Assembly: GCF_040500475.1 (NCBI RefSeq)
Contig: NZ_CP159358.1
Coordinates: 1,922,001-1,986,000 of the forward strand
Length of the DNA stretch: 64,000 nucleotides
Source of the DNA: Bacillus sp. Bos-x628
GTDB taxonomy: Bacteria; Bacillota; Bacilli; Bacillales; Bacillaceae
Direction: 5' to 3'
A program made the translations under genes and the position numbers. Below are positions 1 to 64,000 of the stretch, one piece after another (positions within the stretch are counted from its first letter, which is position 1; the number at the start of each line of letters is the position of its first letter). The notes below the pieces were generated by a model. That model was not told the DNA's origin and made no database searches. It saw only the letters and a program-made list of their open reading frames with translations.

Positions 1-418
1 TTCGAGTACGCTTGACCCAAGATGAAATCGGCAGAGCGGAAATCGCCCGCAGCATCTCTCTCACCGGCATACACAGCCTTAACCTCTCATCCACAATGGC
101 CTGCCAATCTTCAAGCGGCTTGCCGTAATGAAGGATGCAGCCTCCATTCATCGTGACCGCATACTCCGGCTTGAGCTCTTCTTGAAAACAAGTAATTCGT
201 TCATACTGTGCGGTCGTTCTTGTTGTCACTGGCATGAAACAACCTGCTTGATGGATCGCCTTTAAGGACTTTTTCGTTTCAACAGACATGTAGGATAACG
301 GACGTTCATCAAGCAATTCTACTAATTCATACGCTCCGTCATAAGGATACTGCTGAATCATTCGCTGTGAATAAATCAGTGTTCGGTCTAAATCACTCGC
401 AAACGCAATCCTCGTCAT
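1..418 (-). CDS. HAD-family hydrolase, C-terminus cut by window edge
   Basis: The gene reads leftwards from ATG at 418 and runs off the window after 139 codons, so only the N-terminal part is visible. It opens MTRIAFASDLDRTLIYSQ. The DLDRT is HAD motif I (DxDxT): the first Asp is the phosphoryl-accepting nucleophile and the second the general acid. A TTRT stretch near residue 70 fits motif II. It overlaps the stop of the upstream gene as ATGA, so it belongs to the ter cluster operon. HAD phosphatases recur in ter-linked metabolite operons, so it probably dephosphorylates a nucleotide-like or sugar phosphate; the substrate is unknown. Whole-gene length cannot be judged. Confidence 0.85.
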   Translation of the reverse strand, partial: MTRIAFASDLDRTLIYSQRMIQQYPYDGAYELVELLDERPLSYMSVETKKSLKAIHQAGCFMPVTTRTTAQYERITCFQEELKPEYAVTMNGGCILHYGKPLEDWQAIVDERLRLCMPVREMLRAISALPISSWVKRTR

Positions 419-1524
419 GACGATTGCTCCATAGGGCGAATTAACCCGCAGCAAGTGTAAGACATATTGGCATATTCGATCACTGGTACGCCTCTGTCTT
501 CTGCCAAAAGCAAAATATGCTTCAGTTGATCGTGAGCTCCTCGCTGAATCAGGATTTTCCAAGGGATTCTTCTGAGCAACACACGGGTTGTCTCGCCAAC
601 ACCTGGCTTAATCAAATGTGTATTTTTAATATGAAACTCCTGACCAATCGCTTCAATGGACGTCATCCCCCGCCAGTCAGCGGGTTCACCTTGCGTGAGA
701 ATTGCTTCCGCCTTCTTTTGTACATTTGATCCAATGCTAGAAAATGCGTCTTCAATCGTATCTACATACAGATTGGACACATCCTCATCTAATAACTCTT
801 GGTAATATTTTGCCCCATGAAAATCATCGGCCTTCATCCAGCGGTTGTTTAATACTGTTCGACTGACAAGACCAGAAACAGTCGAATTTAAACAAGCACT
901 CGGAATGAGGAAATCTTCTCTTGTTCCGTATACATTCGTACAATAGCCTGGGTCAGCCAACACAGCAAGCTCACTCGACAGACGAATGCCATATTTTTGT
1001 TCAAAGTCAATCACAGCTTTTTGAAGCTCTTTGGAAATAGCGCCTTTACCAGTCCAGCCATCAATAAAGGCAATCTCAAAGCCCGGATGTTCTTTGAGCA
1101 TATAATGCAATGCATTCTCATCTATTCCTCGGTCTCGAATAATAGAGATACTGTAATGAGGCAGATCGAGACCATATGTCTTTCGAATATATCGTTTGAT
1201 GAGTACCCCGATCGGTGTCCCAGCCCGCGCCAAGCTACAAAGCACCGTTTGGAAGCCTCGCTTCTTTACAATTTGTTCTGCCACAACCGCTACTGCTTCA
1301 GCCACTTTATGCTTACTTTCTTCAAGAGATTGATAGAATAAGGTCATGTAAGATGCCGTCGGCTTATACTCCATTGGCAACATTTCAGAATAGTGCGTAC
1401 CACTTTGAATCGAACGCTCACGCTCTTCTGTGCTTTTCTCCATATCAATAGATGATAAGTCCTTGAGTAAAAAGGTCACATCCTGCTCTGGATAGCTTCC
1501 CATCTTTGTATACACATTAGCCAT
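415..1524 (-). CDS. StiP / PRTase-like protein of the ter cluster
   Basis: A 369-residue soluble protein of the family annotated as cysteine protease StiP, earlier treated as a phosphoribosyltransferase-like domain. A central segment with FIDGWTGKGAI (about residue 150) resembles a PRPP-loop region, and LCSLARAGTPIGVLIKR precedes it. No signal peptide or membrane segment is visible. The ATG has GGGGTGAGG just upstream. It overlaps the upstream PRTase-TRSP gene by 8 bp and the downstream HAD gene by 4 bp, showing tight translational coupling. In ter-linked operons such proteins accompany a second PRTase, an aldolase-like enzyme and a HAD, a set proposed to make a nucleoside-like metabolite. 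The exact reaction is not established. Confidence 0.82.
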   Translation of the reverse strand: MANVYTKMGSYPEQDVTFLLKDLSSIDMEKSTEERERSIQSGTHYSEMLPMEYKPTASYMTLFYQSLEESKHKVAEAVAVVAEQIVKKRGFQTVLCSLARAGTPIGVLIKRYIRKTYGLDLPHYSISIIRDRGIDENALHYMLKEHPGFEIAFIDGWTGKGAISKELQKAVIDFEQKYGIRLSSELAVLADPGYCTNVYGTREDFLIPSACLNSTVSGLVSRTVLNNRWMKADDFHGAKYYQELLDEDVSNLYVDTIEDAFSSIGSNVQKKAEAILTQGEPADWRGMTSIEAIGQEFHIKNTHLIKPGVGETTRVLLRRIPWKILIQRGAHDQLKHILLLAEDRGVPVIEYANMSYTCCGLIRPMEQSS

Positions 1525-2917
1525 TCACCCTCACCCCATCTGATAAAGTCACAATATGCACATGCTTCACCTTCCGCTCTGCAAATAGGTGAACAAGTGG
1601 AAGCAGCGCATCATAAGAGACCTTTTTCTCGAAAAATACAAACACATCATCATATACATCTCGTGGTATGTTGTACACATAATGCTGAATACGATCATCC
1701 TCTGGGCTCGCAAACGTAAAACCATTCTTCACAGCATACCCTTCACTTGGTACCGGATGAATCGGACTTCTGGTTGTAGCATGAAAGAGAACTCCTTCTC
1801 CCATATGTGCAGCCACTCTCATCGGCACATACATGAGTTCACCAGTACCTAAACATAGCGTTTGTTTGCCCTTGCGCTCTTGCTTTAGTTTCAATCCGGC
1901 TTGGTAAACCGCCTTATCTATGACCAAGGAATCCTCTGTGTTCAGCCCAAATCGACCGGTTTCATAAATATATGGCGCATGACCGGTAGTATCTGTTACA
2001 TCACGAGGTGAATACGGGACACTTTGAAAGAAAGAACAAAGTGAATGAAAAGAAAGATTAGGCCTCTCCTCATGCTCATGAACCTCATACGAGTAAATAG
2101 GCTCATCTAATGTTTTGCCGCGAAAGACCATTTGCCCCTTTAATAAAGACAATGATGTGATGTGAATACCAAGCTCTTCCTGAAGCTGATGCAATGCCGC
2201 TTCATGCTCCTCTGTACGCCAATCCAAAATGGAGAGAATGGTATAATTGTTTCTTGGAAACTTCGCATGAAGATCACGAATGATGTTGATATTCGTACGA
2301 CCTGTCGTGACTTCATCATCTACTAAAATAATGGGTCGACTTGTTTGCAGAAGTTCTTCCTCTGCATAACAAAGCTGATCTGTTGCATGCGAATGCTCTT
2401 CTTCAAACACTAATGTTGGGTCAAGATGAAACAGGCGTTCACGTGTTGTATGAATGTACGATGCTCCTTCAAGTACGTCAAAAACTCCATGACCAAGTGC
2501 TGTCGCTGTTTCAGCAAAACCAATTACAATCGGACGTTCACCCGAAGAAAGCTTCTCCTTTTTAAGAGCATCATATGCCTCTGTAAGGTTAGCATGATCA
2601 TCCGTCTTTAAAGTTTTAACCAAAGAGTCTTGAATCAGCGGTGTCTCGCCAGTTTGTTCTTTGACATAGGCCATTGCCAAAAGACCTGAAACAATGAGCG
2701 GTTTCACTGGATGGACGGGAATATGCTTACCGAGCACCTTACTGACAAATAAAAAGGCCCGTTTTTTGTTCACCCTTGCCGCCATGTCAAAAAGATGCTC
2801 CTTTGCCAATTGAATGTCTCCTTGTTGCAGATAAAGGTCAACCTCCATATGTTCCAAGATTTTCAGTGTATGCGGCTTCTGCTTCGGCGAGTATGTCGAT
2901 GTAGCTTCTATTTTCAT
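1517..2917 (-). CDS. Phosphoribosyltransferase-TRSP domain protein of the ter cluster
   Basis: A 466-residue protein. The PRPP-binding loop is clear: IILVDDEVTTGRTNINIIRD around residues 195-215, the classic hydrophobic-D-D-x-x-T-T-G-x-T signature. An N-terminal strand region contains FLFVSKVLGKHIPV. The C-terminal half, with CLGTGELMYVPMRVA and TTRSPIHP, fits the TRSP domain that follows the PRTase in ter-linked operons. The start at 2917 overlaps the end of the upstream aldolase gene by 80 bp. I kept it because the residues before the next Met (KILEHMEVDLYL) look like conserved family sequence and GGGGTG lies upstream. It probably transfers ribose-5-phosphate to an unknown base. Cytosolic. 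Confidence 0.83.
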   Translation of the reverse strand: MKIEATSTYSPKQKPHTLKILEHMEVDLYLQQGDIQLAKEHLFDMAARVNKKRAFLFVSKVLGKHIPVHPVKPLIVSGLLAMAYVKEQTGETPLIQDSLVKTLKTDDHANLTEAYDALKKEKLSSGERPIVIGFAETATALGHGVFDVLEGASYIHTTRERLFHLDPTLVFEEEHSHATDQLCYAEEELLQTSRPIILVDDEVTTGRTNINIIRDLHAKFPRNNYTILSILDWRTEEHEAALHQLQEELGIHITSLSLLKGQMVFRGKTLDEPIYSYEVHEHEERPNLSFHSLCSFFQSVPYSPRDVTDTTGHAPYIYETGRFGLNTEDSLVIDKAVYQAGLKLKQERKGKQTLCLGTGELMYVPMRVAAHMGEGVLFHATTRSPIHPVPSEGYAVKNGFTFASPEDDRIQHYVYNIPRDVYDDVFVFFEKKVSYDALLPLVHLFAERKVKHVHIVTLSDGVRVNG

Positions 2918-4025
2918 GAAACACCCCGTAAATGTTTGACTTGATCAATATGTGCTCTGCCCATCTATAATGCGGCTTCGTTTCATTCATCTTGTTGGAG
3001 AATACGCTCTTCATGACACCCGCTGATCCATCTGCATGTTCCAATATGCTTACTGCATCCAAATACTCTTCCTTTGTCACAACATACATACTTTGAACAG
3101 GCTTGAGATGTGTTGGATGAATGACTGTTTTTCCATGAATGCCATTTGCGACATCTAACTTTGTCTCCTTGAGCAAACCATGTAAATAATCGAATTCTGA
3201 TGGATAAAATTCACTGGCCTTAGGCAGTGCACGCAAGTATGGTTTTGTGTCCTTTCGTGCTACTTCAAAGTATTCCCATACAGCACCGGACACCACAAAA
3301 GAACGACCGAAATAATTCATGATATCTGTAATCAAATCAGCAATAATCCTGATCTCATATATCGTTGTCTTGTGATCACGGCGAATGCCGTACAACCCGC
3401 AAAGATCTGTTGCACCAATGCGAATATTCAAAATATGCTCCTCGTGATTCAGCATGATTTGCTTTAATTTTGCCAGCACTGCAAATCTCGTCTCTTTTTC
3501 TAATAAATCTGGTGTTTCAAGAATGGGCATACCATAGAGTCTCGTATTCGTTTGTGTCGCTGCCAATTGTAAATTGTCTAAATACTGCACTGCATTATGC
3601 ACAGAACACTTCGGAAACACAAAACCCGTCAGCAAATGAAGCGATGGACCGAGCATATTCGCCATTTTCAGTATCTGCTTCGGTGAACGAACCCGTATAA
3701 ATAAGAGCGGCAATTTATCAGCCGTATCAGGAGAATGGGTCAACTCCTGTGCGAGACGTGTCAATTGTACCACCAAGTTCCGTTCCGCCGTTTCCACCTC
3801 TTGATCGCCAATTGCATCCTCCAAACAAAACACAACAGAGCAAAGCGCTTCATATTTCTGCGAAAGCAGCATATCTGCTAAATCTTGTCTCGTCGCAGGC
3901 ATATACAAAGTAGCACCTAGTGCATGCGCAAGTACACGCCTTGGCGATAATGGATGAATCGCCGCTGGTCGTTTCAAAAAGATGTCGTGCTGTCTCGCTT
4001 CTGATAAAAAACGAAAGTATCGCAT
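2838..4025 (-). CDS. HpcH/HpaI aldolase / citrate lyase beta-like protein
   Basis: A 395-residue TIM-barrel-type protein related to the citrate lyase beta subunit and HpcH/HpaI aldolases. The VFCLEDAIGD segment (about residues 64-73) corresponds to the LEDA motif that follows the first strand and helps bind Mg2+ and the acyl substrate. Further conserved pieces are LFIRVRSP, GMPILETPDLL (acidic metal ligand) and NGIHGKTVIHP near the C-terminus. Family enzymes cleave or form C-C bonds on CoA or keto-acid substrates; in ter clusters this member is thought to work with the two PRTase-like proteins on a small metabolite. It is separated from terC by a 100-bp gap holding no obvious gene. Confidence 0.85.
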   Translation of the reverse strand: MRYFRFLSEARQHDIFLKRPAAIHPLSPRRVLAHALGATLYMPATRQDLADMLLSQKYEALCSVVFCLEDAIGDQEVETAERNLVVQLTRLAQELTHSPDTADKLPLLFIRVRSPKQILKMANMLGPSLHLLTGFVFPKCSVHNAVQYLDNLQLAATQTNTRLYGMPILETPDLLEKETRFAVLAKLKQIMLNHEEHILNIRIGATDLCGLYGIRRDHKTTIYEIRIIADLITDIMNYFGRSFVVSGAVWEYFEVARKDTKPYLRALPKASEFYPSEFDYLHGLLKETKLDVANGIHGKTVIHPTHLKPVQSMYVVTKEEYLDAVSILEHADGSAGVMKSVFSNKMNETKPHYRWAEHILIKSNIYGVFHENRSYIDILAEAEAAYTENLGTYGG

Positions 4026-4125
4026 GCAGTGCCCTCCTCCTGTTGTTCAGAGATCATCTATCAAATGACTTGATGATTCAAAAAAGGATGGAGCCGCTAT
4101 TCAACTCCATTCCTTTTTGGTCATG

Positions 4126-4905
4126 CTATTCTTCTTTTGAAGCTGCCGCTTCGCTCGTCACATCTTGATGCTTTTTCTTATTGATTTTATGAACAATGAA
4201 CGTTCCGATAAATGCAAGAATAATAATTGCAAAGAATAATAGATGCGGAATCTCAATATGAGCAACGCTTAATGCCATTTTTGCTGCGATAATTCCAATG
4301 AGAATAAAAGCTGTATTCTCAAGCTCCGGCACACGGTCAATGAGAACAAGGAACAACTGTGCCACTGTACGCATCATGAGAATACCAAGCATTCCGCCTA
4401 AAAGAAGAATCCAGACTTCCTCAGATACAGCAAATGCAGCAAGGATACTGTCGACTGAGAACGCAAGGTCCATAATTTCAACAGAAATAACTGTTGCCCA
4501 AAAGACACCAAAGACGCGAATCATCCATCCTTCTTTCTTCAATTCCTTTGCTTCATCATCTCCGTCACCTAACCAGAAGTGCTTAATCACAAGCCATGCT
4601 AAGTAGGCAGCACCTAGGATTTTAACCCAAGCAAACTTGATGAGTAGCATCCCTACGCCAATGAATAGAAAACGGAAAAAATAAGCACCAATTAATCCAT
4701 AAGTTAATGCCTTTTTGCGCTGCTTTTCTGGTAAATGCTTCACCATAACAGCTAGAACAAGTGCGTTATCAGCTGATAATAATCCTTCAAGCACGACAAG
4801 TGTTCCAATTAACCCCCATGATACAGGGTCTGTTAATACCTCTACCCACATATGCCAATCAAAGAAAGAGGCATATGTGTCAAGCATATGTTTCAAAATA
4901 TCCAA
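4126..4905 (-). CDS. yceF: TerC family integral membrane protein (YceF-like)
   Basis: A 259-residue polytopic membrane protein with about seven hydrophobic segments. It carries the TerC/Alx hallmark acidic residues inside membrane segments: LVVLEGLLSADNALVLAVMV near the N-terminus and EIMDLAFSVDSILAAFAVS in the middle, where the paired Asp residues are thought to bind metal ions. The start is TTG at 4905, fixed by AGGAGG eight bases upstream. The tail is Lys/Glu-rich and cytoplasmic. TerC proteins act with TerD-type calcium-binding proteins at the membrane and, in Bacillus, are linked to manganese export and metallation of exported enzymes. It follows terD genes across a 135-bp gap containing a stable hairpin. 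Confidence 0.92.
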   Translation of the reverse strand: MDILKHMLDTYASFFDWHMWVEVLTDPVSWGLIGTLVVLEGLLSADNALVLAVMVKHLPEKQRKKALTYGLIGAYFFRFLFIGVGMLLIKFAWVKILGAAYLAWLVIKHFWLGDGDDEAKELKKEGWMIRVFGVFWATVISVEIMDLAFSVDSILAAFAVSEEVWILLLGGMLGILMMRTVAQLFLVLIDRVPELENTAFILIGIIAAKMALSVAHIEIPHLLFFAIIILAFIGTFIVHKINKKKHQDVTSEAAASKEE

Positions 4906-4932
4906 ATGGTTTTCCTCCTAAAAACTGTAGAA

Positions 4933-4955
4933 GCATCAGCAGGCTTTCGCCTGCT
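4933..4955 (-). other. Intercistronic hairpin between terD and terC
   Basis: AGCAGGC and GCCTGCT pair perfectly around a four-base loop. On the minus-strand transcript the loop reads GAAA, a stable tetraloop. A weak T-run (GTTTTT) follows about 15 bases later, just before the terC ribosome binding site. It could be a partial terminator or a stabilising/processing element that lowers terC expression relative to the terD genes. The structure is visible; the function is inferred. Confidence 0.5.
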
Positions 4956-5040
4956 GTTATTCTTGATCGCTGTTAATTTCTCACTTTGGGAAAGCCCTTC
5001 TATGAGTCATTGGCAGCGACTCTGAATCTATTTCTCTTGT

Positions 5041-5619
5041 TTACACTTCTAACCCATAATTTTGACAAAGAGCCGCAAGTCCGCCAGAGAATCCGCTCCC
5101 GATCGCATTGAACTTCCAATCACTGCCGTGGCGGTACAATTCACACACAACCACAGCCGTTTCAATTGAAAAGTCTTCACCTAAATCGAAGCGAATCAAT
5201 TCTTCCCCGCTCTCTTCATTTACAACACGAACAAACGCATTAGAGACTTGTCCAAAGTTTTGGCTTCGCGCCTCTGCATCATGAATCGTGACTGTAATTC
5301 CGATACGATCAATGTTAGCAGGAATTTTGGAGAAATCAACGAGAATTTGCTCGTCATCTCCTTCTCCTTCTCCTGTCCGGTTATCACCTGTATGTGTGAC
5401 GCCACCGCTCGGATGCTGAAGGTTATTATAAAAAACAAAATCTGTTTCTTGCTGACAGCGATTGTTTGCATCCACTAAAAAAGCTGAAGCGTCCAAGTCA
5501 AATTCGGATCCGCCTGAATATTGATTCGTGTCCCAACCGAGTCCAATCATCACTTTGGTCAGCCCTGGGTTGGTTTTGGTTAAATCAACACGTTGCCCTT
5601 TTGAAAGCTGAATCGCCAT
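5041..5619 (-). CDS. yceE: TerD family calcium-binding stress protein (YceE-like)
   Basis: A 192-residue TerD-domain protein. It begins [18 protein letters not shown], the usual first strand, and carries the calcium-site signatures [11 protein letters not shown] and [17 protein letters not shown], followed by [16 protein letters not shown] and [14 protein letters not shown]. Length is normal for the family. An AGGAG precedes the ATG. TerD proteins are cytosolic beta-sandwiches that bind Ca2+ and associate with TerC at the membrane; their clusters confer resistance to tellurite and envelope stress. It is the third of three tandem TerD paralogues. Confidence 0.93.
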
Positions 5620-5659
5620 AATCGTTTCACTCCTGTCTATGACATATTTGAATCAATCC

Positions 5660-6241
5660 TTACCCGATATCTAAGCCGTAATCCGTTGCAATTCGAGCAA
5701 GACCGCCTTGGTAGCCTGATCCGATTGCTGAGAATTTCCATTCACCGCCATGACGATATAATTCACCAGCAATAATGGCTGTCTCAATTGAAAAATCCTC
5801 TGCCAAATCATAGCGAATGAGCTCTTCATTCGATTCCGCATTTAAAATACGAACGTATGCGTTCGAAACTTGTCCGAAATTTTGACTGCGTGCTTCTGCA
5901 TCATGAATCGTAATGACAAAAGAAATCTTTTCGACACTCGCTGGTACAGATGAAAGATCTACATTTACTTGCTCGTCATCACCGTCTCCAGCGCCAGTAC
6001 GATTATCGCCTGTATGTACGACACTGCCGCCGCCGCCAGTTGTTTGGTTATAAAAGATAAAATCAGATGGAGAACTTGCTTTGCCCGCTGCATCTAAAAG
6101 GAAGACACTTGCATCTAGATCAAAGTCATGCCCGCCGTCATACTTGTTCACGTCCCAGCCAAGACCTACAACAACCTTTGTTAAACCTGGATTTGTTTTG
6201 GTTAAATCAATTTTTTGACCTTTCGCTAAAGAAATTCCCAC
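5660..6241 (-). CDS. yceD: TerD family calcium-binding stress protein (YceD-like)
   Basis: A 193-residue TerD-domain protein when started at GTG 6241. That start is preceded by GGGAGAGG five bases upstream and gives the family N-terminus [18 protein letters not shown]; an open frame extends 14 codons further but overlaps the preceding gene and has no ribosome binding site. Signatures [28 protein letters not shown] and [21 protein letters not shown] mark the two Ca2+-binding loops. Sequence is very close to the neighbouring YceE-like protein, implying tandem duplication. Same operon and presumably same regulation from the ECF promoter upstream. Confidence 0.93.
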
Positions 6242-6260
6242 AGGAACCTCTCCCTTCTGA

Positions 6261-6863
6261 TTAAATGTAGTTTCTCGTAACATCTGCTAGTTTCGCATCG
6301 TTCGTGCCCTTTCCAACAGCAGCAAACTTCCAATCATTCTCGTGACGATAAATTTCTCCAACGATTAATGATGTTTTACCTGCGTATTCATCTTTTAAGT
6401 TATATTTAAGTAATTCTTGATTGTTTGATCGATCGACCACTCGGATATAAGCATTTTGAATCATACCGAAATGCTGGTTTCTTCTTATCGCATCATAAAT
6501 GTTTACGACAAATACCAATTTATTCACATTGTCTGGGACCTTGTTTAAGTCGACGAGAATTTGTTCATCATCTCCGTCTCCTTCTCCGGTTAGATTGTCA
6601 CCCGTATGCTCTACACTGCCACATCTGCTTTTCAAGTTGCCGAAGTAGATCAAATCTTTATTTTCAGTAAAACGATCGTTTTTCAACATCAACACTGAAG
6701 CGTCACAATCAATATCAGCTCCCCCGCCTCCACCAAACAGCTTTCCTAAAAAACCGCCGCCTTGTGATACTGGGTCCCAGCCAAGTCCAACAAGAATATT
6801 GGATAGTCCTGCTTTCCCTTTTGTTAAATCAATGCGCTGACCTTTTTCTAATGAAATTGCCAA
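6261..6863 (-). CDS. yceC: TerD family stress protein, first gene of the ter operon (YceC-like)
   Basis: A 200-residue TerD-domain protein. I chose TTG 6863 because it gives the family start [18 protein letters not shown] with GGAGG about ten bases upstream; a GTG three codons earlier sits too close to that site. It has a Gly-rich insertion, [20 protein letters not shown], before the first Ca2+ loop, as in B. subtilis YceC, and [17 protein letters not shown] in the second. It is the most divergent of the three TerD paralogues. The 126-bp gap between the ECF promoter and the gene has no other open frame, so this is the leader-proximal gene. Confidence 0.92.
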
Positions 6864-6998
6864 ATCACTCACTCCTCCACCATAATAAAATTCTATTTAT
6901 TTAGCGATGGACCCTATTAAAATTATCATACATGAAAATTCGACAAAATTCATGAAATGACTATAGGACCTCTTACTCTTTTTCTATTTACTAGTATA

Positions 6999-7025
6999 TA
7001 CGATCTATGATCATTCAAGGTTTCA
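6999..7025 (-). promoter_or_regulatory. ECF sigma (SigW-like) promoter of the ter operon
   Basis: On the minus strand TGAAAC (7025-7020) is followed after 17 bases by CGTATA (7002 downward). TGAAAC with CGTA at this spacing is the classic B. subtilis SigW-type promoter, overlapping SigX/SigM specificity. It lies about 127 bp before the first terD gene. The B. subtilis yce cluster is known to belong to extracytoplasmic stress regulons, which agrees. Confidence 0.75.
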
Positions 7026-7041
7026 AGAACATAACATTTTT

Positions 7042-7356
7042 TCAAGGAAAAGCTTGCCATTCACGGTTCATGTCATAAACGAAGTGTTTCATGTGAAACA
7101 TTGTCGAAATACGCCGATAGACAGCCTCTTGTTGATCGAGTGAATGAAAGCAATACTTGATATGTTGATATAAAAAGTTGATGTTATCTACTTGAATTTG
7201 AGGTCAACGCTCATAGCCCAGTGTTTCAGCCAGCATGGCTTCTTTTTTTACATTGTCATAAAAAATGGGAAATGTAACATGAAGATGTCAAAATCCCTTT
7301 CGTCTGTCATCTGAACGCAAATGTTTCTTCCAATCGTTAGGGAACTGTAAACGCAT
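7042..7356 (-). pseudogene. Broken 105-codon ORF with two in-frame TGA codons
   Basis: Reading from ATG 7356, one frame stays open for 105 codons apart from TGA at codon 23 and codon 51. It begins MRLQFPNDWKKHLRSDD, continues FYDNVKKEAMLAETLGYE between the stops, and ends with FHMKHFVYDMNREWQAFP. The sequence looks like a real soluble protein in codon use and composition. I do not recognise the family. Frame is retained without insertions, so decay is either recent or the TGAs are read through. It overlaps the 5' end of the ECF promoter region. Confidence 0.6.
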
Positions 7357-7431
7357 TGAAGGTGTACCTTTTATATAGTAAAGGTAAGTATTCAATGAAC
7401 TGTTCATGACAACTAGAAGGAAGGAGACGAT

Positions 7432-8478
7432 ATGCCAATGAAGAAGAGACTCGACTGGGTAGATGCAGCCAAAGGAATGGGGATATTGCTCGTGGTCATG
7501 GCACATGTACCCATCCCTGACTCGTTAAAGCAATTCATTTATTCCTTTCATATGCCGCTGTTCTTTATATTATCAGGTATGATGTTTCAATCAGCATCAC
7601 GTCCTGCTGGTCCCTTTATTCAGAAGAAAGCAAAAAGCCTGCTCTTGCCCTATCTCTATTTCTCCATTATTACGTATGTCTTCTGGTTCTTAGTGACACG
7701 CTTTTTCGCATTCAAAGGGCAAACAGATATTGACCCTTTTGTTCCATTTACAGGTATCTTTATTTCCAATGCAGATGAAGCAAGGCTGACTCATAACCCT
7801 GCCATCTGGTTTTTAACAACACTCTTTTTAGTAGAGATTCTCTTTTTCTTTATGCATCGTCTGACGAAAGGAAAGCCTGCCACTTTGATCTCACTCACCG
7901 TACTTTGCGGAATAACTGGATATGCGTCTACCTTATTTTTACATCAAAGTCTTCCTTGGAATGCCAATGTAGCCTTGACTGCTGTCGTGTTTTATTCAAT
8001 TGGATTTTTGGCGAAGAAATGGTTTGTAGAATTAAAAACAGACCCAACCCTTCTTCTGTGTACAGGGCTATTTGTTCTCATCGGGTACGTGCAACATTTT
8101 AATTCACGGGTTGATATGCGAGTCAATGAATTTGGCGATATTCTGATCTTTTATGTTTGTGCACTGCTTGGCTCAGCCGCTGTTATTTATTTGAGCTTCA
8201 AATTCAAAACATCGTCTATTTTGACGTATCTCGGACGAAATTCCATTGTGATTCTCGTATTACAGTTTGCCGGAATTGATATAATGAAAGCATTTGTTTA
8301 TTACGGACTTGGTGTCGATATTTCTGACACAACGCAGTTCTCATGGACACTCTTTTATACCATTGGCACCTTGCTTCTCATGGTTCCATGCATCTCCTTT
8401 CTGAGCAAATATCCAATGCTGCTCGGCAAAACGACCAAAACAACACATCACTACGAACAAAAAACATCCGCCAGCTAA
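7432..8478 (+). CDS. Acyltransferase family membrane protein (Acyl_transf_3)
   Basis: A 348-residue polytopic protein with about ten hydrophobic segments. The N-terminus RLDWVDAAKGMGILLVVMAH contains the family's D-x-x-K/R-G-x-x-I pattern and the conserved His at the end of the first helix, followed by FIYSFHMPLFFILSGMMF, typical of O-acetyltransferases that modify cell-surface polysaccharides (acyltransferase-3, WecH/OafA type). GGAG lies six bases before the ATG at 7432. It is a single gene ending in a terminator that overlaps its stop codon. The substrate cannot be told from sequence. Confidence 0.85.
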   Translation: MPMKKRLDWVDAAKGMGILLVVMAHVPIPDSLKQFIYSFHMPLFFILSGMMFQSASRPAGPFIQKKAKSLLLPYLYFSIITYVFWFLVTRFFAFKGQTDIDPFVPFTGIFISNADEARLTHNPAIWFLTTLFLVEILFFFMHRLTKGKPATLISLTVLCGITGYASTLFLHQSLPWNANVALTAVVFYSIGFLAKKWFVELKTDPTLLLCTGLFVLIGYVQHFNSRVDMRVNEFGDILIFYVCALLGSAAVIYLSFKFKTSSILTYLGRNSIVILVLQFAGIDIMKAFVYYGLGVDISDTTQFSWTLFYTIGTLLLMVPCISFLSKYPMLLGKTTKTTHHYEQKTSAS

Positions 8479-8498
8479 TCTGACGGATGTCTTCTTTT
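8463..8498 (+). terminator. Rho-independent terminator after the acyltransferase
   Basis: ACATCCGCCAG pairs with CTGACGGATGT (one mismatch) and is followed by CTTCTTTTTA. The 5' arm lies inside the last codons of the acyltransferase gene. Confidence 0.8.
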
Positions 8499-8906
8499 TA
8501 ATCATTGATTTGTGATGGATAAAGTGTCATCCCTCCACCGACAAATCATGTTGTACCTGTGATGTGCACAGCTTCACTTGAAACTAGAAATGCCCCAGTT
8601 ACATTGACATCCGTGACTTTTTGCCATTGATCTAGTGTCATCTCATGGGGCTTCTTCTCCATTAAATGAATTATTCAAAAACTCATCCACTGTTTTGAAA
8701 TGCTCTAGCGCCGCACCCATTAACGCTCAAATTCCTTCCTTTTTAGAAACATCCGCATGTACCTTAGACCCCGTGCTGGTGAATGGCTTGGACAAAAGTC
8801 TTTTTTTGCACCATCTTCATCACCTTTATAGTTCCACCACATTCATTTGTTCTTGTCCAAATGGAATTGCTACTGCCTGTCCAATTCCTTTTAAATTTTA
8901 ATACAT
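8498..8906 (-). pseudogene. Decayed glucose 1-dehydrogenase-like SDR
   Basis: A GGAGG and ATG (8906) start a frame that is clearly a short-chain dehydrogenase but badly broken. After five or six codons (with a TAA) it jumps to KGIGQAVAI, so the N-terminal dinucleotide-binding region is deleted. Several frameshifts follow through HADVSKKEGI. Then DQWQKVTDVNVTGAFLVSS is readable, directly joined to HITGTT-stop-FVGGGMTLYPS, the SDR C-terminus; the catalytic Tyr-x-x-x-Lys region is gone. About 409 bp remain of a normal gene of about 780 bp. Confidence 0.8.
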
Positions 8907-8965
8907 CTTGATTTCCTCCAATCACGTGCCTGCTTCTTTGTTGGTACATAATGGCTACCCATTTT

Positions 8966-9012
8966 GAAAAAAGGAAAAACACAATCCCCTACTTTCTTGA
9001 AAGGATTGTGCT
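8966..9012 (-). terminator. Terminator downstream of cwlJ
   Basis: On the minus strand CACAATCC pairs with GGATTGTG across a loop of about 15 bases, followed by TTTTTCCTTTTTT. Confidence 0.75.
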
Positions 9013-9022
9013 GATGATCAAG

Positions 9023-9451
9023 CTAAAAGGTGTTATATACATTTTCACACGTTTCTGCTGTTGGTTGATAAAAACAATGCGACTTATACCTTGCAACAAA
9101 CGGCTGATTGTACCATGTAGACGGACAATCACCAGGCGGCCTGAAATACCAAAGGCTAAATTTCGCTGGCCAAAATCGCTCTCCATTAATATTCCTTCTT
9201 GCAAGTGTCTTTTCACTTTCTCGTGCCCGTTGATAAAAATACCCATGTGTGACCGCTTCAAACGCATGCTCCTGATAAATCATTTGTGGAATCGTACGCA
9301 GCCCTTTAAAGTCAGAGCAGTTGGCACGCAAACGGTTGATGCCCACATTCCCTACGAGCAGCATCCCTTTTTTCCCTTCACCCTCTGCTTCCGCCCTCAG
9401 CAGTCTAGCCAATAAATCAATATCAGAGCTTGTCGCTCTTACCACTGCCAT
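9023..9451 (-). CDS. cwlJ: Spore cortex-lytic cell wall hydrolase CwlJ
   Basis: A 142-residue protein, the length of B. subtilis CwlJ, with no signal peptide, as expected for an enzyme deposited in the coat from the mother cell. The Hydrolase_2 (SleB/CwlJ) domain fills it: LLARLLRAEAEGEGKKGM has the catalytic Glu at about residue 21, followed by VGNVGINRL and the C-terminal ARRNINGERFWPAKFSLWYF. It cleaves spore cortex peptidoglycan during germination, with GerQ as its usual partner (not in this window). GGAGGT precedes the ATG. It is a single gene with its own terminator. A SigE promoter is expected but I could not identify one confidently. Confidence 0.93.
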   Translation of the reverse strand: MAVVRATSSDIDLLARLLRAEAEGEGKKGMLLVGNVGINRLRANCSDFKGLRTIPQMIYQEHAFEAVTHGYFYQRARESEKTLARRNINGERFWPAKFSLWYFRPPGDCPSTWYNQPFVARYKSHCFYQPTAETCENVYNTF

Positions 9452-9845
9452 ACATCCACCTCCATCTCATTTCCCTTTTATTTTATGTAGCGATTTTGTG
9501 TAGATGACTGCCATTTTGACATGAAAAGACGCTATGTCTGTCGATAGCCTGTCTTAAAAAAACAATGATGGAGAATTTCATACAGGACAAGAGTCTCACA
9601 TTACAACAACATGCCGTCTATGCGGAAAACCAACAAATATTAAATATGAGATTCATTTTTCGAATTAGCGCCAATTTTACCAATAGAATTCTATTAGTTC
9701 TTAAAACACACTGAGATATTGACAGTACTTTCGCTTCATTCTACAGTTAAAAAACAAACAGTATTTTTCTTTTTGTGCAAAAAGATCGATATGAGCTAAG
9801 ATTTTCCAATGAAATTCACCATGAACCCGAGGAGGAAATGAATTC
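9452..9845. other. Intergenic region, no supported gene
   Basis: About 390 bp between divergent cwlJ and ycdA. It must hold both promoters. A short frame around 9570-9665 reads TCRLCGKPTNIKYEIHF, a single CxxC-containing scrap without a start or ribosome binding site, possibly a gene remnant. Nothing else is convincing. Confidence 0.4.
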
Positions 9846-10904
9846 ATGTTTAAAAAGAAATTATCCCTGTTTCTTCTGATTTTGTGTTTGACTGTTGTCG
9901 CTGCAGCTTGTAGTGGAAAAGATAAAACAGCCGCTAAAGAAAACGATACGAAAAAATCTCTTGATGCAGCAGAGGTCAAGGTGGAAAGTGCTGAATATAC
10001 ATTACCGCCTCAGTACGATACATCTGTACAAGATGACCAATATGTACTGAAAGTGAATGTATCTGTAAAAAACATCAGCAAAGAACCTCTGAATGTCGAC
10101 AAAAGCAACTTCACGCTTTATCAAGATGATGCACAAGTCTCTACAATCTCTCCAGATGACTACAATGAAGTATTATCTACCAGCTCGCTAAATGCTGGAA
10201 AAGTATCAAAAGGTGGTCTTTTCTACGTCGTTGATAAAAACAAAGATTATCAGCTTGTATACACAGAGCCTGCTTCTGAATCGAAAAAAGACGACAAAAC
10301 ACTAGAATTCGATATTAAAGGAAAAGACTTAATGAAAAAAGCAGATACGCTTCAAGCATCTGCAAAAGCTCTTTCTTCTTATATCGATGTCATGATCTTT
10401 GGTAAGAAAAACGACGATTTCGAAAAATTAACTGGTGATAACAAATCAACCGTAGTGAACGAGTTTGATAAGTCGTTCAAACAAGGCTATATCTCTTCTT
10501 CTGGTATCTCATCAAGCTCAGCTAAAGACGAAAATCTTGATAAGCTATTAAAGGCTGTCAAAGAAACGTTAGCTGAAAAATCTAAAGTATCGACAAAAAC
10601 AAAATCAATCAGTGGTGATAAAGCAGTGGTATCTGTTACAGTAACACCAATTGATGCAAGCCCACTTGTCGATCGTTTGAAAGAGAAAGCAACTGAATTC
10701 TACAGCAAAAATCGTTCAGCGTCTTACAATGATGCACAAAAATATCTACTCTCTATCTATCCAGATGAGTTTAAAAAATTAGGACCATCATCATCTGAAG
10801 AAACTGTAGAAGTCAACATGAAGAAAAATGATATTGACCAATGGAAACTTGACTTGAACGATTACAAAACAAGCAGTTTAGTCGAAAAATTCATCAAGAA
10901 CTAA
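9846..10904 (+). CDS. ycdA: Lipoprotein YcdA (telokin-like + DUF5105)
   Basis: A 352-residue exported lipoprotein. The N-terminus has three Lys then a hydrophobic stretch ending in a lipobox VAAACSGK, so Cys22 should be diacylated and anchor the protein to the membrane. A Lys/Glu-rich linker follows, then an Ig-like (DUF4352/telokin-like) domain at about residues 45-165 and a helical DUF5105-type domain to the end (AKALSSYIDVMIFGKK, SKNRSASYNDAQKYLLSIYP). Overall it matches B. subtilis YcdA closely in length and sequence. Its function is not known. GAGGAGG lies upstream of the ATG. It sits between cwlJ and yccK as in B. subtilis and ends in a strong terminator that is part of a dispersed repeat. 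Confidence 0.88.
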   Translation: MFKKKLSLFLLILCLTVVAAACSGKDKTAAKENDTKKSLDAAEVKVESAEYTLPPQYDTSVQDDQYVLKVNVSVKNISKEPLNVDKSNFTLYQDDAQVSTISPDDYNEVLSTSSLNAGKVSKGGLFYVVDKNKDYQLVYTEPASESKKDDKTLEFDIKGKDLMKKADTLQASAKALSSYIDVMIFGKKNDDFEKLTGDNKSTVVNEFDKSFKQGYISSSGISSSSAKDENLDKLLKAVKETLAEKSKVSTKTKSISGDKAVVSVTVTPIDASPLVDRLKEKATEFYSKNRSASYNDAQKYLLSIYPDEFKKLGPSSSEETVEVNMKKNDIDQWKLDLNDYKTSSLVEKFIKN

Positions 10905-10933
10905 TAAAAAAAGCCACCGATTTCGGGGGTCAC

Positions 10934-11120
10934 AGATTGTTGGCAAAGGGGTAAAATGATATTTATTTTACCCCTTTTGTCTTCTTTTCAGCGTGAATTA
11001 AAATGTTTAAAGTCTAGGAAAACCCGTGCTACGTGCTACTTGTGCGGAGCGAATGAAACATCTCGCGCACCAGTGCTCGATATCTGACAACAAATGCGAG
11101 GATTTGTCTACAAGCTGAAA
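10934..11120 (+). repeat. Dispersed ~180-bp structured repeat, copy A
   Basis: This stretch matches the reverse complement of 34977-35155 in an ordered series of blocks: ATTGTTG, an AAGGG-TAAAATG hairpin ending in CCCTTT-GTC, TCTTTTCAGCGTGAAT, AAGTCTAGGAA, GCTACTTGTGCGGAGC, and TGCGAGGATTTGTCTACA-GCTGAAA. The block edges TTTCAGC and GCTGAAA are inverted, so the main part can fold end to end. Both copies lie directly behind a gene and include its terminator. B. subtilis is known to carry a 190-bp element in about ten copies; whether this is the same family I cannot check. Confidence 0.75.
10945..10978 (+). terminator. Terminator of ycdA, inside repeat copy A
   Basis: AAAGGGGTAAAAT and ATTTTACCCCTTTT form a 12-13 bp perfect stem with a loop of about seven bases; the T-rich 3' arm is followed by GTCTTCTTTT. 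Confidence 0.85.
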
Positions 11121-11148
11121 TAAGGTGCAGCAGCGCACCTTATTTTTT
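11119..11148. terminator. Bidirectional terminator next to yccK
   Basis: AATAAGGTGC pairs with GCACCTTATT around a six-base loop, followed by TTTT on the plus strand; the minus-strand reading also ends in a T-rich arm and would stop yccK transcription. Confidence 0.75.
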
Positions 11149-11152
11149 CGTT

Positions 11153-12082
11153 TTAAGAAAAGATTTGATCAATTTGCTTTATTTCTTCTTCAGTCAATTG
11201 AACTTCATTTGTTTTGAGGTTTTGCAGAACCTGCTCTGCCCGTTTTGCACCAGGAATTATGGCATCAATGCCATCCCTTGTTAAGAGCCAAGCCAGCGCA
11301 ACGTGCGCCGCTTCTGCTTGTTTCCTTTGAGCAATCGCCTTCAACTTGTCTACTTTTACAAGGTTTTGTACAAAAGCTTCGCCTTGGAAAAGTGGGTCCT
11401 TCGCTCGAATATCATCAAATGTAGCATCTTTAGTGAATTTGCCTGTCAATAAGCCTGATGCCAATGGAAAATAAGGAATAAATGAAATGCTGTGTTCAAC
11501 GCAGTATGGGAGAAGATCCTGCTCTGCCTGACGCTTTAACAGGGAATACTCTGATTGGAGTACATCTAAGTATCCATCTCGGTTGAAAATTTGAAGCTGT
11601 TCAAAATCTAGATTAGATGCACCAATTGCCCTGATTTTTCCTTCATCCTTTAATTCCTTTAAAGTACCTGCCACTTCATCAAGTGGTGTTTTTCCATCTG
11701 GGAAATGCATATAGTACAAATCAATATAATCCGTTTGCAGTCGTTTGAGACTATTTTCTACTTGCTGTCTTAAGAAGTCACGACTATTATCGAGTTCGAT
11801 TTGCCCGTTTACTTCTTTATGAGCCCCTTTTGTTGCAAGGACAAGTTCATGACGATTCCCTCTTTTAGCAATGATTTCACCAATCAATTCCTCCGAACGG
11901 CCAAATCCATAAATAAAGGCAGAATCTAAGAAATTGACACCTTGATCAAGAGCGGTTTCCACAAGCTCACGTCCAGCCTCTTCACTAAGGTTCGGGAATA
12001 AATTATGTCCGCCTACTGCATTCGTTCCAAGTCCTATCGGATTGACCTGTAAATCAGTTCTTCCAAGCGTTACCTTTTTCAA
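11153..12082 (-). CDS. yccK: Aldo/keto reductase (YccK-like)
   Basis: A 309-residue (beta/alpha)8 NADPH-dependent oxidoreductase closely resembling B. subtilis YccK, relatives of IolS. Visible family landmarks: [12 protein letters not shown] at the N-terminus, [16 protein letters not shown] with catalytic Asp and Tyr, LVLATKGAH with catalytic Lys, [15 protein letters not shown] with the His, and the cofactor-binding [14 protein letters not shown] near the C-terminus. I chose TTG 12082, which has AAGGGAGAT about eight bases upstream and aligns with the usual start; an upstream in-frame extension to 12145 is possible but looks unlike the family. It probably reduces aldehydes or ketones; the physiological substrate is unknown. 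Confidence 0.88.
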
Positions 12083-12260
12083 AAGCTCATCTCCCTTGTC
12101 TGGTTCATCATCCTTATTTTCCCATGAACCCATTTTAAAATTCAAGTTTCCCGCTCTCTCAAAACCAATCTGTAGGTGAACGAATAGAACATCAAAGACG
12201 CTTATATGAAAATAAAAAGGTGCGGAACCTAAAATACGGTTGACGCGTCTTCTTTAATGA

Positions 12261-13349
12261 CTATGATACTGTCGCCTCTTGCTCTTCTTTGACCGCTTGT
12301 TCAATATCTTTAAAACGGCTAGATACAGTTGACGCACTAATACCATATTTTTTAGCCAACTGTGCTTGAGAAAGTGGTGCTTCACTTGTAAGCGAATGAA
12401 TATAGTATTCAATCCCCGCAGCAAATGACTCTGCTTTACGGATGACCGGTGATTTTTGATCACAGTATGCTTTCCAAACAGTTAGAGCACCATCTATCAA
12501 GCTTTGATCACCATGTTCTTTCATCCCATCTTCAATCAGCTTCGCTGTTTCAAACTGAGCATCACTTGTCCAGTCCATACGCTCTGCTGATAATCTTGTG
12601 CCTTCTTCAGTTTGATGAGCGATTTCAGACTCTACAACTTCTTGTTTTGCAAACATGCACTTCAACACTTCAGGATATGACTCTCTCATAAATGTGGTAC
12701 GCTCTCCCCCATTTACTTCATAGTCCTCGACCAGTTGGCGAATTTGAAGTAGAAGTGTATCTGTAAGCTCTTTAGCAAACATCGTATATTGAATGAAGAA
12801 CTCTGCTTTTTCTTCAAATTGAACAGGAAAGCCAAGTACGAGACTGCCCTTTTCAGGCAGTACAGTTTGATCCGGTTTCACGTCAACTTCAACCTTCTTA
12901 TTTGTTACCATATCTTCAAAATAAAGAGATTTATCTGTTTTTTCATTGAGTAATAGTAAAGATGGCTCCATGTCCGTCCAAGATTGGACCACTTGTCTTG
13001 TTTTCGGACGTGTAATATCTCCTGCTCTTTTTGAAAGGAATTCACTAAAAATCGTTTCACCTTTCTCTGTTAATGGACGGAAGAAGATGCCCCAAACGCT
13101 CAAATGAAATACTGAGATTTGTTGCGTTTCTTTATCCATTTCTGCAAGAAAAGAAAATTCATTTATGAATTGATTGATCGCTCTCTGATGCTTAGAAAAC
13201 GCATAATTCATTAAATCCTTTTGAACTTGTACAACTTCCTTAAACACAAGCTCTGACGTTTGTTGCCTGCCTGATTTCTGACCACAGCAATGTTTATATT
13301 TTTTTTCGCTTCCGCACGGGCAGAGCGCATTTCGTTTAATTTTTCCCAA
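12261..13349 (-). CDS. yccF: SEC-C zinc-binding and helix-turn-helix protein (YccF-like)
   Basis: A 362-residue soluble protein. The N-terminus KIKRNALCPCGSEKKYKHCC is a textbook SEC-C motif (CxCx8CC) that binds zinc. A long middle of no recognised domain follows. The C-terminus LSQAQLAKKYGISASTVSSR is a helix-turn-helix, so DNA binding is likely. This pairing of SEC-C and HTH matches B. subtilis YccF, whose role is unknown. The start is TTG at 13349 with GGAGG seven bases upstream. It is transcribed alone and lies downstream of glnL with a 190-bp gap. Confidence 0.83.
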   Translation of the reverse strand: MGKIKRNALCPCGSEKKYKHCCGQKSGRQQTSELVFKEVVQVQKDLMNYAFSKHQRAINQFINEFSFLAEMDKETQQISVFHLSVWGIFFRPLTEKGETIFSEFLSKRAGDITRPKTRQVVQSWTDMEPSLLLLNEKTDKSLYFEDMVTNKKVEVDVKPDQTVLPEKGSLVLGFPVQFEEKAEFFIQYTMFAKELTDTLLLQIRQLVEDYEVNGGERTTFMRESYPEVLKCMFAKQEVVESEIAHQTEEGTRLSAERMDWTSDAQFETAKLIEDGMKEHGDQSLIDGALTVWKAYCDQKSPVIRKAESFAAGIEYYIHSLTSEAPLSQAQLAKKYGISASTVSSRFKDIEQAVKEEQEATVS

Positions 13350-13539
13350 AATAAAACCTCCGACATTCTAGTCTAACCTCACTATTTTAACAAACGATTG
13401 TACAAGAGGGCTTCATTTTCAAGAAATAAGAAAAATCAGAATGATCAGAAAGATGGGCAAACCTTACTGAAATGAAAGTTTATCATAGGAAAAACACCAA
13501 TCCTCTGTTTATATTCTCCATTCATTCCAACAGATTTTT

Positions 13540-14478
13540 TCAGCTCATCCCTTCGAAAAGCTGTTTTGCTTCAAAATAAAAGATTTGAATAAACTTCTTC
13601 GTATTTACTCTGCCAGTCGATCCGGCATGTGAAGATGTTTTTTGCATCTCTTTCATTCTTTGGCTGACATCGGTAAAATCAAAAAACTTCGAAGCATAAT
13701 GTTCAAACTTAGGATTCGAGAAATCTGTTAGCCCAAGTGAAGCGAAATGATTCAATGAATGATGTATCGCCCGTCTAATACGCTGTTCAGCTGCTTTCAC
13801 TTCCCTCATCACCTCAACATCGCTCGCACCGTGATGCAGCTTTCTTTCCGCAGTCTTGATAAAAAGCTGTTTTAATGGAGGGAAATTCACTTCGTGGGAA
13901 TTGGCTGTCTGTGTTTCATGTAAATATGTGAGAATCTCAAGTAAATCCTTTGAGCCACTCTCCCCCACAATGCCTAATTCAGATAAGAGAAACTCGCCAG
14001 CCTCTTTCATCGTTCTTCGCTTTATTCCAGTTCCCGCTTCATGAGTGATCATCGGCTGTAAAGGCAACACATGTTGAAGTGAAGCTTGAATATCGAAAAT
14101 TGATTTCTCCAATTTTATGCGCTCAATCACTTTTCGAATGACACTGACAATCTCAATGCGGTTGACAGGCTTATGAATGTAATATTCAATTCCCAGTTCA
14201 TAGGCTTCTGCCATCATTTCTTTCGCCTCTACTTGAGAAATCATGATGACCTTGCCTTTGAATTCATGTTGAATATGCCGAACCGTTTGAATTCCATCTC
14301 TAGCAGGCATCAGGAGATCAATCAGAAGGATGTCTACTTTCTTTAAGTTCAATGAATGAGCTTCTAATCCATCTCCGTCATCTGCTTCATCCACTACCTC
14401 TCCCAAATCTTCATCCTCTATGATTTGGCCTAAAATCGAGCGTATCGCACGATCATCATCTGCAATGAAAAACCGCAT
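13540..14478 (-). CDS. glnL: Response regulator GlnL
   Basis: A 312-residue response regulator matching B. subtilis GlnL (YcbB). The receiver domain occupies about residues 1-120: the acidic pair DDD at 8-10, phospho-acceptor Asp in ILLIDLLMPARDG, and Lys in YIHKPVNRIE. A coiled linker follows, then the YcbB-type DNA-binding domain (LFIKTAERKLHHGASDVEVM, RRAIHHSLNHFASLGLTDFS). With the kinase GlnK it activates glutaminase and glutamine transporter genes in response to glutamine. The ATG has GAGGGTGA upstream, and it follows glnK by only 4 bp. Its likely target glsA-glnT is divergent and next door. Confidence 0.93.
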   Translation of the reverse strand: MRFFIADDDRAIRSILGQIIEDEDLGEVVDEADDGDGLEAHSLNLKKVDILLIDLLMPARDGIQTVRHIQHEFKGKVIMISQVEAKEMMAEAYELGIEYYIHKPVNRIEIVSVIRKVIERIKLEKSIFDIQASLQHVLPLQPMITHEAGTGIKRRTMKEAGEFLLSELGIVGESGSKDLLEILTYLHETQTANSHEVNFPPLKQLFIKTAERKLHHGASDVEVMREVKAAEQRIRRAIHHSLNHFASLGLTDFSNPKFEHYASKFFDFTDVSQRMKEMQKTSSHAGSTGRVNTKKFIQIFYFEAKQLFEGMS

Positions 14479-14482
14479 ACAC

Positions 14483-15769
14483 TCACCCTCTCTGTATTAA
14501 ATTTTTTATAGGAAGGATCAGCTTAAAAGCCGCACCTTTTGTTTCTTTTTGTTCGATCAACAATTGACCGCCAAGCTCTTGAACCAGTTCTCTAACATAC
14601 GATAAACCAATCCCAGTAGACGGCGTACCAAATTCATCAAATTTTGACGTATAACCTGGGTCAAAAACAATCTCTCTCAGCTTTTCAGGAATACCCGGTC
14701 CATCATCCTCGATCCGAATCTCTAATTTATCATCAATTCCTTTAAGGACGAGTGAGATTGTTCCGTTATCTTCTATCGCTTCAACCGCATTTGACATCAA
14801 ATTATTAATCAATGATAAGAAAATAAAGACATGAAAATCCTGCATATGAATTCCTTGAATATCGGACTTAAATAAAATGGTTTTACCAAGGGATTGGGCA
14901 TATTTCTCTTGAATGCCGATCACAAGTTGAACAAGCTCTTCTGCTTTCATATAGTCTTGCATATTTTCCTTGGAAATCAGCTTAGACAGCCCAGCAAAAA
15001 TACGCTGATTATCCTTTTTCACTTCATGAATTTCTCCTGCCAGCTTTAATAACTCTTGACTCACTTTCTTACCTGCTTCGTGGTCATTCAATATGCGGTA
15101 TAGCCGGTAAGATTCTTGCGTAATGTGTTCTGTGTGCTTTAATGTCTTCTTCAAATGTACGGTTTCCTCGTATAAATTTGAAATGACCATCATCATATGC
15201 TCATTCTGTTTCATAATTTGTTTTTCTCTTGATTGTGCCTCATAGAGCTTCATCATATTAAAAAAGCTGATGACCACAAAACTATGAGCAAACGCAATTA
15301 AGACCATATCACTCAGCTTTGATAACGTCATGGTTGTATCAAATACCAAAAATTGTACAAATAGCTCTACAAAATCAGCAAGTAATTCAATTATAAGACC
15401 GATCAGTCCAATGAAAATAGATTGTTGCTTAAAACTCCCAGTACGGATGAAATAAAACAGGAAGGCATAAGTAAGATAAAAAAAGAAGCTTGGGAACTGT
15501 TGATAAAATGATTCCACTACATCAGCCTTGTGCTGAATAAGATCTAACCCTACTCGAACAATAACAATGGCTGTTCCTGTTAAGAAGCCAGGCAATAGCG
15601 GTCTTGATTTCCTTAAAAGTAATAAACAAAAGAAAAATGCGGGTGGACCGAAGCTAATGCGAAATGTTTCGTTCACAGGATAGAATTTCAACTCTCCTGC
15701 AAGGGGCACAATTACGATCATAAAAAATAAAATGAATGCGTCCTTTTTAACAAGCTGATTTATACTCAA
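14483..15769 (-). CDS. glnK: Sensor histidine kinase GlnK
   Basis: A 428-residue membrane sensor kinase. The N-terminal 190 residues hold about six hydrophobic segments, and there is no large extracellular loop. A helical region follows with the likely phosphorylated His in LAGEIHEVKKDNQRIFAGLSKL. The ATP-binding domain shows the N box (LINNLMSNAVEAIEDNG), G1 (EDDGPGIPEKL) and G2 (GTPSTGIGLSYVRELV). It matches B. subtilis GlnK (YcbA) by context and layout. It senses glutamine and phosphorylates GlnL. The start is TTG 15769 with a weak upstream GAAGGG. The 450-bp gap to divergent glsA contains the target control region. Confidence 0.92.
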   Translation of the reverse strand: MSINQLVKKDAFILFFMIVIVPLAGELKFYPVNETFRISFGPPAFFFCLLLLRKSRPLLPGFLTGTAIVIVRVGLDLIQHKADVVESFYQQFPSFFFYLTYAFLFYFIRTGSFKQQSIFIGLIGLIIELLADFVELFVQFLVFDTTMTLSKLSDMVLIAFAHSFVVISFFNMMKLYEAQSREKQIMKQNEHMMMVISNLYEETVHLKKTLKHTEHITQESYRLYRILNDHEAGKKVSQELLKLAGEIHEVKKDNQRIFAGLSKLISKENMQDYMKAEELVQLVIGIQEKYAQSLGKTILFKSDIQGIHMQDFHVFIFLSLINNLMSNAVEAIEDNGTISLVLKGIDDKLEIRIEDDGPGIPEKLREIVFDPGYTSKFDEFGTPSTGIGLSYVRELVQELGGQLLIEQKETKGAAFKLILPIKNLIQRG

Positions 15770-16001
15770 ATGACTGACATCCCTTCACCTTTTGCATAGC
15801 CACAGTATACAAGGAGACGCTTTTCTTCACAATGTACAAAAAAATAATTTTCACCCCAAGTTTTATCCACAAAATCATTTTTTAAGACTATTCTCCGGAA
15901 AAGCAAGGTGACCTTTCAGCTATCCGACTTTTGAAAAATTTTCTACAATGATCAGAATTATTTAACCCAATAAAGCCGCACAGATTTTTATTTGTAAGTT
16001 T

Positions 16002-16027
16002 TTTTGTAGAATTTCGTCAGATTGTGT
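16002..16027 (+). promoter_or_regulatory. GlnL-type direct repeats upstream of glsA
   Basis: TTTTGT, four bases, TTTCGT, four bases, TTGTGT form three repeats at exact 10-bp spacing, ending 15 bp before the predicted -35. B. subtilis GlnL is described as binding TTTTGT-N4-TTTTGT. Position and spacing suit an activator that touches RNA polymerase. Confidence 0.6.
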
Positions 16028-16042
16028 AGTTTCCAAGATAAA

Positions 16043-16072
16043 TTGAATGAACAATTTTAGTGAAACTATATG
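16043..16072 (+). promoter_or_regulatory. Predicted glsA-glnT promoter
   Basis: TTGAAT and TATATG are separated by 18 bp. Neither box is perfect, as expected for an activator-dependent promoter. The transcript would carry a leader of about 200 bases. An inverted repeat, TTTTAGTGAAA (16055-16065) with TTTTCACTAAAA (16088-16099), brackets the -10. Confidence 0.45.
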
Positions 16073-16084
16073 TAAGCGTTTTCT
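16071..16084 (+). promoter_or_regulatory. Perfect cre (CcpA) site at the glsA start region
   Basis: TGTAAGCGTTTTCT matches the catabolite-responsive element consensus TGWAARCGYTWNCW at every position. It begins at the end of the predicted -10, where CcpA binding would block initiation. This implies carbon catabolite repression of glutamine use. Confidence 0.7.
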
Positions 16085-16276
16085 GAATTTTCACTAAAAA
16101 CACTTTCTTCGCCAAAGCCTTTATTTGAACATACATTTAGGTGTAAAGGAGTGGGACAAGCAGCGCATGACAAGTTCATTGAAGATGTGTAACATGTTTT
16201 CGTGCCTATTTGATCGCATTTTTTGTCATCCGCCAATTCAATAGTGTACTTTTTTATTTTTGATTGGAGGAATCGT

Positions 16277-17257
16277 ATGAAAACAGCTATTTCTAATCCT
16301 ACGCAACACGAGTGTCAGTCTTCTGTTGATCAATGGGCAGAAGAAATACGACCTTATTTCAAAAACGGTCAAAATGCTGGCTACATTCCAGCACTCGGAA
16401 AAGTCAATTCCTCTCAACTGGGTATCAGCGTCATAGGACCAGATGGATCATCCGTTCGATATGGTGACTGGGACGTTCCCTTTACCCTGCAAAGTATCTC
16501 AAAAGTCATCAGCTTTATAGCTGCCTGTTTAGGAAGAGGTGTACCATACGTCTTAGACCGAGTAGATGTAGAGCCGACTGGTGATGCATTTAATTCCATC
16601 ATACGCCTTGAAATGCACAAACCAGGAAAGCCTTTTAATCCAATGATTAATGCTGGAGCTATTACCGTATCCTCCATTATTCCCGGTAGGACTTCTACAG
16701 AAAAGTTAGCATATATTTTCGATTTAATCGAAAACTTAATAGGTCAGCACCCTTCTGTAAATGAAGAGGTGTACCAATCAGAATGGGAAACTGCCCACCG
16801 AAATCGGGCACTTGCCTATTACTTAAAAGAAACCAACTACTTAGAGTCAGATGTTGAGGAAACATTAGAGGTCTATTTAAAGCAGTGTTCCATTGAGGTA
16901 ACAACAGAAGACATCGCCTTAATCGGACTGATTATTTCAAGTGATGGCTATCATCCTTTTAAACAAGTCCAAGTCATCCCAAAAGATATCGCAAGACTGA
17001 CAAAAGCGTTAATGCTGACATGCGGCATGTATAATGCGTCTGGTAATTTCGCTGCATTCGTAGGCGTTCCAGCCAAAAGTGGTGTGTCTGGAGGAATTAT
17101 GGCTTGCGTTCCGCCAAGCGCAAGAAGAGAATTCCCTTTTAAAACAGGCTGTGGGATCGGCATTTATGGTCCGGCCATTGACGATTGCGGAAATAGCATT
17201 ACAGGCGTCATGATGCTAAAAAAACTCGCCAAAGAGTGGGATCTCAGTATTTTTTAA
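16277..17257 (+). CDS. glsA: Glutaminase GlsA
   Basis: A 326-residue serine-dependent glutaminase of the beta-lactamase-like fold, hydrolysing glutamine to glutamate and ammonia in the cytosol. The catalytic S-x-x-K is SISK at residues 73-76 within PFTLQSISKVISF. PFNPMINAGAITVSS and SGVSGGIMACVPP are further family blocks. I chose ATG 16277 because GGAGG is six bases upstream; the frame opens 18 codons earlier without a ribosome binding site. It is followed 33 bp later by glnT in one operon. The GlnL-type repeats, promoter and cre site upstream suggest glutamine induction and catabolite repression. Confidence 0.95.
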   Translation: MKTAISNPTQHECQSSVDQWAEEIRPYFKNGQNAGYIPALGKVNSSQLGISVIGPDGSSVRYGDWDVPFTLQSISKVISFIAACLGRGVPYVLDRVDVEPTGDAFNSIIRLEMHKPGKPFNPMINAGAITVSSIIPGRTSTEKLAYIFDLIENLIGQHPSVNEEVYQSEWETAHRNRALAYYLKETNYLESDVEETLEVYLKQCSIEVTTEDIALIGLIISSDGYHPFKQVQVIPKDIARLTKALMLTCGMYNASGNFAAFVGVPAKSGVSGGIMACVPPSARREFPFKTGCGIGIYGPAIDDCGNSITGVMMLKKLAKEWDLSIF

Positions 17258-17290
17258 AAAGAACAGTGATGAATTCAAAGAGGTGTTGTT

Positions 17291-18718
17291 ATGAACGAAA
17301 AAGCTTTGTTATCTTATTTAACATATACAAATGATTTTATTTGGACTTATATTATCATTGTGCTGTTACTTGGAGTTGGGATTTTCTTCACGTATAAAAC
17401 ACGCTTCCTGCAAGTCAGAATGATCAGAGAAATGGTGCGTGTCCTTAAAGAAGGAACAAAAGAAAAAGAGGGCATTTCGCCGTTCCAAGCATTCGCCATC
17501 AGTATGGCGGCGCGTGTAGGAACAGGGAATATCACAGGGATTGCCATCGCTATTGCTATTGGCGGACCTGGGGCGATTTTTTGGATGTGGATCGTAGCCA
17601 TTATCGGTTCTGCCTCAAGCTTTGTCGAAAGTACACTGGCTCAGGTGTATAAGGTGAAAGATCATTCAGGATTCCGCGGTGGACCTGCTTATTACATGGA
17701 AAAGGGTTTAAACAAACGTTGGATGGGGATTTTATTTGCTATCCTTATTACGATTTCATTTGGAGTCGTCTTTAACGCTGTTCAGTCTAACACCATTACA
17801 GTCGCCTTCAAAAGTTCATTTGGACTTGACCGTTTAATGGTTGGTATCATCATGGCTGTCATTTTCGCAGCGATTATTTTCAAAGGAGTTCATGCGATAG
17901 CAAAGGCATCTGAATACATTGTCGTTGTGCTTGCCATTGCCTATATCGGAATTGCCTTCTTTATCATCGTAACAAATATCACAGAACTCCCTGGCGTTAT
18001 CGGAACCATTGTGAAACATGCCTTTGGATTTGAACAGTTTGCTGGTGGTACACTAGGCGGTGCTTTACTGCAAGGGATTAAACGCGGTCTCTTCTCAAAC
18101 GAAGCCGGTATGGGTAGTGCACCTAACGCAGCAGCGACTGCTGTAACGAGCCACCCTGTCAAACAAGGATTAATTCAAGCATTTGGTGTGTTAACAGATA
18201 CATTAATCATTTGTACAAGTACAGCCTTTATTGTTTTGTTCTCTGATGCGTATCAAACAACCAATTTACAAGGAATTGAATTAACACAGGTTGCATTAAG
18301 TGATCACATTGGACCTTGGGCATCCGGTTTCCTTGCGATTATGGTTTTCTTATTCGCCTTTAGTACATTAATTGGTAATTATTACTACGGTGAAACGAAC
18401 ATTGAATTTCTTGGAGCAAACAAATTTTGGCTTAATTTGTATCGAGTTGCCGTTATTGGTATGGTGCTCTTCGGTGCCGTTGCCAAAGTTCCTGTTGTCT
18501 GGGGTCTAGCCGACTTATTTATGGGTTTCATGGTCATAGTCAATCTCATTGCGATAACCATGTTGTCTAAGGTCGCCTTTGCGGCATTAAAGGATTATAC
18601 GAGGCAGAAAAAAGAAGGGAAAGACCCTATCTTTTATAAAAGTGCCGTTCCGTACAATGAACACATTGAATGCTGGGATGACGAACCTGCAACTATTAAA
18701 AAAAATCAAATTGGTTAA
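17291..18718 (+). CDS. glnT: Sodium/glutamine (alanine) symporter GlnT
   Basis: A 475-residue membrane protein of the alanine/glycine:cation symporter (AGCS) family with about eleven transmembrane segments. Signatures include SMAARVGTGNITGIAIAIAIGGPGA, GPAYYMEKG and LFSNEAGMGSAPNAAA, the substrate/sodium-binding loop. Adjacent to glutaminase it is expected to import glutamine. The ATG has AGAGGTG upstream. A soluble Lys/Glu-rich tail ends the protein. The operon closes with a strong terminator. Confidence 0.92.
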   Translation: MNEKALLSYLTYTNDFIWTYIIIVLLLGVGIFFTYKTRFLQVRMIREMVRVLKEGTKEKEGISPFQAFAISMAARVGTGNITGIAIAIAIGGPGAIFWMWIVAIIGSASSFVESTLAQVYKVKDHSGFRGGPAYYMEKGLNKRWMGILFAILITISFGVVFNAVQSNTITVAFKSSFGLDRLMVGIIMAVIFAAIIFKGVHAIAKASEYIVVVLAIAYIGIAFFIIVTNITELPGVIGTIVKHAFGFEQFAGGTLGGALLQGIKRGLFSNEAGMGSAPNAAATAVTSHPVKQGLIQAFGVLTDTLIICTSTAFIVLFSDAYQTTNLQGIELTQVALSDHIGPWASGFLAIMVFLFAFSTLIGNYYYGETNIEFLGANKFWLNLYRVAVIGMVLFGAVAKVPVVWGLADLFMGFMVIVNLIAITMLSKVAFAALKDYTRQKKEGKDPIFYKSAVPYNEHIECWDDEPATIKKNQIG

Positions 18719-18723
18719 ATGTT

Positions 18724-18756
18724 AAAAAGCTCTGGTCATCCGATCAGAGCTTTTTC
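18724..18756. terminator. Bidirectional terminator between glnT and the hydrolase gene
   Basis: AAAAAGCTCTG and CAGAGCTTTTT form an 11-bp perfect stem with A- and T-tracts on both sides, serving the converging genes. Confidence 0.9.
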
Positions 18757-18758
18757 CT

Positions 18759-19619
18759 TCACTTCAAAAATTCCAGCATGAGCTGATTTACGATGTCTGG
18801 CTTTTCATGGTTGATCCAATGCGAGGCATCATCGACAAATATCAACTGTCCATTTGGACAAATTTTGATCGTTTCTTTCGCCAGCTTTCTGCTAAGAAAT
18901 TTGTCCTCCATTCCCCATATCATCCGAACAGGAACTAGAATACGTTTTGAAATTGGCTTTTCAAAGCCCCCCTTTTTTATGGCTCGATACCAATTCAGCA
19001 TCGAAGTGATGGCTCCAGGCTGTGTCCATGCAAGTTTGTAGCTTGAGACATCCTCCTTGGTGAACAAATGTGGTCTAGAGCTAAGACCTATTGCCTCGTC
19101 CAGCCTTTGAAAGTGATTTTCCTGAAGCGCTGCCTCTGGTATATGTGGAAGCTGAAAGAAGGCGATATAGGAGCTCTTTTTCCATTGTGGCGGATAAAAA
19201 GGGAGAACCTTCATCATGACACGTGGATGCGGCATATTGACGATCATTAGTTTCTCTACATATTGAGAACGCGTGGAAACCAAATGCCATGCCACAGCCC
19301 CGCCCCAATCATGCCCACCGACAATCGCTTTTTGATTTGGACTAAGCTCCTTAATCAGTCCAACGATATCATCTCTCAACTTATCCAAGACGTATGATTC
19401 GATACCTTCTGGCTTATCGCTTAGATGATACCCTCTTTGATCTGGAACGACTACACGGAAGCCAGCCTCAGCCAGCGGGATGATTTGATGTTTCCATCCG
19501 TACCAAAACTCTGGAAATCCATGCAACAGCACAAGCAGCGGACCATCCTCAGGACCAGCGATTGCTGTATGGAGTGTTACACCATTTGTATGGATATATT
19601 GAAACTCGATTTGTTCCAT
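18759..19619 (-). CDS. yfhM: Alpha/beta hydrolase, epoxide hydrolase type (YfhM-like)
   Basis: A 286-residue alpha/beta-hydrolase very similar to B. subtilis YfhM. HGFPEFWYGW supplies the oxyanion-hole motif typical of epoxide hydrolases, VGGHDWGGAVAWH carries the nucleophilic Asp of the G-x-D-x-G elbow, WGMEDKFLS the acid and DDASHWINHE the His. An Asp nucleophile rather than Ser supports epoxide or halide substrates rather than esters. Cap-domain tyrosines (YPPQWKKSSYIAFFQLP) fit. Cytosolic, single gene. Confidence 0.87.
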   Translation of the reverse strand: MEQIEFQYIHTNGVTLHTAIAGPEDGPLLVLLHGFPEFWYGWKHQIIPLAEAGFRVVVPDQRGYHLSDKPEGIESYVLDKLRDDIVGLIKELSPNQKAIVGGHDWGGAVAWHLVSTRSQYVEKLMIVNMPHPRVMMKVLPFYPPQWKKSSYIAFFQLPHIPEAALQENHFQRLDEAIGLSSRPHLFTKEDVSSYKLAWTQPGAITSMLNWYRAIKKGGFEKPISKRILVPVRMIWGMEDKFLSRKLAKETIKICPNGQLIFVDDASHWINHEKPDIVNQLMLEFLK

Positions 19620-19699
19620 TCCTTTGCCACCCTTCCCCTTGTCCTTTTATTCTTCCAACATAGCATATTTTCCATTTTTCAGAAAATAAAAACACTCTC

Positions 19700-19739
19700 A
19701 CAAAAAACCTCCACCTTTGGTATTGGTGAAGGTTTTCCT
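19700..19739. terminator. Terminator after the VOC protein gene
   Basis: AAAACCTCCACC and GGTGAAGGTTTT pair around a short loop and are flanked by A- and T-rich tracts. Confidence 0.65.
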
Positions 19740-20105
19740 TTATTTTATATAATTCAAAACCCAAATAATTCCATTCTTCCGATCCTGTACCTGCCCGTTT
19801 AGTGCACCAAAGAACGTATCCTGTAATTCCACTAGCACATCTCCATCCGCTTCAAGCGCTTCATATACGGCTTTTAATTCTTCCTCATTGTCAAATTGCA
19901 TGATTAGACGAAGATTCTCCGGTTTTGGTGTGCGGCCGAACGTATCTGAGAAATGAAGCAACGATTCACCAAGGTGCAGTTCAGCATGTAACACACGATC
20001 TTGTTGCTCATTTAAAATATGAATGTCTCCGCCAAAAATCCCCTGATAATATTGAAGAGACTCTTTGACATCATCCACTACAATATAAGGACTAACGCTG
20101 ATCAT
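19740..20105 (-). CDS. VOC family (glyoxalase/PhnB-like) protein
   Basis: A 121-residue protein with the paired beta-alpha-beta-beta-beta fold of the vicinal oxygen chelate family, nearest to PhnB-type proteins: SPYIVVDDVKESLQYYQGIFGG opens the first module, HAELHLGESLLHFSD and RLIMQFDNEEELKAVYEAL the second. ATG 20105 is chosen as GGAGG lies nine bases upstream; an ATG nine bases earlier abuts that site. Such proteins bind metals or small molecules (resistance or dioxygenase-like roles), and the function here is not determinable. Confidence 0.82.
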   Translation of the reverse strand: MISVSPYIVVDDVKESLQYYQGIFGGDIHILNEQQDRVLHAELHLGESLLHFSDTFGRTPKPENLRLIMQFDNEEELKAVYEALEADGDVLVELQDTFFGALNGQVQDRKNGIIWVLNYIK

Positions 20106-20167
20106 TTGACTCATCCTCCTCTTGTTCCGTACAGCATGCTCTTATATAGCTTATCCCAAATCGTAAG

Positions 20168-20206
20168 AAAAAAGGCACAAATCGTCAACGGATTTGCACC
20201 TTTTTC
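20168..20206 (-). terminator. Terminator of the amino acid permease gene
   Basis: GGTGCAAATC and GATTTGTGCC pair (two internal mismatches) with an A/T tract on each side; minus-strand reading ends in CCTTTTTT. Confidence 0.7.
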
Positions 20207-21589
20207 TCATGAAGTTTTCGCTAATTCACTGTGTCTGTTTGAATAAGCTGCATACATGACAAAACCGATCAACAACCAAACCCCAAAGTAAAGCCACGTC
20301 CGGATTGGTAAATTGAGCATAAGGAATAGGCAGCAACCCATAGATACAATGGGCAATACCGGAACAAAAGGAACTCGGAATCCCCTTTCGAGCTGTTTGT
20401 GCGTCTTTCTTAAAATGAGCACAGATAAACTCACCATCGCAAACGTCAACAATGCCCCAATGTTCGCTAAGTTTGAAAGATCTTTCAAATCAATAAATCC
20501 TGAAATAACAGCTGTCATTCCGCCAATCATCCATATGCTTGCAACAGGCGTATCACTCTTGCTTGTTTTCGAAAAAACTTTAGGTAAGAGACCATCACGC
20601 CCCATCGCATATGCGATTCGTGTCGCCGCATAATTATTGGCGAAAATCACAGCCATCAATCCAATGACAGCACCGACAGAAATAATGCCAGCTACGCTAT
20701 GCTGATGCACACTTTGGAGCACATAGGACATCGCTTCTGTCACATTTAATTCTGTATAATGCACCATTCCTGTCATGACCAAACAAACGGCAATGTAAAT
20801 GATCGTACATATGAGTAATGACCCAATAATGCCAATTGGCAGGTTCCGCTGTGGATTTTTGACTTCTTCCGCAGAAGCTGAAATCGCATCAAATCCTAAA
20901 AAGGCAAAAAACACAGCAGCTGCGCCCGCAATGATACCTTCCGCACCAAACGGCATGAATGGCTGCCAGTTATCTGGCTGCACATAGAAGCCACCTACTA
21001 CAATGAAAAGAACAATAATGCCAAGTTTCACAAATACCATGATATTATTGAACTTTTTACTTTCCTTCGTTCCTCTTGATAAAATCCACGCAATCAGTAA
21101 AACAATGAGGATCGCTGGCAGATTCATAAGCCCGCCTTGTTCAGGTCCCGCTAGGAATTGATGGGGGATGGATACACCAAACCCCTCCAGCAAGCTATTG
21201 AAATAACTGGACCAGCCACTAGCAACAGCCGAAGCGGTCAGCATATATACGGACAATAAGGTCCAGCCCATGAGATGACCTACAAGCTCACCCATCGTTG
21301 TATATGAATAAATGTATGCACTTCCAAACACAGGCATCGCCGAAGCCATCTCTGCATAGCAAAGTGCTGCTAAACTGCACACAACCGCTGCAATAGCAAA
21401 GGAGAAAATGACGGCCGGTCCTGCATCCTTTGCTGCTGTGATTCCGGTTAAAACCATGACCCCCGTCCCGATTACAGCCCCGATACCTAGGAGTGTTAAA
21501 TCGAGTCCTCCCAGCGTTTTCTTTACTTTTTGTTGTCTACTCTGTTCTAACAAATCATGAATGTGTTTCTTACGAAGAATATGTCGCAA
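20207..21589 (-). CDS. APC-family amino acid permease (CAT/YfnA type)
   Basis: A 460-residue transporter with twelve predicted membrane segments. LTLLGIGAVIGTGVMVLTG is the unwound first helix that binds the amino acid backbone, and FFAFLGFDAISASAEEVKNPQRN in the middle is the consensus loop of cationic-amino-acid transporter relatives. I chose TTG 21589 because GGAGGGAAAGGA sits just upstream; the frame extends 13 codons further without support. It resembles YfnA-like metabolite/proton symporters, but the substrate is unknown. Monocistronic with its own terminator. Confidence 0.87.
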   Translation of the reverse strand: MRHILRKKHIHDLLEQSRQQKVKKTLGGLDLTLLGIGAVIGTGVMVLTGITAAKDAGPAVIFSFAIAAVVCSLAALCYAEMASAMPVFGSAYIYSYTTMGELVGHLMGWTLLSVYMLTASAVASGWSSYFNSLLEGFGVSIPHQFLAGPEQGGLMNLPAILIVLLIAWILSRGTKESKKFNNIMVFVKLGIIVLFIVVGGFYVQPDNWQPFMPFGAEGIIAGAAAVFFAFLGFDAISASAEEVKNPQRNLPIGIIGSLLICTIIYIAVCLVMTGMVHYTELNVTEAMSYVLQSVHQHSVAGIISVGAVIGLMAVIFANNYAATRIAYAMGRDGLLPKVFSKTSKSDTPVASIWMIGGMTAVISGFIDLKDLSNLANIGALLTFAMVSLSVLILRKTHKQLERGFRVPFVPVLPIVSMGCCLFLMLNLPIRTWLYFGVWLLIGFVMYAAYSNRHSELAKTS

Positions 21590-21655
21590 ATCCTTTCCCT
21601 CCAAAACGTTAGAAAACCACAAAATCATTCATATTTCATTATAGCAGAATAGATC

Positions 21656-23164
21656 CTAAGACTTCATAACCAATTCACGTAAATCTTTCTTCATAATTTT
21701 ACCAAGCTTATTTTTCGGTAATTCTTGAGTGAAATGAATGGACGGTACTTTGTAATCTGCCAAACGCTGCTGACAATAGTTCACAACATCTTGTTCACCA
21801 ATATCGGCGGATTCATCTTTGACGATAAACGCACTTGGCACTTCACCATATACATCGTCTGGTACACCAATGACCGCTGATTCAATCACACCTGGAATTT
21901 GATCAATGACTTCCTCGACTTGATCAGGATAAATATTATCTCCGCCGTACAAAATGACATCCTTGTATCTACCTGTGATATAAAGAAAGCCGTCTTCATC
22001 TAAATAACCTGCGTCTCCCATATGGAACCAGCCGTCTTTCAGCACCTTTTCAGTGGCTTCTGGCTGCTGATAATAGCCAAGAAAATAAAATGGGCTTCTC
22101 ATGACAACTTCGCCAATTTCTCCGATTGGCATTGTTTCTTTCGTATCAGGATGGACAATTTTTACTTCTACCTCGGAATCAACCTTACCAGCAGATCCCA
22201 TTTTATCTTCACCCATTTCAGGATGCCACGAACTGACAATCCATGCCTCTGTACTGCCGTATCCATGCATCATTTGAATCCCAGCCTCATTGTAGTCCTT
22301 AATCAAGCGTACCGGCACCTTCGTTCCACCAGAAATCGCAATTTCAAAGGATGAGAGATCATACGAACCACGTTTCATCTCTTCTAACATGTACGTATAA
22401 GCAGATGGGAAGGCCATCATGAACGTAATACGTTCCTGTTCAATGGTTTCTAAAATGCGTTTTGGTGTAGCGTCATTTAAAAAGACGATGGTATACCCTT
22501 CAAGTGCCCCAGAAATTAGATGATTTATAGAACTCATATGATACAGAGGGTGACTCGCCAAATATCGTTTTCCTCTTAAGTCAAATCCTCTATTACGGTG
22601 TCTCGTAAAGAATTGATACAATCGTCCATGTCCGACCATACAGCCTTTTGGATTGCCAGTTGTACCAGATGTAAACAAAATCATCGCAAGGTCATCTTCT
22701 GAGACCGCCTCTGCAATATGACTCCCATCATTTGTAGCCAACATATCTTCAAATAGCTTCGTTGTTTTTGCATTCACGCCAGATTCAATCATGAGACAGT
22801 CTTCTAAAGAAACATTCACAGCGGCAATGATGTCACGAAATTCCCGATCAAAAAATAACGCCTTCGGTTTTGCTTTTTTCAAAATGCCTTCCAGCTCAAA
22901 AGAAGTGAGCTGCCAGCTAAGTGGCACTGCGACTGCACCTGCTTTGATCACAGCTAACATAATCGTCGAAAAGTGGTGGTGATTTTGACAAATAAAGCAA
23001 ATACGGTCACCTTTTTGAATCCCTTTACGATTTAAGTAATGAGCCAGTTGGTCGATACGTTTTGCGTATTCTTCAAATGTATAAGACACACCTCCGCCAG
23101 TTACCGCCTCAAGATGAGAAGAGCGCTCCATTCTGTCGTTTAGTAATGCCTGTAAAGTATTCAA
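21656..23164 (-). CDS. Acyl-CoA synthetase / AMP-binding ligase
   Basis: A 502-residue adenylate-forming enzyme. The phosphate-binding loop ILFTSGTTGNPKGCMVGH (about residue 180), MHGYGSTEA (A5), GWFHMGDAGYLDEDGFLYITGR (A7-A8) and the C-terminal catalytic Lys region LPKNKLGKIMKKDLREL are all intact. It activates a carboxylic acid to acyl-AMP and then acyl-CoA, probably a fatty or aromatic acid. I used TTG 23164 with GGAG nine bases upstream; ATG 23173 overlaps that site. It is divergent from a MarR regulator, a common arrangement for a regulated catabolic gene. Confidence 0.87.
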   Translation of the reverse strand: MNTLQALLNDRMERSSHLEAVTGGGVSYTFEEYAKRIDQLAHYLNRKGIQKGDRICFICQNHHHFSTIMLAVIKAGAVAVPLSWQLTSFELEGILKKAKPKALFFDREFRDIIAAVNVSLEDCLMIESGVNAKTTKLFEDMLATNDGSHIAEAVSEDDLAMILFTSGTTGNPKGCMVGHGRLYQFFTRHRNRGFDLRGKRYLASHPLYHMSSINHLISGALEGYTIVFLNDATPKRILETIEQERITFMMAFPSAYTYMLEEMKRGSYDLSSFEIAISGGTKVPVRLIKDYNEAGIQMMHGYGSTEAWIVSSWHPEMGEDKMGSAGKVDSEVEVKIVHPDTKETMPIGEIGEVVMRSPFYFLGYYQQPEATEKVLKDGWFHMGDAGYLDEDGFLYITGRYKDVILYGGDNIYPDQVEEVIDQIPGVIESAVIGVPDDVYGEVPSAFIVKDESADIGEQDVVNYCQQRLADYKVPSIHFTQELPKNKLGKIMKKDLRELVMKS

Positions 23165-23430
23165 TATCTTCATCTCCAAACGTATGATTTCCATTCACCG
23201 ATTTCCAATCAATTGGATTGGTAGATTTTATCTCAATCATTCACATTCTAAAATAAAAATTGCCGAAAGTAAAATTATTTCATTTTGGAATTGTTCTTTT
23301 TATTAATTGATAATATAGGTAATTTTCTAACTGACTTCCATTTTGGTTTAAATGATGATGATGAATATGATAAGATAGACCTAGTAATTGATCGGAAAAA
23401 GTGAATGCAATAGGAAAAGAGGTATGGAGA

Positions 23431-23868
23431 ATGCAACATTTCGAGCTAGAGGCAAGTTTATTAGACCATGCACTGACGAAATACTTAAAGGCGACAAAAC
23501 GAATAGATGAAAAGAACATTCCGAAAAATGTCACGAATGTGAAAGGGTTTATTTTGCGTATCATTTACCGTCACCAATCATGTACTGTAAAGAATATTTT
23601 GCAGGAAGTTTCATTATCTCCCTCTGCTACAACCACCGCTCTCAATCACTTAGAAGATGAAGGGTTAATTATTCGCTCTAGAAATAACAATGACCGCCGT
23701 ACAGTATGGATTACTTTATCTGAATCTGGTAAACAAATTGCAAAACAAATGATCGACAATCGTCAGTTACTCGTCAATCAATTTTTTGATCACCTATCAG
23801 AGGAAGATAAAAAAACATTCTTTGAATTGATCGAGAAAATGATGGATGAACGCACATTAAAGGCTTAG
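23431..23868 (+). CDS. MarR-family transcriptional regulator
   Basis: A 145-residue winged-helix protein. KNILQEVSLSPSATTTALNHLEDEGLIIRSRNNNDRRTVWITLSESG is the recognition helix plus wing with the conserved D-x-R. ATG 23431 has GAGG eight bases upstream; a GTG ten codons earlier is less likely. Facing the acyl-CoA synthetase across about 270 bp, it may regulate that gene in response to an aromatic or fatty acid; this is inference from layout. Confidence 0.85.
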   Translation: MQHFELEASLLDHALTKYLKATKRIDEKNIPKNVTNVKGFILRIIYRHQSCTVKNILQEVSLSPSATTTALNHLEDEGLIIRSRNNNDRRTVWITLSESGKQIAKQMIDNRQLLVNQFFDHLSEEDKKTFFELIEKMMDERTLKA

Positions 23869-23893
23869 GAATTCCTCTTAAGCCTTTTTCGTT
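23858..23893. terminator. Bidirectional terminator between marR and adh
   Basis: AAAGGCTTA and TTAAGCCTTTTT flank a loop of about ten bases; the arm overlaps the stop codon of the MarR gene. Confidence 0.8.
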
Positions 23894-25027
23894 TTATGGC
23901 TTCAAAATGACTTTAATACAATCATCTTGCTTTCCATTGAATATTTGATATGCATGCGCTGCTTCATCTAACGGCAGTTGATGGGTAATCATCTCTTTAG
24001 GATCAATTTCACCGTTTGCCACCTTTTGATATAACTTTGACATATACCCCCTTGCAGGTGCCTGTCCCATTTTCAATGTGACATTTCTTGCGAAAAAAGC
24101 GCCTAATGGGAACATATTATACAGACCGCTGTACACACCAGTCAGTTGAACCGTTCCACATTTCCGAACGGCTTTGGTGGCGATTTGAATCGGTCCAATC
24201 GTCCCACCCTGTAGCTTGAGCTTCTGCTCAATTTTTTCAAGCGGCGACTTTTTCCCATCCATACCGACACAATCAATGACGACATCCGCTCCACCCTTGG
24301 TAAGCTCCTTTAAGGTTTCCCCCATATCGGCATCTTCTGTAAAATCGAATACTTCTACACCGCTTATACGTTTTGCATGACGCAGGCGATAATCAATATA
24401 ATCGACGGCAATCACCCGCTTTGCACCTTTTTGCCAAGCAAATTGCTGTGCCATTAACCCAACAGGTCCACAGCCTAGTACGATGACGGTATCGCCCTTT
24501 TTCACACCGGCGTGCTCCACACTCCAATAGGCGGTTGGCAGAACATCAGATAAGAACAACAATTGTTCATCTTCTAACTCACAATCATCAGGAACCTTAA
24601 ACGGTGTATAGTTTCCAAATGGAACGCGTAAATATTCCGCCTGCCCGCCGGGGTAATTCCCGAATTTCTCACTATATCCAAGTAATCCACCTGAATCATA
24701 ATGAGGGTTAGATTCATCACATTGACTTTCTAAATGATGATGACAATACTGACAATTGCCACACGCCATCGTAAATGGAATGACGACACGATCTCCCTTT
24801 TTCACAGCCGTTACATCTGACCCGACCTCCTCTACAATACCCATTGGCTCATGTCCAATAATATAGCCGATCGGCAGAGGAAAGTTCCCTTGATACAAAT
24901 GCAAATCTGATCCACAAATAGCAGTAGACGTAATCCGAACAATCACATCTTCACGATCTTGAATAGCCGGCGCATCCACTTGCTTCACAGCAATTCGATT
25001 CTTGCCTTGATAGGTAACAGCTCTCAA
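23894..25027 (-). CDS. adhB: Zinc-dependent alcohol dehydrogenase (AdhB-like)
   Basis: A 377-residue medium-chain dehydrogenase closely related to B. subtilis AdhB. Catalytic zinc ligands: Cys38 in TAICGSDLHLY and HE in YIIGHEPMGIVEEVG. Structural zinc lobe: CGNCQYCHHHLESQC. The NAD-binding Rossmann motif is VIVLGCGPVGLMAQ followed by VIAVDYIDYR, whose Asp suggests NAD. Formaldehyde-dehydrogenase-like relatives are common, so small alcohols or aldehydes are likely substrates. The start is TTG 25027 with GGAGG seven bases upstream. Confidence 0.88.
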   Translation of the reverse strand: MRAVTYQGKNRIAVKQVDAPAIQDREDVIVRITSTAICGSDLHLYQGNFPLPIGYIIGHEPMGIVEEVGSDVTAVKKGDRVVIPFTMACGNCQYCHHHLESQCDESNPHYDSGGLLGYSEKFGNYPGGQAEYLRVPFGNYTPFKVPDDCELEDEQLLFLSDVLPTAYWSVEHAGVKKGDTVIVLGCGPVGLMAQQFAWQKGAKRVIAVDYIDYRLRHAKRISGVEVFDFTEDADMGETLKELTKGGADVVIDCVGMDGKKSPLEKIEQKLKLQGGTIGPIQIATKAVRKCGTVQLTGVYSGLYNMFPLGAFFARNVTLKMGQAPARGYMSKLYQKVANGEIDPKEMITHQLPLDEAAHAYQIFNGKQDDCIKVILKP

Positions 25028-25260
25028 CGCATTTCCTCCTTTATCGCAAGTTATCTATCATAGCTTCACCTTGAAAGAATGGTTTATGCATAAAAAAGGG
25101 AGTAGAGAAGCTTGTTCATTCAGAGAACCTTTAGGAGTGCGCGCGCTCTCTAAATTTGATTCAATCCAGTCGCATGATATCCCTGTTTACATTAAAAATG
25201 TGCTGCTGTATGAATAATGTTCTCTTTCGTATTCACTCCCTTTACTTAATGAATTGATGT

Positions 25261-26739
25261 CTATTTATAGCAAGTTGTTCCTTTCCAAAGCGAGGATTGC
25301 TCCATTTCCGCTGCAAGTCTCAACAACCAATCTTCTTTTCCTTTAGGAGCTGTCACCTGTACACCTAAAGGCAGGCCTTCTTGCGTCAGATGAACAGGAA
25401 CACTCATGGACGGCTGACCTGTTAAGTTGGCTAACTGTGTAAATGGTGTGTAGGCGAGACTTTTCAAGAACATATCATAAATGAGATCCTGCTGTGCTTG
25501 CATAGAAAGGGAAGAGACACGTAAAAGTGCTGATATTTCCTGATCTGTTTGCATGAGCTCACCAATGCGCGGAGCGGAATAAGCGGCGGCAGGTGTCACG
25601 TAGAGGTCATACGTCTGATGAAATTCTGCCATTTGTGCGGCCGCCATATCCCATGCATCAAGACTTTCCGTATAGGCAGCAGCCGTAACATTCTTCCCTG
25701 CCTCTGCCAGCACCCACGCAACGATATCAGTTTCCTCTGGCTTCACAGGTCGACCAAGTGATCGAGCCAAGGATGTAAATAATGCAGACATTTCTCCACT
25801 GTTCATTACATAATATTGCTGTATCAGATGGACACCATCAATAGCTGGCTTCGCTTCCTCTATTTGGTGACCCTGTTCACTTAGCCATTTCACTGTTTGC
25901 AGGACAGCTATTTTTGCTTCCTCACTGACTTTCGTTCCAACTGGGGATTCTATGCAATAAGCTACACGCATACGAGGCATACGCTTCACTATATCCTCTT
26001 GATAGCTGCCATCGTATAACGGTGTTTGGAAGGCGGCTTCCGGCTGAATGACTTGAAGCAAGTCAAGAAGTGCTGCACTATCTCGAACCGTTTTGGTCAA
26101 AGTAAAATCTATCGAAGCCCCTTGCCACTGTCTTCCTACGCCAGGACCTACTGGCGTTCTGCCTCTTGTCGGCTTTAATCCAAACAAACCGGTAAATGAT
26201 GCTGGAATACGAATGGACCCCCCACCATCACTTGCACCTCCTGCTGGCACAATACCGCTTGCAACTGCGGCAGCGGTGCCACCGCTTGAACCGCCAGGAG
26301 AATACGCCTCATTCCATGGATTTCTCGTCGGACCATATAACGCTGGTTCCGTTACATTTCTCAAACCGAATTCCGGTGTGTTTGTATGACCGATCATCAG
26401 GAGCCCAGCCAGCTTCAACCGGCGGACAAAGTGCGAATCCGTTTTTGCTTTTACATCTTTTAACAGCATAGACCCCGCTGTCAAAGGCTCATTTTCTAGT
26501 CCTTGTGATATATTTTTCAGCACAAATGGAACGCCCGCAAACGGATGATGCGCTTCGAGATGCCTGATATCTTGTACTACCTGTTCTTCTCTTGTTCGAA
26601 TGACCGCATTTAATGAAGGATTGACTTCATCCAGTCTAGTAAACGCAGCCTGCACAAGCTCTTGAGGGGTCACCTGCTTATTTCGTACAAGCGCTGCCAA
26701 ACCAGTCGCATCATATGTCATATACTCTTTTACATTCAT
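25261..26739 (-). CDS. Amidase signature family hydrolase
   Basis: A 492-residue amidase. The Ser-cisSer-Lys triad is seen as Lys in FVLKNISQG, the Gly/Ser-rich EAYSPGGSSGGTAAAVASG and SDGGGSIRIPASFTGLFGLKP. These enzymes hydrolyse linear amides. It is longer than needed for GatA-type function and lacks gatC/gatB neighbours, so a catabolic or detoxifying amidase is more likely than tRNA amidotransferase. Start ATG 26739 has AAGG eight bases upstream; the ATG six bases earlier is too close to that site. Confidence 0.87.
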   Translation of the reverse strand: MNVKEYMTYDATGLAALVRNKQVTPQELVQAAFTRLDEVNPSLNAVIRTREEQVVQDIRHLEAHHPFAGVPFVLKNISQGLENEPLTAGSMLLKDVKAKTDSHFVRRLKLAGLLMIGHTNTPEFGLRNVTEPALYGPTRNPWNEAYSPGGSSGGTAAAVASGIVPAGGASDGGGSIRIPASFTGLFGLKPTRGRTPVGPGVGRQWQGASIDFTLTKTVRDSAALLDLLQVIQPEAAFQTPLYDGSYQEDIVKRMPRMRVAYCIESPVGTKVSEEAKIAVLQTVKWLSEQGHQIEEAKPAIDGVHLIQQYYVMNSGEMSALFTSLARSLGRPVKPEETDIVAWVLAEAGKNVTAAAYTESLDAWDMAAAQMAEFHQTYDLYVTPAAAYSAPRIGELMQTDQEISALLRVSSLSMQAQQDLIYDMFLKSLAYTPFTQLANLTGQPSMSVPVHLTQEGLPLGVQVTAPKGKEDWLLRLAAEMEQSSLWKGTTCYK

Positions 26740-26907
26740 TTGCATATCCTTCTTTCTCTGATCATGATCTCTCTATTGTCTACTAGAAGCGATTGAATTT
26801 CAATGTAAGGCTTTTTGAGAAAAAACTTACATACACACAATGAATCTTCTAACAAAAATCTTGTATTCTCCGATATAATAGAGAAAAAAAGACGGAGGTC
26901 ATCTCGT

Positions 26908-28536
26908 ATGCAAGGAGCCCTTGCTCTGAAAAAGAAAGTATTGGTTGTCATTGCGTTTCTTCTTGCCCTGACAACTGCTTTACCCTTCCACACACAAGCA
27001 GCCACACCGCCAAAAGAAACAGAGGTCATCATCGTATATAAAAACCAAAAAGGAAAACAAACAGCACTTGAGGAAAGTGAAAAAGTAAAAGCACAGTACA
27101 TACACCTTCCAGCTGTTGCTGTCACAGCGAATGAAAAAGCTGTATCCTCCCTAAAAAAAGACCCAAACATTGCCTATGTGACAAAGAATGTCAAAGTGAA
27201 ACTGGCTTCTTCTACCATGACAAAGCACACTACTACACTACAGGATGAATTGATTCAAAAATCTTATAACCTACAGAGATTGAATGTAAAACAAGCATTA
27301 AAAGATGGGGTCACAGGGAAAAATATTAAAGTAGCAGTCTTAGATACTGGAATTTTTCCGCATGAAGATTTGAAGATTGCTGGCGGTAAATCTTTCGTGA
27401 ATTACACATCCTCTTACAAAGATGATGAAGGACATGGAACGCATGTCGCTGGAACAATCGGTGCTCTGAATAACGATTACGGTACAGTCGGTGTCGCTTC
27501 TGGTGTGAAGCTGTATGCCGTGAAAGTATTAGATAAAAAAGGAGAAGGCGATTTGTTCAGTCTGCTTCGAGGCATTGATTGGGCAATTACCAATAAGATG
27601 GACATCATCAACTTAAGCCTTGGATTTGAAGATAACATTCCTATCTTACATTCAGCTGTAGATAAGGCTTACAAAAAAGGATTGCTCGTCGTTGCTGCCA
27701 GCGGAAACGACGGGAAGAAAAACCACATCAGTTATCCAGCCGCCTACAGCAGCGTCATTGCGGTCTCGGCTACCAATGAAAAAGACAAACTCGCTTCCAT
27801 TTCCAATACAGGGAAGGCGATTGAATTTTCTGCCCCTGGTGAGAATGTCATCAGCACCTATTTGAAAAATGAATATTGGTACGCAACCGGTACATCTCAA
27901 GCCGCACCGCATATCACAGGAATGCTCGCTCTATTAAAACAGCTTCATCCGAAGAAAACAAACGTACAGATTCGCACCTTACTGCGCAGCTATACGATGG
28001 ACCTTGGAGCAAAAGGGAAGGATTCACAATTTGGCTATGGCCGCGTGCAATATATTCCGCAATCCACCTTTTTAAAGGCGGCAAACAGTGCTGTTAAAAA
28101 AGCCGAAACGTCCAAAAAGCAAGCGGATGTCGATCAAGCCAAAACGAAAATAAGTCGGCTCACAGCAAGTAAACAAAAAACAACGCTCACTGAGCGGATT
28201 AAAAAGGTACAAACGATCATCCATATCCGTTCAGCACGTGCAAAGGTCAAAATAGCTGAAAAAAACAAAACGCAGGACGCCATAAAAAGTGCCCAAACCG
28301 CAATCCATAAACTAAGCACAAGCACAGAGAAAAAGAGTCTGCAAAAACGGCTCGATCAAGTCAAAAAACAAGTGGACTATCAAAAGAAAGTAACCGACGC
28401 AAAACAAAAAGTAAAAAAAGCCGAAATCAAACGAACAAAGAAAACAAAAGCTGCCGCTCAACGTGCAGTAAAAAAGCTAAAGGCATCGAAAACGAAAACA
28501 GAATTACAAAAACGATTAAACCGCATTAAAGTATGA
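26908..28536 (+). CDS. Secreted subtilisin-like serine protease with Lys-rich helical tail
   Basis: A 542-residue S8 protease. The start at ATG 26908 has GGAGG nine bases upstream and gives a signal peptide ending in HTQAA (about residue 32). An inhibitor_I9-like propeptide follows (about 36-100). The catalytic domain spans about 115-385: Asp146 in VAVLDTGI, His177 in GHGTHVAGT, Asn267 in AASGNDG and Ser330 in GTSQAAPH. After it comes a tail of about 150 residues made of three repeats of 45-50 residues, very rich in Lys and Ala and predicted helical. The tail could bind teichoic acid or other anionic wall polymers; this is inference. A perfect terminator follows. Confidence 0.9.
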   Translation: MQGALALKKKVLVVIAFLLALTTALPFHTQAATPPKETEVIIVYKNQKGKQTALEESEKVKAQYIHLPAVAVTANEKAVSSLKKDPNIAYVTKNVKVKLASSTMTKHTTTLQDELIQKSYNLQRLNVKQALKDGVTGKNIKVAVLDTGIFPHEDLKIAGGKSFVNYTSSYKDDEGHGTHVAGTIGALNNDYGTVGVASGVKLYAVKVLDKKGEGDLFSLLRGIDWAITNKMDIINLSLGFEDNIPILHSAVDKAYKKGLLVVAASGNDGKKNHISYPAAYSSVIAVSATNEKDKLASISNTGKAIEFSAPGENVISTYLKNEYWYATGTSQAAPHITGMLALLKQLHPKKTNVQIRTLLRSYTMDLGAKGKDSQFGYGRVQYIPQSTFLKAANSAVKKAETSKKQADVDQAKTKISRLTASKQKTTLTERIKKVQTIIHIRSARAKVKIAEKNKTQDAIKSAQTAIHKLSTSTEKKSLQKRLDQVKKQVDYQKKVTDAKQKVKKAEIKRTKKTKAAAQRAVKKLKASKTKTELQKRLNRIKV

Positions 28537-28585
28537 CTTGTCTTTGGCTCTTTCCCCACTGAATAACTAAAGCTAGCAGCCTATG

Positions 28586-28623
28586 AAAATCGATTCCTTA
28601 ACGTAAAGGAATCGATTTTTTTG
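28586..28623. terminator. Perfect bidirectional terminator after the subtilase
   Basis: AAAATCGATTCCTT and AAGGAATCGATTTTTTT pair perfectly around a loop of about five bases. Confidence 0.9.
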
Positions 28624-28626
28624 TGT

Positions 28627-29202
28627 CTATTTATCAACTAATAACGGAACAAATGTTGCGTGATGATATACTCCTTCTGCATCAGACTTCACTTGAGAAA
28701 GTATGCTCTCTAAAGAATCAATTAATACATATAACGCATTGTAAACAGAACCATTCTCAAAACACTCCAAAGCCTCCGGCAATTCATCTTCATCTAAAAT
28801 GAAATAGTCACCATTTGGAAAGACTAAAAGATCAATCATTAAATCTTCAAAGATAACCATTTGTTCCTGTATACAAGTGTTCTTTACAATATTAAAGTAG
28901 GAGCCGAGGTAATTGCCTTGATGATCTCTCCAAAAATATAAATTGTAGGGGCGATCTTCCCAATAATACGCGGTGGTATAACTCCCTTTAGGAATCGTCA
29001 ATTTGTTTTGACCGGCGATCATTGAAAACGTGTCTTCAATCTTGTGAAACAACACAAGTTGTTGTTCTTGTGAATCTAAAAACTGACAAGTATATTCTAC
29101 AACCCCTGCATCATATCTGATTTTTCTCTCTATCACTTCATCCCATTGATGTGCATGTATCTGAAACAAGATTTCACTGCTCCTTCCGACATCTACTTTC
29201 AT
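28627..29202 (-). CDS. DUF402 family protein
   Basis: A 191-residue soluble protein. YYWEDRPYNLYFWRDHQGNYLGSYFNIV is the core of the DUF402 fold, followed by DLMIDLLVFPNGDYFILDEDEL, whose acidic cluster binds divalent metal in characterised relatives such as YgaC-type nucleoside tri/diphosphate phosphatases. So metal-dependent phosphatase activity is likely. AAAAGG precedes the ATG. Monocistronic; it shares the bidirectional terminator at its 3' side. Confidence 0.78.
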   Translation of the reverse strand: MKVDVGRSSEILFQIHAHQWDEVIERKIRYDAGVVEYTCQFLDSQEQQLVLFHKIEDTFSMIAGQNKLTIPKGSYTTAYYWEDRPYNLYFWRDHQGNYLGSYFNIVKNTCIQEQMVIFEDLMIDLLVFPNGDYFILDEDELPEALECFENGSVYNALYVLIDSLESILSQVKSDAEGVYHHATFVPLLVDK

Positions 29203-29235
29203 TGCACCTTTTAGAATAATTTATCGTATATCGTA

Positions 29236-29458
29236 TTAGTAGCTCTTCACTTGCGTACCATTTTGATTCACAAATTCTTTCTCAAACGTACGCTTGAAGC
29301 CCATTTTTTCATATAATCGAATGCGGTTTGATTTTTCCCACGTTTCTGTCAGCGCAATGCTTTTACATAATAACGTCTCTACAATCCCTTTTCCTAAACG
29401 GACAATAGCTGATATAATGCCCATCCTCACGAATGATCAGCTCTTGATATTGCTTCAT
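29236..29458 (-). pseudogene. GNAT acetyltransferase remnant
   Basis: An ATG at 29458 with a strong GGAGG starts MKQYQELIIREDG but soon stops. A shifted frame then gives WEKSNRIRLYEKMGFKRTFE followed by FVNQNGTQVKSY, a typical C-terminal end of a GNAT N-acetyltransferase. The acetyl-CoA binding core is deleted; only about 220 bp of an expected 450 remain. Confidence 0.7.
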
Positions 29459-29671
29459 TTCAGCACCTCCAAGTGTCTAATAAAAATCATGTGATAGCTG
29501 CATGTCAATCATCATCTTCTTTTCTCTTCATCCAATGTAAAGAGTCTCTTCCGAAAGATCAATCATTTTTCATGAATCAGGCTTCGTATTTTTTGATTGA
29601 AAAAGAAGGCTTGATTCATTATGCTGATTTAAGGACGTTATCAGTTTATACACTAGGAGTGTTGTCATCAC

Positions 29672-30889
29672 ATGAATTCATTATCTGACCCGCAAGAATC
29701 GAAGAAAAATCGCTTTTTACTTGCAGCATTGCTTGGTTCTTTAACAGCACTTGCACCTCTGGCAATGGATATGTATTTACCTGCTTTGCCAAATATTTCT
29801 CGTGATTTTGAAGCAAACACAGCCTTATCCCAATTAAGCCTAATGGCTTGTTTAATTGGGCTTGCCCTCGGTCAGTTGATTGCTGGACCGATCAGTGACA
29901 CCATTGGCAGAAGAAAACCGCTCATGGTTGGACTCGTCGTCTTTATTGTGGCATCTCTTTTATGTACGGCTGTCACATCCATTTGGATGTTTATTCTGTT
30001 AAGACTGATTCAAGGACTTGCGGGATCAGCAGGAATTGTCATTGCACGTGCCATTGTACGCGATCATTATGAAGGGTCAGAGATGACGAAATTCTTTGCA
30101 CTGCTCATGCTTGTAAATGGGGTTGCCCCAGCAGCGGCCCCTATCGTTGGCGGACAGATTTTACGTTTCACCACATGGCAGGGCGTGTTTATTTTACTAG
30201 GTATCCTTGGAGCTCTCATGCTTCTAAGAGCCATGTTTTCTTTGCAGGAAAGCTTACCTGTTGAGCAAAGACAAGCAGGGGGCTTCCAACAAATCCTTGC
30301 CTCCATGAAAATACTGACCAGTGATCGCTTATTTGTCGGTTATGCACTTTCGCAAGGTCTTGTCTTTGCCGCAATGTTTGCGTATATCTCAGGTTCACCA
30401 TTTGTTTTACAAGAGATCTTCCGCCTCTCCCCGCAAGGCTTCAGTGCGGCTTTTGCTGTCAATAGCCTTGGCATCATCACAGCTGGACAAGTATTTGCTC
30501 GAGTCGCTACGAAAATCGGCGAAGAAAAAGTACTTCGTATCGGGCTAGTGACAGCTACTGTAGGCGGGGTCACCTTATTGATGATGATCTCTATTGATGC
30601 AGGATTGCTTGGCATTCTCATCCCGTTGTTTTTTGTCGTTTCAAGCGTTGGAATTGTCGGTACTTCTGCTCCATCTCTTGCGATGCAGCATCACGGTGCA
30701 CATGCAGGAAGTGCGGCTGCCCTTATCGGCGTTGCGCAAATGCTTCTGGGTGCGTGCGTGACACCGCTTGTCGGCTTAGCCGGAAGTCAAACAGCCTTCC
30801 CAATGGGGCTCATGATCATGCTCTGCGACCTCGGCGCACTATGTTGTTATTTTTTCTTTGTCACCCGATCGAAAAAAAGAACCGTGTAA
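29672..30889 (+). CDS. ydgK: Bcr/CflA-type multidrug efflux MFS transporter (YdgK-like)
   Basis: A 405-residue major facilitator with twelve membrane segments. MDMYLPALPNISRDF in helix 1 is diagnostic of the Bcr/CflA drug:H+ antiporter group, and GPISDTIGRRKPLM is the motif A loop between helices 2 and 3. RLIQGLAGSAGIVIARAIVRD is the matching motif B/C area. It likely exports drugs such as bicyclomycin-like compounds or metabolites. An AGGAG is 12 bases before ATG 29672, a long spacing. Monocistronic. Resembles B. subtilis YdgK. Confidence 0.87.
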   Translation: MNSLSDPQESKKNRFLLAALLGSLTALAPLAMDMYLPALPNISRDFEANTALSQLSLMACLIGLALGQLIAGPISDTIGRRKPLMVGLVVFIVASLLCTAVTSIWMFILLRLIQGLAGSAGIVIARAIVRDHYEGSEMTKFFALLMLVNGVAPAAAPIVGGQILRFTTWQGVFILLGILGALMLLRAMFSLQESLPVEQRQAGGFQQILASMKILTSDRLFVGYALSQGLVFAAMFAYISGSPFVLQEIFRLSPQGFSAAFAVNSLGIITAGQVFARVATKIGEEKVLRIGLVTATVGGVTLLMMISIDAGLLGILIPLFFVVSSVGIVGTSAPSLAMQHHGAHAGSAAALIGVAQMLLGACVTPLVGLAGSQTAFPMGLMIMLCDLGALCCYFFFVTRSKKRTV

Positions 30890-31122
30890 TCGGGTCTTTT
30901 CGTTTTAGAACAATCATCTACTGACAATAGATAGTGTAAAAATCCTTTTGTTTATGTAAATGTAAGTCAAAGCCAATATTCTAAGACCAGTCGCACACAC
31001 CCCATACTGGCTAGTTGCAGTTTTAAACAACCTTTACTTTTACACCAATCATACTGTTTATGATCGGAGCGTCCAGAGAGATCATGAGAAGAAAGAAAAT
31101 GCGGTTAGAAAGTAGACATTGA

Positions 31123-31160
31123 AAAAGCCCCACTCTTTACGTTTGAAAGAGTGGGGCTTT
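31123..31160. terminator. Strong bidirectional terminator before yitT-type gene
   Basis: AAAAGCCCCACTCTTTAC and the complement GAAAGAGTGGGGCTTT form a stem of about 14 bp with A- and T-tracts. The preceding 270 bp (30890-31122) hold no supported gene. Confidence 0.9.
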
Positions 31161-31169
31161 CTCGAACTC

Positions 31170-32006
31170 TTATATGTGCATAAATCCTTCTCCAAACACA
31201 TCTCGCACGTCATGAACAACAACGAATGCGTTTCTGTCAATTTTCTTAATAATTTTCTTTAAACGCATAAGCTCTTGTTTTTGAATAACCGCATATAAAA
31301 TTTCTTTTGATTCCTTTGAATAATGACCTCGTCCATTTAAAATCGTCACACCTCGGTCAAGGGTGTGATTGATTTCTTCTGCAATGTCATCTTTACAAGA
31401 AGAAATAATCGTGACTGCCTTTTTCGTGTTAAGGCCTTCAATGACAAAATCCATAACCTTTGTTGCAACGTACAGCATCACAATAGTCAACATTAATTTT
31501 TCAGCACCAATAATAAAGTAAGAAGCAAATACAACAATGAGATCAAAAAACAAGATAGCATAACTGACATTCCAGTCTAAATACTTATTCGCCATTCTCC
31601 CAAGGATGGCTGAACCTGCCGTTGTTCCGCCGGCTCTTAATACAAGGCCGATACCAACCCCGATAATGATCCCTGCGAAAATGGCACCAATGATCAATTC
31701 ATGTATATTTACAACCCATGTTGTGGTCAGGTGTAAAAATAGCGAGTTACTTGCGACGGCGACCACTGTATAGATTGTGGTCTTCTTGTCCAAATATTTA
31801 TACCCCACAAGAAGTAGAATGGCATTAAGCACAAGGTTCGTCAGCCATGGTGCAACCTCAAACAAATAATAAAAAATAATGGAAAGCCCCGTTACGCCGC
31901 CTTCACCAAATTCCAGCGGGATGACAAACATATTCACAGCTACTGCAAATAAAAAAGAACCGATCAGAATCATGACAATATCTTTTACACATTTCTTCAA
32001 TTTCAT
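31170..32006 (-). CDS. YitT family membrane protein (DUF161 + DUF2179)
   Basis: A 278-residue protein starting at ATG 32006, where GGGAGGAAAG is directly upstream; a longer frame to 32129 has no ribosome binding site. About five or six membrane helices (first: DIVMILIGSFLFAVAVNMFVI) form the YitT/DUF161 region, with the GEGGVTGLSII and RAGGTTAGSAI blocks. The last 90 residues are the soluble DUF2179 domain (GRGHYSKESKEILYAVIQK). B. subtilis has several paralogues and their transported substrate is unknown. Confidence 0.85.
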   Translation of the reverse strand: MKLKKCVKDIVMILIGSFLFAVAVNMFVIPLEFGEGGVTGLSIIFYYLFEVAPWLTNLVLNAILLLVGYKYLDKKTTIYTVVAVASNSLFLHLTTTWVVNIHELIIGAIFAGIIIGVGIGLVLRAGGTTAGSAILGRMANKYLDWNVSYAILFFDLIVVFASYFIIGAEKLMLTIVMLYVATKVMDFVIEGLNTKKAVTIISSCKDDIAEEINHTLDRGVTILNGRGHYSKESKEILYAVIQKQELMRLKKIIKKIDRNAFVVVHDVRDVFGEGFMHI

Positions 32007-32251
32007 CTTTCCTCCCTTTTTTAAGCATATAAAAAACCCTCTTTCTGCACGAAAGAAGACAGTCGATAGGCAAAATAAAATCAAAAGACCCTGCCTTTTG
32101 ATGATGCTTTCTGATATGAACCTTTCCATAATATATATCTCTTTTTAGAGGCTGTCAATGACTTGGTTTTCTAATATTTTGACTGCATTTTTATACATTA
32201 AAACCCGCATGTTTTAAGGTTTTTTTCATCAATTCATGCTTTTTCCTCTCC

Positions 32252-32280
32252 TTGACAAAAACACTTTAGTCATTTAAACT
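32252..32280 (+). promoter_or_regulatory. Predicted SigA promoter of mmuM-mmuP
   Basis: A perfect TTGACA is followed after 17 bp by TAAACT (four of six -10 positions). It lies 57 bp before the mmuM start. Confidence 0.6.
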
Positions 32281-32336
32281 ACTGCCTCATATCATATCCA
32301 TCATTTCCAATCTAAAAAGGAGGCTGTTCTATTCAT

Positions 32337-33275
32337 ATGAATCCACTTCAAAGCCGCTTACAGACTCATGCGCCATTGATTTTGGACGGTGCTCTTGCGA
32401 CAGAGCTTGAACGAAAAGGCTGTGATTTAAACGACCGTTTATGGTCTGCCAAAATACTCATTGAACAGCCTGAATTGATTCAGCAAGTACACTTGGACTA
32501 CTTCCAAGCAGGTGCTGACTGTGCAACAACTGCCAGCTACCAAACAACCATTGATGGCTTCGCTGAAAAAGGTTTTGAAAAAGAAAAAGCTATCGAACTA
32601 ATGAAACAATCTGTCGTTTTAGCAAAAGAAGCACGAGATATCTTTTGGCAAGATGAGAACAATCATCAAGGGCGGGTAAAACCATTTGTCGCTGGTTCCG
32701 TTGGACCATTCGGCGCTTATTTGTCTGATGGTTCTGAATATAAGGGAAATTACGGGTTGACAGAGCAGGCGCTCATTGATTTTCACAGACCCCGAATTCA
32801 AGCGTTAATTGACGCTGGTGCAGATGTTCTCGCTTGTGAGACAATTCCTTGCCTCATTGAAGCAAAGGCTATCGCAAGGCTGCTGAAAGAAGAATTCCGT
32901 GACACCTATGCATGGATCACATTTAGCGCAAAAGACGATCTGCATATTAGTGAGGGTGATTTGATCAGAGAATGTGTACAAGCAATTGAGCCTTACGAAC
33001 AGATTGCAGCTGTTGGCGTGAACTGTACGCCGCCGCAATTCATTTCATCCTTAATTGTAGAAATGAAAAAAGGCACAAGTAAACCAATTGTGGTGTACCC
33101 AAATTCAGGGGAAGTGTATGATCCAAAGCAAAAGGTATGGAGTGGAGACACTTCTCATAATACTTTTGGCGATTGTGCTTATCAATGGTACAAAGACGGC
33201 GCACAAATCATCGGCGGCTGCTGCCGAACAACGCCAGAGGATATTACCGACATCCTGCAATGGGCAAAACCGTAA
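32337..33275 (+). CDS. mmuM: Homocysteine S-methyltransferase MmuM
   Basis: A 312-residue zinc-dependent methyltransferase that uses S-methylmethionine to methylate homocysteine to methionine. The zinc-binding cysteines are Cys230 in GVNCTPP and Cys295-Cys296 in IGGCCRTTP, as the family requires. LILDGALATELERKGCDLND is the conserved N-terminus. AAAGGAGG lies about 13 bases before ATG, slightly long. It forms an operon with mmuP, 47 bp downstream, giving uptake plus use of S-methylmethionine. Confidence 0.93.
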   Translation: MNPLQSRLQTHAPLILDGALATELERKGCDLNDRLWSAKILIEQPELIQQVHLDYFQAGADCATTASYQTTIDGFAEKGFEKEKAIELMKQSVVLAKEARDIFWQDENNHQGRVKPFVAGSVGPFGAYLSDGSEYKGNYGLTEQALIDFHRPRIQALIDAGADVLACETIPCLIEAKAIARLLKEEFRDTYAWITFSAKDDLHISEGDLIRECVQAIEPYEQIAAVGVNCTPPQFISSLIVEMKKGTSKPIVVYPNSGEVYDPKQKVWSGDTSHNTFGDCAYQWYKDGAQIIGGCCRTTPEDITDILQWAKP

Positions 33276-33322
33276 GCTTCTTGAAGCAGCACACATACTT
33301 CTAAGCAAAAGGACGGGAAGAC

Positions 33323-34726
33323 ATGGAACAAGCAAAAGATCAGTCACAACAATATCAACGAAAAATGACGAGCCGGCATCTGTTCATGCTTTCTTTAGGC
33401 GGTGTCATCGGAACAGGACTCTTTTTAAGCTCTGGGTATACGATCAATCAAGCTGGACCAGCGGGAACGATTCTCGCCTATCTCGTTGGTGCATTAATCG
33501 TTTATCTCGTTATGCTCTGTTTAGGTGAGCTGTCTGTTGCGATGCCGGTCACAGGGGCGTTTCATACGTATGCGACGAAATATATTGGTCCTGGTACAGG
33601 CTATACGGTCGCATGGCTCTACTGGCTGACATGGACGGTGGCACTTGGTTCTGAATTTACAGCGGCAGGACTTTTAATGCGACGCTGGTTTCCAGATACG
33701 TCGGTTTGGTTGTGGAGTGGTGTCTTCGCTCTCTTCATTTTTTTACTAAATGCTTTTACAGTCAAATTTTTTGCAGAATCAGAGTTTTGGTTTTCTAGTA
33801 TTAAAGTAATGGCTATTATGCTCTTTATTATCCTTGGCGGGGCTGCTATGTTTGGCGTGATTCCACTGAAAGGCGGTGAAGGTGCTCCGTTTTTTTCAAA
33901 CTTCACTGGGGAAGGTGGTCTTTTCCCAAACGGCTTTTTACCGATTATCATGACCATGCTTGCGGTCAATTTTGCTTTTTCGGGTACTGAGCTCATTGGG
34001 ATTGCTGCAGGTGAAAGTGTGAATCCAGATGAGACCATTCCGCGAGCAATTCGCACAACAGTGCTACGCCTTGTGCTCTTCTTTGTTGGAACAATCATTG
34101 TTCTAGCCGGTTTGATTCCCGTGGAAGAAGCCGGGGTGATCAAAAGTCCCTTTGTTGTCGTATTTGACCGGATCGGCATTCCTTATGCCGCAGATTTCAT
34201 GAATTTTGTCATCCTTACCGCCATTTTATCAGCGGCTAATTCTGGCTTATATGCGTCTTCACGCATGCTCTGGTCTCTTTCAGAGGAACGCACACTGCCA
34301 AAAAAATTGGCGAAGCTTACGGCAAAAGGCATTCCTTTAAATGCACTCATTTTAAGTATGATTGGCGGTATCTTATCTTTGTTATCGAGTGTCATTGCCC
34401 CAGAAACTGTGTATCTTGTCCTTGTCTCAATCTCGGGGCTTGCGGTTGTTGTCGTCTGGATGGGGATCGCCGCCTCACAGTTCATGTTTCGGAAAAAATT
34501 TTTACAAGACGGCGGGCAGCTAAACGATCTGAAATTTCGGACACCACTCTATCCAGTGGTTCCTATTGCTGCCTTTCTCCTATGCCTTGCATCAGTGATT
34601 GGCATTGCCTTTGATCCAAACCAACGAATTGCACTCATTTGCGGTATTCCCTTCATCATTCTCTGCTATGCCGCTTATTATATGACCGCATGGATTCGCA
34701 AAAAACGAGAAGAACTTGATGTGTAA
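33323..34726 (+). CDS. mmuP: S-methylmethionine permease MmuP
   Basis: A 467-residue amino acid permease with twelve membrane segments. [25 protein letters not shown] is the hallmark first-helix motif of the AAT family, and [27 protein letters not shown] the middle loop. Its position directly after mmuM, as in B. subtilis (ybgF) and E. coli, identifies it as the S-methylmethionine transporter. No strong terminator follows directly. Confidence 0.9.
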
Positions 34727-34976
34727 TGTACTAAAAGGCGATCATTGATAGACGAGCTCCTTTTGTTAATGCCGAAAATCGTTGAGACTAAACACATCTA
34801 AGGGGAAAGTTTATTCCCTCATCATTTGTGTTCATCTCACGTTAACCCCTAATCAAAGCTGAAGCTCGATTTGTGGGAGACACGACTGATGAGTGTTTGT
34901 TTATCGACACTCCCTCCTTTATGACGATTGGGATTAATTGGTTCCAAAAAGCTGCCCCTTTTTTAGAAGGGAAAGC
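34727..34976. other. Intergenic stretch after mmuP, no gene seen
   Basis: About 250 bp between mmuP and the repeat. A weak hairpin (AAAAGG with CCTTTT, 34733-34760) might end mmuP. No frame with a start and ribosome binding site is present. Confidence 0.4.
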
Positions 34977-35155
34977 TTTCAGCGTGTAGACAAACCCTCG
35001 CATGCGTTATCAGGCCTGCGCGCTGTTGCTCACAAATCACACAGTCGGCTCCGCACAAGTAGCTCGTCCTTCCTAGACTTCAAGGGTTTTCCATTCACGC
35101 TGAAAAGATGACAAAGGGCTAAAATGAAACCATTTTAGCCCTTCGTCAACAATTT
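34977..35155 (-). repeat. Dispersed ~180-bp structured repeat, copy B
   Basis: Reverse-complement relative of 10934-11120, with the same blocks in the same order. The element proper is bounded by inverted ends: CTTTTCAGCGTG and CACGCTGAAAG are nearly perfect complements in this copy. The terminator hairpin of wprA is the outer part nearest the gene. No protein-coding frame is evident in either copy, favouring a structured RNA or a MITE-like element. Confidence 0.75.
35111..35146 (-). terminator. Terminator of wprA, inside repeat copy B
   Basis: AAGGGCTAAAATG pairs perfectly with CATTTTAGCCCTT around a four-base loop, followed in minus-strand reading by TGTCATCTTTTC. Confidence 0.8.
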
Positions 35156-35166
35156 GAGTTTTTTGA

Positions 35167-37836
35167 TTATTTTTTCACGACCACTTTCACAGCTTTACTT
35201 TCTCTTTTTCTCACATCTGAAGCAGTCACGTACAAGATTGTTTTGGCTTTTTGCGGCTTGATACTTGCTGAAAATTTGCCCTTGCTACCGGCTTTAACTG
35301 AAGTGATGACTTTCTTAGATTTGTTTTTCACTTTAATGGTCAAACCTGCACCTGCAGTACCTTTGATCATTTTACTTTTGACCGTTACTTTGCCAACCTT
35401 CGGCTTTGCTGGTGTCTTGCCTTTTTTCACAACGGTTTTAATTGAAGTGGCTGCCTTTCCTTTTGAAATCTTGATGTGAAGCACTTTATTTTTGTTCTGA
35501 TGCTTGATCTTCACACTAAAGGTTCCTTTTTTGCTTGCAGTTCCTTTTCCAAGAAGTGTCTTGCCTCGATACACAGCGACGGCAGCTCCCACTTTTGCTT
35601 TTCCTGTTACCTTTTGATGCTGATCCTCTACTTTGTTGACAGATGCATTCAGCTCTACAGCACTTAAAGCGGCAAATGCATTGAGCCTGCCATGTCCTGT
35701 CATCCAATCGATACCCGGAATTTTCGGATCGACAATTGGCTCATCGTTTTCGTCATAGAAAATCTCATCTTTTCCATCAACAGATTTAAATGAAATATCA
35801 TCTGCTGTATTTTGTAAAATATTTCTCAATTGATTCGGCTTCAGATTCGGGTTTTTAGAAAGCAGTAAACCTGCCGCTGCTGCTACATATGGCGTTGCCA
35901 TTGATGTGCCGCTAAGGTATGTGACATTACCATCAGGCATCAAACTTGGAATATCAGATCCTGGTGCAGACATGCTCAGTTCTTTCCCAAAGCTGGAGAA
36001 CTCAGCCGCTATATCCATACGGTTACTTGCACCAATAGCCATTGTATATTGAGAGGTCGCTGGATAGTCCATTTCTGGAATGCCATCGTTTCCGCTTGCC
36101 ACTACCACTAGTACATTCCTTTGTGCAGCGTAGTTCATCGCATATTCAATCACTCGGCTATAATAGCCGCCAAGACTAAGGTTGATGACCTTTGCGCCTT
36201 TGTCCACCGCGTGCTTAATACCAAGTGCAATGTGCTCTGTATCACCATTTCCATAGGCATCTAACACCTTTACCGGAATGATGCCAGCGTGCTGATTAAG
36301 TCCTGCCATGGAGTAATAATTATCTGCCTCAGCTGCAATGATGCCTGCCACATGAGTTCCATGTCCATTGTCATCAATGGCATCTTTATGTCGACTAATC
36401 AGATTCGCACCTAAGTCTGTGCGAACGGTCCCGCTTAAATCTGTTAAACGGCTGTCGACACCAGTGTCAACAACAGCAATCAACGTTTGCTTCATTTTGC
36501 TTGTGCCAATCAGTGTATTCATTTGTTCAAACTTGACATCAGCGCCTTTTTTCCCGCTGTTTTGTGCACTATTTTTCAGAGGCCACTGGTATGAGTATTG
36601 CATATCATTGCTAAGTGCACGATAGATTTGCACAGGCTCTGCAAATTCTACATTCGGCATGCTCGACAGCTTTCGGGCTGTGCTTTTGATCGCACTCTTT
36701 CCTGCCTTTAGTGTTTTGCCAGCTATCTCTTGCCCTACTGGGACATCATATACATACATTCCTTTAAATAAAGGACTGACTGATTGCGATATCACACGAT
36801 TTTCTTGAATACCATAGCTTTTCATCTTCTTTTTCGCTGATTGAAGCGTTTGACCATCCTTTAATTTAAAAATGATTTTGTTCGTTTTGACTTTTTCTTC
36901 AGGAACAAGCTTTTGCTTCTCCAGTACATATCCAATGGACTTCCCTTCAAGATGATCAATCCCAATCTTTTGACTAGTCGCATCCAGTTCTTTTTTCAAA
37001 TAAGCCGGACTTGCATTTTTGAGCATATCAAAAAGGGTACGGATTGCCTTTTGTTCTTTCTCTGTGACGATATGTCCGCTAAATGCCCCATTTTTTTCTA
37101 CATCATTCAGTAAAGGTTTTAATGTGAGCAAATGATTGTATACCTTTTGCTGCTCTGATGTATTCTTGATGAGTTTGGATGTGAGAAACGGCTTCGTTTG
37201 TTGAAGAAGACGTGCCAGCTTCTTTCCATCCGTTGTTTCGTTGAGACGTTTGTCCTCAATACTGCGAATCGATTGAAGAATTTCACGACCATACTTTTTC
37301 CCAATAATAATGATGAGAGGCTCTTCTTCTTCTTCAGGGAAGATCGGCTCTGAAGGTGGAAGATTGGCTCCTTTATAACCAATTGTATAAGCCGCATCCT
37401 CTTCCTCGTCCCGGCTATCATCTTCTGACCCTAAATATAGCACTTTGATATAATACGGACCTTTCCATGCATGCGGGAAATCAATCTCTGTCTCTCCGCT
37501 TGCTGTATCGACACGATATCTCGAATACGTGTCATCCTTTATCGCTCTTTCTTTACTTGGATAGACCGAAACGGACAAGATTTGTTTACTTTTCACTGAA
37601 ATACGCATATGTGTATGTTTTTCTACTTCTTGTGAAGATGGCGTGATTTGATACCACGATTCTTCCTTTTCATTCTCTAATGTACCTGAGATGGTTTCAC
37701 CATTTTTTAACCCCATGGCTTCATTCACATTTGTTCCTTGATTAACTGCTGTTGCCTCGTATCCAGGTAATACAGCCATACATAAGATGACTGTCATGAG
37801 TACGATTAAACAGGATTTCACTTGCTTTTTAAACAT
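35167..37836 (-). CDS. wprA: Cell-wall-associated serine protease WprA
   Basis: An 889-residue secreted protease almost the length of B. subtilis WprA (894), which is processed to the wall proteins CWBP23 and CWBP52. A signal peptide covers about residues 1-30. A prepeptidase-like N-terminal domain (about 35-155) and an acidic linker (EEEEEP at 168-173) follow, then a helical pro-region. The S8 catalytic domain has Asp457 in VVDTGVD, His492 in GHGTHVAGI, Asn583 in ASGNDG and Ser645 in SGTSMATPY. The C-terminus (about 730-889) has two Lys-rich Ig-like repeats (TGKAKVGAAVAVYRG; KGTAGAGLTIKVKN) likely for wall binding. It ends beside a dispersed repeat that supplies its terminator. Confidence 0.93.
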   Translation of the reverse strand: MFKKQVKSCLIVLMTVILCMAVLPGYEATAVNQGTNVNEAMGLKNGETISGTLENEKEESWYQITPSSQEVEKHTHMRISVKSKQILSVSVYPSKERAIKDDTYSRYRVDTASGETEIDFPHAWKGPYYIKVLYLGSEDDSRDEEEDAAYTIGYKGANLPPSEPIFPEEEEEPLIIIIGKKYGREILQSIRSIEDKRLNETTDGKKLARLLQQTKPFLTSKLIKNTSEQQKVYNHLLTLKPLLNDVEKNGAFSGHIVTEKEQKAIRTLFDMLKNASPAYLKKELDATSQKIGIDHLEGKSIGYVLEKQKLVPEEKVKTNKIIFKLKDGQTLQSAKKKMKSYGIQENRVISQSVSPLFKGMYVYDVPVGQEIAGKTLKAGKSAIKSTARKLSSMPNVEFAEPVQIYRALSNDMQYSYQWPLKNSAQNSGKKGADVKFEQMNTLIGTSKMKQTLIAVVDTGVDSRLTDLSGTVRTDLGANLISRHKDAIDDNGHGTHVAGIIAAEADNYYSMAGLNQHAGIIPVKVLDAYGNGDTEHIALGIKHAVDKGAKVINLSLGGYYSRVIEYAMNYAAQRNVLVVVASGNDGIPEMDYPATSQYTMAIGASNRMDIAAEFSSFGKELSMSAPGSDIPSLMPDGNVTYLSGTSMATPYVAAAAGLLLSKNPNLKPNQLRNILQNTADDISFKSVDGKDEIFYDENDEPIVDPKIPGIDWMTGHGRLNAFAALSAVELNASVNKVEDQHQKVTGKAKVGAAVAVYRGKTLLGKGTASKKGTFSVKIKHQNKNKVLHIKISKGKAATSIKTVVKKGKTPAKPKVGKVTVKSKMIKGTAGAGLTIKVKNKSKKVITSVKAGSKGKFSASIKPQKAKTILYVTASDVRKRESKAVKVVVKK

Positions 37837-38041
37837 GGAAAGACCCCCTTAACTTTTATCACACCTTGGAAGAATATCACAGAAAGTCTTTTAATAGAAT
37901 CTGTTTTTTACATAATTAAACTTGTTTTAAGCTAGGATTTGAGATATTCAGATGCAAGTTTCATTGCTTCATCAATTTTTTGTCATTTCAAACGGAAAAT
38001 GATTTATTTAGTCTTGTTTAAAAGTACATCACAATCACTTT

Positions 38042-38058
38042 GTAAGCGCTTAACAAAC
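38042..38058 (+). promoter_or_regulatory. cre-like palindrome before a short ORF
   Basis: TTGTAAGCGCTTAACAA is almost palindromic and contains the cre core AAGCGCTT. It is one base longer than the standard cre so does not fit TGWAARCGYTWNCW exactly. It sits 22 bp before the ORF at 38080. Confidence 0.35.
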
Positions 38059-38079
38059 AAGAGAGAAGGGGTTAGCTTT

Positions 38080-38196
38080 GTTCCAAAAAGATCATGCTTT
38101 TACACAAGTTAACGATCGATCAAAGAATGGGATTTTACAATACATTTCCAAGAAAGCTGAAGACCTTCATATCACAATAGATCAAGGGGGTTAACA
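38080..38196 (+). CDS. Possible 38-residue ORF, unknown
   Basis: TTG 38080 has AGAAGGGG six bases upstream and opens a 38-codon frame: MFQKDHAFTQVNDRSKNGIL, then QYISKKAEDLHITIDQGG. Hydrophilic, no recognised family. A good ribosome binding site and an upstream palindrome argue it is, or was, translated. It may be the surviving 5' end of a longer gene whose remains continue at 38200-38411. Confidence 0.35.
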
Positions 38197-38264
38197 TTTT
38201 CTCTTTCTTTTGCCAATACAGGGTTTCTCTCATTTTTTCAAAACAACGTACCAACCTACATAAT

Positions 38265-38411
38265 GAGGAGATTTTCAGGAGTTGTTGGTGTAGTTGAATC
38301 AGTAATTGTAATAGTTCTTACGTTCTCAATTGGATGATTAGCTGAATACTGGTTTTCTAATCATTGGTATTGTGATAAACATGATCGCTTTAAAAAAGTA
38401 AAAAGTTAACT
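38265..38411 (+). pseudogene. Remnant membrane-protein ORF with one in-frame TGA
   Basis: From ATG 38265 a frame of 49 codons is open except TGA at codon 25: hydrophobic VVESVIVIVLTFSIG, stop, then LAEYWFSNHWYCDKHDRF. The frame continues upstream (FANTGFLSFFQNNVPTYI) without a start. It looks like the end of a membrane protein whose Trp codon became TGA. Family not recognised. Confidence 0.4.
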
Positions 38412-38634
38412 ATTTTTTAAAATGTAGTCATTGATGAAGAACAAAAGTAACAACTGCTTGATTTCCCATATCAAGCATCTCCAAACACCATCTCTGACCA
38501 ACCACATTCACACAAAATATGCTCTCATCTTGACATCAAATTCCTTGGTGTTTTTAGATGACTTATTTCTACTGCTTTCTTACCGGTCTGCTCCTCTATA
38601 GACCTGCATACAATATATCAAGGAGGTGAAGCAA

Positions 38635-38829
38635 ATGAAGGCTTTCTTCTGGTCAACATCTTTTTTATTCATGCTCATCCTCACCCTGGTTTTCCTAGGA
38701 ATTGTTTTTCTGCTTAGCGGACAAGGTTTGGATCAACTTTGGAGATATATGCTTATTTCACTGATCACAGCGTCTGTCTTGAAGGGGGTGACCATTTGGC
38801 TGAAACGCCATCTTGTTTTAACAAAATAA
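38635..38829 (+). CDS. Small two-helix membrane protein, unknown
   Basis: A 64-residue protein with AGGAGG nine bases before ATG 38635. Two hydrophobic segments (LFMLILTLVFLGIVFLLSG; YMLISLITASVLKGVTIWL) are followed by a basic tail KRHLVLTK. No family recognised. It stands alone, ending directly at a bidirectional hairpin terminator. Good start signal and composition make it likely real. Confidence 0.65.
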   Translation: MKAFFWSTSFLFMLILTLVFLGIVFLLSGQGLDQLWRYMLISLITASVLKGVTIWLKRHLVLTK

Positions 38830-38864
38830 AAAGGCTGCCTTTATCATGTTCAGGCAGCCTCCCC
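38829..38864. terminator. Bidirectional terminator between small membrane gene and permease
   Basis: AAAAGGCTGCCT and AGGCAGCCT pair around a loop of about ten bases; A-tract on one side and pyrimidines on the other. Confidence 0.75.
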
Positions 38865-38866
38865 AT

Positions 38867-40492
38867 TTATTCTTTAGATGATGCTACTTCTTTTTGGGAA
38901 GCACGTAGCTCATCGTTGATTTTTCTTGCCTCTTCTAAAAACTCTGTCTGATATCCGCTTTTAAGTGCCCACATATAGAACAGCAGGGCCACAACCGCAA
39001 TGAGCCCCATATCCCAGCCATAATGAATTACATTGTAACCGCCAAATTTATTACTACCCAGACAAGAGATGGTCATCATGACAAGTAAATAAACGACCAT
39101 CCAAGCACCCGCTTTAAAGTTGCGGCCAAAGCCTTTCCATTTCGCTTTTGCTTGATAGTAAAAATAAATCGGCAGTCCGATCAAAATAATGAACAAGACC
39201 TGTCCAGTTAATGGCCACCTTGCCCAGTACAACGTCAGCGACGCAAAGATAAAGCCAAGCGGTGCAATGATAGCAAGTCCTTTAACACGCAATGGACGAT
39301 ATAAATCAGTACCCGTTTTTCTTAACGTCATGACCGTGACCGGTCCTGTGAGATAGGAGATCAGTGTGGCCACAGAGATGATTTCTGCCAGCACTCCCCA
39401 GCCTCTAAATAAAAACAGAAAGATAAACGATACCCCTAAGTTAAAGAACATTGCAGAACGAGGCACTCCATAAATGGGATGCAGACGTCCTAGAACACTC
39501 GGCAAGTATTTATTTTTTTCCATTCCATAAATCATCCGAGAAGTGGTTGCTGTATACGTAATCCCTGTACCAGAAGGTGACACAAACGCATCCGCATATA
39601 AAATAAGGACAAGCCAGTTAATACCAAGTGCAATGGCAAGGTCCGCAAATGGGGAGTTGAAATTCAAATGACTCCATCCATTGACAATCTTTGATGGATC
39701 GACCGCACCAATAAAGGCAATTTGCAAAAATACATAGATCACAGTCGCAATCAAAATAGAACCAACAATCGCAATGGGAATCGAACGGCCTGGATTTTTC
39801 GCCTCACCTGCCATATTAATTGGGCTCTGGAAGCCATTAAATGCAAACACGATACCTGATGTTGCAACAGCTGTCAGCACACTGGCCCAACCGTTAGGAG
39901 CAATACTTGTTCCAGAAGTAAAATTCTCACTATGAAATCCTACGAATAAGAGCGCACCAATCGTTAATCCTGGAATGACAATCTTAAAAACCGTAATGAA
40001 AGTATTTGCCTTAGAAAATAACCCAACTGTCCAATAATTGAATAGAAAATAAATCACGAGAAGAACACTGGCAACAAGCAGTCCTTCAATAGTCAATACA
40101 CCCTTTGTGACTAAATGACTTGTCCACTTTGCCCACTCCCAAGGCCATGAGCTCATGTATTGTACAGAAGCAACAGCCTCGACGGGAATCACGGAGACAA
40201 TGGCGATCCAATTCGCCCAACCCGCAATAAACCCAATAAATGAACCGTGAGAATATTGCGTATATTTAACCATTCCGCCTGCCTCTGGAAACATCGATCC
40301 GAGTTCACTATAAGACAAAGCGATAAATAAAATAACAACCATCCCAATCAACCAGGACAAAACCGCAGCAGGACCGGCGATTTGAGCGGCACGCCAGGCA
40401 CCAAAGAGCCATCCTGAACCAATGATTGAGCCAAGTCCTACCATCATTAAAGAGAAAGTTCCTATCCTACGATGCAAATGATTCATGTTCAA
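38867..40492 (-). CDS. APC-family amino acid permease (YveA-like)
   Basis: A 541-residue transporter with about twelve to fourteen membrane segments. LMMVGLGSIIGSGWLFGAWRAAQIAGPAA is the substrate-binding first helix and FAFNGFQSPINMAGEAKNPGRSIPIAI the central consensus loop. It resembles B. subtilis YveA (acidic amino acid transport reported) in length and motif spacing; assignment of substrate is tentative. TTG 40492 with AAGG five bases upstream is the best start. Monocistronic. Confidence 0.82.
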   Translation of the reverse strand: MNMNHLHRRIGTFSLMMVGLGSIIGSGWLFGAWRAAQIAGPAAVLSWLIGMVVILFIALSYSELGSMFPEAGGMVKYTQYSHGSFIGFIAGWANWIAIVSVIPVEAVASVQYMSSWPWEWAKWTSHLVTKGVLTIEGLLVASVLLVIYFLFNYWTVGLFSKANTFITVFKIVIPGLTIGALLFVGFHSENFTSGTSIAPNGWASVLTAVATSGIVFAFNGFQSPINMAGEAKNPGRSIPIAIVGSILIATVIYVFLQIAFIGAVDPSKIVNGWSHLNFNSPFADLAIALGINWLVLILYADAFVSPSGTGITYTATTSRMIYGMEKNKYLPSVLGRLHPIYGVPRSAMFFNLGVSFIFLFLFRGWGVLAEIISVATLISYLTGPVTVMTLRKTGTDLYRPLRVKGLAIIAPLGFIFASLTLYWARWPLTGQVLFIILIGLPIYFYYQAKAKWKGFGRNFKAGAWMVVYLLVMMTISCLGSNKFGGYNVIHYGWDMGLIAVVALLFYMWALKSGYQTEFLEEARKINDELRASQKEVASSKE

Positions 40493-40498
40493 TAACAC

Positions 40499-40729
40499 CT
40501 TTCGATTAAAATACAGAGCATGGTTGATTCAGCCATCTAGCTTTTCCATTCCCCTGTCAAATGGTTTCCGTATGGAATCCTTATCCTTGTCCATTTGTTC
40601 GACCTTTTCTATTATCTCTCAATTCTTCTTTTTCTGAAATAGTCGAACATGCTTATTTCAGAACAAATTGCTCTAAAATCTATTAGACTGATTCACTACC
40701 TTTACCCTTATTTTGAAAAAACAAAAAGA
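40499..40729. other. Intergenic region upstream of the permease
   Basis: No gene is supported in this 230-bp AT-rich stretch. AAAGGAAGAGGGAGT with a complementary arm (about 40728-40760) makes a weak hairpin at the edge of the neighbouring relic. Confidence 0.35.
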
Positions 40730-40893
40730 AAGAGGAAATGACTCCCTCTTCCTTTTGGACACCTCATCATGAAATGTATCCACTTTAACCGCATTTACAG
40801 CCTCATCCCCGTCTTTTACTTACCAAACACCAAAGCCCAACTTTGGCATTTTTACTCCATTTGCTAATGTGACTCATCTGTTAATCCACTCAT
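40730..40893 (-). pseudogene. Aldo/keto reductase 5' remnant
   Basis: ATG 40893 with GGAG upstream begins MSGLTDES, then a frameshift leads into TLANGVKMPKLGFGVW, the canonical first strand of YtbE/YvgN-type aldo/keto reductases. A stop replaces the next residue (usually Gln) and VKDGDEAVNAVK follows before the homology ends. Only about 45 codons of about 275 remain. Confidence 0.7.
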
Positions 40894-40991
40894 CAAATCA
40901 ATCTCCGCTTCATTTTTGTTTATCAAGCACTTTACCCGAATTGTCTTGGATATCATGCACGAACTTCAGATCAGCCAATGACCGCACGAAG

Positions 40992-41420
40992 TTATTTGAT
41001 ATATTTCCCGATATCGACATGGTTGCCATCAACGATACGGTATTCACTGGGTTTATTTTTCGTTTTAGAAAAATCAAATGATTCTAAATCATCTTGACCA
41101 TATAAAGTGAGACCGTACTTTTCTTTCCCATCTTCAAACACTCTGATCCAATAAGGTTCATCCAATGATGATTTAGTAGAATCCATTCTATTCTTTGTGT
41201 TCTTTAACTTGATAATCGACAGCTCATCAACCAACTGACGCATTTTCTCTTTATTTTTCATGACAACCTTCTGATCTTTATACTCAATTTCAATAGATGA
41301 AACTTTGTCTCGATCAATAGGAATCACATCCTGAAAAGAAAACGTTCTTGCATGAAGAGTAAAATTAAAACCAATAACGAGCAATATCAAAATAATGAAA
41401 ACAACAATCCAATTCTTCAA
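40992..41420 (-). CDS. Small membrane-anchored/exported protein, unknown
   Basis: A 142-residue protein beginning at TTG 41420 with AGGAGG seven bases upstream. One N-terminal hydrophobic helix (WIVVFIILILLVIGFNF) acts as signal anchor, leaving an outside domain with alternating strands (VSSIEIEYKDQKVVMKNKE; WIRVFEDGKEKYGLTLYG). No Cys lipobox. It resembles small DUF5301-type Bacillus proteins, but I would not commit. Followed after 18 bp on the same strand's upstream side by a broken DUF523 gene. Confidence 0.6.
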   Translation of the reverse strand: MKNWIVVFIILILLVIGFNFTLHARTFSFQDVIPIDRDKVSSIEIEYKDQKVVMKNKEKMRQLVDELSIIKLKNTKNRMDSTKSSLDEPYWIRVFEDGKEKYGLTLYGQDDLESFDFSKTKNKPSEYRIVDGNHVDIGKYIK

Positions 41421-41438
41421 TCTTACTCCTCCTACTAT

Positions 41439-41741
41439 TCACATACGTTTACAAAACAATCCAACCAAGTCATCCGCCGTTAGAGAACACCTTGATGCCA
41501 TGCTGTTGAGCAAAGTTGAAGTGACACCCTCTCCAAACTTCACCTTACTGCCAAAATCCCCCTGATAGATCATACGGCTTCCACAAGATGGACTGTGTTC
41601 TTTTAAAACAACAGCTGCTGCAAGAGCATGTACTTGCTTCAACGTGTCTTGCGCCTTTTTTACATACGATTTGTGACATCCATTCCATTCAAATCGACAA
41701 ACAGGCTCGCCCTTTAATCCATCATGTTCATCTTCCGCCAA
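41439..41741 (-). pseudogene. Truncated DUF523 (2-thiouracil desulfurase type) gene
   Basis: The frame encodes the C-terminal two thirds of a DUF523/TudS protein: AAVVLKEHSPSCGSRMIYQG is its conserved Cys motif and FGEGVTSTLLNS the following block. The N-terminal 50-60 residues with the essential CLLG Cys are absent, a TGA lies just upstream in frame, and there is no good start. The last 20 residues look unlike the family. Non-functional remnant. Confidence 0.65.
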
Positions 41742-42252
41742 CGATTCTGTGACCCCCTTTTCATTAAAATCATTTCATCAGACTTACCTACCCTACGAAA
41801 CATTCAATTCTAAAAGTCAAACTCTACATCCTACACTCTTAATCTAATATACTCTTTATGAAAATTTTACAAAAGAAGCAGTCACAAAAATCAAGTATCA
41901 CCTTAAAATTCACTTAATTAGGCAGTTTCAACTATCGTTTGAGGCCCCTGCAACCAAAAAAGAAGAGTAGATCAATTTGACAAATCCTACATCTCTTATG
42001 ATTAAATAGAATCAATCCAAAAAGAAAGTTCCTAAGGGCAAAGCAATGTTATGACACAGTATATTATTTCTAAATATGTGCCACATTGACGAAAGTGAAG
42101 TAATTATATTAATAGGCAGTACTTTTGATTGTACACTTATGACATTTGTCCAACTGTCACCTTGCCAAAGTGTCTGCATTTTTTCTTGTGGACGTATGAT
42201 AGAAGCTTGAAGCTAGTATTGCTAACAATAGTAAAGTTTTATGTGCCCTTTT
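41742..42252. other. AT-rich intergenic region
   Basis: About 510 bp without a frame that has both a start and a ribosome binding site on either strand. It probably holds relics of the DUF523 gene's 5' end and a promoter or two, but nothing can be named. Confidence 0.4.
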
Positions 42253-42504
42253 TTACTTAATGTTTGATTTCCCTTTGCCATGATGATGATGATGTTTATT
42301 GGTTTGATTGAAAATAAACAATATGATGGCAGATGATAGTAAACTAATCATTAACGATTGTGTGTCCATATGAAAAATATTTTTTACACCATTTACTAGC
42401 AATGTCCATAAAACATAGATCGTTACGGCTGTCAAAATAAACATCCTAAACCATCTTGGGATAGATAACCAAACTTTTATCATTTCAGTTTGAAGTTTCC
42501 CCAT
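42253..42504 (-). CDS. Small membrane protein with His-rich tail
   Basis: An 83-residue protein with GAGGAG four bases before the ATG. An amphipathic start (MIKVWLSIPRWFRMF) is followed by two hydrophobic helices (ILTAVTIYVLWTLLVNGV; LMISLLSSAIILFIF) and a tail NQTNKHHHHHGKGKSNIK with five consecutive His, a possible metal-binding site. No family recognised. Monocistronic. Confidence 0.65.
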   Translation of the reverse strand: MGKLQTEMIKVWLSIPRWFRMFILTAVTIYVLWTLLVNGVKNIFHMDTQSLMISLLSSAIILFIFNQTNKHHHHHGKGKSNIK

Positions 42505-42555
42505 GTAACTCCTCTTTTCTGTGAATTAAATATCTGACCTTTGCAAATGTATATC

Positions 42556-42606
42556 GAAAAGCACTGAAAATCATTAGGCGTCAACTCGTCATTTTCAGTG
42601 CTTTTT
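42556..42606 (-). terminator. Terminator of the MarR gene at 42738
   Basis: AAAAGCACTGAAAAT pairs perfectly with ATTTTCAGTGCTTTTTT across a loop of about 19 bases. Confidence 0.8.
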
Positions 42607-42737
42607 TGTGAAAGAGAGTATTGTTTATTATGATAATAAAGTATTGTTAATCTCATGAACTAGCAAAAGACATGCAATATTATATGTAAAAATGACTTAT
42701 TCTTGCGGGGCACGCTTAGCGTACGTTCTTTTAAAAC

Positions 42738-43196
42738 CTATAGTTTTTCCTTCCAAGCCTTTAAAAAACGTTCAATGACATGTAATTCATCTTCATTGAA
42801 CTGACGAAGGAATTCTAAGTAGGATTTTACTGCCTTTTCGTGGAGTTCATCATGTAACGCAGCCAATTCCATACCTTCCTCTGTCAATGAATAATAGACT
42901 GATTTCTTATCTCCTTGACGGTGGCGATAATGAACCATACCCTTTTCAATGAGCTTCTTGACAGCTTTTGTAATGGCAGGCTTAGACAGCTTAAGTTTTT
43001 GAGAGAGAAACGTATTATTTGATTCTGCCGGATTGGCTTGAATCATTGATAAAATATGGAGCTGTGTGAGTGTCCAATCTTGCTTGAGTGTGTCCGTCGT
43101 GGTAATGAGTGGATCTGTTGGGTCGTTACGTCTTTTTTCCCTATGCATGATCAGATCTTGAATTGCTTTTAATACCATCTGTTCTTTCGTTTCCAT
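42738..43196 (-). CDS. MarR-family transcriptional regulator
   Basis: A 152-residue winged-helix regulator: NNTFLSQKLKLSKPAITKAVKKLIEKGMVHYRHRQGDKKSVYYSLTEEG is the DNA-binding core. ATG 43196 with GGAGG four to five bases upstream is preferred over GTG 43208. A palindrome TTAAC-TG-GTTAA lies just upstream and may be its own operator. No obvious target gene is next to it on the divergent side within 400 bp; the MaoC gene at 43612 is the nearest. Confidence 0.85.
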   Translation of the reverse strand: METKEQMVLKAIQDLIMHREKRRNDPTDPLITTTDTLKQDWTLTQLHILSMIQANPAESNNTFLSQKLKLSKPAITKAVKKLIEKGMVHYRHRQGDKKSVYYSLTEEGMELAALHDELHEKAVKSYLEFLRQFNEDELHVIERFLKAWKEKL

Positions 43197-43210
43197 CTGA
43201 ACCTCCACTC

Positions 43211-43222
43211 TTAACTGGTTAA
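43211..43222. promoter_or_regulatory. Possible MarR autoregulatory operator
   Basis: TTAACTGGTTAA is an inverted repeat with five-base arms located 15 bp before the marR start codon, where autoregulation would act. Confidence 0.35.
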
Positions 43223-43552
43223 TAAAATGGTACTAATAATTATGAGAAGAGTCAAAAGAAATGTCGATGCGGAAAAAGAAACAGGACAATCTTCCTGTTC
43301 TTTTGTTATTTTTGCAAAAACATGAGCACTTCCCTTATGATTCTACCTTTCATAATGAGAATGTATTTTCTTTTCTGTCAGTTGGCCAACAGCGATTCTT
43401 TTTGTTGGCATGCATGAGATGCTATTGCTCTATTTTCACATCAAGCTTTTCCAGCCTCCTTCAACTCCTCATCCTCCTCTAATCTTCCCTCTTTTCACCT
43501 GCCGATCGTTAAACAAGCTGTGATGGGAATATGTGAAGGAAGAGTGCACAAA
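43223..43552. other. Region between marR and the maoC-like gene
   Basis: A plus-strand frame at 43261-43482 has no ribosome binding site and an unusual residue mix, so I do not call it. ACAGGA-TCCTGT followed by TCTTTT (43290-43310) is a weak terminator-like hairpin. Otherwise empty. Confidence 0.35.
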
Positions 43553-43572
43553 AATGAATGTACATTCATTCA
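43553..43572. promoter_or_regulatory. FadR-like operator upstream of maoC-like gene
   Basis: AATGAATGTACATTCATT is an 18-bp perfect palindrome. The overlapping TGAATGTACATTCATTCA agrees at 16 of 18 places with the B. subtilis FadR (YsiA) box as I recall it, TGAATGAMTANTCATTCA. It lies 40 bp before the gene, fitting repression of a fatty-acid-related gene. Confidence 0.55.
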
Positions 43573-43611
43573 TCCCTTTGGTACATTTAAAAAAAGGAGC
43601 TGAATGAAGAG

Positions 43612-43986
43612 ATGGTTCAAACAGGTGATCAATTCCAAACAAGCAGAACCTATACACATGAAGACGTGATTCAATTTGGTGAGATGACAGGTGACTTCGG
43701 AAAACACCATACAGAGCTGGATGATCAAGGCCGGCGAATGGTACATGGCTTCCTCACCGCAAGTTTGGCAACGAAAATTGGCGGACAATTTCATTTTATT
43801 GGTCAAGACATAACTTGTACTTTCATCCGGCCTGTTTATACAGGTGATACAATTACCTGTCATACGGCAGTGATAAAGGTAGAAGAGCATGAAACATATC
43901 ACCGTATTCACCTTTTTTCTCGATATTTGAATCAACACGGTAAAGAAGTCATCACAGAAAAAAGTGAAGGTGTTGTTCTCAAATAG
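43612..43986 (+). CDS. MaoC-like enoyl-CoA hydratase (hot-dog fold)
   Basis: A 124-residue single-domain hot-dog protein of the MaoC/R-specific enoyl-CoA hydratase group. FGEMTGDFGKHHTELDD corresponds to the hydratase motif (usually Asp-x4-His), with the Asp and His placed as in active members, and VHGFLTASLATKIGG is the central helix. CTFIRPVYTGDTITC is the expected strand pair. It likely hydrates 2-enoyl-CoA in fatty acid metabolism. AAGGAG is 12 bases before ATG. A FadR-like operator upstream supports the assignment. Confidence 0.85.
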   Translation: MVQTGDQFQTSRTYTHEDVIQFGEMTGDFGKHHTELDDQGRRMVHGFLTASLATKIGGQFHFIGQDITCTFIRPVYTGDTITCHTAVIKVEEHETYHRIHLFSRYLNQHGKEVITEKSEGVVLK

Positions 43987-44042
43987 ATAGGTCTGCTACA
44001 TCACGGACGACATTCAAAAAAGCTGCCTAATCAACAGGCAGC

Positions 44043-45215
44043 TTACTCGGTGCTTCTTTTACTTTCCATATAAAGAGGCGGTCTCTTCAACGAAATCACC
44101 GCACAGCTAAATGCCATCAGAACAAACACAGCACCAAATTTAGCCAAATCAACGGATGAGCTCGTCATGGTAAACACGACCCCTCCGACGGCGGATCCAA
44201 TAGAGATGCCTATTTGCAGAGCAGATGTATTTAAACTTTGCTGAATATCAGACGTCACCGGATCTGTTTGAATTAAGTAGCTTTGCAAAGCAGGCGTCAG
44301 TGCCCAGCTAAGCGCTCCCCACAGGACAACCATCACCATAAAGAGCACAAACACACCCGCTGTATAAGGAATGATAAACAAAACAGCCGCAAACGCTATT
44401 GTCACAAGCAAGATGGCTTTCCCTGAACCCAGTTTGTCACTAAGCCAGCCGCCAAAACCATTCCCTCCAATCGAAGCAAGCCCGAACACCAAATAACAGA
44501 CACTAATCCAAAAAGGTGTCATATGCATGACTTCCATCAGAAACGGTGTGAAATAAGAATAAAGCATATAATGACCAGCAAGCATAAACAAACTAATCAA
44601 GTGTGCACTAAAAATTTTCGGATGTCCTAGGGAGCGAATCTGTTTTTTAAGAGGTGTTACCTTTTCAACAGGCATCTTTTCCAATAGGAAATAAATCAAA
44701 ACCATTGAAATGGCAGACAGAACACTGATTCCTAAAAACATCACTCTCCAGCCAAAGCTCTCTGTAATAAAAATACCGATTGGTACACCGAGAACAAGTG
44801 ATGAACTAATCCCAATAAAAATCAGTCCTAATGCCTTCGCTCTATGTTTTGGCTCCACCAATTTGGCAGTAATTGTTAGCGATAACACCACCACAAGAGC
44901 TGTACTCATCGAAATAAACACTCTTGAAATCATCACAAAAAGAAAGGTTGAGCTAAAATACGTAAACACGTTCCCAATTGTAAACACGAATAGTGCAATT
45001 AAATACAGACGCTTTCTTTCTATTTTTGCAGTGACAGTAAGTAGTACTGGTGCTGAAATGGCATACACGATCGCAAACACTGTGATCAGCTGTCCAGCTG
45101 TTGCAAGAGACACATTTAAGTCCTCTGCAAGACTAGGCAAAATACCTCCGACCACAAGCTCAACCAATCCTACCGCAAAAGTAGAAACAGCTAATAAATA
45201 TACTCTCCAGTTCAT
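44043..45215 (-). CDS. pbuE: Purine efflux pump PbuE
   Basis: A 390-residue major facilitator (DHA1 type) with twelve membrane segments, closely similar to B. subtilis PbuE (YdhL), which exports purine bases such as adenine and hypoxanthine. LAVSTFAVGLVELVVGGILPSLAEDL and the loop VTAKIERKRLYLIALFVF are near-identical in pattern. ATG 45215 gives the family start MNWRVYLL and has GAAGGG nine bases upstream; an ATG three codons earlier abuts that site. Upstream lies an adenine riboswitch with a terminator, matching the known regulation of pbuE and confirming the call. Confidence 0.95.
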   Translation of the reverse strand: MNWRVYLLAVSTFAVGLVELVVGGILPSLAEDLNVSLATAGQLITVFAIVYAISAPVLLTVTAKIERKRLYLIALFVFTIGNVFTYFSSTFLFVMISRVFISMSTALVVVLSLTITAKLVEPKHRAKALGLIFIGISSSLVLGVPIGIFITESFGWRVMFLGISVLSAISMVLIYFLLEKMPVEKVTPLKKQIRSLGHPKIFSAHLISLFMLAGHYMLYSYFTPFLMEVMHMTPFWISVCYLVFGLASIGGNGFGGWLSDKLGSGKAILLVTIAFAAVLFIIPYTAGVFVLFMVMVVLWGALSWALTPALQSYLIQTDPVTSDIQQSLNTSALQIGISIGSAVGGVVFTMTSSSVDLAKFGAVFVLMAFSCAVISLKRPPLYMESKRSTE

Positions 45216-45276
45216 GTCAAACATCCCTTCTGTATATCATGGCTTTCGCTTTTGTTGATACAGGGCGAAGACAAAC

Positions 45277-45378
45277 AAAAAAACCCTGATTACAAAAAAG
45301 GAAAGCACGCTTTTGTAATCAGGATTTATCGGATCCTGGTAGAAACCCTCAAACCATATTATTGAGGTTATACAAGTC
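45277..45378 (-). promoter_or_regulatory. Adenine riboswitch controlling pbuE
   Basis: Minus strand, 5' to 3': P1 CTTGTA, then ATAACCTC, core AATAATATGGTTTGAGGG, TTTCTACC, AGGAT hairpin, GATTA and P1' TACAAAAG. The three-way-junction purine aptamer core (ATAATATGG ... TTTCTACC ... GATTA) is clear. The discriminating base after GA is U, not C, which specifies adenine over guanine. The 3' P1 strand is also the 5' arm of a strong terminator (CCTGATTACAAAA with TTTTGTAATCAGG and a T-run), so adenine should switch transcription on. Confidence 0.93.
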
Positions 45379-45395
45379 TATTTTTTTCATCAAAT

Positions 45396-45424
45396 ATATT
45401 AGCATAGCCATACATAACTAGCAA
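45396..45424 (-). promoter_or_regulatory. Predicted pbuE promoter
   Basis: TTGCTA and TAATAT at 17-bp spacing on the minus strand, about 20 bp before the aptamer. Confidence 0.55.
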
Positions 45425-45700
45425 GCTGTAAGAATAGAAAAATTAAAAAGACAACATAAGGACAAAGCTAAAAAACCGAATCACCCACACACCTTGATTT
45501 ACACACCAATTATAGGTAAACTGATGAAAAATCAATGAACGTCAACAATGTAGATCAGGAATAGTAGCTTGAATCGATCTTTAAAAGAGAGAGCGTTTCC
45601 CTGGGAAGTTCCTACTGACATCTTCCAGTAGACCTGCCGATTTAGTACCCTTGAAGATATTGAACAAACACTTTCAAAAGAAAATCGTCTGATCAAAGCC

Positions 45701-45874
45701 ATGTTGTGCGGCAACGGGATCTGTAACGACGAAATAAAACAGGAGCCAACTCACGCTGTATTCCATTTAAACAAGAAAACGTGTGTTTGCTGCGGAAAAC
45801 CTGCAACTGATATGTTGCTGGACAAGAACCTACTAATCGAAGAATCATCCTTTACAATGCTTCTATTTTGCTAA
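45701..45874 (+). other. Doubtful 57-codon frame with zinc-knuckle scrap
   Basis: ATG 45701 opens 57 codons including TCVCCGKPATDMLLDKN, a Cys-x2-Cys-like element. There is no ribosome binding site and the frame is open upstream to a TAG near 45628, suggesting the end of a decayed gene rather than an intact one. Nothing else is seen between 45425 and 45967. Confidence 0.25.
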
Positions 45875-45967
45875 AAAGAGTCAAAACCCATTGACCTTAC
45901 CTAAACGATCACCTATAATTCTTATTAAAATAATCGGTTTTTAAGACTTTAAATGGAGTGATGACGT

Positions 45968-46144
45968 ATGAGGTTATGGTCATCTTTATTCACAGAACGC
46001 TGCCCTAAATGTAAAACGGCATTAGAAGTCTCAAAATCCAATGCCCTGAAAGGCAAAGTCATTAAAACATGCCCCAACCTTCATTATCAAAAAGAATACC
46101 ACCCAGCACTTGAAACCTATATCGAGCACGATGACGTTGAATAA
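45968..46144 (+). CDS. Small zinc-ribbon-like protein
   Basis: A 58-residue protein with GGAG nine to ten bases before ATG 45968. FTERCPKCKTALEVSK and KTCPNLHYQKEYHP give a Cys-x2-Cys plus a later Cys-Pro-Asn-x-His, plausible zinc ligands. It ends acidic (EHDDVE). No named family comes to mind. A terminator-like hairpin follows directly, which supports a real transcription unit. Confidence 0.6.
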   Translation: MRLWSSLFTERCPKCKTALEVSKSNALKGKVIKTCPNLHYQKEYHPALETYIEHDDVE

Positions 46145-46195
46145 AAAAGACCAACTTACTTTTAGCAGCTCCTGCTCCCTCTGTTGGTCATTTTA
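46144..46195. terminator. Terminator between the zinc-ribbon gene and the TauE gene
   Basis: AAAAGACCAAC and GTTGGTCATTTT form a 7-8 bp stem with a long internal loop; A/T tracts on both sides. Confidence 0.6.
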
Positions 46196-46196
46196 T

Positions 46197-46973
46197 TTAT
46201 AATAAATCCAGCCAAATTTTCATCGCTGTCGCTGTAATTATCACCGCAAGTAGCCATTGCAAATAGACGGCATTCATTTTCTGACCCACCTTTGCACCAA
46301 TCGGAGCGGCTATCAAGCTTGCTACTATTAAGACAACAGCCGGAATGAGCATCACTTGACCAGTTAGCACTTTCCCTGTCGACGCCCCAATGGCAGAAAG
46401 AAACGTAATCGCAAGAGACGACGCAATCGTCATCCGTACTGGAATGTTTAAAATAGACAGCATGACTGGCACCAAAATGAACGCCCCACCTGCTCCTAAA
46501 ACACCTGAGACACTGCCAATTAGAAAAGAAATACCGGATGCCAATCCTTTATGAAAAGTCACCTCTTCCTCCACTTCTGCACGCTGTCCTTTTTTCGGGA
46601 TCAGCATGAGGATAACGGCTACAATGGCGAGCAATCCATAGACGAGATTTATCCCTTTCTCCGGCATGAAATGTGATACATAACTGCCTAATAAGCTGCC
46701 CGCCAATATACTGCATCCCATATATAAAATCAACGAGCGATGTAAAAATCCGCTTTTCCGATAGGCCAGTACACCACCAAGCGTCGAAAACAGGACTTGA
46801 ATAGCACCAATACCTGACACCTCGTGTGCCGAAAGTGACATTACACCTACTAGAGGAGGAATATACAAAAGCATTGGATAATTAATCACAGATCCCCCAA
46901 TGCCAACCATTCCTGATAAGAAGGAACCAATCAATCCGATGAAAAATAATGTAATCAAAAACGCAACATCCAC
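46197..46973 (-). CDS. TauE/SafE (DUF81) sulfite exporter family protein
   Basis: A 258-residue membrane protein with about eight hydrophobic segments arranged as two similar halves. [22 protein letters not shown] and [19 protein letters not shown] are the duplicated SGxxGxGGG-type motif of the family. The start is GTG 46973 with GGAGG eight bases upstream. The family exports sulfite, sulfonates or related organosulfur anions. A broken tusA-like sulfur carrier gene lies immediately upstream on the same strand, pointing to a former sulfur-oxidation operon. Confidence 0.85.
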
Positions 46974-47026
46974 GTTGGTCTCCTCCTTTGAAAGGGAACC
47001 TTTAGCAGAGAACCTTACAGCCTTTA

Positions 47027-47202
47027 CCCCCTTTTCTCAATCAGAACTTCAGTACATACCCTTCATCCATTCTGTGTGTGGCTGCTTGACTTCATCCATA
47101 CCGCTGATTTAGCCCTTTATCTGTTGCATGTATTTCTAATGCTTTGAATAATCCGATAGGGCATGCGAGCCCCGTTACGTCTAAAATGTGATCTAATATC
47201 AT
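47027..47202 (-). pseudogene. Decayed TusA-family sulfur carrier gene
   Basis: ATG 47202 (GAGG upstream) starts MILDHILDVTGLACPIGLFK; LACP is the TusA sulfur-carrier motif with its reactive Cys. The frame ends in TGA after 36 codons (EIHATDKGLNQRYG). Past it, the same frame continues with DEGYVLKF, stop, LRKGG, the usual end of TusA proteins. Upstream (47203-47430) are further scraps of a degraded gene with FEKIHGLNIEGEIVFRQM. Confidence 0.65.
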
Positions 47203-47562
47203 CTGATCATCCTCTATTTTTTATTTTATTGAACATGATCAAATCGCACAATGGTTTAGACCAAATTCCATTTCTCGTTGCTTTTCTTCATCTAGATTCA
47301 GCTCTTCCCCATATTGCTTTGCCGATTGTCTTGATCAGCATGTGGATGTGCAAGCAGGTTCTGCGTAATCATCTGTCTAAACACGATTTCACCTTCAATG
47401 TTGAGTCCATGAATTTTTTCAAATAATTAAAAAAAGAAAACACAGTCGCTAATCTCTTTTATGCGCGGACATAAATAATAAGGCAAGAATACGTTTAAAA
47501 TCGAATGCGATTACCAAACTATGAAACCAACCGAAAATTGAAGTATCCATTTAATCACTATG
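47203..47562. other. Relic-bearing region upstream of glpT
   Basis: A minus-strand scrap (about 47300-47430) encodes IHGLNIEGEIVFRQMITQN then HPHADQDNRQSN, clearly once coding but broken by stops. Family not recognised. 47430-47560 shows nothing. Confidence 0.4.
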
Positions 47563-47590
47563 AAAAAATCCGCCATTGTGCGGATTTTTT
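47563..47590. terminator. Orphan perfect hairpin terminator
   Basis: AAAAAATCCGC and GCGGATTTTTT pair perfectly around a six-base loop. No intact gene ends here, so it either belongs to the degraded gene nearby or to a small RNA. Confidence 0.75.
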
Positions 47591-47668
47591 GATTACTTGA
47601 TTTTTCCAAAATAATGACAAAAGCCTCATCATAAATACCCCTTTCATCCGATATGATTGGAGTACAAA

Positions 47669-47682
47669 AGAAAGCGTTATCA
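47669..47682 (+). promoter_or_regulatory. cre-like site upstream of glpT
   Basis: AGAAAGCGTTATCA matches the CcpA cre consensus at 13 of 14 positions (first base differs). A TATGAT that could be a -10 ends 11 bp earlier. Suggests catabolite control of glycerophosphate uptake. Confidence 0.5.
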
Positions 47683-47771
47683 ATTCTTTTGTCTCTGAAA
47701 AAGTACAAGATCTGAACGACTCTCATACTTTTTCTTCATGTCAAATATGTATCTATAAAAGGAGGATCTTT

Positions 47772-49106
47772 ATGTTGAATTGGTTCAAACCAGCCCCGCA
47801 TATTGAAAAGCTTGATGATGCCAAGATAGACGAAACCTATAAACGGTTACGCCTGCAAGTCTTTTTAGGGATTTTTATTGGCTATGCCGGCTACTATTTG
47901 CTGCGCAAAAATTTCGCCTTTGCCATCCCTTATTTACAGGAGGAAGGGTTCACGAAAAGTGAATTAGGCTTTGTCCTAGCGGCAGTCTCCATTGCCTATG
48001 GATTTAGTAAATTCATCATGGGGATGATCTCTGACCGCTGTAACCCTAGATACTTTTTAGCGACCGGACTTTTTCTATCCGCTCTCATCAATATCTTATT
48101 TGTCTCATTTCCATGGGTGACATCCAGTGTATGGATCATGTTTTTATTCATGTTTTTAAACGGCTGGTTTCAGGGAATGGGCTGGCCGCCATGCGGACGT
48201 ACGATGGCGCATTGGTTTTCTATTAGTGAACGAGGAACGAAGATGTCCATTTGGAACGTCGCTCATAATATCGGCGGGGGAATCCTTGCACCGCTCATTA
48301 CATTAGGCATTGTGCTGTTTGCTACTTGGAAAAGTATCTTTTTCTTCCCTGCCATCACTGCCATTATTGTTTCTTTCGTCATCATTCTTCTCGTACGAGA
48401 CACGCCGCAATCTGTTGGTCTCCCGCCAATTGAAGAATATCGAAATGACTATCCAGCCCAGAAATATGAAGATCAGGAAAAAGAATTAACAGTGAAGGAA
48501 ATCTTGTTTAAATATGTACTGAACAACAAATTCCTTTGGTATATCGCCATTGCCAACATCTTTGTTTATTTCGTCCGTTATGGCGTCGTTGACTGGGCAC
48601 CAACATATTTGACGGAAGCAAAAGGTTTCTCACCAGAGAATTCCCGCTGGTCTTATTTCCTTTATGAGTATGCCGGCATACCAGGCACACTATTGTGCGG
48701 ATGGATCAGTGACCGCTTCTTTAGAAGCCGCCGCGCTCCAGCAGGCGTGATCTTTATGGCAGGTGTTCTCATTGCTGTACTCATCTATTGGTTAAACCCA
48801 GCTGGCAATCCAATGGTCGATAACATTGCACTCATCAGCATTGGCTTTTTGATCTATGGGCCTGTCATGCTCATTGGACTGCAAGCAATTGACCTCGCCC
48901 CTAAAAAAGCAGCTGGCACCGCTGCCGGACTAACAGGTTTCTTCGGTTATATTGGTGGCTCTGCCTTTGCCAATGCGATGATGGGTGTTGTTGTTGATCA
49001 CTATGACTGGACAGGAGGCTTCATTTTACTCATCAGTTCATGTGTGCTTGCCATCGTTTTCCTTGCAATGACGTGGAATACAGGCAAGCGGGTAGAGACA
49101 GCTTAA
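47772..49106 (+). CDS. glpT: Glycerol-3-phosphate:phosphate antiporter GlpT
   Basis: A 444-residue organophosphate:phosphate antiporter, the same length as B. subtilis GlpT, with twelve membrane segments. [31 protein letters not shown] carries the substrate-binding Arg in helix 1, and [20 protein letters not shown] is the family signature of helix 4-5. AAAGGAGG precedes ATG. It forms a unit with glpQ 92 bp downstream: GlpQ releases glycerol-3-phosphate outside and GlpT imports it. Confidence 0.95.
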
Positions 49107-49198
49107 TAAAACTCACATAAAAGATTTATATCCACCCAACATGCTCTTTACATCTATTTTTTATGATAGAGGCAGTTACCGTAAAAGGAGGATAAAAA

Positions 49199-50080
49199 AT
49201 GAAGAAAAGTAGATTTCTTTCTTTTGTGTTACTCTCTTTTGCTTTGCTGTCTTTTGCGTGGGTGCCGACAACCATATCGGCACACGAAAATCTTTTATCT
49301 CCAGATCTTATCCTAACCGTTGCACATCGCGGAGCATCAGGGTATGCACCAGAGCATACCCTTGCTTCCTATAGACTCGCCACAAAGATGAATGCGGATT
49401 ACCTCGAACTCGACGTTCAAATGACAAAAGATGGACACCTCATCGTCATGCATGATGAAACCGTTGACCGGACAACAAACGGAACAGGCTGGGTCAAAGA
49501 CCTCACACTTGCCGAAATCAAACAGCTCGATGCTGGGGCATGGTTTAACGAAGCCAACCCCGACAAACAAAATGCCAACTATATTGGACAGCAAGTCCTC
49601 ACATTAGATGAGGTATTGCGCTATTTCGGCAAACGAGAGAATTATTATATTGAAACAAAAAAACCAGACCTTTACCCGCAAGTGGAAGAAAAGCTATTGG
49701 CCACCTTAAAGAAACATCATCTTCTCGGAAAACATACGAGAAAAGGGCAGGTCATCATTCAATCCTTTAGTCAAGACAGCCTGCTAAAACTACAAAAACT
49801 TGCCCCTCACCTTCCGAAAGTACAGCTCTTAGACAGAGCCCAAATGACGGCCATCACAGACGATCAGCTCGACTTCATCAAAACTTACGCAGTGGGTATC
49901 GGACCGAATTTTAGAGCATTAACTCTTGAGAATGTGCAGCAGGTCAGAAGCCACGGGCTCCTTCTTCATCCATATACAGTAAACAGCGAAGCAGACATGA
50001 CCCGTCTTCTGCAATATGGCGTCACCGGCCTTTTCACCAATTTTCCAGATGTCTTTCAGCGTGTAAAAGCCTCGCTGTAA
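49199..50080 (+). CDS. glpQ: Secreted glycerophosphodiester phosphodiesterase GlpQ
   Basis: A 293-residue enzyme with a signal peptide ending near TTISAHE (about residue 27). The GDPD core is intact: VAHRGASGYAPEHT with catalytic His and Arg, ADYLELDVQMTKDGHLIVMHDETVDRTT with metal-binding Glu/Asp and second His, and YYIETKKP. It hydrolyses glycerophosphodiesters, and in Bacillus also teichoic acid-derived ones, to glycerol-3-phosphate for GlpT. AAAAGGAGG lies before ATG. The operon ends in a strong terminator. Confidence 0.95.
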   Translation: MKKSRFLSFVLLSFALLSFAWVPTTISAHENLLSPDLILTVAHRGASGYAPEHTLASYRLATKMNADYLELDVQMTKDGHLIVMHDETVDRTTNGTGWVKDLTLAEIKQLDAGAWFNEANPDKQNANYIGQQVLTLDEVLRYFGKRENYYIETKKPDLYPQVEEKLLATLKKHHLLGKHTRKGQVIIQSFSQDSLLKLQKLAPHLPKVQLLDRAQMTAITDDQLDFIKTYAVGIGPNFRALTLENVQQVRSHGLLLHPYTVNSEADMTRLLQYGVTGLFTNFPDVFQRVKASL

Positions 50081-50086
50081 ACAACA

Positions 50087-50119
50087 AAAGCCTTGCGGTG
50101 AACCGCAAGGCTCTTTATT
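50087..50119. terminator. Bidirectional terminator between glpQ and ytnA
   Basis: AAAGCCTTGCGGT and ACCGCAAGGCTCTTT form a near-perfect 10-bp stem with a short loop. Confidence 0.85.
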
Positions 50120-51506
50120 ATCTCACTATTTGATCAGCTGATGCTGTTTGGATCGGTTTCCGCTTTCCAATACCAAATGCATAAAAGCTAAGCGCCACTA
50201 AAGCCAAGAACACAATCCCTACAATAAGAGAAATACGCGTATCTTGATTAAAATACATAAACACAAGGACCAACAACAAAAAACCAATCGTGACATAATT
50301 AGAGATTGGGGCAAGCGGCAGCTTAAATGGATGACCATCAAGTGCTGCACCCTTTACCTTTCGAAAACCAATATGACTAATCAAAATCACAAACCAAGGC
50401 ACCATACCTGGAAGTACACTCGCACTATACACATAGACGAAAATATTTGGAGGAGAAACATAATTCAGGACAACTCCTACCGCCAAACCAACAAGCACAG
50501 CGATTGTACCAAAATACGGCACACCGTTCTTTGAGATTTTTGTAAAGAAGGCTGGCGCCTGTCCATTCATACCTAACGTATAAAGCATACGCCCCGCACT
50601 GAAAATACCACTGTTACAGCCAGACATAGCTGCTGTAATCACGACGAAGTTAATAATACCAGCAGCCGCTGTAATACCGATTTTCGCAAACGTCGCCACA
50701 AATGGACTGCCAAGGGTATTCAGCTGATCCCAAGGATACACTGTCACAATGACAAAGATCGCACCAATATAAAAAATCAAAATACGCCAGATGATACTTT
50801 GAATTGCACTTGTCAGCGTTTTTTGCGGATTTTTTGCCTCACCTGCCGTAATCCCGATCAGTTCAACCCCTTGATAGGCCGCAATGACAAGAGACAGCGC
50901 AAAGAAGAAGCCACTCATTCCACCCGTAAAGAAACCGCCATGCGTCCAAAGATTAGACAAACCAATAGCTGTTCCACCATTTCCAAATCCAAAGAAAATA
51001 ATGCCTAGACCCGCAATAATCATCAAGATAATCGTCACAATCTTGATCATCGCAAACCAAAATTCAAACTCACCGAAAGATTTCACTGAAATTAAATTAG
51101 CCGCACCTAAAATGATCATTGCAATCAAACCTGGAAGCCAAGCCGGTAATTCCGGGAACCAATATTTCATATACGTTCCGACGGCAATCATTTCAGACAT
51201 CCCGACAATGACCCACTGGAACCAGTTACTCCAAGCGGTCATATACCCCGCAAGCGGATGAATATATTGATGTCCAAATGTAGCAAACGATCCAGTACTC
51301 GGTTCAAGATATAACATTTCTCCCATGGCACGCATAATAAAAAAGATAAAGACTCCACACACCGCGTACGCAAGGAGTACCGACGGACCTGTCCATTGAA
51401 TGGCACTGGCTGATCCCATAAAAAGACCAACACCAATCGTACCGCCAAGTGCAATCATTTGAATATGACGCGAACTTAACCCTCTCTTTAATCCCTTTTG
51501 AACCAC
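50118..51506 (-). CDS. ytnA: Amino acid permease YtnA
   Basis: A 462-residue AAT-family permease almost identical in layout to B. subtilis YtnA (463). [27 protein letters not shown] is the first-helix signature and [32 protein letters not shown] the central loop. GTG 51506 is chosen since GAGGGGGGAAG lies just upstream and it gives the expected [12 protein letters not shown] start; the frame is open 45 codons further with no support. Substrate not known with certainty (proline or neutral amino acids have been suggested for relatives). Confidence 0.88.
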
Positions 51507-51791
51507 TTTTCTTCCCCCCTCATCAACATAAAACATAAAAAAATCAGAATGTTCATTCTGATTACGAATCATCAATCTATTGATGTATATTATCATAATA
51601 AATCTACCCTTAAAAAACAATTGTTTTTTTGAGGGAAACACTATTTTCCTAATATTCCGAAATTAAAACCCCTTCAATTTTGTTATTTACATATAAAGAA
51701 TTTAGTAATCTAGCATCACTAAATATATTTTTAAACATGACCTTCTTCTACTAAGTGAAGACAGAACAATGATAAATAAAAAAAGACAGAA
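51507..51791. other. AT-rich region upstream of ytnA
   Basis: Must hold the ytnA promoter. No gene is supported. It marks the left border of the accessory segment. Confidence 0.35.
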
Positions 51792-51932
51792 TCATTTTGA
51801 TGGTAGTCGACTTACCAGCACCATTTTTTCAGACCCTGTGTCAAAGCTTTTCTTTACTTGTAAATCAAGTTCTTGAACTGAAAAGTCTTTGAATCGTTTT
51901 GAAACCTCTTTGAATTCAATTACATGTTCCAC
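51792..51932 (-). pseudogene. ABC transporter ATPase 5' remnant
   Basis: GTG 51932 with GGGGAG upstream starts EHVIEFKEVSKRFKDFSV, then ELDLQVKKSFDTG, the standard first strands of an ABC ATPase of the YtrB/YhcG kind. The frame then shifts; the scrap NGAGKSTTIKM (Walker A) is readable in another frame at the end, and everything after is lost. It starts just after the GntR stop, as in GntR-ABC operons. Confidence 0.75.
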
Positions 51933-51937
51933 TCATC

Positions 51938-52309
51938 TCACTCCCCATATAAGAACCTTAATAACTGCTGCAATTCATCAAAAGATAAGCCTAATTCCTT
52001 GCCGTTTGTGACAACCGCTCCAAGCTGTTCCTCAATCACCTTCAATTTTTTCTCTCTCATGACCTCTAGGTTTTGCTCCGCAACAAATGATCCCTTACCG
52101 ACAATCGAATAAATAAATCCTGCCTTCTCTAACTCTTCATATGCTCGCTTTGTTGTGATGCCACTGATTTGTAAATCCTTCGCCAGCTTTCGAATAGACG
52201 GCAATGCCGCGCCTTCCGCCAGCTCCCCCGTCAAAATCATCGATTTGATTTGATTCGTAATTTGCTCATAGATGGGCTCCTTAGAATGGTTTTAAATTGT
52301 AATCTGCAT
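51938..52309 (-). pseudogene. GntR/YtrA-family regulator with early stop
   Basis: ATG 52309 (AGAGG upstream) gives MQITI, then TAA at codon 6, then NHSKEPIYEQITNQIKSMIL and a complete YtrA-type winged helix (LPSIRKLAKDLQISGITTKR, YSIVGKGSFVAEQ) to the end. Length with the stop ignored is about 123 residues, normal for the family. A 100-residue product from the internal ATG at 52240 would lack the first helix. Downstream ABC genes are gone, so the operon is dead or dying. Confidence 0.7.
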
Positions 52310-52466
52310 ATAAAAACCTCTTTTTTTCTGATAGTTGGAACAAAATAATGTATATACAATATATACACACTAAATTACTTTTAAAAACGTTCTCTTCACT
52401 TTTTGATGGCATAGAACTAACAAACCGCACAGCCCTTAAGCTATGCGGTCAATCATATAAAACGTT

Positions 52467-52733
52467 TTATATCCAATACATCCAGCTTCCCATGAGCCAT
52501 TCCACCGGACCTCTTCTCCATTTTTTCAAATAGAGATAGCTGATGAACAGCTGTGCTGTGTAAAGCCCGACAGCGAGCATCAGTCCCCACATTGACCCCA
52601 TCTGTCCAAATAGACCAAGTCCATAAGAATTGAAAATCGTTGCACAAATGATCGACTGCGCCAAATAATTTGATAGAGACAAACGGCCCAGCCCTGCAAG
52701 CCGTAGCACGATTTTTGTTAACAAACCAAATTA
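52467..52733 (-). pseudogene. DUF418 membrane protein, C-terminal fragment
   Basis: The frame encodes RLAGLGRLSLSNYLAQSIIC and TIFNSYGLGLFGQMGSMWG then KKWRRGPVEW, the standard end of DUF418 (YeiB/YxaH-type) proteins. It lacks a start and its N-terminal two thirds; those lie at 54600-55347. After PVEW the tail (LMGSWMYWI) is not family-like and falls in a 19-bp direct repeat. Confidence 0.8.
52486..52504. repeat. 19-bp direct repeat, left copy
   Basis: CTTCCCATGAGCCATTCCA occurs here and at 54679-54697 in the same orientation; weaker similarity continues about 25 bp to the left in both. The two copies are read in different frames in the two DUF418 fragments, so this is not ordinary protein homology. 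Confidence 0.7.
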
Positions 52734-52817
52734 CTAACCATCATAAAACCATAAATAAAGGGTTTCAAAAGGAGAGGAATTAAGTTATTATGTGCAAAAA
52801 GGGAAAAAGGGGATATT

Positions 52818-53195
52818 ATGTTAATTTTGAAGCGTTTTGTATATGGTTTTATTATTTTTTATTCCATATTTTTAAGCACCCTCTTTATATACAGATTTAT
52901 AAATGGAGGGACAGGAGATAGTAATGAAATTTTCGTATATATTATTTTGCTACTATCGTATATACCATTGCTCACCATTATTAGTTATTTTATATTTTCT
53001 TATACTTTTGGTTACTTCAGATTAAATCCAAAGCTTAAAATCTTTATTGTTGCTATATTAACATCTATCTTCATTAGCTTTTTTCTAGAAATACAACTTA
53101 ATGACCTTTTTTTTACAATCAATTCTTTCATTTCTGCTTTCATCATGAGCTTAATTTTACCTATTTTTAAAAACAACCTCACTAAAACCAAGTGA
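52818..53195 (+). CDS. Small polytopic membrane protein, unknown
   Basis: A 125-residue protein with AAAGGGG seven to eight bases before ATG 52818. Four hydrophobic helices (FVYGFIIFYSIFLSTLFIY; YIILLLSYIPLLTIISYFIF; IFIVAILTSIFISFFLEI; FISAFIMSLILPIF), few charged residues and strongly AT-biased codons unlike the chromosomal genes around. Convergent with the secreted protein gene next door; the pair sits between the halves of a broken DUF418 gene. No family recognised. Confidence 0.65.
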   Translation: MLILKRFVYGFIIFYSIFLSTLFIYRFINGGTGDSNEIFVYIILLLSYIPLLTIISYFIFSYTFGYFRLNPKLKIFIVAILTSIFISFFLEIQLNDLFFTINSFISAFIMSLILPIFKNNLTKTK

Positions 53196-53207
53196 GGTTG
53201 TATCTTT

Positions 53208-54539
53208 TTATATCTTGGAATTTATGCTCATTCTAGCAGAAGGTGCTACAGGAAACAGATACTCAAATCCCTTATTAGATGCCTTAAAAAGGGTGATACT
53301 AACATCTGTATACGGAATATATGCATACATTTCGTGACTTGGAGCTTGGTCTCTTGAGCCACTGACAGTAATTCTTCCATTTTTGTAAATGACAATGCCT
53401 GCTCTATAATTAATAGATGGTGTAACAAAACCAAAGTCATTAAAACCTACTGTTGCATCATGATCAATGACATAATAATTCATATTTTTATCTTTTTTTC
53501 CCTGTTTAAAAATAATATTTTTATCTGTTGGTTTCTGCTGTTTTTTAAATTTTCCGTTCTTATCATAAAGCCTTGTATAGTTCACATTCTTTTTGAATGT
53601 TGTTTTCGACCCATTTTTTGTAAATCTAACAGCCGTTTCAACCATTGTTCGATGAGTACCATTAGAAAAACTAAACGATCTATTATCCCCACCAAACTTA
53701 TCTTTAGATGTTATTCCGCTAATTATCGAAGCAGCTGGTGCATATTTAGTTGGTATAAATGTCCGGTAATTCACACCTACTTGATTCGGATAATAATCAA
53801 CAGGAGGTGTATATCCTGATGTACTCATCTTATCACTTTCTGGAATTTTAATAACTTTAATATATTCGTAAGGTCTGTAGTAATATGATTTAGCATCTGC
53901 AAAACTAATTGTTTGACCTCTATTACTCAACTCCGAATTAATTTCTTTGATTTCGGAATCACTTAATCTGTGATACACCACAAACTTATATGAATATGTT
54001 TCACCACTTTTAATTTCTAAATCTTTAAAACCATTACTGGCATCTTTCGAGATAAGCTTATCATCTTTATATAGTTCTATTTTTCCACTAAAATTATCAT
54101 TAACATTTCCTCTTAATTTTAAATTGATCGAGTTATCGATAATAGTACTATCTATGTAGTCTTCATCATTCAAAGGATTTGCTACATCTTTTTCATCATT
54201 TGAATTCATCAGCTTCATCTTTTTATTAGCCAATGTTTTTGTATCTACTTTTATTACATCAATCTTTTTGCCTTCTTTAAACCTTAGAATGTCATATTCT
54301 ATAGGAGTATTTTCTTCTAAACCTTTATGGGTAAATTTAGGCTCTACACCTTTCCATAATAACTCACCATTGGAATATACCTCATAATTATCTCCATTAT
54401 CTTCCCAATTCAGATCAATTTCATTCACTCTGGATTTAACATTTACTTGTGATGGTTCTAGTTCCTCTGCTTTTAAATCTTGAACAAAAAACAGAAACGA
54501 AAAAGAAATTACCGCTAAGAAAATTAACTTATAGTTCAA
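53208..54539 (-). CDS. Secreted protein, DUF3238-like C-terminus
   Basis: A 443-residue exported protein. TTG 54539 has AAGGGAGGG six bases upstream and opens a signal peptide (YKLIFLAVISFSFLFFV) cut near LKAEE. Residues about 30-90 look like a fibronectin-type-III fold (IDLNWEDNGDNYEVYSNGE), followed by a second beta-rich segment (IDNSINLKLRGNVNDNFSG). The C-terminal 180 residues (NQVGVNYRTFIPTKYAPA, FGGDNRSFSFSNGTHRTMVE) resemble DUF3238 proteins of Bacillus, of unknown function. AT-rich codons and its place inside a disrupted gene suggest acquisition. Confidence 0.7.
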   Translation of the reverse strand: MNYKLIFLAVISFSFLFFVQDLKAEELEPSQVNVKSRVNEIDLNWEDNGDNYEVYSNGELLWKGVEPKFTHKGLEENTPIEYDILRFKEGKKIDVIKVDTKTLANKKMKLMNSNDEKDVANPLNDEDYIDSTIIDNSINLKLRGNVNDNFSGKIELYKDDKLISKDASNGFKDLEIKSGETYSYKFVVYHRLSDSEIKEINSELSNRGQTISFADAKSYYYRPYEYIKVIKIPESDKMSTSGYTPPVDYYPNQVGVNYRTFIPTKYAPAASIISGITSKDKFGGDNRSFSFSNGTHRTMVETAVRFTKNGSKTTFKKNVNYTRLYDKNGKFKKQQKPTDKNIIFKQGKKDKNMNYYVIDHDATVGFNDFGFVTPSINYRAGIVIYKNGRITVSGSRDQAPSHEMYAYIPYTDVSITLFKASNKGFEYLFPVAPSARMSINSKI

Positions 54540-54599
54540 AAGAATCCCTCCCTTAAACAAAACTAACATATAATAATTTACAATACAATATTTTGTATA

Positions 54600-55347
54600 A
54601 ATTTAATTTTTTTACTTTTGAAAATATGGATTTTACCCCTTGGTCTTGATGAAACGATATTATCCCCAATACACCTATCTTCCCATGAGCCATTCCAAAC
54701 AATGCAAACGGATCAATCATCATCTTACCGAAAAGAAACCCAAGTATCGGCATAAGCATAATGATCATGATCGCCTTAATAATGGTGACAATCATCATAT
54801 CAACTTCAATCGTAATCCGTCTCAACAAAATCCCCCCATACGCACCCTTCGCATACACATCGATTAATAAATCATCATTTCCATAAACAAAGTTCATCAT
54901 GGATGGCACAACGACTAATGACAAAATACCTAATACACCTTGCCCATATAAGCGTTGTTTTCACCTAGCTACCCATACACATCTTCAAGAAAAACGTACA
55001 AGCTCCATAATAAAGAAGAATATCACTATTCCAAATAAATATTTATGAAGTATACCAAGCACAATGAGACCAAAGCTACGGCGGACGACGATGGCATTCG
55101 TATTCAGCCCCTTCGACTGCGTTGATTCAATCAGCTTGACCAAAGAGTATCCAAACAAAAATGAAAAAATCAAATAAAACGACCCCTGCTACAAAATTTC
55201 CGTCACAAATACCCCAAACTCCTGTTCCCACAGGCTCGAATCAACCTTTTTCTCAAAATCATAATCCTATTGAAAATTAAGCATATTCACGATCATCAAA
55301 ATACCTAATAAACTATTAATTAACTCAACCCTAGATCCCTTCAACAC
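54600..55347 (-). pseudogene. DUF418 membrane protein, N-terminal fragment
   Basis: AAGGAG and GTG/TTG near 55347-55342 start KGSRVELINSLLGILMIVNM, the DUF418 N-terminus (RxExxDxLRGxALxGI-like). It is broken by stops (after NMLNFQ, after FVTEIL) but continues YLIFSFLFGYSLVKLIE, RRSFGLIVLGILHKYLFG, a frameshift, and IDVYAKGAYGGILLRRI to FALFGMAHGKIGVLG, where homology ends. The matching C-terminus is at 52467-52733. Confidence 0.75.
54679..54697. repeat. 19-bp direct repeat, right copy
   Basis: Second copy of the 19-mer at 52486-52504, here within the GMAHGK-coding part of the DUF418 N-terminal fragment. Confidence 0.7.
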
Positions 55348-55448
55348 AACAGCTCCTTCGAAAAAAAATAAAAATAAAACTTCCAAACTTTTTAAAAATT
55401 GGTTCATATCCCTATGAGAAAGGATACGTTTTCAAGTAAATTTAATAA

Positions 55449-55475
55449 AAAACCTAGAATATACATTCTAGGTTT
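55449..55475 (-). terminator. Terminator at the end of the skf transcription unit
   Basis: AACCTAGAAT and ATTCTAGGTT pair perfectly around a four-base loop with A- and T-tracts. It overlaps the stop codon of the small ORF behind skfH. Confidence 0.8.
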
Positions 55476-55683
55476 CATACGAATGAATTGATGAATGATG
55501 ACTTTCTTCTTTCCTCATCACACGCTTCAAATAAAACAAAATCCCCAATCCGAACAAAATCAACGTCAGCTCCCAGTCTGCTGAAATCGGCAACCATTTC
55601 AGCATCATGAGAGTCAGCAAGACAGCTCCCACACCTGCGAAAAAGACCGCATTTCTTTTTCATTCTTTGTTTGATTGAAACAA
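55468..55683 (-). pseudogene. Small two-helix membrane ORF after skfH, interrupted by one TGA
   Basis: TTG 55683 has GGAGGAG about eight bases upstream. The frame runs 72 codons with a single TGA at codon 8 (MFQSNKE-stop-KRNAVFFAG), where Trp would fit. After it come two hydrophobic segments (FFAGVGAVLLTLMMLKWLPI; LTLILFGLGILFYL) and a His/Ser-rich tail. It is 23 bp behind skfH and before the operon terminator, so it was probably co-transcribed with skf. Family unknown. Confidence 0.55.
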
Positions 55684-55706
55684 AACGCTCTCCTCCATAA
55701 CCCTTA

Positions 55707-56126
55707 TTAAGATTGTTTTTCTAACTTTTTCAATATCTTCTCCCAGCCGGTATCTCCCATTTTTCGATCTACTAATTGCCCCTCTTCATCCATTAAACAA
55801 AAGCTAGGCAATCCTTGCACCTTATATTTTGTGACGATCTCATAATCTTGATCCAAAATAATTGGAGCTGTGATATTCTTTTCTTCCGCATACGTTGAAA
55901 CAACGTCTATTGATTTTTCTTCCTCCGTATACGGCACATGAACACATGTTACATTGATTCCTAGCTGATTCACACTTTGCAAAACATCCTTTGTTAACTC
56001 TTCACAATGAGGACAGTTGATCGACCAAAAATAAAGGAGTTGGATACGACCTTCTGACGAAAGCGGTTGATCTGAACGTCGAATCCAAGGTAGATGATCA
56101 GGCCATTTAAACAGTTGAGTCTCCAT
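55707..56126 (-). CDS. skfH: SkfH, thioredoxin-like protein
   Basis: A 139-residue thioredoxin-fold protein. LLYFWSINCPHCEELTKDVL carries the redox pair Cys38-Pro-His-Cys41, and VQGLPSFCLMDEEGQLVD has the cis-Pro loop. No clear signal peptide. It begins immediately at the stop of skfG, implying coupled translation. B. subtilis SkfH (141 residues) is thought to form the disulfide of the killing factor; here the partner cysteines of SkfA are conserved. Last intact gene of the operon. Confidence 0.9.
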   Translation of the reverse strand: METQLFKWPDHLPWIRRSDQPLSSEGRIQLLYFWSINCPHCEELTKDVLQSVNQLGINVTCVHVPYTEEEKSIDVVSTYAEEKNITAPIILDQDYEIVTKYKVQGLPSFCLMDEEGQLVDRKMGDTGWEKILKKLEKQS

Positions 56127-56642
56127 TTACTCATCCTCCTTTTCTTTTAATTGAAAAGCAATGATTTTCCCTAATGCCTCCTCTGCAGCAAACGGTGCGA
56201 CATTCCCAGAAGGATTCTCCTGTTCGTGTTTTAAACACTCGTACATGTTTTTTTCAATTTTTGACGGATCAATCCAAGAAATACACCACGATGCCCAAAA
56301 ACAAGTAGGGCCTTCATAACGCTTAGCCAACGGAATGAGAAACGGTAAACTAGGCTGACCAATCCTCATGAGTGAGATCGCAGCCGCCATTCTCGTTTCC
56401 TCCTCTTCACTTTCTAGTAACTGTGCAAGTGACTCTGCGGCTTCTCCTGCATCTGCTCCAAACTCACCCAGTACAGCCGCTGCAATATTCCTTAAAGACC
56501 CCTCTTCTTTCAAGGCTTCAACAAGGACTGGAACTGCATCTTTCCCTGACTTTTTCAATTCTCCCATCGCTTGAACGATCGTCACTTCATTTGTATTGAC
56601 TAAATGTTGAACTGAATTGTATAACTTATCTTCAGGTTTCAT
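56127..56642 (-). CDS. skfG: SkfG, HEAT-repeat-like protein
   Basis: A 171-residue, all-helical soluble protein. Repeating helical pairs (KDAVPVLVEALKEEGSLRNIAAAVLGEFG; ESLAQLLESEEEETRMAAAISLMRIG) indicate HEAT/armadillo-like repeats. Length equals B. subtilis SkfG (171). ATG 56642 has GGGAG nine bases upstream, better than the TTG three codons before. Its role in killing factor production or immunity is unknown. It follows skfF by 18 bp. Confidence 0.88.
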   Translation of the reverse strand: MKPEDKLYNSVQHLVNTNEVTIVQAMGELKKSGKDAVPVLVEALKEEGSLRNIAAAVLGEFGADAGEAAESLAQLLESEEEETRMAAAISLMRIGQPSLPFLIPLAKRYEGPTCFWASWCISWIDPSKIEKNMYECLKHEQENPSGNVAPFAAEEALGKIIAFQLKEKEDE

Positions 56643-56660
56643 TAAAATCAACTCCCCTTA

Positions 56661-58082
56661 TTAATTGGTCGCACGGAACCGATAACAAACAGCACAATAC
56701 AGCAACCCAATTATGATGAATGTAATCGTTGTATACCAGCCATCAGTGAAAGCATGAATCCCTATTAAACTAAGAGCACTTATCACTACTGCGATGAACA
56801 ACGATCGATAATATACAACCATTGATAATCTCGCTTCTCGTCTCAATGGTTGAGTGAAAGCAAACAGCCTTGTGGCCAAAAACCATATATAAAGTCCTAC
56901 CCCATACATAGACCAATAAAATAAATCAACTACCTCATTGAAAAGAAGAGAGATGAAGTAGACAATATATAACCATATGGTCTGAAATCCCTCCAATATA
57001 AGGATTTTTTGATAAAGGGCACCTGGAAAAAGGTACAGCACGCCTGTTTGTGCATGCCTTACGATTCCAGCATAATATGAACTCAGCATAACTGATGCAA
57101 GAATGATGACATTGAATAATATCAGCCATTCTGAAAAAAAAGAAAGCACCACATAAAACAGACCAATCAGTAGCATGGTAGACAAAAAGTGGAAGGTGAT
57201 GTATTTTCTGATCAACAATAATTCTAGCCACAGGAAAGCCCAGTTGCCGGTTAATTTTTTTCCCCCCCACCATGTGTTGCTCTTTTTTTGAAGCATCTGA
57301 TTTGAATGGATTTGTTTTCCTTCAAATTCTTCCCAAAACTCCGCCTCTTTGACTAACGACTCCTTCATCTCCAAACGGTTGCAAGCCAGATAAATAGTCA
57401 CCAAAGATAAAGCCATAACCCCGAGAAATATAAATAAATAGAGAAGTGAGACCGTTTCAAACATACGCCCAACATGATTCATAAAAGAATCGGCTTCGCT
57501 TAAAAACGAGAAGCGTTGCAGGATAAATCGACTCAAAAAAAGCAATAAATAACAGCCAAACATCATCAAAAAAATAAACAAGTAGATTCGTTTGTACGCT
57601 TTAATGGTTCTAGCAGAAGAAACAGCAATCATCCATGTTTCAACCATGAGTAACATGCCAGTCAGAATTAAAGATTTCCCGAGTAGAAAAGGATATTGTT
57701 GTGTAAAGAAAAAAATAAGAAAATCCGTAAAAATGGCAGAGACAATAAGTAGAGCACTTCTCCAAAAAATGTGATACATCCATACACTCATCACCACTGT
57801 CCATAGAGAAGCACCATTCCCATATAACCAAATGATATCGTTCATTTGACTAGGTAGCCGATTCGAAAACAAACCAAATCCAGTATAGAGAATAAAAAGA
57901 AAAACAATCATCCAACCTGCTACACTAGAATCCCAACTACCCATGCTCAAGACGGCACTGAGCTGAAAACCAATCGCTCCAACTAAAAGCAACAATATGA
58001 GTAAAGGCATTTTCTTTTCTTGGTTTTTGCTGATAAAACGCCTTTTGGACTTGGTCCATAAAAGAGAAATCGTATTATTCAC
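56661..58082 (-). CDS. skfF: SkfF, ABC transporter membrane subunit
   Basis: A 473-residue membrane protein with about twelve hydrophobic segments and a cytosolic loop near the middle (NRLEMKESLVKEAEFWEEFEGKQIHSNQM). Starts at GTG 58082, overlapping the skfE stop by 8 bp, so the ATPase and permease are translationally coupled. It forms the membrane part of the exporter that secretes SKF and gives the producer immunity in B. subtilis. Similar length to the known protein. Confidence 0.9.
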   Translation of the reverse strand: MNNTISLLWTKSKRRFISKNQEKKMPLLILLLLVGAIGFQLSAVLSMGSWDSSVAGWMIVFLFILYTGFGLFSNRLPSQMNDIIWLYGNGASLWTVVMSVWMYHIFWRSALLIVSAIFTDFLIFFFTQQYPFLLGKSLILTGMLLMVETWMIAVSSARTIKAYKRIYLFIFLMMFGCYLLLFLSRFILQRFSFLSEADSFMNHVGRMFETVSLLYLFIFLGVMALSLVTIYLACNRLEMKESLVKEAEFWEEFEGKQIHSNQMLQKKSNTWWGGKKLTGNWAFLWLELLLIRKYITFHFLSTMLLIGLFYVVLSFFSEWLILFNVIILASVMLSSYYAGIVRHAQTGVLYLFPGALYQKILILEGFQTIWLYIVYFISLLFNEVVDLFYWSMYGVGLYIWFLATRLFAFTQPLRREARLSMVVYYRSLFIAVVISALSLIGIHAFTDGWYTTITFIIIGLLYCAVCYRFRATN

Positions 58083-58797
58083 TTGACCACTCTCCCAGAA
58101 GTTGGATCACTTCTGACCTCCATCTTATTTGCTCTTCTTTCAATTGAGGAACAAGAATACTTTTCATGATTTCACCGTCTCGAATCAGAATCACTCTGCT
58201 AGCTGTATCAAGAACGAATTCCAAACTATGAGTAGACACAAGAACAGAGCCACCATCACAGCTTTTTTGTTTCAACCAATGCGATAGCCATTGTTTTGAA
58301 GGAATATCTAATCCCACAGTAGGTTCATCCAATAAAAAGAGTGAAGCATCTTGAACAATCGCTCCTGCTAAGACGACACGTTGTTTTTGGCCTCTCGAAA
58401 GCCTCCCGCACAGTTCGTTCATCTTATTCTCCATATTTACTTCTGTCAATGCTTCATGTACTTTTTCTTTTATATGCTTTAAGCCTTTATGATATCCTCT
58501 TGCACGAAATTGAACATGTTCAGCAACCGTTAACTCGGGATACAAATACGGTTGATCCGGAATAAGTGCCACTTGCTTTTGAACATGAATATGACCAGGG
58601 GGAGAACCCTCTATGAGAATCTCCCCTTGATCCGGTTTATATAGACCCGTCAAACACCGAATCGTTGTTGTTTTACCAGCACCATTAGGTCCAAGCAGTG
58701 CAACGACTTCTCCCCGCTCGATGGAAAATGACAAATTCTCTATCCCATCACCGTTGCTATATCGTTTGCTTACGTTCTGTACCTCCATGAATGGCAT
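58075..58797 (-). CDS. skfE: SkfE, ABC transporter ATP-binding subunit
   Basis: A 240-residue ABC ATPase: Walker A GPNGAGKTT at 36-44, Q-loop at about residue 82, signature LSRGQ at 133-137, Walker B LFLLDEP at 153-159 and the switch His in VSTHSLE. AAGGAGAG precedes the ATG. With SkfF it forms the killing factor exporter and immunity pump. The 17-bp gap to skfC and overlap with skfF show operon organisation. Confidence 0.93.
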   Translation of the reverse strand: MPFMEVQNVSKRYSNGDGIENLSFSIERGEVVALLGPNGAGKTTTIRCLTGLYKPDQGEILIEGSPPGHIHVQKQVALIPDQPYLYPELTVAEHVQFRARGYHKGLKHIKEKVHEALTEVNMENKMNELCGRLSRGQKQRVVLAGAIVQDASLFLLDEPTVGLDIPSKQWLSHWLKQKSCDGGSVLVSTHSLEFVLDTASRVILIRDGEIMKSILVPQLKEEQIRWRSEVIQLLGEWSSE

Positions 58798-58814
58798 GAA
58801 ATCTCTCCTTTATA

Positions 58815-60305
58815 TTAGAGTGATGTTTGCTGAGACTTTTTCGTATGTATATACCTTTGAAGTTTAAATTGCCATAAGGGCATACAAACAAGTACAAGAT
58901 TATGAATAAAATGTGCGACCAATACACAAATAAAACCATATTTTACGAAAAGGAAGCCAAGGAAACATCCGAATACAAAAAGATGCATCCATCGAATCCA
59001 TCTAGGATCATACCCTGTGACTTGATGCATGATAGCCCACAACAAAGATGAGAGTAAAATTGACAACACAATACTTTCACTTAACCAAAATAGTAAGGAA
59101 ATGATTAAAAGTCGATAAATCACTTCTTCCCCAATAGAACTCTGCAGACTCATATTTAACCCTTGTCTTAAGGTAAAGCCTGATAAGAACATGCTTCTAT
59201 TCGATAACTCTGGGGAAATGCGCAAATGATTTCGGCTCTCTAATAAATAAAAAATAAGAGATGTGATCCCTAAACTGATTAATCCGGCACCAAACCCTAT
59301 AAAAAACTGACCACCGAACTGATCTAACCCATTCCAATTCAATTCATTCGCAAGCGCCTCTCCTGCCAATGAACATACAAATACTACAAATCCTGTAAGT
59401 AATCCTGCAAGAAGTGTTGATATGACCCCAAGTAAACGTACCGTACTCACGCTCATTCTTGCATCGTAAGCATTTACAATTGTCAACTGTATATCTTCCT
59501 TGATCGTAAGAGATTGTACAAAAACGATGCATAAACCGAGTATAAGGCTAAGCATGATTTGAGTTTGAACTTCCATCAATACTAAGACGAGAATCGCCAT
59601 CACCATTGCCGCAGCCGACCCCAACATACCTGAAATGCCAAAAGTAGATTCTACTTGTTCATCTCGTATCACTTTATTCATCTGATCTGTTAGAATCTCT
59701 ACATCTGTTCCTATATAGGTGATAACACCAGCTTGCATTTCAACCGTCAGCTTCAGCCGAACATCTTCCTCTTCTGTAAGATACCAATACGTTTGAATTT
59801 CGCGAAAGTCCTCTTCCTTTGAACCTGAACCAGTTGTTTTTGCCTTCGTCCATAGTCCTTTAGAAGATCGGGTTAATTGCTGCTTTAATATTTCCGGTGA
59901 TAATTGTTCAGTTTTTTTAGATAGTGATTTTTGACTCACATCTGCATAAAAGAACGTCACTTCACGTCTAGCATTCACTCCTACAACAAATGATTGGTGT
60001 TGATGGACAAAGCGAACTCGCCATGATTCAACCAAACCTAGATCGTGAAGTATGCTTCGATTTTTCTTCAGTAACCCTAAATGATGGAGTTTGTTCACTG
60101 TCTCATGATCGTACCAATAGACTGAATAAACATCCCATTCATCAACATTGACTCCTACAAATTCTTTGATAAATTCAATGCTGATTTCTCTTGCTTCACG
60201 TTTATCTAAAAGGTTTGACTCAATGGTCGACGTTTTATACTTAAGAAATAGCACAATCCCTATCAACCCAAGCCCACCCCAAAAAATGAATGTAAAGCTA
60301 CTCAT
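58815..60305 (-). CDS. skfC: SkfC, CPBP-family membrane protease
   Basis: A 496-residue membrane protein. The N-terminal half is a soluble region after one anchor helix; the C-terminal half has about eight membrane segments and the CPBP (Abi) protease motifs: EEVIYR with Glu393-Glu394 and Arg398, His427 in WAIMHQVTG, and His465/His468 in LVAHFIHNLVL. Its start overlaps the skfB stop by 8 bp (ATGAGTAG). In B. subtilis SkfC is thought to remove the SkfA leader and close the peptide ring. Here it is one uninterrupted frame. Confidence 0.92.
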   Translation of the reverse strand: MSSFTFIFWGGLGLIGIVLFLKYKTSTIESNLLDKREAREISIEFIKEFVGVNVDEWDVYSVYWYDHETVNKLHHLGLLKKNRSILHDLGLVESWRVRFVHQHQSFVVGVNARREVTFFYADVSQKSLSKKTEQLSPEILKQQLTRSSKGLWTKAKTTGSGSKEEDFREIQTYWYLTEEEDVRLKLTVEMQAGVITYIGTDVEILTDQMNKVIRDEQVESTFGISGMLGSAAAMVMAILVLVLMEVQTQIMLSLILGLCIVFVQSLTIKEDIQLTIVNAYDARMSVSTVRLLGVISTLLAGLLTGFVVFVCSLAGEALANELNWNGLDQFGGQFFIGFGAGLISLGITSLIFYLLESRNHLRISPELSNRSMFLSGFTLRQGLNMSLQSSIGEEVIYRLLIISLLFWLSESIVLSILLSSLLWAIMHQVTGYDPRWIRWMHLFVFGCFLGFLFVKYGFICVLVAHFIHNLVLVCMPLWQFKLQRYIHTKKSQQTSL

Positions 60306-61533
60306 TTGCGATTCCAGCTTTCATTTCGTTTTGAAAAGGCAAATCTGGTTCCGATAATTCAACTTTCCCTATGCATTTGCAGTTTTTCGCTTCACACTTT
60401 AATTGTAATAGACGTGCGGGTGAACCAATATCAAATAGATGATCATGTAATATATGGCCTAGAGAAACATCTTCCAATTGACAAGGCGTTACATAGCCGT
60501 CCGCTCTTATATACCAAGCTAAGTAGCCAGGCGTACAAAAATCAGTCGTAAAAGAACTCTCTTCATGCCCCCAATCAATTATATTCAAGTGATTCCCCCA
60601 TTTATGACGTGCTTGCTGTAATTGACTTTGAACACGCTGTTCAAAGTCACTGTCCAGCGCTTTATAATTTTTTGTTGCACGCCCAACAGACAATGTTTTC
60701 CCAGCACGGAAAATTGAAGCATTCGCATTTGCACAGTGATCAATAACCTCTGATACTTGGTCTGCATTCATTTCGTTAATGGTCATTGCAACAATGACAG
60801 GTACTTGAGCTTCTGCCAAATGTTTGATCGTTTGCATACTCTCATGATAAGCACCTTTTCTACCTCTAAGTGAATCATGCGTATCACTCATGCCATCAAT
60901 GCTAATTTGTACAGATACATTTCCAAGATGACTAAGCAATTCTATTTCTTCACGTCTCCAGTTAAGTCCGTTGCTAAAAACATTAACATTTGTAAACAAG
61001 CAACTGGCAGCCATAACGATTTCTTTAAATCCTTTTATTAATTTTGCTTCTCCTCCAGTTAAAGTAACATCTGCTACGCCTTGCGCTGCTAACTTTTGCA
61101 TCACCATGATCCACTGTGAACGATTTAATTCGTTCGGATAGGGCTTGCCTGAACTGGCATAACAAAAGGAACAGCCTAAGTTACAAGCATTGGTTAATTG
61201 CAGAGTGCAGCTAACAGGCATATAGGTCTGCAGCGACCCAGAAATTTGAATCGGTCGATCCAACAAACCCTGTGTCCATGCTTCTGTAAAAGGGTGAGCA
61301 CTCAGTTCTTCTCGAAGCTGATCTGCAGTCAGTTCTTCCTTTTTCACAATTTCCCAAATACGTGCGGTTTTGGCCAGATCTTTATTTTTGGATAATAAAA
61401 ATGCCAGTTGAGCACCCCTTCCGCTTAGTCTAAAATAATACATCGACTTCCTATCTATCATGACAGCTCCATGAGGCTGTAAATGGATGGCTAGTTCAGG
61501 TAAATCGTAATCTACTACTTGATTATTTGACAT
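60298..61533 (-). CDS. skfB: SkfB, radical SAM thioether (sactionine) synthase
   Basis: A 411-residue maturase. An N-terminal PqqD-like precursor-recognition region (about 10-90) is followed by the radical SAM core with CNLGCSFC: Cys117, Cys121, Cys124 bind the [4Fe-4S] that cleaves SAM. TLTGGEAKL at about 157-165 is the GGE motif. The C-terminus has Cys333, Cys351, Cys380, Cys385 and Cys387 for the auxiliary cluster (SPASM/twitch-like). In B. subtilis the enzyme links a Cys sulfur of SkfA to the alpha-carbon of Met. AAAGGGG precedes ATG. It lies 64 bp after skfA, across a hairpin. Confidence 0.95.
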   Translation of the reverse strand: MSNNQVVDYDLPELAIHLQPHGAVMIDRKSMYYFRLSGRGAQLAFLLSKNKDLAKTARIWEIVKKEELTADQLREELSAHPFTEAWTQGLLDRPIQISGSLQTYMPVSCTLQLTNACNLGCSFCYASSGKPYPNELNRSQWIMVMQKLAAQGVADVTLTGGEAKLIKGFKEIVMAASCLFTNVNVFSNGLNWRREEIELLSHLGNVSVQISIDGMSDTHDSLRGRKGAYHESMQTIKHLAEAQVPVIVAMTINEMNADQVSEVIDHCANANASIFRAGKTLSVGRATKNYKALDSDFEQRVQSQLQQARHKWGNHLNIIDWGHEESSFTTDFCTPGYLAWYIRADGYVTPCQLEDVSLGHILHDHLFDIGSPARLLQLKCEAKNCKCIGKVELSEPDLPFQNEMKAGIANE

Positions 61534-61557
61534 AAATAGACACCCCTTTTTGAAGTA

Positions 61558-61590
61558 TAAGGAGTTAGCAAAATATGCTCAACTCCCTAT
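61558..61590 (-). other. Hairpin between skfA and skfB
   Basis: AGGGAGTT-AGCA and TGCT-AACTCCTT form a long stem (one bulge) around a short AT loop. No T-run follows in the minus-strand direction, so it is more likely an mRNA stabiliser or a partial block that makes skfA transcript exceed skfB, as seen for many precursor peptide operons. Confidence 0.6.
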
Positions 61591-61597
61591 GTTAGCA

Positions 61598-61765
61598 TTA
61601 AAGAGCCCGCATAGCAGGATGTGGTAGAACACAAACACGTGTCATGGCAATACTTTTTGAGGCCCAGCACCCCATACATCCAGCCGCCTTCACAATGGAA
61701 GTACCACCTTGACGCTTAAGGGCTTTTTTACTCACAGATTCCCATTCTTTTTGGTTTCTTTTCAT
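61598..61765 (-). CDS. skfA: SkfA, sporulation killing factor precursor peptide
   Basis: A 55-residue precursor, identified by direct match to the known SkfA. It has AGGAGG nine bases before ATG 61765. The leader is about 29 residues (MKRNQKEWESVSKKAL..., then VKAAG). The mature core starts CMGCWASKSIAMTRVC and ends LPHPAMRAL, 26 residues. Cys1 and Cys16 of the core can form the disulfide, and Cys4 with Met12 the thioether; core residue 17 is Val and the last Leu, where I recall Ala and Ile in B. subtilis. The C-terminal residue joins Cys1 in the head-to-tail ring. First gene of the operon. Confidence 0.95.
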   Translation of the reverse strand: MKRNQKEWESVSKKALKRQGGTSIVKAAGCMGCWASKSIAMTRVCVLPHPAMRAL

Positions 61766-61825
61766 AAGTAAAACCTCCTCTTAAATTTTGCATAGTGTCA
61801 ATAGACCCACCTACCATGCACCCTG

Positions 61826-61854
61826 ATATTACCATATGAAAGGTGTCGAAGTAA
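61826..61854 (-). promoter_or_regulatory. Predicted skf promoter
   Basis: On the minus strand an extended -10, TGGTAATAT, has a poor -35 (TTACTT) at 17 bp, typical of an activated promoter. A Spo0A box overlaps the -35 region. About 60 bp before the skfA start. Confidence 0.6.
61844..61850 (+). promoter_or_regulatory. Spo0A box at the skf promoter
   Basis: TGTCGAA is an exact 0A box (TTCGACA on the transcribed strand), placed adjacent to and overlapping the -35. In B. subtilis skf is switched on by low levels of phosphorylated Spo0A, so position and motif agree. Confidence 0.65.
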
Positions 61855-61931
61855 GGGGAATTTTGCTATTAATTCTAAAAAAATACTTATTAGGAAAAAT
61901 ATATAAATGGTAATGAGAGATTGAACAAATA

Positions 61932-61966
61932 AAAAAGATTGGACAGCAATATCCAATCTTTTCGTC
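61932..61966. terminator. Terminator upstream of the skf promoter
   Basis: AAAAAGATTGGA and TCCAATCTTTT pair perfectly around an eight-base loop. It stops transcription entering skf from the right, and no intact gene on that side uses it. Confidence 0.8.
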
Positions 61967-62022
61967 TCAGCTTTTCTCTATATGGTGGTTTTGAAACAAT
62001 CCTCATTAGAAAGAATGTGATA

Positions 62023-62231
62023 TTAATACTCAATTAGATTTATCAATATTGTTTTTTTATCGTAAGTAATATTCTTTATCACCCCAATTGCATTGGGTAC
62101 TGTAAGATTATTTCCCTTTAAGCTCTTGATCTTAAATTTTTCGTCTAATGCAATTTTTGCTAAATCTACTTCCAGTGCTTCCCGATTCTCTTTAATTCAT
62201 TTATTTACTTTAAATGATCTTTTTTCGCCAT
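62023..62231 (-). pseudogene. Short frameshifted ORF, unknown
   Basis: ATG 62231 with AAAGGGGTG upstream gives MAKKDHLK, a TAA, then a frameshift into NREALEVDLAKIALDEKF and GVIKNITYDKKTILINLIEY to the end. The 209-bp span is not a multiple of three. A small decayed gene of unknown family. Confidence 0.45.
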
Positions 62232-62275
62232 AAAAACACCCCTTTAGACAATCATATCCAAAGGGGTAAAACGGT

Positions 62276-62443
62276 ACAACTTTATTTCTAATCTAGTTGA
62301 AAAGTGACAATAAAGTTATTTAATTTTAAAACCTCAAACAAGCATAACCTCGTTATAAATTTAGGACAGGGGAAAATAAAGTTGTTTAATTTTTAATAGA
62401 AGATACTTCACTGTACTAAGAATACAACAATAAAGTTGTTTAA
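62276..62443. repeat. Cluster of AATAAAGTTGT-like repeats
   Basis: AATAAAGTTATTTAA (62309), AATAAAGTTGTTTAA (62375) and AATAAAGTTGTTTAA (62429) are direct repeats, and ACAACTTTATT at about 62277 is an inverted copy. Spacing is 66 and 54 bp. No gene is open across them. Possibly regulator sites of a lost gene or an iteron-like array. Confidence 0.45.
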
Positions 62444-62512
62444 ATCTATAAGTTGCTCCATAATGAATAATCTACTGTTTAACAATCTTTTTTATAAAAT
62501 ATAAGGGTTATT

Positions 62513-62655
62513 TTAGTTCAATTTCTTACAAACACCTGTTTTGATATAGCCACCCATTTCATATAGATAACAATTACGTTCCTCTTCTAAAATTGTAACT
62601 AATCCCCAATTAGTAGCTTTAATAATAATTTTCTCAACTGAAATAATAGCTCTGA
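62513..62655 (-). other. Start-less short open frame
   Basis: A frame without a start codon encodes VEKIIIKATNWGLVTILEEE then RNCYLYEMGGYIKTGVCKK before TAA at 62515. Composition looks coding, so it is probably the end of a lost gene. Not recognised. Confidence 0.3.
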
Positions 62656-62656
62656 G

Positions 62657-63050
62657 CTATACCTTTACTTTGGTGGCATCATCAATAAATAAGACAAGGT
62701 ACACCTGCTTATTCTTCCTGTTGGGACCGATCGGAAGAAAAGGCCCATACTTTATATCCGATTGCCAAAGACTATTGCCGAAGCGTTTCTGAAACCTGGG
62801 GGCAAGCTGTGCCAAAGCTGGTATACATTCGCATTTGGTGGAACTGTAGCCTCGTTCGGTCAGTTTCTCCTGTAATGTGTTCCGTTTCAAGTGTCCGGGC
62901 TGTGCTTTTCCTTCCCACTCCAAAATCTGAATGGTTTGGCTTACACTTCGACCCAGCACTTCTCTTCTTAGAAGAATGGCTTCTTCCAATAGGTGAAGAG
63001 GTACAGCCTTCTTTATCTGTTTCACGGTTTTACTTTTGGGTTTTAGCCCC
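62657..63050 (-). pseudogene. Remnant of a DDE transposase/integrase (IS relic)
   Basis: The frame (GLKPKSKTVKQIKK... onwards) encodes LLEEAILLRREVLGRSVSQT and FGNSLWQSDIKYGPFLPIGP then QVYLVLFIDDAT, the start of an rve/DDE integrase-type transposase core with the first catalytic Asp (QSD) and the FIDDAT strand. It stops after about 120 residues and upstream is cut by a TAG; about one third of the gene remains. No terminal inverted repeats were found. Confidence 0.75.
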
Positions 63051-63160
63051 TAGCATCCTTCAGCTGTTCTGTCATTATTTATAAGGTGCATTTCATAATA
63101 ATTATTTGCCTGAAGTTTCAATAATAAAAGGTTTTATTAGACTCGTAATACCTATATGCT

Positions 63161-63715
63161 TTACTTACTGAATTTTTCTGTATAATGTATTAACTGGTCT
63201 GTAAAAGCAGCAATCCTCTTATGAATATCACCTGAATTAATTACATAAGTATCACCTTGCATAATAAAATCACTGTTACAGGTGGAAATTTGCATTGGAA
63301 TTGCTAATCCTAATAATCCCCTAACGACAATTCGTAAGTGGTCTAAAGGCTGAGTGCTTCGTAATCCTCCGCCGTTGGCTACAATACCAATTGGCTTATT
63401 CATCAAAATATCCATATTTAATATATCGAGTGCATTTTTTAAAACTCCTGAATAGGAATTATGATAATTTGGAGACCCGATAACTAATGAGTCGGCATCT
63501 GTAGCTAGCTTCACAAATTCTTTTACTATAGAACTTGGGTGTTGTCCTGGAGAATGATGAAATTTGGGATCAACAAAAGGAAGGGGTTGTTTTTGTAAAT
63601 CCCACACAGTTATTTCACATCCTTTTTTTTGCAATTGCGAACCTATTTCTGTAACTAATGCAGTGGTATGTGCAGGTTTGGCTGGGCTCCCAGATATTAA
63701 AAAAACTTTTAACAT
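63161..63715 (-). CDS. NADPH-dependent FMN reductase family protein
   Basis: A 184-residue flavodoxin-like reductase. VFLISGSPAKPAHTTALV is the FMN phosphate-binding loop, and DSLVIGSPNYHNSYSGVLKNALD the family motif that holds the flavin ring. ATG 63715 has GAGG eight bases upstream; the frame opens six codons earlier without one. It resembles SsuE/chromate or azo reductases; physiological acceptor unknown. It is 24 bp after the MFS gene on the same strand, so probably one operon. Confidence 0.85.
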   Translation of the reverse strand: MLKVFLISGSPAKPAHTTALVTEIGSQLQKKGCEITVWDLQKQPLPFVDPKFHHSPGQHPSSIVKEFVKLATDADSLVIGSPNYHNSYSGVLKNALDILNMDILMNKPIGIVANGGGLRSTQPLDHLRIVVRGLLGLAIPMQISTCNSDFIMQGDTYVINSGDIHKRIAAFTDQLIHYTEKFSK

Positions 63716-63739
63716 GATAAATACCTCTTTCATATAAAA

Positions 63740-64000
63740 TTAATAACTTGATGACTGATAAGCTATCTCTGTTGTATCCGATTTACTTATGCTTCTATAC
63801 CATAAGTATGAAAACAAACCAGTGGTTATTAAAACGTAAATAGTTATAAATGTAAAAGATATAAATAAGGAAAATGCAGATAATATACCTCCGACGATTA
63901 AATACGCAAATGCATCTGCGATATTCCCTATACTAGATCTTACTGCCATTACTTTTCCTAACATATTATTCGGAGTTCTCAACTGTAATAATGTAGTCAT
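63740..64000 (-). CDS. MFS transporter, C-terminal end (cut by window edge)
   Basis: The visible 86 residues are the last third of a major-facilitator protein: LLQLRTPNNMLGKVMAVRSSIG corresponds to the loop before helix 11 in the macrolide/multidrug group (often MPDHMLGRVMS-like), followed by two hydrophobic helices and a hydrophilic tail ending in YQSSSY. The gene begins outside the window. Start at the edge is not real. Confidence 0.8.
   Translation of the reverse strand: MTTLLQLRTPNNMLGKVMAVRSSIGNIADAFAYLIVGGILSAFSLFISFTFITIYVLITTGLFSYLWYRSISKSDTTEIAYQSSSY

Follow-up and report, generated by a model that had tools for sequence, protein, structure and literature searches.

The 64,000-nucleotide stretch of Bacillus sp. 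Bos-x628 DNA analysed here (the window) carries an skfABCEFGH operon that is intact and resident in this B. pumilus-group species; SkfG is probably and SkfH possibly protective, and the locus exists in three states among relatives (probability of this reading about 0.85). The sporulation killing factor SKF is a peptide toxin believed to assist sporulating cells in killing sibling cells. The states found in the relatives matter more than the operon itself, which was an expected find: full, skfEFGH-only and empty forms at one address represent a natural deletion series that sets the toxin genes apart from the protective genes and opens a direct test of skfG and skfH function.

Gene content and promoter of the skf operon

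Seven intact genes, skfA-B-C-E-F-G-H, occupy positions 55707-61765 of the window on the minus strand in the B. subtilis order, with starts that overlap or abut at the B/C, E/F and G/H junctions. The preliminary description had claimed a complete operon with coupled starts and a skfA of 55 codons, and had named a frameshift in any skf gene on resequencing as grounds for refutation; all seven frames were open in the present sequence, and its reading of the operon, the starts and the length of skfA held. For skfB, C, E, F, G and H, dN/dS between the window and G034 lay in the range 0.03-0.17.

SkfA, SkfB and SkfF exceeded their NCBIfam equivalog cut-offs by wide margins. The precursor gene skfA (61598..61765, minus strand) encodes 55 aa, has the core CMGCWASKSIAMTRVCVLPHPAMRAL and scored 116.4 bits against TIGR04404 (cut-off 45). 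SkfB, the radical SAM thioether maturase (60298..61533, minus strand, 411 aa), scored 804 bits against TIGR04403 (cut-off 300) and aligned over 409 residues with the solved SkfB structure (PDB 6efn). Its CxxxCxxC motif, Cys117/121/124, is retained as had been stated from the sequence beforehand, and together with the C-terminal Cys333, 351, 380, 385 and 387 it was kept in 9/9 SkfB compared. SkfC (58815..60305, minus strand, 496 aa) matched PF02517 (3e-12) as a CAAX/Rce1-like membrane protease, with leader removal or cyclisation as its probable role. The ABC transporter (immunity/export) comprises the ATPase SkfE (58075..58797, minus strand, 240 aa; PF00005, 9e-36), which keeps the Walker A and signature motifs, and the membrane subunit SkfF (56661..58082, minus strand, 473 aa; 646 bits against TIGR04405, cut-off 150). 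The HEAT-repeat protein SkfG (56127..56651, minus strand, 171-174 aa; PF13646, 1e-11) has a TTG start as shown; starting instead from the ATG of codon 4 would yield the 171 aa seen in relatives. The thioredoxin-like SkfH (55707..56126, minus strand, 139 aa; PF13905, 2e-10) carries a CPHC motif. A terminator-like hairpin with a T run after it (AAACCTAGAA...TTCTAGGTTT) was read directly from the sequence at 55450..55475 (minus strand).

The Spo0A box reported earlier is present upstream of skfA as an exact TTCGACA (61850-61844, minus strand), which we take to be the 0A-box consensus, and it starts 16 bp upstream of the extended -10 element TGGTAATAT (61826..61834, minus strand). This element was found as TGGTA[AT]TAT in 16/16 loci scanned. 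The box recurred at the same 16-bp offset in 9/9 full operons and had no match (at most one mismatch, both orientations) in 7/7 skfEFGH-only loci, within a scan that covered 250 bp and in related loci that are not independent. The skfEFGH-only form would thus have lost Spo0A control. A stronger -35 element in its promoter, considered on the basis of the alignment, was dropped because the spacing was unsuitable.

The SkfA core keeps Cys1, Cys4, Met12 and Cys16. The preliminary description, according to which the core was kept, was right for these Cys and Met residues and not for the core as a whole, in which Ala17Val and Ile26Leu were found; neither change occurs in the 10 other SkfA genes compared, and both are a new observation. 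Position 26 is the last core residue, the ring-closing one, and the window SkfA is a natural core variant altered there. The calculated [M+H]+ of its 26-residue cyclic sactipeptide is 2810.337.

Three states of the locus in the pumilus group

Among 17 pumilus-group genomes, sampled at one per species, five had the full skf operon, seven had skfEFGH without skfABC and five were empty (SkfA in 5/17, SkfF in 12/17). This distribution is a new observation, and no description of a form that has lost skfABC and kept skfEFGH was found in the portions of the open-licence PMC literature available. SkfF had no match in the five empty genomes, where ridA adjoins the downstream region; the SkfF genes of G041 and G017 lie beside ridA and glmS. 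The segment absent from the skfEFGH-only form, bounded by a homology break, corresponds to 2970 bp of skfA-B-C at 58832..61801 of the window (minus strand). One deletion junction, with the end of skfC retained, is common to all seven skfEFGH-only loci, five of which come from draft genomes; G003 has two contigs and G038 one. In six of the seven, the 17 nt that end skfC in G034, G029, G021 and G008 were preserved exactly; G038 had one mismatch.

SkfG and SkfH are given as of unknown function in excerpted text of PMC13343845 (2026). We place SkfG, probably, in the protective module because six of the seven loci without skfABC keep skfE-F-G open under constraint. SkfH is possibly a further part of it, with less certainty since skfH is broken in two of the seven short forms (G003 and G043) and in one full operon (G021). 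The predicted structure of SkfG is all-helical (pLDDT 85); its Foldseek matches were mostly designed ARM/HEAT-like repeat proteins with TM-scores of about 0.4-0.56, and therefore gave no functional lead.

Alternative readings of the locus

The skfEFGH-only loci have no 0A box and yet mostly keep skfE-F-G open and constrained, which suggests immune non-producers released from Spo0A control. In the sister pair G017/G041, dN/dS was 0.11 for skfE, 0.32 for skfF, 0.046 for skfG and 0.17 for skfH. These loci could instead encode transporters retained for some other function (a different peptide, envelope stress) or be remnants in slow decay, a tentative account that we find somewhat doubtful. The missing 0A box, the two broken skfH genes and a skfE split in one locus (the draft G043) would suit it, as would SkfF, whose dN/dS exceeds that of its module partners in the sister pair and is somewhat higher in skfEFGH-only genomes (0.23-0.33, five pairs) than in full pumilus-group genomes (0.17-0.25, five pairs). 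It sits poorly with the six open skfE-F-G sets, with skfG dN/dS of 0.05-0.12 in five skfEFGH-only pairs and with a promoter core kept in 7/7 of these loci. The gene content, the 0A box, the common junction and the constraint on skfE-F-G are demonstrated by the sequences themselves. We give even odds to the wider proposal that pumilus-group skf is a three-state toxin/immunity polymorphism, in which one deletion removed skfABC, Spo0A control was lost and recombination shuffled the immune form between species; since skfEFGH is what the deletion left, SkfG and perhaps SkfH would be parts of immunity, not of toxin maturation. Cannibalism-toxin makers coexisting with immune non-makers across species is what these states suggest. 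As for the window itself, it is improbable that its operon yields no active SKF despite open frames, through a core made uncyclisable or inactive by Ile26Leu and Ala17Val: such a failure would agree with the absence of both changes from the other SkfA sequences, but the changes are conservative, the thioether and disulfide residues are kept and skfB has a dN/dS of 0.05-0.07 against three pumilus-group relatives.

The operon is resident and not a recent import. The search for SkfA across Bacillus genomes that had been proposed earlier found it in 11/44 genomes of the genus, a patchy presence that would fit recent horizontal acquisition from the B. subtilis group. Such a transfer is very unlikely and was rejected on identity, address and trees. 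Operon DNA identity was 65-73% to the operons of B. atrophaeus, B. tequilensis, G004 and G020, versus 79-82% to four pumilus-group operons. The distance between dnaA and skfA is the same in the host (2,196,402 and 1,983,759, ~213 kb apart) and in G004 (431 and 213,947), which groups with B. atrophaeus and B. tequilensis. Trees of skfBC and of skfEFG both placed the window with pumilus-group sequences at 100%. The B. pumilus-like host of the preliminary description is supported. SkfF had one match in plasmids, at 23%, and none in phages. Introgression from outside the host lineage was suspected because the 79-82% identity is below that of the flanks (87-90%), and is unneeded because the tree of dnaA plus flank also joins the host to G008, both on long branches. 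We also weighed whether skfBC had been swapped into G021; the trees show no clear conflict.

Proposed function and comparison with known systems

A functional SKF system in the host is likely, judging from the intact, constrained genes; toxin production, immunity and regulation by Spo0A are inferred. Rising Spo0A~P would switch on the operon, SkfB would make the Cys4-Met12 thioether on SkfA, SkfC would probably cut off the leader and close the ring, and SkfEF would export the peptide and/or protect the producer, joined in a protective module probably by SkfG and possibly by SkfH. The locus would be a producer here, a probable immune non-producer where skfABC is deleted and the promoter in front of skfEFGH lacks the 0A box, or empty. 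Excerpted text of PMC13343845 states that SkfEF confers immunity in B. subtilis and that SKF could not be detected when skfEF was missing, which makes the transporter more than an immunity part; it also describes a limited SKF effect in laboratory biofilms and refers to a lack of antimicrobial activity that had been noted.

The preliminary description had set the operon outside B. subtilis. Its identity and completeness stood, and the implied novelty did not, because SKF clusters are in print, from the text available of each source, for B. pumilus and B. atrophaeus (PMC5100339; PMC7820076; PMC5374235) and for B. safensis (PMC12654287); skfB is also listed in land strains of B. altitudinis (PMC8139322). 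The skf loci of B. pumilus GM3FR (PMC5374235) and B. pumilus 36R_ATNSAL have the same seven genes at the same locus, with 79-82% operon DNA identity to the window and the usual SkfA core, unlike that of the window.

The B. subtilis operon shares gene order, families, promoter 0A box and SkfB catalytic cysteines with the window. The subtilis-type G004 shares its chromosomal address, whereas its SkfF and SkfH are each 51% identical to those of the window and Ala17Val and Ile26Leu distinguish the window core. TIGR04032 (SdpC) and TIGR04077 (YydF/EpeX) had no match in the host, and the B. subtilis control matched both. Divergent skf loci in G006 and G014 have the same families, with SkfA, SkfB and SkfF over cut-off, but differ from the window in SkfA (69%), in SkfF (34-35%), in a core with Ile2, Gln11 and Pro17 and in apparently different genomic surroundings. 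Orphan bacteriocin immunity loci, in which immunity genes occur without a toxin gene, are a general kind that the seven skfEFGH-only relatives resemble; unlike these, the skfEFGH-only form carries a toxin-operon deletion scar and an altered promoter at the same address.

The skf operon of the window and its SkfA core

All seven skfABCEFGH frames are open on the minus strand of the window: skfA (61765-61598), skfB (61533-60298), skfC (60305-58815; Pfam CAAX/Rce1-like protease), skfE (58797-58075; Pfam ABC ATPase), skfF (58082-56661), skfG (56651-56127; Pfam HEAT repeats) and skfH (56126-55707; Pfam thioredoxin fold). SkfA, SkfB and SkfF scored 116, 804 and 646 bits against NCBIfam equivalog models with cut-offs of 45, 300 and 150, and the alignment with the solved SkfB structure 6efn spans 409 of the 411 residues of window SkfB; a chance match is not an issue. 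Exact TTCGACA, the 0A-box consensus, lies at 61850-61844 on the minus strand. The preliminary description of an intact operon with a Spo0A box was thus borne out. Its statement that the catalytic and core residues are kept holds for SkfB, in which Cys117, Cys121 and Cys124 are present (with Cys333, 351, 380, 385 and 387), and for the Cys and Met residues of SkfA, but the SkfA core is not wholly conserved.

The window SkfA, alone among 11 SkfA sequences, carries Val17 and Leu26. The 10 others have Ile26 throughout, with Ala17 in eight and Pro17 in two (genomes G006 and G014). If the window SKF is closed head to tail and has a single thioether and a single disulfide, the SKF architecture described in PMC8172795, its predicted [M+H]+ is 2810.337, compared with 2782.305 for the commonest core.

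The operon had also been singled out as lying outside B. subtilis. It does, but SKF clusters have already been published for B. pumilus and B. atrophaeus (PMC5100339), B. pumilus 64-1 (PMC7820076) and B. pumilus GM3FR (PMC5374235; locus L025 among those retrieved here), and one is tabulated for B. safensis LG01 (PMC12654287). The window operon is real, intact and ordinary for a group with known SKF, and has a new core variant. The loss of the toxin in some relatives is of more interest than the operon itself.

Three states of the locus

The window occupies 1,922,001-1,986,000 of a 3,225,051-bp contig. Host dnaA is at 2,196,402 (minus strand), which puts skfA ~213 kb away, as in G004 (dnaA at 431, skfA at 213,947), a genome whose operon clusters with the B. 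atrophaeus and B. tequilensis operons. Window flank 47772-51641 was matched at at least 87%, almost full length, in 17 of 44 genus genomes, taken here as the pumilus group; two are named B. pumilus strains. The remaining genomes had, among the matches listed, pieces of over 1 kb at no more than 78%. The host grouped with G008 at 97% support in a tree of dnaA and the flank, several deeper nodes of which are weak (41-60%).

The SkfA search across the genus proposed in the preliminary description gave matches in 11 of 44 genomes, five of them among the 17 of the pumilus group (the host, G034, G029, G008 and G021). SkfF was found in 18 of 44 and 12 of 17, respectively, and in 18 of 80 genomes at family level, every one in this genus. 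The other seven pumilus-group genomes with SkfF (G035, G043, G003, G040, G038, G041 and G017) had no match to SkfA and none above cut-off to SkfB; they hold skfEFGH at the native address (the short form), some with breaks in skfH or skfE. In G041 and G017 these genes share a contig with RidA-like and GlmS-like genes, named by reading translations. No SkfF match was obtained in the last five genomes of the group (G036, G032, G031, G026 and G016; the empty state), where the RidA-like gene adjoins the region downstream of the operon.

Deletion junction and promoter

In the first five short loci compared, identity to the window ends at 58831, in the final codons of skfC. Upstream of skfE all seven keep the skfA promoter core TGGTAATAT, followed by GGTCTA, 28-39 bp of filler in which the motifs ACATT and CACCAT are shared, and the skfC tail. 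This tail matches the last 17 nt of skfC in G034, G029, G021 and G008, with a single mismatch in G038 and none in the other six. What the short form lacks measures 2970 bp in all five full operons of the pumilus group. Since outgroup operons also contain skfA-B-C (skfC being shortened in G007), we regard the short form as derived, and since G003 is assembled in two contigs and G038 in one, the gap is more than a draft artefact.

Exact TTCGACA, starting 16 bp 5' of TGGTA[AT]TAT, was present in 9/9 full operons scanned (five pumilus-group, four others; divergent G006 and G014 left out), and no 0A box with up to one mismatch was found in 250 bp, both orientations, of the seven short loci, these related loci being non-independent observations.

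Short and full forms are interleaved on the skfEFG tree: the 3 changes needed compare with a shuffle mean of 4.1, and 22% of 5000 shuffles gave 3 or fewer. Monophyly of the seven short sequences was rejected (AU p ~1e-4). The host tree required 6 changes for short versus rest (shuffle mean 5.6, with 84% of shuffles at 6 or fewer) and 7 for three states (mean 8.3; 21%). The tree results together with one common junction suggest recombinational exchange of the 5' end of the locus, although 12-17 tips and two host markers make a weak test, and similar deletions arising repeatedly are formally an alternative. In B. altitudinis, skfB is listed among genes specific to land strains as against marine ones (PMC8139322), which fits a presence/absence polymorphism.

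Constraint on the retained genes

In the sister short pair G017/G041, dN/dS was 0.11 for skfE, 0.32 for skfF, 0.046 for skfG and 0.17 for skfH; over short pairs it was 0.06-0.11 (4 pairs), 0.23-0.33 (5), 0.05-0.12 (5) and 0.17-0.21 (2), compared with 0.06-0.12 (5), 0.17-0.25 (5), 0.03-0.10 (5) and 0.13-0.32 (4) in full pumilus-group pairs. Constraint on skfF is thus somewhat weaker in the short form and about equal for the others. All four frames are open in 5/7 short loci; most of skfH is missing in G003, skfE and skfH are split in G043, and skfH is broken near its start in G021, a full operon with intact skfA. Together these results indicate that skfG is kept and constrained with the transporter, and skfH less strictly. 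Separately, the skfC frame of B. tequilensis (L019, G007) stays open for just 215 aa, with skfA intact.

In B. subtilis, skfB and skfC are assigned to maturation and skfEF to autoimmunity, skfG and skfH are listed as of unknown function, and SKF is undetectable in an skfEF mutant (PMC13343845); skfH has been placed among modification genes (PMC8172795). That skfG has stayed with skfEF where skfABC was lost suggests that it acts in protection or in the transporter. An all-helical HEAT-type solenoid is predicted for SkfG (pLDDT 85; Foldseek), a shape that would be fitting for a binding or adaptor component. Regarding other cannibalism toxins, none of the 17 pumilus-group genomes matched the SdpC family (12/44 across the genus did), and YydF/EpeX had no match in the host, the sole genome searched besides controls; the B. 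subtilis control matched.

Neighbouring DNA and divergent loci

Between skfA and the GlmS-like gene lies a stretch of ~13 kb (window 62000-64000, on into L028 of host contig 1 to about 1,996,800) that is almost without matches in the relatives examined. It contains an FMN reductase, an IS481-like remnant (25 bits, under cut-off) and, from translations read by eye, an MFS transporter, a 726-aa M16-type-peptidase-like protein, an epimerase, an aminotransferase, a methyltransferase, a second reductase and a TPR protein; it looks like a small biosynthetic cluster. Directly 3' of skfH, 55468-55663 holds two overlapping small frames, one of 62 aa and one of 54 aa that looks membrane-like on inspection, and similar DNA or protein is kept in most full, short and empty genomes compared.

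The operons L020 (G006) and L021 (G014) are divergent (SkfA 69% and SkfF 34-35% to the window), have core changes Ile2, Gln11 and Pro17, and apparently lie in different genomic surroundings. A protein annotated SkfF on the 258-kb plasmid of Anoxybacillus amylolyticus (NZ_CP015439.1, hit H1), with 23% identity over 80% of window SkfF, is possibly a distant skf-like transporter.
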